Below, one piece after another: positions 1-12,050 of a stretch of DNA of 12,050 nucleotides (position 1 is the first letter of the stretch; each line of letters starts with the position of its first letter). Under the pieces are notes generated by a model. It was not told where the DNA came from. It ran no database searches and saw nothing but the letters and a program-made list of their open reading frames with translations. The position numbers and the translations under genes were made by a program. The DNA comes from Bacteroidia bacterium (GTDB taxonomy: Bacteria; Bacteroidota; Bacteroidia; Bacteroidales; Azobacteroidaceae), in the NCBI GenBank assembly GCA_025999935.1, contig BNXY01000060.1:1-12050 (forward strand), written 5' to 3'.

Positions 1-121
1 TTATACTCAAAGCCATACTAATAGATACAAGTAAAATATTAATTAGCAAAGGCATACATATACCCAACAACAGGATTTTTTTTATATGCGATTTATATAG
101 ATAACGATAAAGTTTATACAT
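1..121 (-). CDS. N-terminal part of an unidentified membrane protein (runs off the left edge)
   Basis: A leftward frame opens with ATG at 121-119 and stays open for 40 codons to the window edge. It starts MYKLYRYLYKSHIKKILLLG and continues with a long hydrophobic stretch (about residues 16-40), so the product begins with a short basic cytoplasmic tail and a transmembrane segment. I do not recognise the family. The start overlaps the end of the ATPase remnant (stop at 116-114) by 8 bases, so it could be translated from the same transcript. There is no clear Shine-Dalgarno, which is common in Bacteroidota. With only 40 codons visible it could also be a chance frame in AT-rich DNA. Confidence 0.4.
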   Translation of the reverse strand, partial: MYKLYRYLYKSHIKKILLLGICMPLLINILLVSISMALSI

Positions 122-452
122 TAAAATCAGAATTTAGCTGTGTCTGTGGAGAATATATGAGTTGTAATTCATTCAAGAAACCATATTTCACTTCTTCGTT
201 TGGAAAACCTAAGCGATATTCATTAAATAATTGATCGAAGTCTTTGATAGTCAGATACCCTGTTTGATAAAGCAATGGAAGCGGATTGATATCACCGGCA
301 CGATAATCGGCAATAGAAGGTGCGGCAATGGTAACATCGTTTTCAAGATCGGGAATATCAAAATTGGCTTCTTTGAGCATCTTAACAAGAAAAGTCGGCG
401 TACCGGTTGCAAAATCTTGAATACCTATCGGTAATTTTCGGCTGAAATCCAT
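114..452 (-). pseudogene. Internally deleted remnant of an AAA-ATPase-like / PD-(D/E)XK nuclease-like protein
   Basis: This is a 112-residue open frame, starting at ATG 452. It begins MDFSRKLPIGIQDF, which matches the extreme N-terminus of the large Bacteroidota AAA-ATPase-like family (PF09820 with a C-terminal DUF1703-type nuclease domain, normally around 500 residues). It then passes directly into FATGTPTFLVK, which in that family lies a few hundred residues later, and follows the family through DYRAGDINPLPLLYQTGYL and GFPNEEVKYGFLNEL before a short unrelated tail and stop. The P-loop and the rest of the ATPase core between these blocks are missing, as is the nuclease domain. The join is in frame at a shared phenylalanine. 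An upstream TTG would add 12 residues but lies inside the promoter box, so I start at ATG 452. The family assignment is from recalled family motifs; loss of the ATPase core is clear if it is right. The product cannot be an ATPase. Confidence 0.72.
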
Positions 453-485
453 ATTATTTATTGATTGATAATTGCAGTTGTGTTG

Positions 486-517
486 CAAAGATATATCTTT
501 TCTCTCAATTAACCAAA
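486..517 (-). promoter_or_regulatory. Bacteroidota promoter for the ATPase remnant
   Basis: Read leftward, TTTG (517-514) is followed after 20 bases by TATCTTTG (493-486), a full match to the TTTG / TAnnTTTG promoter of the Bacteroidota primary sigma factor. Transcription should start near 480, giving a leader of about 28 bases before ATG 452. It is the only site in the window with both boxes exact. Confidence 0.65.
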
Positions 518-548
518 CTGCCGAATTAGCTATATAAACAGATTCTCT

Positions 549-1001
549 TTACTTATGCGAAAATAATCGCGTTTTTGCCAATTCCTCGTATTCCGTTCCC
601 GGTTTTCCGTAGTTGCAGTAGGGATGGATGCTGATTCCGCCACGGGGAGTAAAAACGCCGGTTATTTCAATGTATTTCGGTTCCATCAGGCGGATTAAAT
701 CTTTCATGATGATGTTGACACAATCTTCGTGGAAAGCGCCGTGATTGCGAAAACTGAATAAATACAACTTTAGGCTTTTGCTCTCAACCATTTTTATATC
801 AGGGATATAGTCAATATAAACAGTTGCAAAATCCGGCTGACCGGTAATTGGGCATAAGCTCGTAAATTCAGGGCAATTGAACTTTACCCAATAATCGTTT
901 TCCGGATGTTTGTTTAAAAAAGTTTCCAAAACTTCCGGAGCATAATCTTGTTTGTATTCGGTTTTTTTGCCCAATAGGGTCAAATCTTTTGTCTGATTCA
1001 T
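549..1001 (-). CDS. queF: NADPH-dependent 7-cyano-7-deazaguanine (preQ0) reductase QueF
   Basis: A cytosolic enzyme that reduces the nitrile of preQ0 to the aminomethyl group of preQ1, the base later inserted into tRNA on the way to queuosine. The 150-residue length fits the short, single-domain (type I, Bacillus-like) QueF. Visible motifs are the catalytic cysteine in [14 protein letters not shown] (Cys50) with the proton-donor aspartate Asp57, the QueF signature [15 protein letters not shown] (residues 73-87) that binds NADPH, and the His91-Glu92 pair. Start is ATG 1001. Its start lies 5 bases after the queC stop, so the two genes are almost certainly co-transcribed and act in consecutive steps. 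No riboswitch is visible directly in front of the pair. Confidence 0.96.
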
Positions 1002-1006
1002 AATTT

Positions 1007-1666
1007 TTAGTTTTTAGTTTCCTCATATTGCCTCAGTCCTTCGTTCCGCAGTTTGCAGGCAGGACAATGTCCGCAACCTTCGGCGATAATGCCGTTGTAA
1101 CAAGTTAATGTATTGTTTTTTACAATATCAAAAACGCCTAATTCGTCGGCCAAAGCCCAAGTTTCCGCTTTGCTCAGCCACATGAGCGGCGTATGAATGA
1201 TAAATTGTTCGTCCATTGCCAGATTGAGAGTTGTGTTTGCCGAGCGGATAAAAGTGTCGCGGCAATCGGGATAACCGCTGTAATCGGCTTGGGAAACACC
1301 GGTTACGATGTTTTGGATACCATGCGAACGAGCGATGACTGCCGCAAAAGTGAGAAAAAACAGGTTTCGTCCGGGTACAAACGTATTGGGATAAGTGTCT
1401 GCCGGTTTTTCCTGATCCATAATCATTGTGTGGTTGGTCAGGGAGTTGTCGGCCAAAGTACTAATGAATCCGGCATCCAAGACTTGAAATGGGACACTCG
1501 CTTTTTGGGCGATTTTCTGGGCGATTTCCACTTCGAGCGAATGGCGTTGTCCGTAAGTGATGCACAATGTCCTGACTTCCTTGAAGTTCTTGATTGCCCA
1601 AAACAGGCAGGTCGTTGAGTCTTGTCCGCCGGAGTGCAGGACAAGCGCTGATTGATTGTTTTGCAT
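1007..1666 (-). CDS. queC: 7-cyano-7-deazaguanine synthase QueC
   Basis: An ATP-dependent cytosolic enzyme that converts 7-carboxy-7-deazaguanine to preQ0 with ammonia, the substrate of the adjacent QueF. The 219-residue protein has the PP-loop ATP-binding motif SGGQDSTT (residues 12-19), the conserved YGQRH (39-42 region) and VPGRN (97-101) segments, and a C-terminal zinc site formed by Cys189, Cys198, Cys201 and Cys204. All expected catalytic parts are intact and the length is normal. Start is ATG 1666. It lies 44 bases after the EnvC-like gene; a TATCTTAG sequence at 1698-1691 resembles a -7 box but lacks a good -33 partner, so read-through from upstream is the more likely source of expression. 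QueD and QueE are not in the window. Confidence 0.97.
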
Positions 1667-1710
1667 AATTCTTCGTTTTTTACGTGGTTGCTAAGATACA
1701 CGATTGTTAA

Positions 1711-2952
1711 TTATTTACTCAGCCAGAGCAAGGGGTCTAATTTCGTTTTTTCTTTCCAAACCTCGAAATGCAGCAAAGTGTTGCCTTTTTCTCTGTCTGT
1801 GAAAATTTTCCCCAGCGACTGACCGGTTGTTACTTTATTTCCTTGTTTTACATATACTTCATCGATATTGGAATACAATGTCAGATAATTTCCATGCCGG
1901 ATAATAATAGAATTTTTCAAGCCGGGAATCGTAAAAATTCTCGTTACTACTCCTTCAAAAACCGCTTTAGCTTCATTGCCCGGCGTGGTTTCGATTTCGA
2001 TTCCATTGTTATTCATTCGTATCATGGAAACTTCCTCATGTTGATATGCGCCAAACTTGCCGGTAATTTTATAATTTCCTTTCAAAGGGAAGGGTAGTTT
2101 ACCTTTGTTATTGGCAAAATTAGACGATAGCGTTTTTTCTGCCGGAGTCATGGCATATCCGCCTTTTACTTCTGCTACCCGTTTTTCTCCGCCTTCCGTT
2201 GTTGCCGCTTGGGCTGCTTTTTCGGATTTGGCCACTTCCTCTGCAATAATTTTTTCGATTTGCTGATTCAGCGCATTGGCTTGTCGCTGTTTATTCGTCA
2301 GTTCTGCCTGCAATTTTTTCTTATTCTTTTCGAGCGATTTAACTTCCGCTTTTTTCGTTGATTCTTCGCGACTTAAACTGGCTTCTTCCGTTTGCCGCTC
2401 TTGCAGAAGCGCTATTTTTTCGGATTTATCTTTCTCTAAATCGGATTTTTCTAAGTTGATTTGATTTTGTTTTTCAGAAATTTCTATGGCTTGTTGTTTT
2501 CGCCAATTGGAATATTCCTTTAAATACCGAACACGATGGAAAGACTGGGTAAAATTTTGAGCGGAAAGAATAAATAATAAATTATCCTGTCTGTTTTTAT
2601 GGGAATACATTTTCCGGATGGACTGGGCGAAATCCTCTTTTTTTGTTTTTAGATTTTTTTCTAAGGTTTTGATTTGCAATTCTTTGAAAACAATCTCATT
2701 GTCCAAAGAAACAATTTCACTGTTTAAGAGGCTGATAACTTTCTTTCTGGCGATTATTTGTTGGCTAATAAGCGATAAACGGGACAAGGCATTGCTCGTG
2801 GTTCGTTGATTTTCGTTCAACAATTGATTGGTTGCTTTAATTTCCGCTAAAGTGGCAAGCCTTTCCTTTTCCAAATTCCGAACGCTTGCCGGTTGTTGAG
2901 CCGGTAAGGAAAAAGCGATAAATAGCAGCAGTATAAGCAATTTGTATTTCAT
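1711..2952 (-). CDS. EnvC-like murein hydrolase activator (degenerate LytM/M23 domain)
   Basis: An exported 413-residue protein with three parts: a signal peptide (about residues 1-19, cleavage near SLPA-QQ), a long coiled coil (about 25-245, rich in Lys, Glu and Gln), and a C-terminal LytM/M23 domain (about 290-413). The peptidase site is broken. Where active M23 enzymes have HxGxD the protein has NNGIE (N and E replace the zinc ligands), and the HLH motif near the end is LLH, so only the last histidine remains. YSNI replaces the usual YAHL. Coiled coil plus inactive LytM domain is the EnvC architecture, whose members activate N-acetylmuramoyl-L-alanine amidases at the septum. I start at ATG 2952, which overlaps the upstream stop as TGATG; a TTG one codon earlier is less likely. 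Annotation as an active peptidase would be misleading. Confidence 0.9.
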   Translation of the reverse strand: MKYKLLILLLFIAFSLPAQQPASVRNLEKERLATLAEIKATNQLLNENQRTTSNALSRLSLISQQIIARKKVISLLNSEIVSLDNEIVFKELQIKTLEKNLKTKKEDFAQSIRKMYSHKNRQDNLLFILSAQNFTQSFHRVRYLKEYSNWRKQQAIEISEKQNQINLEKSDLEKDKSEKIALLQERQTEEASLSREESTKKAEVKSLEKNKKKLQAELTNKQRQANALNQQIEKIIAEEVAKSEKAAQAATTEGGEKRVAEVKGGYAMTPAEKTLSSNFANNKGKLPFPLKGNYKITGKFGAYQHEEVSMIRMNNNGIEIETTPGNEAKAVFEGVVTRIFTIPGLKNSIIIRHGNYLTLYSNIDEVYVKQGNKVTTGQSLGKIFTDREKGNTLLHFEVWKEKTKLDPLLWLSK

Positions 2953-3797
2953 CAAAATGATTGTATTAGTCTGAGTATTTGTTCGATAGTCAGTTGATTA
3001 TATTTCGCGGGTACGCTGGCTTCCAAATCAAATTCCGTATTGATATCGACACTTGAAAACGACAATCCCATGGTAATTAAATCATTCGGAATGTTTAGTT
3101 CCATGTTCATTTTCATTGGGAATAACCGCCTGTTGGACGTTAAACCGAAATTCAGGTATGTCCAACTCATATTCACTTTTTCTTTGTCTTTATACATCTC
3201 TGTTTTGAGAATCCGGCTACTGTAATCGCTCACAAAATCATAATTGATTCCTCGGCTGTCTTTGCTATTGAGGTTTACTGAAAATTCATCTTCTTTTATT
3301 TGAAATGCAGGATAATCTTCCAAGCCAAATGTCTGTTTTCCAACGATAAACAATTGGTTGGTAAACAAAGCCTGCAAACTGTAATAATCAAAATCAAAAT
3401 CGGCAATATGGTGAAGAGTTTCCATGGATTCGGCAAAATACTGTTTGTTAATCCGGTCAATAATAATAATTTTGTCGGGCGTAATGCTGATTCGGGCAGC
3501 TTCGGTTCCCAATAGAGGAACGCGCAAAGACAGTTGGATGATTTTATCTTTTATAATTTTTAATTGCGCATCGACTGCGGTATTGCTATTTTTTGCTCCG
3601 GCTTTCATACTGAACCGCAGAGAAGACGAAAAAGTTTTGTATTGAACGGATTGATATTGAATAGATTCTATGCGTTCATTCTTGCTCATTTTTGCCAAAG
3701 CGATTGACGTTGCCGGTTGGTTCGTTTTACAGGAACCAAGCAGCAATAAAATACCCAGAAACAGAATCGGCGAAAATTGTTTATTATTTCGTTTCAT
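2952..3797 (-). CDS. DUF4292 family lipoprotein
   Basis: A 281-residue predicted lipoprotein. The N-terminus has a hydrophobic stretch followed by the lipobox LLGSC, with Cys23 as the lipidation site. The mature part is beta-rich, with a RVPLLGTEAARI segment near residue 92 that is typical of DUF4292 proteins. The family is proposed to have a LolA/LolB-like lipid-binding fold; that is family knowledge, not visible here, and its exact task is not settled. It starts at ATG 3797, overlapping the end of the TPR gene by 14 bases, and ends in a TGATG junction with the EnvC-like gene, implying translational coupling. The position between a periplasmic TPR protein and an EnvC-like activator points to envelope assembly. 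Confidence 0.88.
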   Translation of the reverse strand: MKRNNKQFSPILFLGILLLLGSCKTNQPATSIALAKMSKNERIESIQYQSVQYKTFSSSLRFSMKAGAKNSNTAVDAQLKIIKDKIIQLSLRVPLLGTEAARISITPDKIIIIDRINKQYFAESMETLHHIADFDFDYYSLQALFTNQLFIVGKQTFGLEDYPAFQIKEDEFSVNLNSKDSRGINYDFVSDYSSRILKTEMYKDKEKVNMSWTYLNFGLTSNRRLFPMKMNMELNIPNDLITMGLSFSSVDINTEFDLEASVPAKYNQLTIEQILRLIQSF

Positions 3798-5514
3798 AAT
3801 ACATTTTATTTTCTATTTTCTTCCGAAGTAACGATTTATCTTCTTCTTTATCACTTGCCTCCAAGGCTTTTACCCATTGTTGAACCGCTTTGTCCGGATT
3901 TCCTGTTTGAAAGAGAATATCTCCGTAATGCTCCAAGATATCGGCGCTGTTTTCTCCATCGTTTGTGATGGCGCTTTCGATGTAAAACTTGGCCAAGGAA
4001 TAATTTCCCCTTTGGAACAATACCCACGCATAAGTGTCTATGTAAGTGGCGTTTTTGGGTTGCATCCTGATACATTTACTAATCATTCTTTCGGCTTGGT
4101 CTAAGCGCACTTTATCCAAACTGAGAAAATAGGCGTAATTGTTCATGACAAAAATATTATCTTCGTTGTATTCCAAAGCTTTATCATACGATTGGTAGGC
4201 CTCTTCCTTTTGTCCCAATTGATGTTGCAAGTCTCCGATTTGGCCATAAAAAGTGGAAATCATGGGGCTGTTTTCAGGTGGAATATAGGCTATTCCTTCT
4301 TGAAAAATGTTCAAAGCTTTTGGGTAATCCTTTTTTAGATAGTATGCCGAACCCTTGTAGAAATAAAATTCGGCGGCATCCGGAAAATGGATTAATGCCG
4401 CATCGCTGAAAGAAATAATCTCATCCGGATTGTCTTCTTTGACCGCTATGCTCAATAAATTTTGCCAAGCAATAACGTTTTCCGGATTGGCTTCCGTAAC
4501 CACCTGAAACTGAAATTTAGCTTCCGCCAATTTATTTTGTGAAAGCAGAAACTGCGCGTACATCAAGTTTAGTTCCATTTCTTGAGAATGTTGTTCCATA
4601 AGGGTTTCAAACAACGCATTCGCCGAATCTGCATTTTTATCCCTGTAAATCAGGTTGCCGATATATCTTCCCAATATACTGAGTTTCGTATCCATATCCA
4701 AACCGGAATTTTTCAGAACGGATTCTACTTCCCGGCTTGCTGCTTCTTTGTTTTCCGTTTTTTCATAATAAGTAATCATTGCAACAATATAATAAGGGCT
4801 TTGCGGGTCGATTTTGTGCGCTTTTTCATAGAAAATCAATGCTTTATCCGGCTCATTTTCATTTAGATAGAAATCGCCGATAATGATTTGGTATTTCGCT
4901 TCCATTGGAAATTTGGCAGCTAACTTTTCAATTTCTTTCAAAGCATTTTCTTTCTGCTCAACGTTCATGTATAATTTGTATTTTTGTAAAGAAAGCGCTT
5001 CGTTCATTCCTACATTATCTTCGAACGCATTTAAGGATTGAATAGACTTATCTACTTGATTTATTCTTAAATACAAATCGCTAAGATAAAAATGCAAATC
5101 GGCTTTGGACGGATTTTTGCTTGCCAATTCTTCATACAGTTGAATGGCTTCGGCAAAATTTTCGAGTTCCCGGTGGATATTTGCCAAAGAAACTTTGTAT
5201 TCAAAATTATCCGGACTGTACTTTACGGCTTTCTCCAAAGCATCGACAACCAACGAATCCGCATTGAAAAAAATGTAATAATTGGATATTTCGTACAAAG
5301 CGGACGAAGCGGTTGAATCAATTTTTAGCGCATATTGCAAAGCATTGAAAGCATCGTTGTGCTTGTTGTTTTGCTTTAAGCGCATGGCTTCCAAGAAAAA
5401 ATAGTCGAACTTTTTCCGGTTTTGGTAATCTTTATCGGATACAATCGTATCATTATCCGCAAATACTTGCAGAACAATCAATAAGAAAAATAATATAGTA
5501 GTTGTTTTCTTCAT
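3784..5514 (-). CDS. Exported tetratricopeptide-repeat protein
   Basis: A 576-residue protein with an N-terminal signal peptide (MKKTTTILFFLLIVLQVFA, cleavage near residue 19-20) and TPR units over almost the whole remaining length. Clear repeats include the segments around residues 100-135, 205-240 (EPDKALIFYEKAHKIDPQS), 330-365, 395-425, 430-465 and 490-560. The last units (TYIDTYAWVLFQRGNYSLAK and ILEHYGDILFQTGNPDKAVQ) are of the type common in Bacteroidota and other TPR proteins of the envelope. It has no catalytic domain, so it probably scaffolds a periplasmic complex, perhaps with the DUF4292 lipoprotein and EnvC-like protein encoded next. It starts at ATG 5514, 3 bases after the dut stop. 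The partners are inferred from gene order only. Confidence 0.88.
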   Translation of the reverse strand: MKKTTTILFFLLIVLQVFADNDTIVSDKDYQNRKKFDYFFLEAMRLKQNNKHNDAFNALQYALKIDSTASSALYEISNYYIFFNADSLVVDALEKAVKYSPDNFEYKVSLANIHRELENFAEAIQLYEELASKNPSKADLHFYLSDLYLRINQVDKSIQSLNAFEDNVGMNEALSLQKYKLYMNVEQKENALKEIEKLAAKFPMEAKYQIIIGDFYLNENEPDKALIFYEKAHKIDPQSPYYIVAMITYYEKTENKEAASREVESVLKNSGLDMDTKLSILGRYIGNLIYRDKNADSANALFETLMEQHSQEMELNLMYAQFLLSQNKLAEAKFQFQVVTEANPENVIAWQNLLSIAVKEDNPDEIISFSDAALIHFPDAAEFYFYKGSAYYLKKDYPKALNIFQEGIAYIPPENSPMISTFYGQIGDLQHQLGQKEEAYQSYDKALEYNEDNIFVMNNYAYFLSLDKVRLDQAERMISKCIRMQPKNATYIDTYAWVLFQRGNYSLAKFYIESAITNDGENSADILEHYGDILFQTGNPDKAVQQWVKALEASDKEEDKSLLRKKIENKMYYETK

Positions 5515-5517
5515 GTT

Positions 5518-5949
5518 TTATGCTCCCGTATGGCCAAATCCACCGGCGCCGCGGACAGTTTCATTCAATTCGCCGGTTTGTTCCCATTCCACCCGTTCAT
5601 GTTTGGCGACCACCATTTGGCAAATTCTTTCACCATCGTTAATAACAAAGGGTGTGTTGGAAAGATTTACCAAGATCACTTTTATTTCTCCGCGGTAATC
5701 CGCATCAATGGTTCCCGGAGTATTGACTAATGAAATACCGTGTTTAATGGCCAAGCCGCTTCTTGGACGAATCTGCGCTTCATAACCCACCGGAAGTTCG
5801 ATGAAAAGTCCGGTGGGGACTAAGGTTCTTTCCAAAGCGCCCAATGTGATGGGAGTGTCGATATTGGCGCGCAAATCCATTCCGGCAGAATGGAGCGTTT
5901 CATACGCCGGCAAAGCGTGTTTCGATTGATTGATGATTTTTACTATCAT
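5518..5949 (-). CDS. dut: Deoxyuridine 5'-triphosphate nucleotidohydrolase (dUTPase)
   Basis: A cytosolic trimeric enzyme that hydrolyses dUTP to dUMP and pyrophosphate, keeping uracil out of DNA and supplying thymidylate synthesis. The 143-residue length is normal. All five family motifs are present: AGMDLRA (22-28), RPRSGLA (61-67), [10 protein letters not shown] (79-88, with Asp82 as the predicted catalytic base), DGERICQMV (105-113) and [10 protein letters not shown] (133-142), the last carrying His where many homologues have Ser. Start is ATG 5949. It lies between the flippase and the envelope genes; the combination probably reflects shared transcription rather than shared function. Confidence 0.97.
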
Positions 5950-5969
5950 TGTATGTTGTAAATTTTCTA

Positions 5970-5977
5970 CAAAATTA
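5970..5977 (-). promoter_or_regulatory. Possible -7 box upstream of dut
   Basis: In the 36-base gap after the flippase gene, the leftward strand reads TAATTTTG, an exact TAnnTTTG match, 20 bases before the dut ATG. No TTTG is found at the expected upstream spacing, so this may be a weak internal promoter of the gene train or a chance match. Confidence 0.35.
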
Positions 5978-5985
5978 ATAATAAA

Positions 5986-7272
5986 TCAGGAAATAGCAGT
6001 AATTTGGGTTTCATATTTCCTAATAATGGTATATATCCAGATTAAAAAAACAATCATAATCAATGTTCCCGTCATGGAAAAAAGTAAAATTCCCAACTGG
6101 AAGTTCATAAAATGAACGCCGGTATAAAGCGCAAGCCAACGCAAAAGTAAATAAATAACTTCCACCCACAAAGTTTTGTTTTGTTTTTTGAAAACAATAA
6201 AGACAGAGTAGAGCGGCGCCGTTGCCAGCATCAGGAACATCCACGGCAACAAATACCGGAAATAAATACCGGATTCTTCCCATATTGCCCCGAAAATAAA
6301 GCTGAATAAGGGTTTTGCAATGAAAAATGCAACAACGAATAGCGGTAAAATATACAAGAAAATACTTTTCCAATAGGTTTTTAAAGTAGGTAAAATTGAT
6401 TTCTTTTCCCTTTCATAAGTACTTATATTTTCAAAAAAAGTAGAGAAAAGAGAGTTGGTAAAGAGGCTGATAGGTGTATTCAGAACGAGAAAGGACAAAG
6501 AAAACAAGCCCAATTTATCCTCAAATATACTGATTAAATAAAGGAAAGGGAGATTGGTCGAGAATGAACTCAAAAAATTACGCCCCAAATTGAATATTGG
6601 AAAATCTTTGTATTGCCAAGCTGCTTTTTTTTCATCTACCCATTTACCGCGTAAGGCGCTTATACTGAATTTTTTCAAAGAAGAATAAGGGAAAACGGCG
6701 GCAATTAAAGCAATTACATTTGAAAAAACTAATCCTATTCCGGTAAAAGAAAAGAGACCCAATGCCAAACGGGAAAGCGAGTTTACGCTATTTTTAACAA
6801 CATTGGAATAAGCTTGTATTTTGAATTTTTTCTTCCGTACGGCTAAATTACTCAATAAGAAGAGTAAACCACTGATAAAGACTGTAAGAGGGATATAATA
6901 CCAAAAGTCGCGGATGGCTTCCATCTTGAATAAGGAAAAAACCGATTTCCGGAACAAAGCCAACACTATAAATAAAACCAAGGAAAAAAAGAAAAGCCAT
7001 TTTAAAGAAAATCCCAAAAGGTCGGAAGTTTCTTTTTTGTTTTTTGCAATTACCAATGATTCCTCGTAGCGCCCTGTTCCAAAGATTGTTAACAAGGCAC
7101 ATACACTGGTAAATGTGGAAAATAATGCAAAATCAGCGCCCGAATAGATGCGTGTCAGAATGGGGTAAATCAATAGTGCAATCGCTTGTCCCAGCACATT
7201 TCCACTCAACAAAACGGAACTGTTCCGGACAATTTCGGACTGAAACAAGGATTTAAATGATAACCTTTTCAT
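5986..7272 (-). CDS. Polysaccharide/lipopolysaccharide flippase of the MOP superfamily (Wzx-like)
   Basis: A very hydrophobic 428-residue integral membrane protein with about 12 predicted transmembrane segments separated by short basic loops. The N-terminal segment (SVLLSGNVLGQAIALLIYPILTRIYSG) is the classic opening of polysaccharide-biosynthesis flippases, and the YEESLVIAKNKKET segment follows the first two helices as in the family. These proteins move lipid-linked oligosaccharide precursors across the inner membrane for O-antigen or capsule. I start at ATG 7272 (MKRLSFKSLF); a TTG four codons upstream lies inside the probable promoter box. The substrate cannot be told. A decayed membrane protein gene just upstream, possibly of the ligase/polymerase type, would fit a former small glycan cluster. 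The gene heads the leftward train that continues into dut. Confidence 0.92.
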   Translation of the reverse strand: MKRLSFKSLFQSEIVRNSSVLLSGNVLGQAIALLIYPILTRIYSGADFALFSTFTSVCALLTIFGTGRYEESLVIAKNKKETSDLLGFSLKWLFFFSLVLFIVLALFRKSVFSLFKMEAIRDFWYYIPLTVFISGLLFLLSNLAVRKKKFKIQAYSNVVKNSVNSLSRLALGLFSFTGIGLVFSNVIALIAAVFPYSSLKKFSISALRGKWVDEKKAAWQYKDFPIFNLGRNFLSSFSTNLPFLYLISIFEDKLGLFSLSFLVLNTPISLFTNSLFSTFFENISTYEREKKSILPTLKTYWKSIFLYILPLFVVAFFIAKPLFSFIFGAIWEESGIYFRYLLPWMFLMLATAPLYSVFIVFKKQNKTLWVEVIYLLLRWLALYTGVHFMNFQLGILLFSMTGTLIMIVFLIWIYTIIRKYETQITAIS

Positions 7273-7281
7273 AATAATCTG

Positions 7282-7289
7282 CAAAATTA
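7282..7289 (-). promoter_or_regulatory. Possible -7 box for the flippase gene
   Basis: The leftward strand reads TAATTTTG, exact to TAnnTTTG, ending 10 bases before ATG 7272. The leader would be only a few bases and no TTTG is present at the expected upstream spacing, so the assignment is tentative. Confidence 0.33.
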
Positions 7290-7319
7290 ATGAAAAACAT
7301 TGAAAAGTCTGCTGTTTCC

Positions 7320-7635
7320 CTAAAAGTGGCTAATTTTTTTTCGAGGTACTATATTTTCAAATCCCGCAGGATTATTGTCTTTACGTCGGAGACGTAAAGA
7401 CAAACGAGGTACGGTCTCCATTTTTGGAGAGAGGCACGTCATTGTAAGCATTGAAATCTCCGAAAAAATCGTCCATACAACAAACGCAACCAATAAACTC
7501 CCTGCACCGAAAATGAAGCAATACCACTTGGGAACAATCTCTGTATTAACAAACGAAAAACTATTCAGAAATAAAGTTCCTAAACAGAGAAGAAAGAAAA
7601 AATAAACCTGCTATAATTTTAAAAAAATTTCTCAT
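7320..7635 (-). pseudogene. Frameshifted, truncated membrane protein gene (possibly O-antigen ligase/polymerase N-terminus)
   Basis: Leftward from ATG 7635 the frame reads MRNFFKIIAGLFF and then hits a stop after 24 residues. Removing one base from the six-base homopolymer at 7597-7602 restores a frame that reads LLCLGTLFLNSFSFVNTEIV, then PKWYCFIFGAGSLLVAFVVW, and stays open to a stop at 7322-7320: two membrane helices split by a short loop. The VPKWY loop between the first two helices resembles Bacteroidales O-antigen ligase-like proteins, but this resemblance is weak and unverified. After about residue 65 the frame enters the palindromic repeat (7342-7440) and encodes low-complexity Arg/Lys-rich sequence, so the true gene has lost all but its N-terminus. 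A normal ligase or polymerase has around 400 residues or more. A plus-strand frame over the same bases is a shadow. Confidence 0.55.
7342..7440 (+). repeat. Cluster of palindromes, likely a dispersed intergenic repeat
   Basis: About 100 bases hold several nested inverted repeats. The strongest is a perfect 13-bp stem with a 3-base loop: TTGTCTTTACGTC (7375-7387), GGA, GACGTAAAGACAA (7391-7403). On its left is AATCC-CGCA-GGATT (7360-7373), on its right TCTCCA-TTTT-TGGAGA (7415-7430). CGAGGTAC occurs twice in direct orientation (7342-7349 and 7405-7412), 63 bases apart. The motif TAAAGACAAACGAGGTA (7395-7411) recurs inverted at 7903-7919. Such multi-hairpin, modular sequence between genes resembles REP/BIME-type elements. 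No transposase gene or target duplication is visible. Strand is arbitrary. Confidence 0.65.
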
Positions 7636-7663
7636 GCGCATATTTTTAAGTCTAAATGTACGC

Positions 7664-7671
7664 CAAAATTA
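7664..7671 (-). promoter_or_regulatory. Possible -7 box for the decayed membrane protein gene
   Basis: The leftward strand reads TAATTTTG, exact to TAnnTTTG, 28 bases before ATG 7635, a sensible leader length. No TTTG lies at the usual upstream spacing. The tandem repeats at 7693-7728 lie just upstream of it. Confidence 0.35.
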
Positions 7672-7692
7672 AAGAATGTTATTTTGAATGGT

Positions 7693-7728
7693 TTGCAATT
7701 TTAGATATTTGATTGCGAATTTTAGATA
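7693..7728. repeat. Two near-identical 15-16 bp direct repeats, 20 bp apart
   Basis: TTGCAATTTTAGATA (7693-7707) and TTGCGAATTTTAGATA (7713-7728) differ only by one inserted G and start 20 bases apart, about two helical turns. They sit upstream of the probable promoter of the decayed gene at 7320-7635. This spacing is common for tandem regulator sites, but in AT-rich DNA a simple local duplication is just as possible. Confidence 0.5.
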
Positions 7729-7838
7729 AAATGGTAGATTTAAGTAAAATATTGACATTTATTAATTGTTCATTGAAACTTGTTTTGTAGTTATTATCTT
7801 TTTGTGGTTAAAATGAGGCTGTTTTTTTATCCATAGAC

Positions 7839-7900
7839 GAGTTGCGGCAAGTGAGCCAAAATGAGTTGAGCAACTCAGAAACAGTGTGTTGCGACAACTC
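7839..7900 (-). repeat. Nested stem-loop (cruciform-like) after dinB, possible terminator
   Basis: GAGTTGCGGCAA (7839-7850) pairs with TTGCGACAACTC (7889-7900) over 12 positions with one G-T and one mismatch. Inside lies a perfect 7-bp hairpin, TGAGTTG-AG-CAACTCA (7862-7877). Each arm also carries its own short GAGTTG/CAACTC-type hairpin, so the 62 bases contain three variants of one motif. Read from dinB, the inner hairpin is followed by only four Ts (7861-7858), so it would be a weak intrinsic terminator; the whole may instead be a member of the local palindromic repeat family. Confidence 0.5.
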
Positions 7901-7902
7901 AT

Positions 7903-7919
7903 TACCTCGTTTGTCTTTA
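7903..7919 (-). repeat. Second copy of the 17-bp repeat motif, overlapping the dinB stop codon
   Basis: Leftward this reads TAAAGACAAACGAGGTA, identical to 7395-7411 on the plus strand. Its first three bases are the dinB stop codon. The eight bases GGATTATT lie close upstream of both copies; in the 7395 copy an extra half-palindrome separates them. This shared arrangement argues against chance similarity. Confidence 0.6.
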
Positions 7920-8984
7920 GAATAATCCCAATTCCAATTGCGTATATTTTTTTTCAGTCTCTTCCTTGGCATGGCTGATTCCAAATCCCAATAAACGGAC
8001 AGCTTGCGCCGATAAATCAATTGCTTTCATCATTTCCCTGGCGACCGGCCACATTTGCTGAAAATCAGTAATTTTTTGCGGTAGAGTTTTGCTTTTTGTG
8101 ATAAGTTTGAAATCAGCATATTTCACTTTAATTGTAATCGTTCGTCCGTAAAAATTTTCTTCATTCATCCGTTCCATCACTTCTTTGGCTAAATGGTACA
8201 ATTCTACAGTCAAGAGGATTCGATTGTCTTTGTCTTTCAAAAAAGTGGTTTCCGAACTGATTGATTTGGTAATGCGGTTGGGTTCCACTTCCCGCTCGTC
8301 AATTCCGCGGGCATTCTGATACAAGCTATACCCGGCTTTTCCAAACAATCGTACCAATTCCGTTTCCGAACATTGTTTCAAATCATAGCCGGTAAAAATA
8401 TGATTTTCGTGCATCTTTTGCGCCGTGACTTTTCCCACGCCATAAAATTTTTCTATTTTCAGGGTTTCTACGAATTTTTCCACTTCTTCCGGATGAATTA
8501 CAAAAAAACCGCTGGGTTTCTTCCAGTCGGAGGCGATTTTCGCTAAAAATTTGTTGACGGATACGCCCGCAGATGCCGTTAATCCGGTTTTTTCAAAAAT
8601 CTTTTGCTGTATTTCTTTGGCTATCAGGCTGGCGGACGGATTATTTTTGTGATTGACCGTAACATCCAAAAACGCTTCGTCCAAAGACAAAGGCTCAACC
8701 AAATCGGTGTATTCCAGAAAAATTTTCCGGATTTGTTCGGAAACTTCGTGATAAACCTCAAAGCGCGGCAAAACAAAAATCAGTTGCGGGCATTTGTTTT
8801 TCGCCGTCAGGGAAGGCATGGCGGAATGAATGCCGAATTTACGCGCTTCGTAACTGGCGGTAGCGACCACACCCCGCGCTTCGGAATAACCTACCGCTAC
8901 CGGTTTTCCGCGTAATGCTTCGTTATCTCTCTGTTCCACAGAAGCATAGAAAGCATCCATGTCGATATGGATAATTTTTCTCAC
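7917..8984 (-). CDS. dinB: DNA polymerase IV (Y-family translesion polymerase)
   Basis: A cytosolic, error-prone polymerase that extends past damaged or mispaired template bases. The 355-residue length is normal. Visible are the N-terminal DMDAFYASVE motif (metal ligand Asp8, steric-gate Tyr13), the palm motif SLDEAFLDV with Asp102 and Glu103, the Y-family segment SAGVSVNKFLAKIASD (about 138-153), helix-hairpin-helix residues around GVGKVTAQKM (182-191), and the little-finger domain to about 335. The C-terminus QLELGLF is a good beta-clamp-binding motif. The start is GTG 8984, the first possible start after an in-frame TAA and the one giving the conserved RKIIHIDMD opening. Its stop codon lies in a copy of the local repeat, so the last three codons and the stop may have been supplied by the repeat. 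No LexA-like box is recognised upstream. Confidence 0.96.
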   Translation of the reverse strand: MRKIIHIDMDAFYASVEQRDNEALRGKPVAVGYSEARGVVATASYEARKFGIHSAMPSLTAKNKCPQLIFVLPRFEVYHEVSEQIRKIFLEYTDLVEPLSLDEAFLDVTVNHKNNPSASLIAKEIQQKIFEKTGLTASAGVSVNKFLAKIASDWKKPSGFFVIHPEEVEKFVETLKIEKFYGVGKVTAQKMHENHIFTGYDLKQCSETELVRLFGKAGYSLYQNARGIDEREVEPNRITKSISSETTFLKDKDNRILLTVELYHLAKEVMERMNEENFYGRTITIKVKYADFKLITKSKTLPQKITDFQQMWPVAREMMKAIDLSAQAVRLLGFGISHAKEETEKKYTQLELGLF

Positions 8985-9006
8985 TAATTATTTTGAATTT
9001 TCACAG

Positions 9007-9014
9007 CAAAATTA
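9007..9014 (-). promoter_or_regulatory. Possible -7 box for dinB
   Basis: The leftward strand reads TAATTTTG, exact to TAnnTTTG, 22 bases before GTG 8984. A TTTG at the normal upstream distance is not present. It lies back to back with the rightward promoter at 9035-9066. Confidence 0.4.
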
Positions 9015-9034
9015 AGCATAAGTTTTGTTATTCT

Positions 9035-9066
9035 ATTGTTTTATTAAGCGATAAAGAATATATTTG
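9035..9066 (+). promoter_or_regulatory. Promoter for the NIPSNAP-family gene
   Basis: ATTG (9035-9038), 20 bases, then TATATTTG (9059-9066): one mismatch in the -33 box and an exact TAnnTTTG box at the proper spacing. Transcription should start near 9072, about 33 bases before ATG 9106. Confidence 0.55.
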
Positions 9067-9105
9067 TACTCGAATTTATTTAATTATCTAATACCTAATA
9101 TTTAT

Positions 9106-9879
9106 ATGCAAAGGAGAAATTTTGTCAAAGCTGTTGCAGCATTAGCCGCAATACCCGCAGTTCAGGCGGTTGCCTCTCCGCTTGAACAGAACGCAAAGTC
9201 AAAAAAAGAGATTTATGAATGGCGCATCTATACCTTGAAAGATTCCGGAGCCGATTTTGATGCTTTCCTTGCAGGAACACTTGTTCCGGCATACAACCGC
9301 TTGGGTGTAACCGTAGGCGCTTTCTCGCTTTTCAGGAAAGAAGAAGTTGAGAAGCGGCATATCTTGTTTATTTATAAGGATATTTCCGCTTATCTTCACG
9401 TAAAACACGCCATTTGGGAAGATAAAGTTTTTCGCTCAGCCGCACAAGTTTTCTATGATGCCACAGCGCCTAAACCCGCTTATTCCAATTACGAAGCCTA
9501 TCTCTGTGAGGCTTTCGACAAGATTCCCGTGCACCGCAATCCCGATAAAGACCGTACTCTGCTCGAAATCCGTATTTACCGAAGTCCCAATGAAGAAGCC
9601 AATCAACGAAAAATGCGCATGTTTAATAGCGCTGAAATTGACCTGTTCGACAAAGTAGGCATCAATTCCGTGGCTTATGGCGAAGTTTTTGCTGGGCCGC
9701 GCAATCCGGCAATCATGTATCTAACATGGTACAAGGACGAACCTACGCGCGCCGCCGCATGGAAACGTTTTTCCGACAGCGACGAATGGAAACGCATCAG
9801 CAAACTTCCGGAGTATGCCTATACAGCGACCGACAATACCAGCACTTTTTTGGAGCCGTTGCCGTATTCGCAAATATGA
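9106..9879 (+). CDS. Exported NIPSNAP-family protein with a twin-arginine signal
   Basis: A 257-residue protein. The N-terminus MQRRNFVKAVAALAAIPAVQ has a twin arginine, a hydrophobic core and a likely cleavage site near AVA-SP (about residue 23), suggesting Tat-dependent export. The mature part looks like two ferredoxin-like NIPSNAP units: IYEWRIYTLKDSG onward (about 36-130) and LLEIRIYRSPNEE onward (about 152-255), the second with the family's YLTWYKDEPTRAAAWKRF block and a DEWKR segment. The family resembles small alpha/beta-barrel dimers; its biochemical role in bacteria is not established. ATG 9106 is chosen because the signal peptide starts there; an upstream TTG lies within the promoter box. 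An AAAGGAG sequence just after the ATG encodes the arginines and is not a ribosome site for this start. It is the only rightward gene and visibly richer in G and C than its neighbours. Confidence 0.85.
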   Translation: MQRRNFVKAVAALAAIPAVQAVASPLEQNAKSKKEIYEWRIYTLKDSGADFDAFLAGTLVPAYNRLGVTVGAFSLFRKEEVEKRHILFIYKDISAYLHVKHAIWEDKVFRSAAQVFYDATAPKPAYSNYEAYLCEAFDKIPVHRNPDKDRTLLEIRIYRSPNEEANQRKMRMFNSAEIDLFDKVGINSVAYGEVFAGPRNPAIMYLTWYKDEPTRAAAWKRFSDSDEWKRISKLPEYAYTATDNTSTFLEPLPYSQI

Positions 9880-9910
9880 TTTTTCGTGGAGAAAACCATT
9901 AAATTATTAT

Positions 9911-9941
9911 TTAAAAAAGAAAAGGCTGTCTCACGACAACC
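9911..9941 (-). terminator. Intrinsic terminator of the predicted small RNA
   Basis: Leftward: GGTTGTC (9941-9935), loop GTGA, GACAGCC (9930-9924), then TTTTCTTTTTT. This is a 7-bp stem with one G-U pair, a GNRA tetraloop and a U-rich tail, a textbook Rho-independent terminator. It has no U-tract in the other direction, so it does not serve the convergent NIPSNAP gene. Confidence 0.8.
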
Positions 9942-9981
9942 AATCTTCATTGTTAACCTTAAATCTAATACCATGAAAAAC
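9913..9981 (-). ncRNA. Predicted small RNA of about 70 nt
   Basis: A self-contained leftward unit: an exact TAccTTTG box at 9995-9988, a predicted start near 9981, and an intrinsic terminator ending near 9913. The 5' half can form a second stem, TTTTCAT (9979-9973) with ATGAAGA (9950-9944), holding a 22-base loop that includes the self-complementary GTTAAC (9957-9952). No convincing protein is encoded: a frame from ATG at 9974 is open through the terminator and into unrelated sequence. It could be a trans-acting small RNA or a Bacteroidales RNA family already catalogued (for example in Rfam). Function unknown. A leader of a longer transcript is unlikely because of the terminator and because the next gene on that strand is dinB, beyond the convergent NIPSNAP gene. 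Confidence 0.62.
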
Positions 9982-9987
9982 ACAGTA

Positions 9988-10019
9988 CAAAGGTAATATA
10001 TTTTATGTTATAAAACATA
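9988..10019 (-). promoter_or_regulatory. Promoter of the predicted small RNA
   Basis: Leftward: TATG (10019-10016, one mismatch to TTTG), 20 bases, then TACCTTTG (9995-9988, exact). The inverted repeat TTATGTT-TTAT-AACATAA (10020-10003) covers the -33 box and the spacer next to it and could be an operator. Confidence 0.6.
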
Positions 10020-10031
10020 ACTTTTCAGCAT

Positions 10032-10059
10032 AAAAAATGTTAATTTAATCATTTTTAAC
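10032..10059 (-). terminator. Weak candidate terminator after the rlmI-like gene
   Basis: Leftward: GTTAA (10059-10055), 11 bases, TTAAC (10043-10039), one base, then six Ts (10037-10032). The stem is short and AT-only apart from one pair, so it is weak, but it stands just after the operon and before the small RNA promoter. Confidence 0.3.
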
Positions 10060-10069
10060 TAAATTGACA

Positions 10070-11257
10070 TCAATCGACCGAAAGGACTAATCCTTTAATA
10101 TACTCTCCTTCAGGATGATATATGTTTATTGGATGATCGGCGGGTTGTGTCAGTTGATGGAGGATTTTTACGTTTCTTCCCGTCTGCGCTGCCGCACTGA
10201 ACACCGCCAGCCGGAAATCTTCCTTGCTGACCACCTGCGAACAGGAAAAAGTGAAGATAATTCCACCGGGTTTTATCTTTTCAATGGCGGCCGCATTTAA
10301 TTTTTTGTATCCCTGCAAGGCATTTTTTAAGACTTTGCGGTGCTTGGCAAAAGCCGGAGGGTCTAAAATAATCAAATCGTACCGGTCGCCCATTCTTTCC
10401 AAGTAGCGAAAAGCATCGTCCGCAAAGGATTGATGCCGCGGGTCGCCGGGAAAATTCAGCGCGATATTTTCGTCGGTTAGGGCAATGGCTTTGGACGAAC
10501 TATCGACCGAATGGACTAATTTTGCATTTCCTCTCAAGGCATAAGCCGAAAATCCGCCGGTGTAGCAGAACATATTCAGCGCCGTCCGGTCTTTGGCGTA
10601 TTTCTCCAACAAACTCCGATTGTCGCGTTGATCGACAAAAAAACCGGTTTTTTGTCCTTTTACCCAATCCACCCGAAATTGCAAACCGTTTTCTTGTGCA
10701 ATGCCGGAAACGTTTTCTCCGCCAAGCAGATAACCGTTTTCCGCTTCCAAATCGGCTTTGTAAGGAAGCGTTCCTTCCGATTTGTAATATATATTTTCGA
10801 TGGAATCGCCCAAGGTTTCTTTCAGGGCTTCCGCCAATTCATAACGCGCCACGTGCATACCGGGCGAATGTGCCTGCATCACAGCCGTATTGGCATAAAT
10901 ATCCACAATCAGCCCGGACATATTATCGCCTTCTCCGTGAATCAAACGGTAGGTGTTATTTCCCGGTTTATCGGCCAAACCCAATTGTGTACGCATGCGG
11001 TAGGCCGTTTGTAACCGTTTTTTCCAAAAATCTTTGTTGATTTCTTCTTGTTGAAAACTCAATATGCGAACGGCGATAGAGCCGATTTGGCAATGGCCGA
11101 GCGCTATAAAGTTTTTTTGAGAATCATAGATTTCCACAACTTCCCCTTCTTCGGGTCTTCCGTCGATGTGGTGAATGGCTCCTGAAAACACCCATGGATG
11201 AAAGCGTTTCAGGGATTCCTCTTTCTTTGGATTCAGATGGACTTGTTTGTAGAGCAT
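10070..11257 (-). CDS. rlmI: RlmI-like class I SAM-dependent 23S rRNA (cytosine-C5) methyltransferase
   Basis: A cytosolic enzyme expected to methylate C5 of a cytosine in 23S rRNA (position 1962 in E. coli numbering for RlmI). The 395-residue length equals that of E. coli RlmI. Domains in order are an N-terminal PUA RNA-binding domain (about 3-70, with the HPWVFSGAI segment), a linker domain, and a Rossmann methyltransferase domain from about 195. Motifs seen are TGFFVDQR (204-211), SAM-binding motif CYTGGF (231-236), DPPAFAKH (299-306) and the motif FSCS with the predicted catalytic cysteine at 339. I choose ATG 11257, which gives the normal length and places the PUA domain at the very N-terminus; ATG 11281 upstream is possible but would overlap the exonuclease gene more. 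The chosen start overlaps that gene by 25 bases, so the two are co-transcribed. Confidence 0.92.
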   Translation of the reverse strand: MLYKQVHLNPKKEESLKRFHPWVFSGAIHHIDGRPEEGEVVEIYDSQKNFIALGHCQIGSIAVRILSFQQEEINKDFWKKRLQTAYRMRTQLGLADKPGNNTYRLIHGEGDNMSGLIVDIYANTAVMQAHSPGMHVARYELAEALKETLGDSIENIYYKSEGTLPYKADLEAENGYLLGGENVSGIAQENGLQFRVDWVKGQKTGFFVDQRDNRSLLEKYAKDRTALNMFCYTGGFSAYALRGNAKLVHSVDSSSKAIALTDENIALNFPGDPRHQSFADDAFRYLERMGDRYDLIILDPPAFAKHRKVLKNALQGYKKLNAAAIEKIKPGGIIFTFSCSQVVSKEDFRLAVFSAAAQTGRNVKILHQLTQPADHPINIYHPEGEYIKGLVLSVD

Positions 11258-11814
11258 AGTTTTTCGTATATTTTCAGGCATGCCCAAGCATCGAGGGCAG
11301 CATATTTTTTTTGCGCTTCGGATAATGTTTCGGCTTCCCAGTTGCTCAAGCGTTGGCTTTTGGAAATTTTTTTTCGGAAAAGCAGGGCATAGATTTTTTG
11401 CAGGCTGATGTCTTCGATACCGTATCCGGGCGCCAGTTTTTGTAAATCGATAAATCCCTGCGGGGTAAATTGTAACCGCCGGTTCATACTGGTATAGTCA
11501 TCCTGTAAGGAAAGACCGATTTTCAGCATGTCCGGATTCGACAACAACCTTATCAAAGAGGGTGTAAATCCGATTTTATTCAGCCGGAAAAGAAAACAAT
11601 GGTCGTTGGTTGACAATTGAATCAAAGCCACACTATTGAGATTGCCTTTTCTAAAGTTGGGGCGTGTTTCGGTATCAAATCCCATAAACTTAAATTTAGA
11701 TAAATACGCGGTGGCTTTATCCGAGTTTTCGATATTGTCAATGACATGAATACGCCCTTTAAATTCTTCAATATCCAAGGCTGCAATTTCTTCTTTTGTA
11801 ATGCTTCTCCCCAC
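11233..11814 (-). CDS. DEDDy-type 3'-5' exonuclease (RNase D-like)
   Basis: A 193-residue single-domain nuclease with the three exonuclease motifs: Exo I FDTET (Asp47, Glu49), Exo II around LSLQDDYTSM (Asp105/Asp106) and Exo III YAALDAW (Tyr171, Asp175), the tyrosine marking the DEDDy subgroup. It lacks the HRDC domain of full RNase D, so the substrate (structured RNA or DNA ends) is uncertain. The start is GTG 11814, two bases after the upstream stop; no ATG exists before the catalytic motif. The SNWEAETLSEAQKKYAALDA segment is typical of the Bacteroidota version. The neighbouring rRNA methyltransferase suggests RNA processing, but this is only contextual. Confidence 0.92.
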   Translation of the reverse strand: MGRSITKEEIAALDIEEFKGRIHVIDNIENSDKATAYLSKFKFMGFDTETRPNFRKGNLNSVALIQLSTNDHCFLFRLNKIGFTPSLIRLLSNPDMLKIGLSLQDDYTSMNRRLQFTPQGFIDLQKLAPGYGIEDISLQKIYALLFRKKISKSQRLSNWEAETLSEAQKKYAALDAWACLKIYEKLCSTNKSI

Positions 11815-11816
11815 TT

Positions 11817-12050
11817 TTATGCGATAATTTCTTCTTTATACTGAATGTAATGAAGTGCACGTAAAGCATTTACCAAACGTTGCCCCCAATAATAACTAAA
11901 ATTTTGAATACATAAAACCAGCGAATCGTTCATCGTTTCTGTTTGTCCGTTTTTGAATTCGGCGATAAAGTTACCTAAATCTTGGTAAATATCCGCTAAA
12001 TCTTCAGATATTTTAACGGCAATGGGCGAATCGCTCAATTTAATATCCGG
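11817..12050 (-). CDS. DUF5063 family protein, C-terminal part
   Basis: The frame is open from the right edge for 77 residues to a TAA at 11819-11817; the true start lies outside the window. The helical segments SEDLADIYQDLGNFI, NDSLVLCIQNFSYYWGQRLV and NALRALHYI match the C-terminal half of Bacteroidota DUF5063 proteins, which are normally about 180-200 residues. The function is unknown. It is the first visible gene of an operon with the DEDDy exonuclease (2-base gap) and the RlmI-like methyltransferase, an order often seen in Bacteroidales, so a role linked to RNA metabolism is a reasonable but untested guess. Confidence 0.85.
   Translation of the reverse strand, partial: PDIKLSDSPIAVKISEDLADIYQDLGNFIAEFKNGQTETMNDSLVLCIQNFSYYWGQRLVNALRALHYIQYKEEIIA

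Follow-up and report, generated by a model that had tools for sequence, protein, structure and literature searches.

The locus and its genes

The window analyzed here, a stretch of 12,050 nucleotides taken at its full length, carries on its minus strand a match to the Rfam family RF04319 (BTncRNA_FopS) that runs from position 9983 to 9912 and scores 78.1 bits in cmscan, against a gathering score of 56. The match covers model positions 1 to 71 of 71, the full length, with an E value of 1.7e-10 over the window, which is far beyond chance, and nothing else in the window reaches a curated Rfam cut-off. By the family model, then, the RNA is a full-length FopS member of a known, catalogued family. 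The features of the locus are collected in Table 1.

Table 1. Features of the FopS locus in window coordinates
Feature	Position	Strand	Basis
NIPSNAP-domain gene, convergent, outside the unit	9064..9879	(+)	PF07978
FopS small RNA, 72 nt	9912..9983	(-)	cmscan, Rfam RF04319
U-rich tract 3' of the terminator hairpin	9912..9923	(-)	sequence
Rho-independent terminator hairpin, 7 bp, GUGA (GNRA) loop	9924..9941	(-)	folding, terminator scan, covariation
5' seed region, RNA nt 1-31, includes the R1/R1' antisense seed	9953..9983	(-)	FopS consensus match
-7 promoter box TACCTTTG (TAnnTTTG), predicted	9988..9995	(-)	fixed offset upstream of FopS copies
Candidate Cur (BT4338) operator	10001..10022	(.)	match to published Cur consensus, conservation
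rlmI-like 23S rRNA methyltransferase gene, directly upstream, conserved neighbor	10070..11287	(-)	PF10672 and PF17785

The preliminary description had proposed a self-contained small RNA gene of about 70 nt at this place, with its own promoter box and terminator. That proposal held up well: the family model gives 72 nt, the arrangement is conserved at syntenic and at other loci, and the hairpin covaries. The same description had called the RNA possibly uncatalogued or poorly studied and had suggested a search of Rfam. That search returned FopS above the cut-off, and because the match to RF04319 is full length the RNA is catalogued, not new; FopS RNAs have been studied in Bacteroides thetaiotaomicron (PMC11697453).

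The FopS RNA lies 86 nt behind the rlmI-like gene on the same strand. The best NCBIfam match of the rlmI-like protein is NF011707 (RlmI), under the cut-off of that model. No open reading frame of at least 60 amino acids starts and ends between the NIPSNAP gene (end, 9879) and the 3' end of rlmI (10070), in line with the earlier statement that no gene explains this stretch. The nearest named relatives of the RlmI protein are from Candidatus Symbiothrix (80% and 78%), Dysgonamonadaceae (up to 78%), and Candidatus Azobacteroides (76%), which we take to be metagenome-assembled genomes from termite guts. By its RlmI sequence, the host resembles termite-gut Candidatus Symbiothrix.

Anatomy of the RNA

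The letters of the FopS consensus are matched over nt 1 to 31, and in 31 copies chosen among the 74 FopS loci listed, RNA columns 1 to 11 and 13 to 29 are invariant. The 3' part holds the hairpin GGTTGTC-GTGA-GACAGCC followed by TTTTCTTTTT, which are the GNRA-capped 7-bp hairpin and U-tract described before; box, hairpin, and U-tract do stand in the order given for them on one strand, the minus strand. This hairpin is the only terminator-like site between 9800 and 10150, where shuffled sequences had a mean of 0.1. Fifty matches, taken from 45 chosen sources, were aligned by fitting to the model, so that the alignment leans towards its own structure; in it, the terminator pairing was kept in 99.7% of cells, changes on both sides occurred in six of the seven pairs, and the level of covariation was reached by 0 of 500 shuffles. 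The signal was weak on a plain MAFFT alignment, because divergent terminators are misaligned there. The terminator thus varies and covaries while the seed columns of the 5' half stay invariant.

A 7-bp 5' stem (UACUGUG/CAUGGUA) had also been proposed, and this part did not survive. It arises when the fold (9905-9990) takes in bases that precede the family 5' end, the likely transcription start, and it is missing from the centroid of the 72-nt RNA, so that a functional stem in the mature RNA is unsupported; within the 72 nt, nt 5 to 13 are partly, and part of the time, predicted to be paired. The absence of a long 5' stem from the family-length RNA is consistent with a mostly single-stranded 5' seed half.

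Promoter box and upstream palindrome

The TAnnTTTG box, which the preliminary description had picked out, ends four bases before the FopS 5' end. It recurs at one fixed offset in 70 of the 74 FopS loci among the matches listed, and it is present in all 38 distinct rlmI-linked copies. With this box, the RNA has a predicted sigma-ABfr-type promoter of its own. No TTG-like -33 motif was found in the studied FopS promoter.

The most informative upstream element is a palindrome, TTATGTTTTATAACATAA (10003-10020, minus-strand reading), that went unnamed in the preliminary description though it lies at the very edge of the stretch described there. The proposed consensus for Cur (BT4338) is wwwTATGTTnTAnAACATAwww (PMC6989115). 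Its core, TATGTTnTAnAACATA, is matched at 10004-10019 with 0 mismatches, reading TATGTTTTATAACATA upstream of the -7 box on the minus strand (10019-10004), and one flank letter of the full 22-mer differs at the studied site.

Removal of duplicates left 38 distinct promoters from 42 rows of rlmI-linked copies. The motif ATGTT-N4-AACAT, centered about 28 bp upstream of the FopS start, was exact in 33 of these 38, whose sequences are related, so that the figure is not a count of independent events; the full core occurred with 0 mismatches in 25. When these upstream stretches were resampled with a first-order Markov model, the exact motif turned up in 6 of 19,000 cases. The five promoters that lack an exact palindrome are L084 (1 mismatch), L026 (3 mismatches), and L087, L113, and L122 (4 each). 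The arms are invariant by choice of the 33 exact copies, and the center and flanks vary. A role of the palindrome as an RNA hairpin or as the rlmI terminator was considered and rejected: no arm pairs change together, no U-tract follows, and the copies with one mismatch (e.g., L037, L038, and L084) carry single, uncompensated changes.

Among 96 distinct FopS upstream regions, 61 had the palindrome (at most 1 mismatch) together with the box, 32 had the box only, and 3 had no box. A TTG-like -33 motif was found in 2 of the 61 promoters with the palindrome versus 25 of the 32 without it, an exclusion that is due in part to the palindrome taking up the position of the -33 element. Beyond the rlmI-linked copies, the palindrome was exact in 16 of 52 other whole-genome FopS loci among those listed, several of which end at contig ends, so that linkage to rlmI is not always visible. 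It was exact in none of the 12 non-rlmI FopS loci over the cut-off in genomes G092 and G197 (L058 and L060-L070).

Other occurrences of the palindrome

The 3.16 Mb of the host's own genome hold three exact copies of the core: two in FopS promoters and one in the promoter region of a small lipoprotein gene, whose product is PG1828-like, slightly under the cut-off of that family. A copy with one mismatch stands about 95 nt before the start of an EF-G2 (fusA2) gene, which was identified from its first 467 codons. With one mismatch allowed, the core occurs at 5 places in the genome versus about 3 for a reversed control; with three allowed, the window holds 2 matches versus 1.15 expected. Given 5 versus about 3 places, rarity alone proves little; the case rests on position and conservation. 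The 58 relatives have 49 sites with palindrome plus box, of which 33, in 28 genomes, fell exactly at a FopS start, and the reversed control pattern gave 5 matches. The sample of the order gave 107 such sites against 45 reversed-control matches, so outside FopS and a few recurring genes many of the order-sample sites may be chance.

Twenty non-FopS site regions were picked by eye, with plausible spacing preferred. The genes that could be named, also by eye, were the small lipoprotein gene (7 genomes, including the host's own), pyruvate formate-lyase (2 genomes), and, in 1 genome each, glyceraldehyde-3-phosphate dehydrogenase, PEP carboxykinase, and biotin carboxylase. As a group concerned with carbon metabolism, they fit Cur. 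A Cur-type palindrome with TAnnTTTG precedes the small lipoprotein gene at L174 (G000:C4:43485-43520), L225-L228, L231, and L232; the PG1828-like family match was made for the host's own protein only. The small lipoprotein gene is likely a conserved Cur target.

Linkage to rlmI

Among 80 named rlmI loci (666 kb), 26 had a FopS match, and in 20 of them FopS followed the rlmI match at a distance of 87 to 206 nt, in the same orientation; some of the rlmI contigs stop too early to judge linkage (e.g., L075). The arrangement was found in Bacteroides fragilis, B. salyersiae, B. oleiciplenus, a Phocaeicola, and Bacteroidales bacterium AwDysgo. The other six FopS matches were at a distance of 1.4 to 3.8 kb (five loci) or close but on the opposite strand (L125). 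Seen from the RNA, rlmI was the immediate upstream neighbor in 22 of the 74 whole-genome FopS loci among the matches listed, which are the best matches and not all FopS copies. The place of FopS behind rlmI is old.

In B. fragilis the gene order is rlmI, an exonuclease, a DUF5063-like gene, FtsK, a LolA-like gene, TrxB, a hexosaminidase-like gene, and a Crp-type regulator, names that come mostly from reading the sequences by eye. The regulator gene is thus seven genes from rlmI. The rlmI-linked FopS is probably the FopS-14 locus of B. thetaiotaomicron, because the spacing of BT_4331 and BT4338 fits if rlmI is BT_4331. A nupG-like gene stood behind FopS in 7 of 13 loci examined (L088, L091, L093, L096, L097, L098, and L101), confirmed by a family model in L088 and L096, and in those seven the FopS palindrome was the only exact one between rlmI and nupG. 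Because it is the sole exact palindrome there, the Cur site published for nupG may be that of the small RNA.

Distribution of FopS

The host assembly (3.16 Mb, 318 contigs, 81% complete) has 3 FopS copies over the cut-off. One of the others (C52) carries the same palindrome site and does not adjoin rlmI, and no nupG was evident by eye among its neighboring open reading frames. A second, longer FopS type of about 80 nt recurs across the genus at about 50 to 63 bits; its copy in the host genome (L003, G000:C57:4446-4527) is without the palindrome. Of 58 relatives, 40 had a FopS match (36 over the cut-off), as did 67 of 295 genomes in a sample of the order (56 over the cut-off) and 4 of 296 in a sample of the phylum. 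Three of those four were over the cut-off, namely, the host's own genome and two of the same order, and the fourth match, under the cut-off, came from the same class. Searches over 40 genomes used stricter filters, by which weak matches are lost. Within the genomes sampled, FopS is a Bacteroidales RNA.

Some individual loci differ from the common pattern. A reduced 1.2-Mb genome of the same genus (G003), which has no SusC match and has a Cur-like regulator, holds one FopS copy at the cut-off (L276, G003:C5:402925-402996, minus strand, 56.0 bits) with the box TATATTTG and a palindrome with one mismatch; no rlmI was found within 3.1 kb around it. This copy is either a relic or a sign of non-SusC targets. 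L035 (at 937, 1501, and 1783) and L057 (at 331, 568, and 1501) each hold a cluster of three FopS matches that share a strand and span no more than 1.3 kb. The FopS 5' seed also occurs in 24 viral contigs from IMG/VR (L308-L331). The TAnnTTTG box is present in 12 and missing from the other 12, among which are several with quite different terminators; none of the 24 copies has the exact palindrome. These may be phage-encoded FopS mimics. A coupling of the phage copies to tRNAs was dropped: some of these copies follow what looked by eye like tRNA 3' ends, but ARAGORN found no adjoining tRNA in the 12 contigs tested.

Regulator, RRM protein, and SusC targets

The host assembly encodes two cNMP-binding proteins. 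One, a 238-amino-acid open frame on G000:C14, is the only protein found with both cNMP_binding and HTH_Crp_2 domains. Its sequence identity is 64% with a B. fragilis protein encoded at a position that fits BT4338 and 69% with the only cNMP-binding match of the reduced G003 genome. From the 64% identity and the position of the B. fragilis gene, seven genes from rlmI, we infer that the G000:C14 protein is a Cur ortholog. The other cNMP-binding protein (L253, G000:C26:29778-30014, minus strand) is a family 2B encapsulin nanocompartment shell protein. A 1.0-Mb relative (G022) had neither a cNMP-binding match nor a FopS match.

The host genome has a single RRM_1 protein gene, of the class of RbpB, and 53 matches to SusC-type importers, 32 rows of them over the cut-off. 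In B. thetaiotaomicron, FopS-10 pairs near the SusC mRNA start codon and blocks translation, and RbpB relieves the block; the function of the R1' seed is described in the same source (PMC11697453). Pairing of the host's FopS seed (nt 1 to 31) with 28 SusC starts averaged -12.3 kcal/mol versus -12.0 for 45 other starts (P = 0.35), where a simple rule set the start codons and some of the 45 comparison starts belong to SusD-type genes from the same operons. With no excess of SusC pairing, SusC targeting is unsupported in the host genome. For both groups of starts, shuffled seeds gave weaker pairing (means, -9.95 and -10.4) than the real one. Long duplexes of -17 to -20 kcal/mol, the best of many, were found for three SusC starts and one SusD-type start. 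The complement of a 19-nt seed stretch, with at most 3 mismatches, occurs in the 3.16 Mb at two FopS loci and one other place, and the reversed control gave none. That other place (L163) was rejected as an antisense target of the local gene, since the gene is encoded on the opposite strand.

Proposed function and alternatives

The explanation we favor, at a probability of roughly three in four, is that the rlmI-linked FopS of this termite-gut, Candidatus Symbiothrix-like member of the Bacteroidales is activated by Cur under carbon limitation and restrains sugar importers. Under carbon limitation the Cur ortholog would bind the palindrome about 28 bp upstream, where a -33 element would otherwise lie, and would activate FopS, a role that we infer from the operator. 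The 5' seed of the 72-nt RNA would then pair with the start-codon regions of mRNAs for outer-membrane sugar uptake and block their translation, and the RRM protein would counteract the block, as RbpB does for FopS-10. With Cur turning carbohydrate genes on and FopS restraining the importers of absent substrates, the two would form an incoherent feed-forward loop. A broader claim seems to us somewhat better than an even bet: in much of the Bacteroidales, human-gut Bacteroides and termite-gut symbionts included, the rlmI-linked FopS would have belonged directly to the Cur carbon-starvation regulon since ancient times, and Cur would both turn on carbohydrate genes and, by way of FopS, limit the translation of importers.

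Because a center at -28 overlaps the promoter, a bound protein could also repress. Cur would then block RNA polymerase, and FopS would rise when Cur is inactive, with sugar replete; Cur has been reported as both activator and repressor. We consider this unlikely: a TTG-like -33 is absent from 59 of 61 palindrome promoters, as expected where an activator replaces the -33 element, and FopS reportedly acts under substrate limitation (PMC11697453). About equally doubtful is an ordinary FopS gene whose promoter is constitutive or responds to stress and whose palindrome belongs to another regulator or is a conserved feature that Cur does not bind. The TTG-type -33 motif of most palindrome-less FopS promoters agrees with such a promoter, as does the published induction of FopS by bile salts, for which the main text of PMC11697453 names no regulator, and the several other Crp/Fnr-type proteins of Bacteroides genomes could share the site. 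However, the site fits the proposed Cur consensus, of which the fusA2 copy has been tested: fusA2 is the promoter most strongly bound by Cur in B. thetaiotaomicron, and deletion of its site abolished binding there (PMC6989115). In the host assembly, moreover, only one protein combines a cNMP-binding domain with a Crp helix-turn-helix, and the EF-G2 gene is preceded by a near-perfect site.

Two further alternatives concern the transcript itself, and both strike us as improbable. The Cur site might serve a gene beyond FopS, in Bacteroides the nucleoside permease gene nupG, with FopS an attenuated leader. The predicted Cur/Crp regulon does include nupG, along with pflBA and hex (PMC3878776), and the seven loci with a nupG-like gene and a sole exact palindrome agree with this, but in the window the next gene is the convergent NIPSNAP gene, and site, box, and FopS are intact without nupG; the C52 copy, too, has the same site, away from rlmI and with no nupG evident nearby. 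Alternatively, the RNA might be released from the 3' untranslated region of the rlmI mRNA without a promoter of its own, as FopS-14 is classified: that RNA is derived from the 3' end of BT_4331, and its parent band of about 1,400 nt fits an rlmI-plus-FopS mRNA (PMC11697453). Against this stand the TAnnTTTG box of every distinct rlmI-linked copy and the exact upstream palindrome of 33 of them.

Relation to known systems

FopS RNAs, described recently, act posttranscriptionally to hold back glycan uptake in gut Bacteroides; a Cur site conserved on one syntenic copy would join two known regulators of sugar use in the Bacteroidales. If this is true, FopS gains a named regulator, and the "nupG" Cur site of Bacteroides is reassigned to a small RNA. 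FopS also reaches into termite-gut symbionts, although the small RNA itself is ordinary for the order. The main text of PMC11697453 mentions Cur once, as a phenotype comparison, and makes no mention of a palindrome, operator, inverted repeat, rlmI, starvation, or carbon limitation; beyond that comparison, a full-text search found no literature joining FopS and Cur in Bacteroides. The RNA is a new member of a known family, and within the literature searched the Cur link of the rlmI-linked FopS appears to be new.

The RNA shares with the FopS family (RF04319) the 5' seed, a mostly single-stranded 5' half with a terminator, the TAnnTTTG box, several paralogs per genome, and an RRM protein gene in the genome. 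It differs in its host, a termite-gut member of the Bacteroidales apparently outside the Bacteroidaceae of PMC11697453; in its 3 copies per genome, in an assembly about 81% complete, versus 12 to 15 in Bacteroides species (PMC11697453); in its candidate Cur-type operator, which the main text of that study does not mention; and in the pairing test, which leaves SusC targeting unsupported here. FopS-14 of B. thetaiotaomicron is probably the same locus, directly behind rlmI. Unlike an RNA classified as derived from a 3' untranslated region, the copies in the Bacteroides relatives examined carry their own box and palindrome, a comparison that covers relatives other than B. thetaiotaomicron. GibS (RF04182) and BTnc231 (RF04180) share a stretch like the 5' seed, but their scores are 45.9 bits against a cut-off of 115 and 24.9 bits against 80.4, respectively, and their 3' parts align poorly. 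Some starvation-induced small RNAs, namely, BTnc140, BTnc195, and BTnc364, lie near Cur sites (PMC10294740). MasB, likened here by description only, is separately named and has a different reported target, the tetratricopeptide protein BT_1675, but as a Cur-activated small RNA of the Cur regulon it provides a precedent for the regulation proposed here (PMC10994844).
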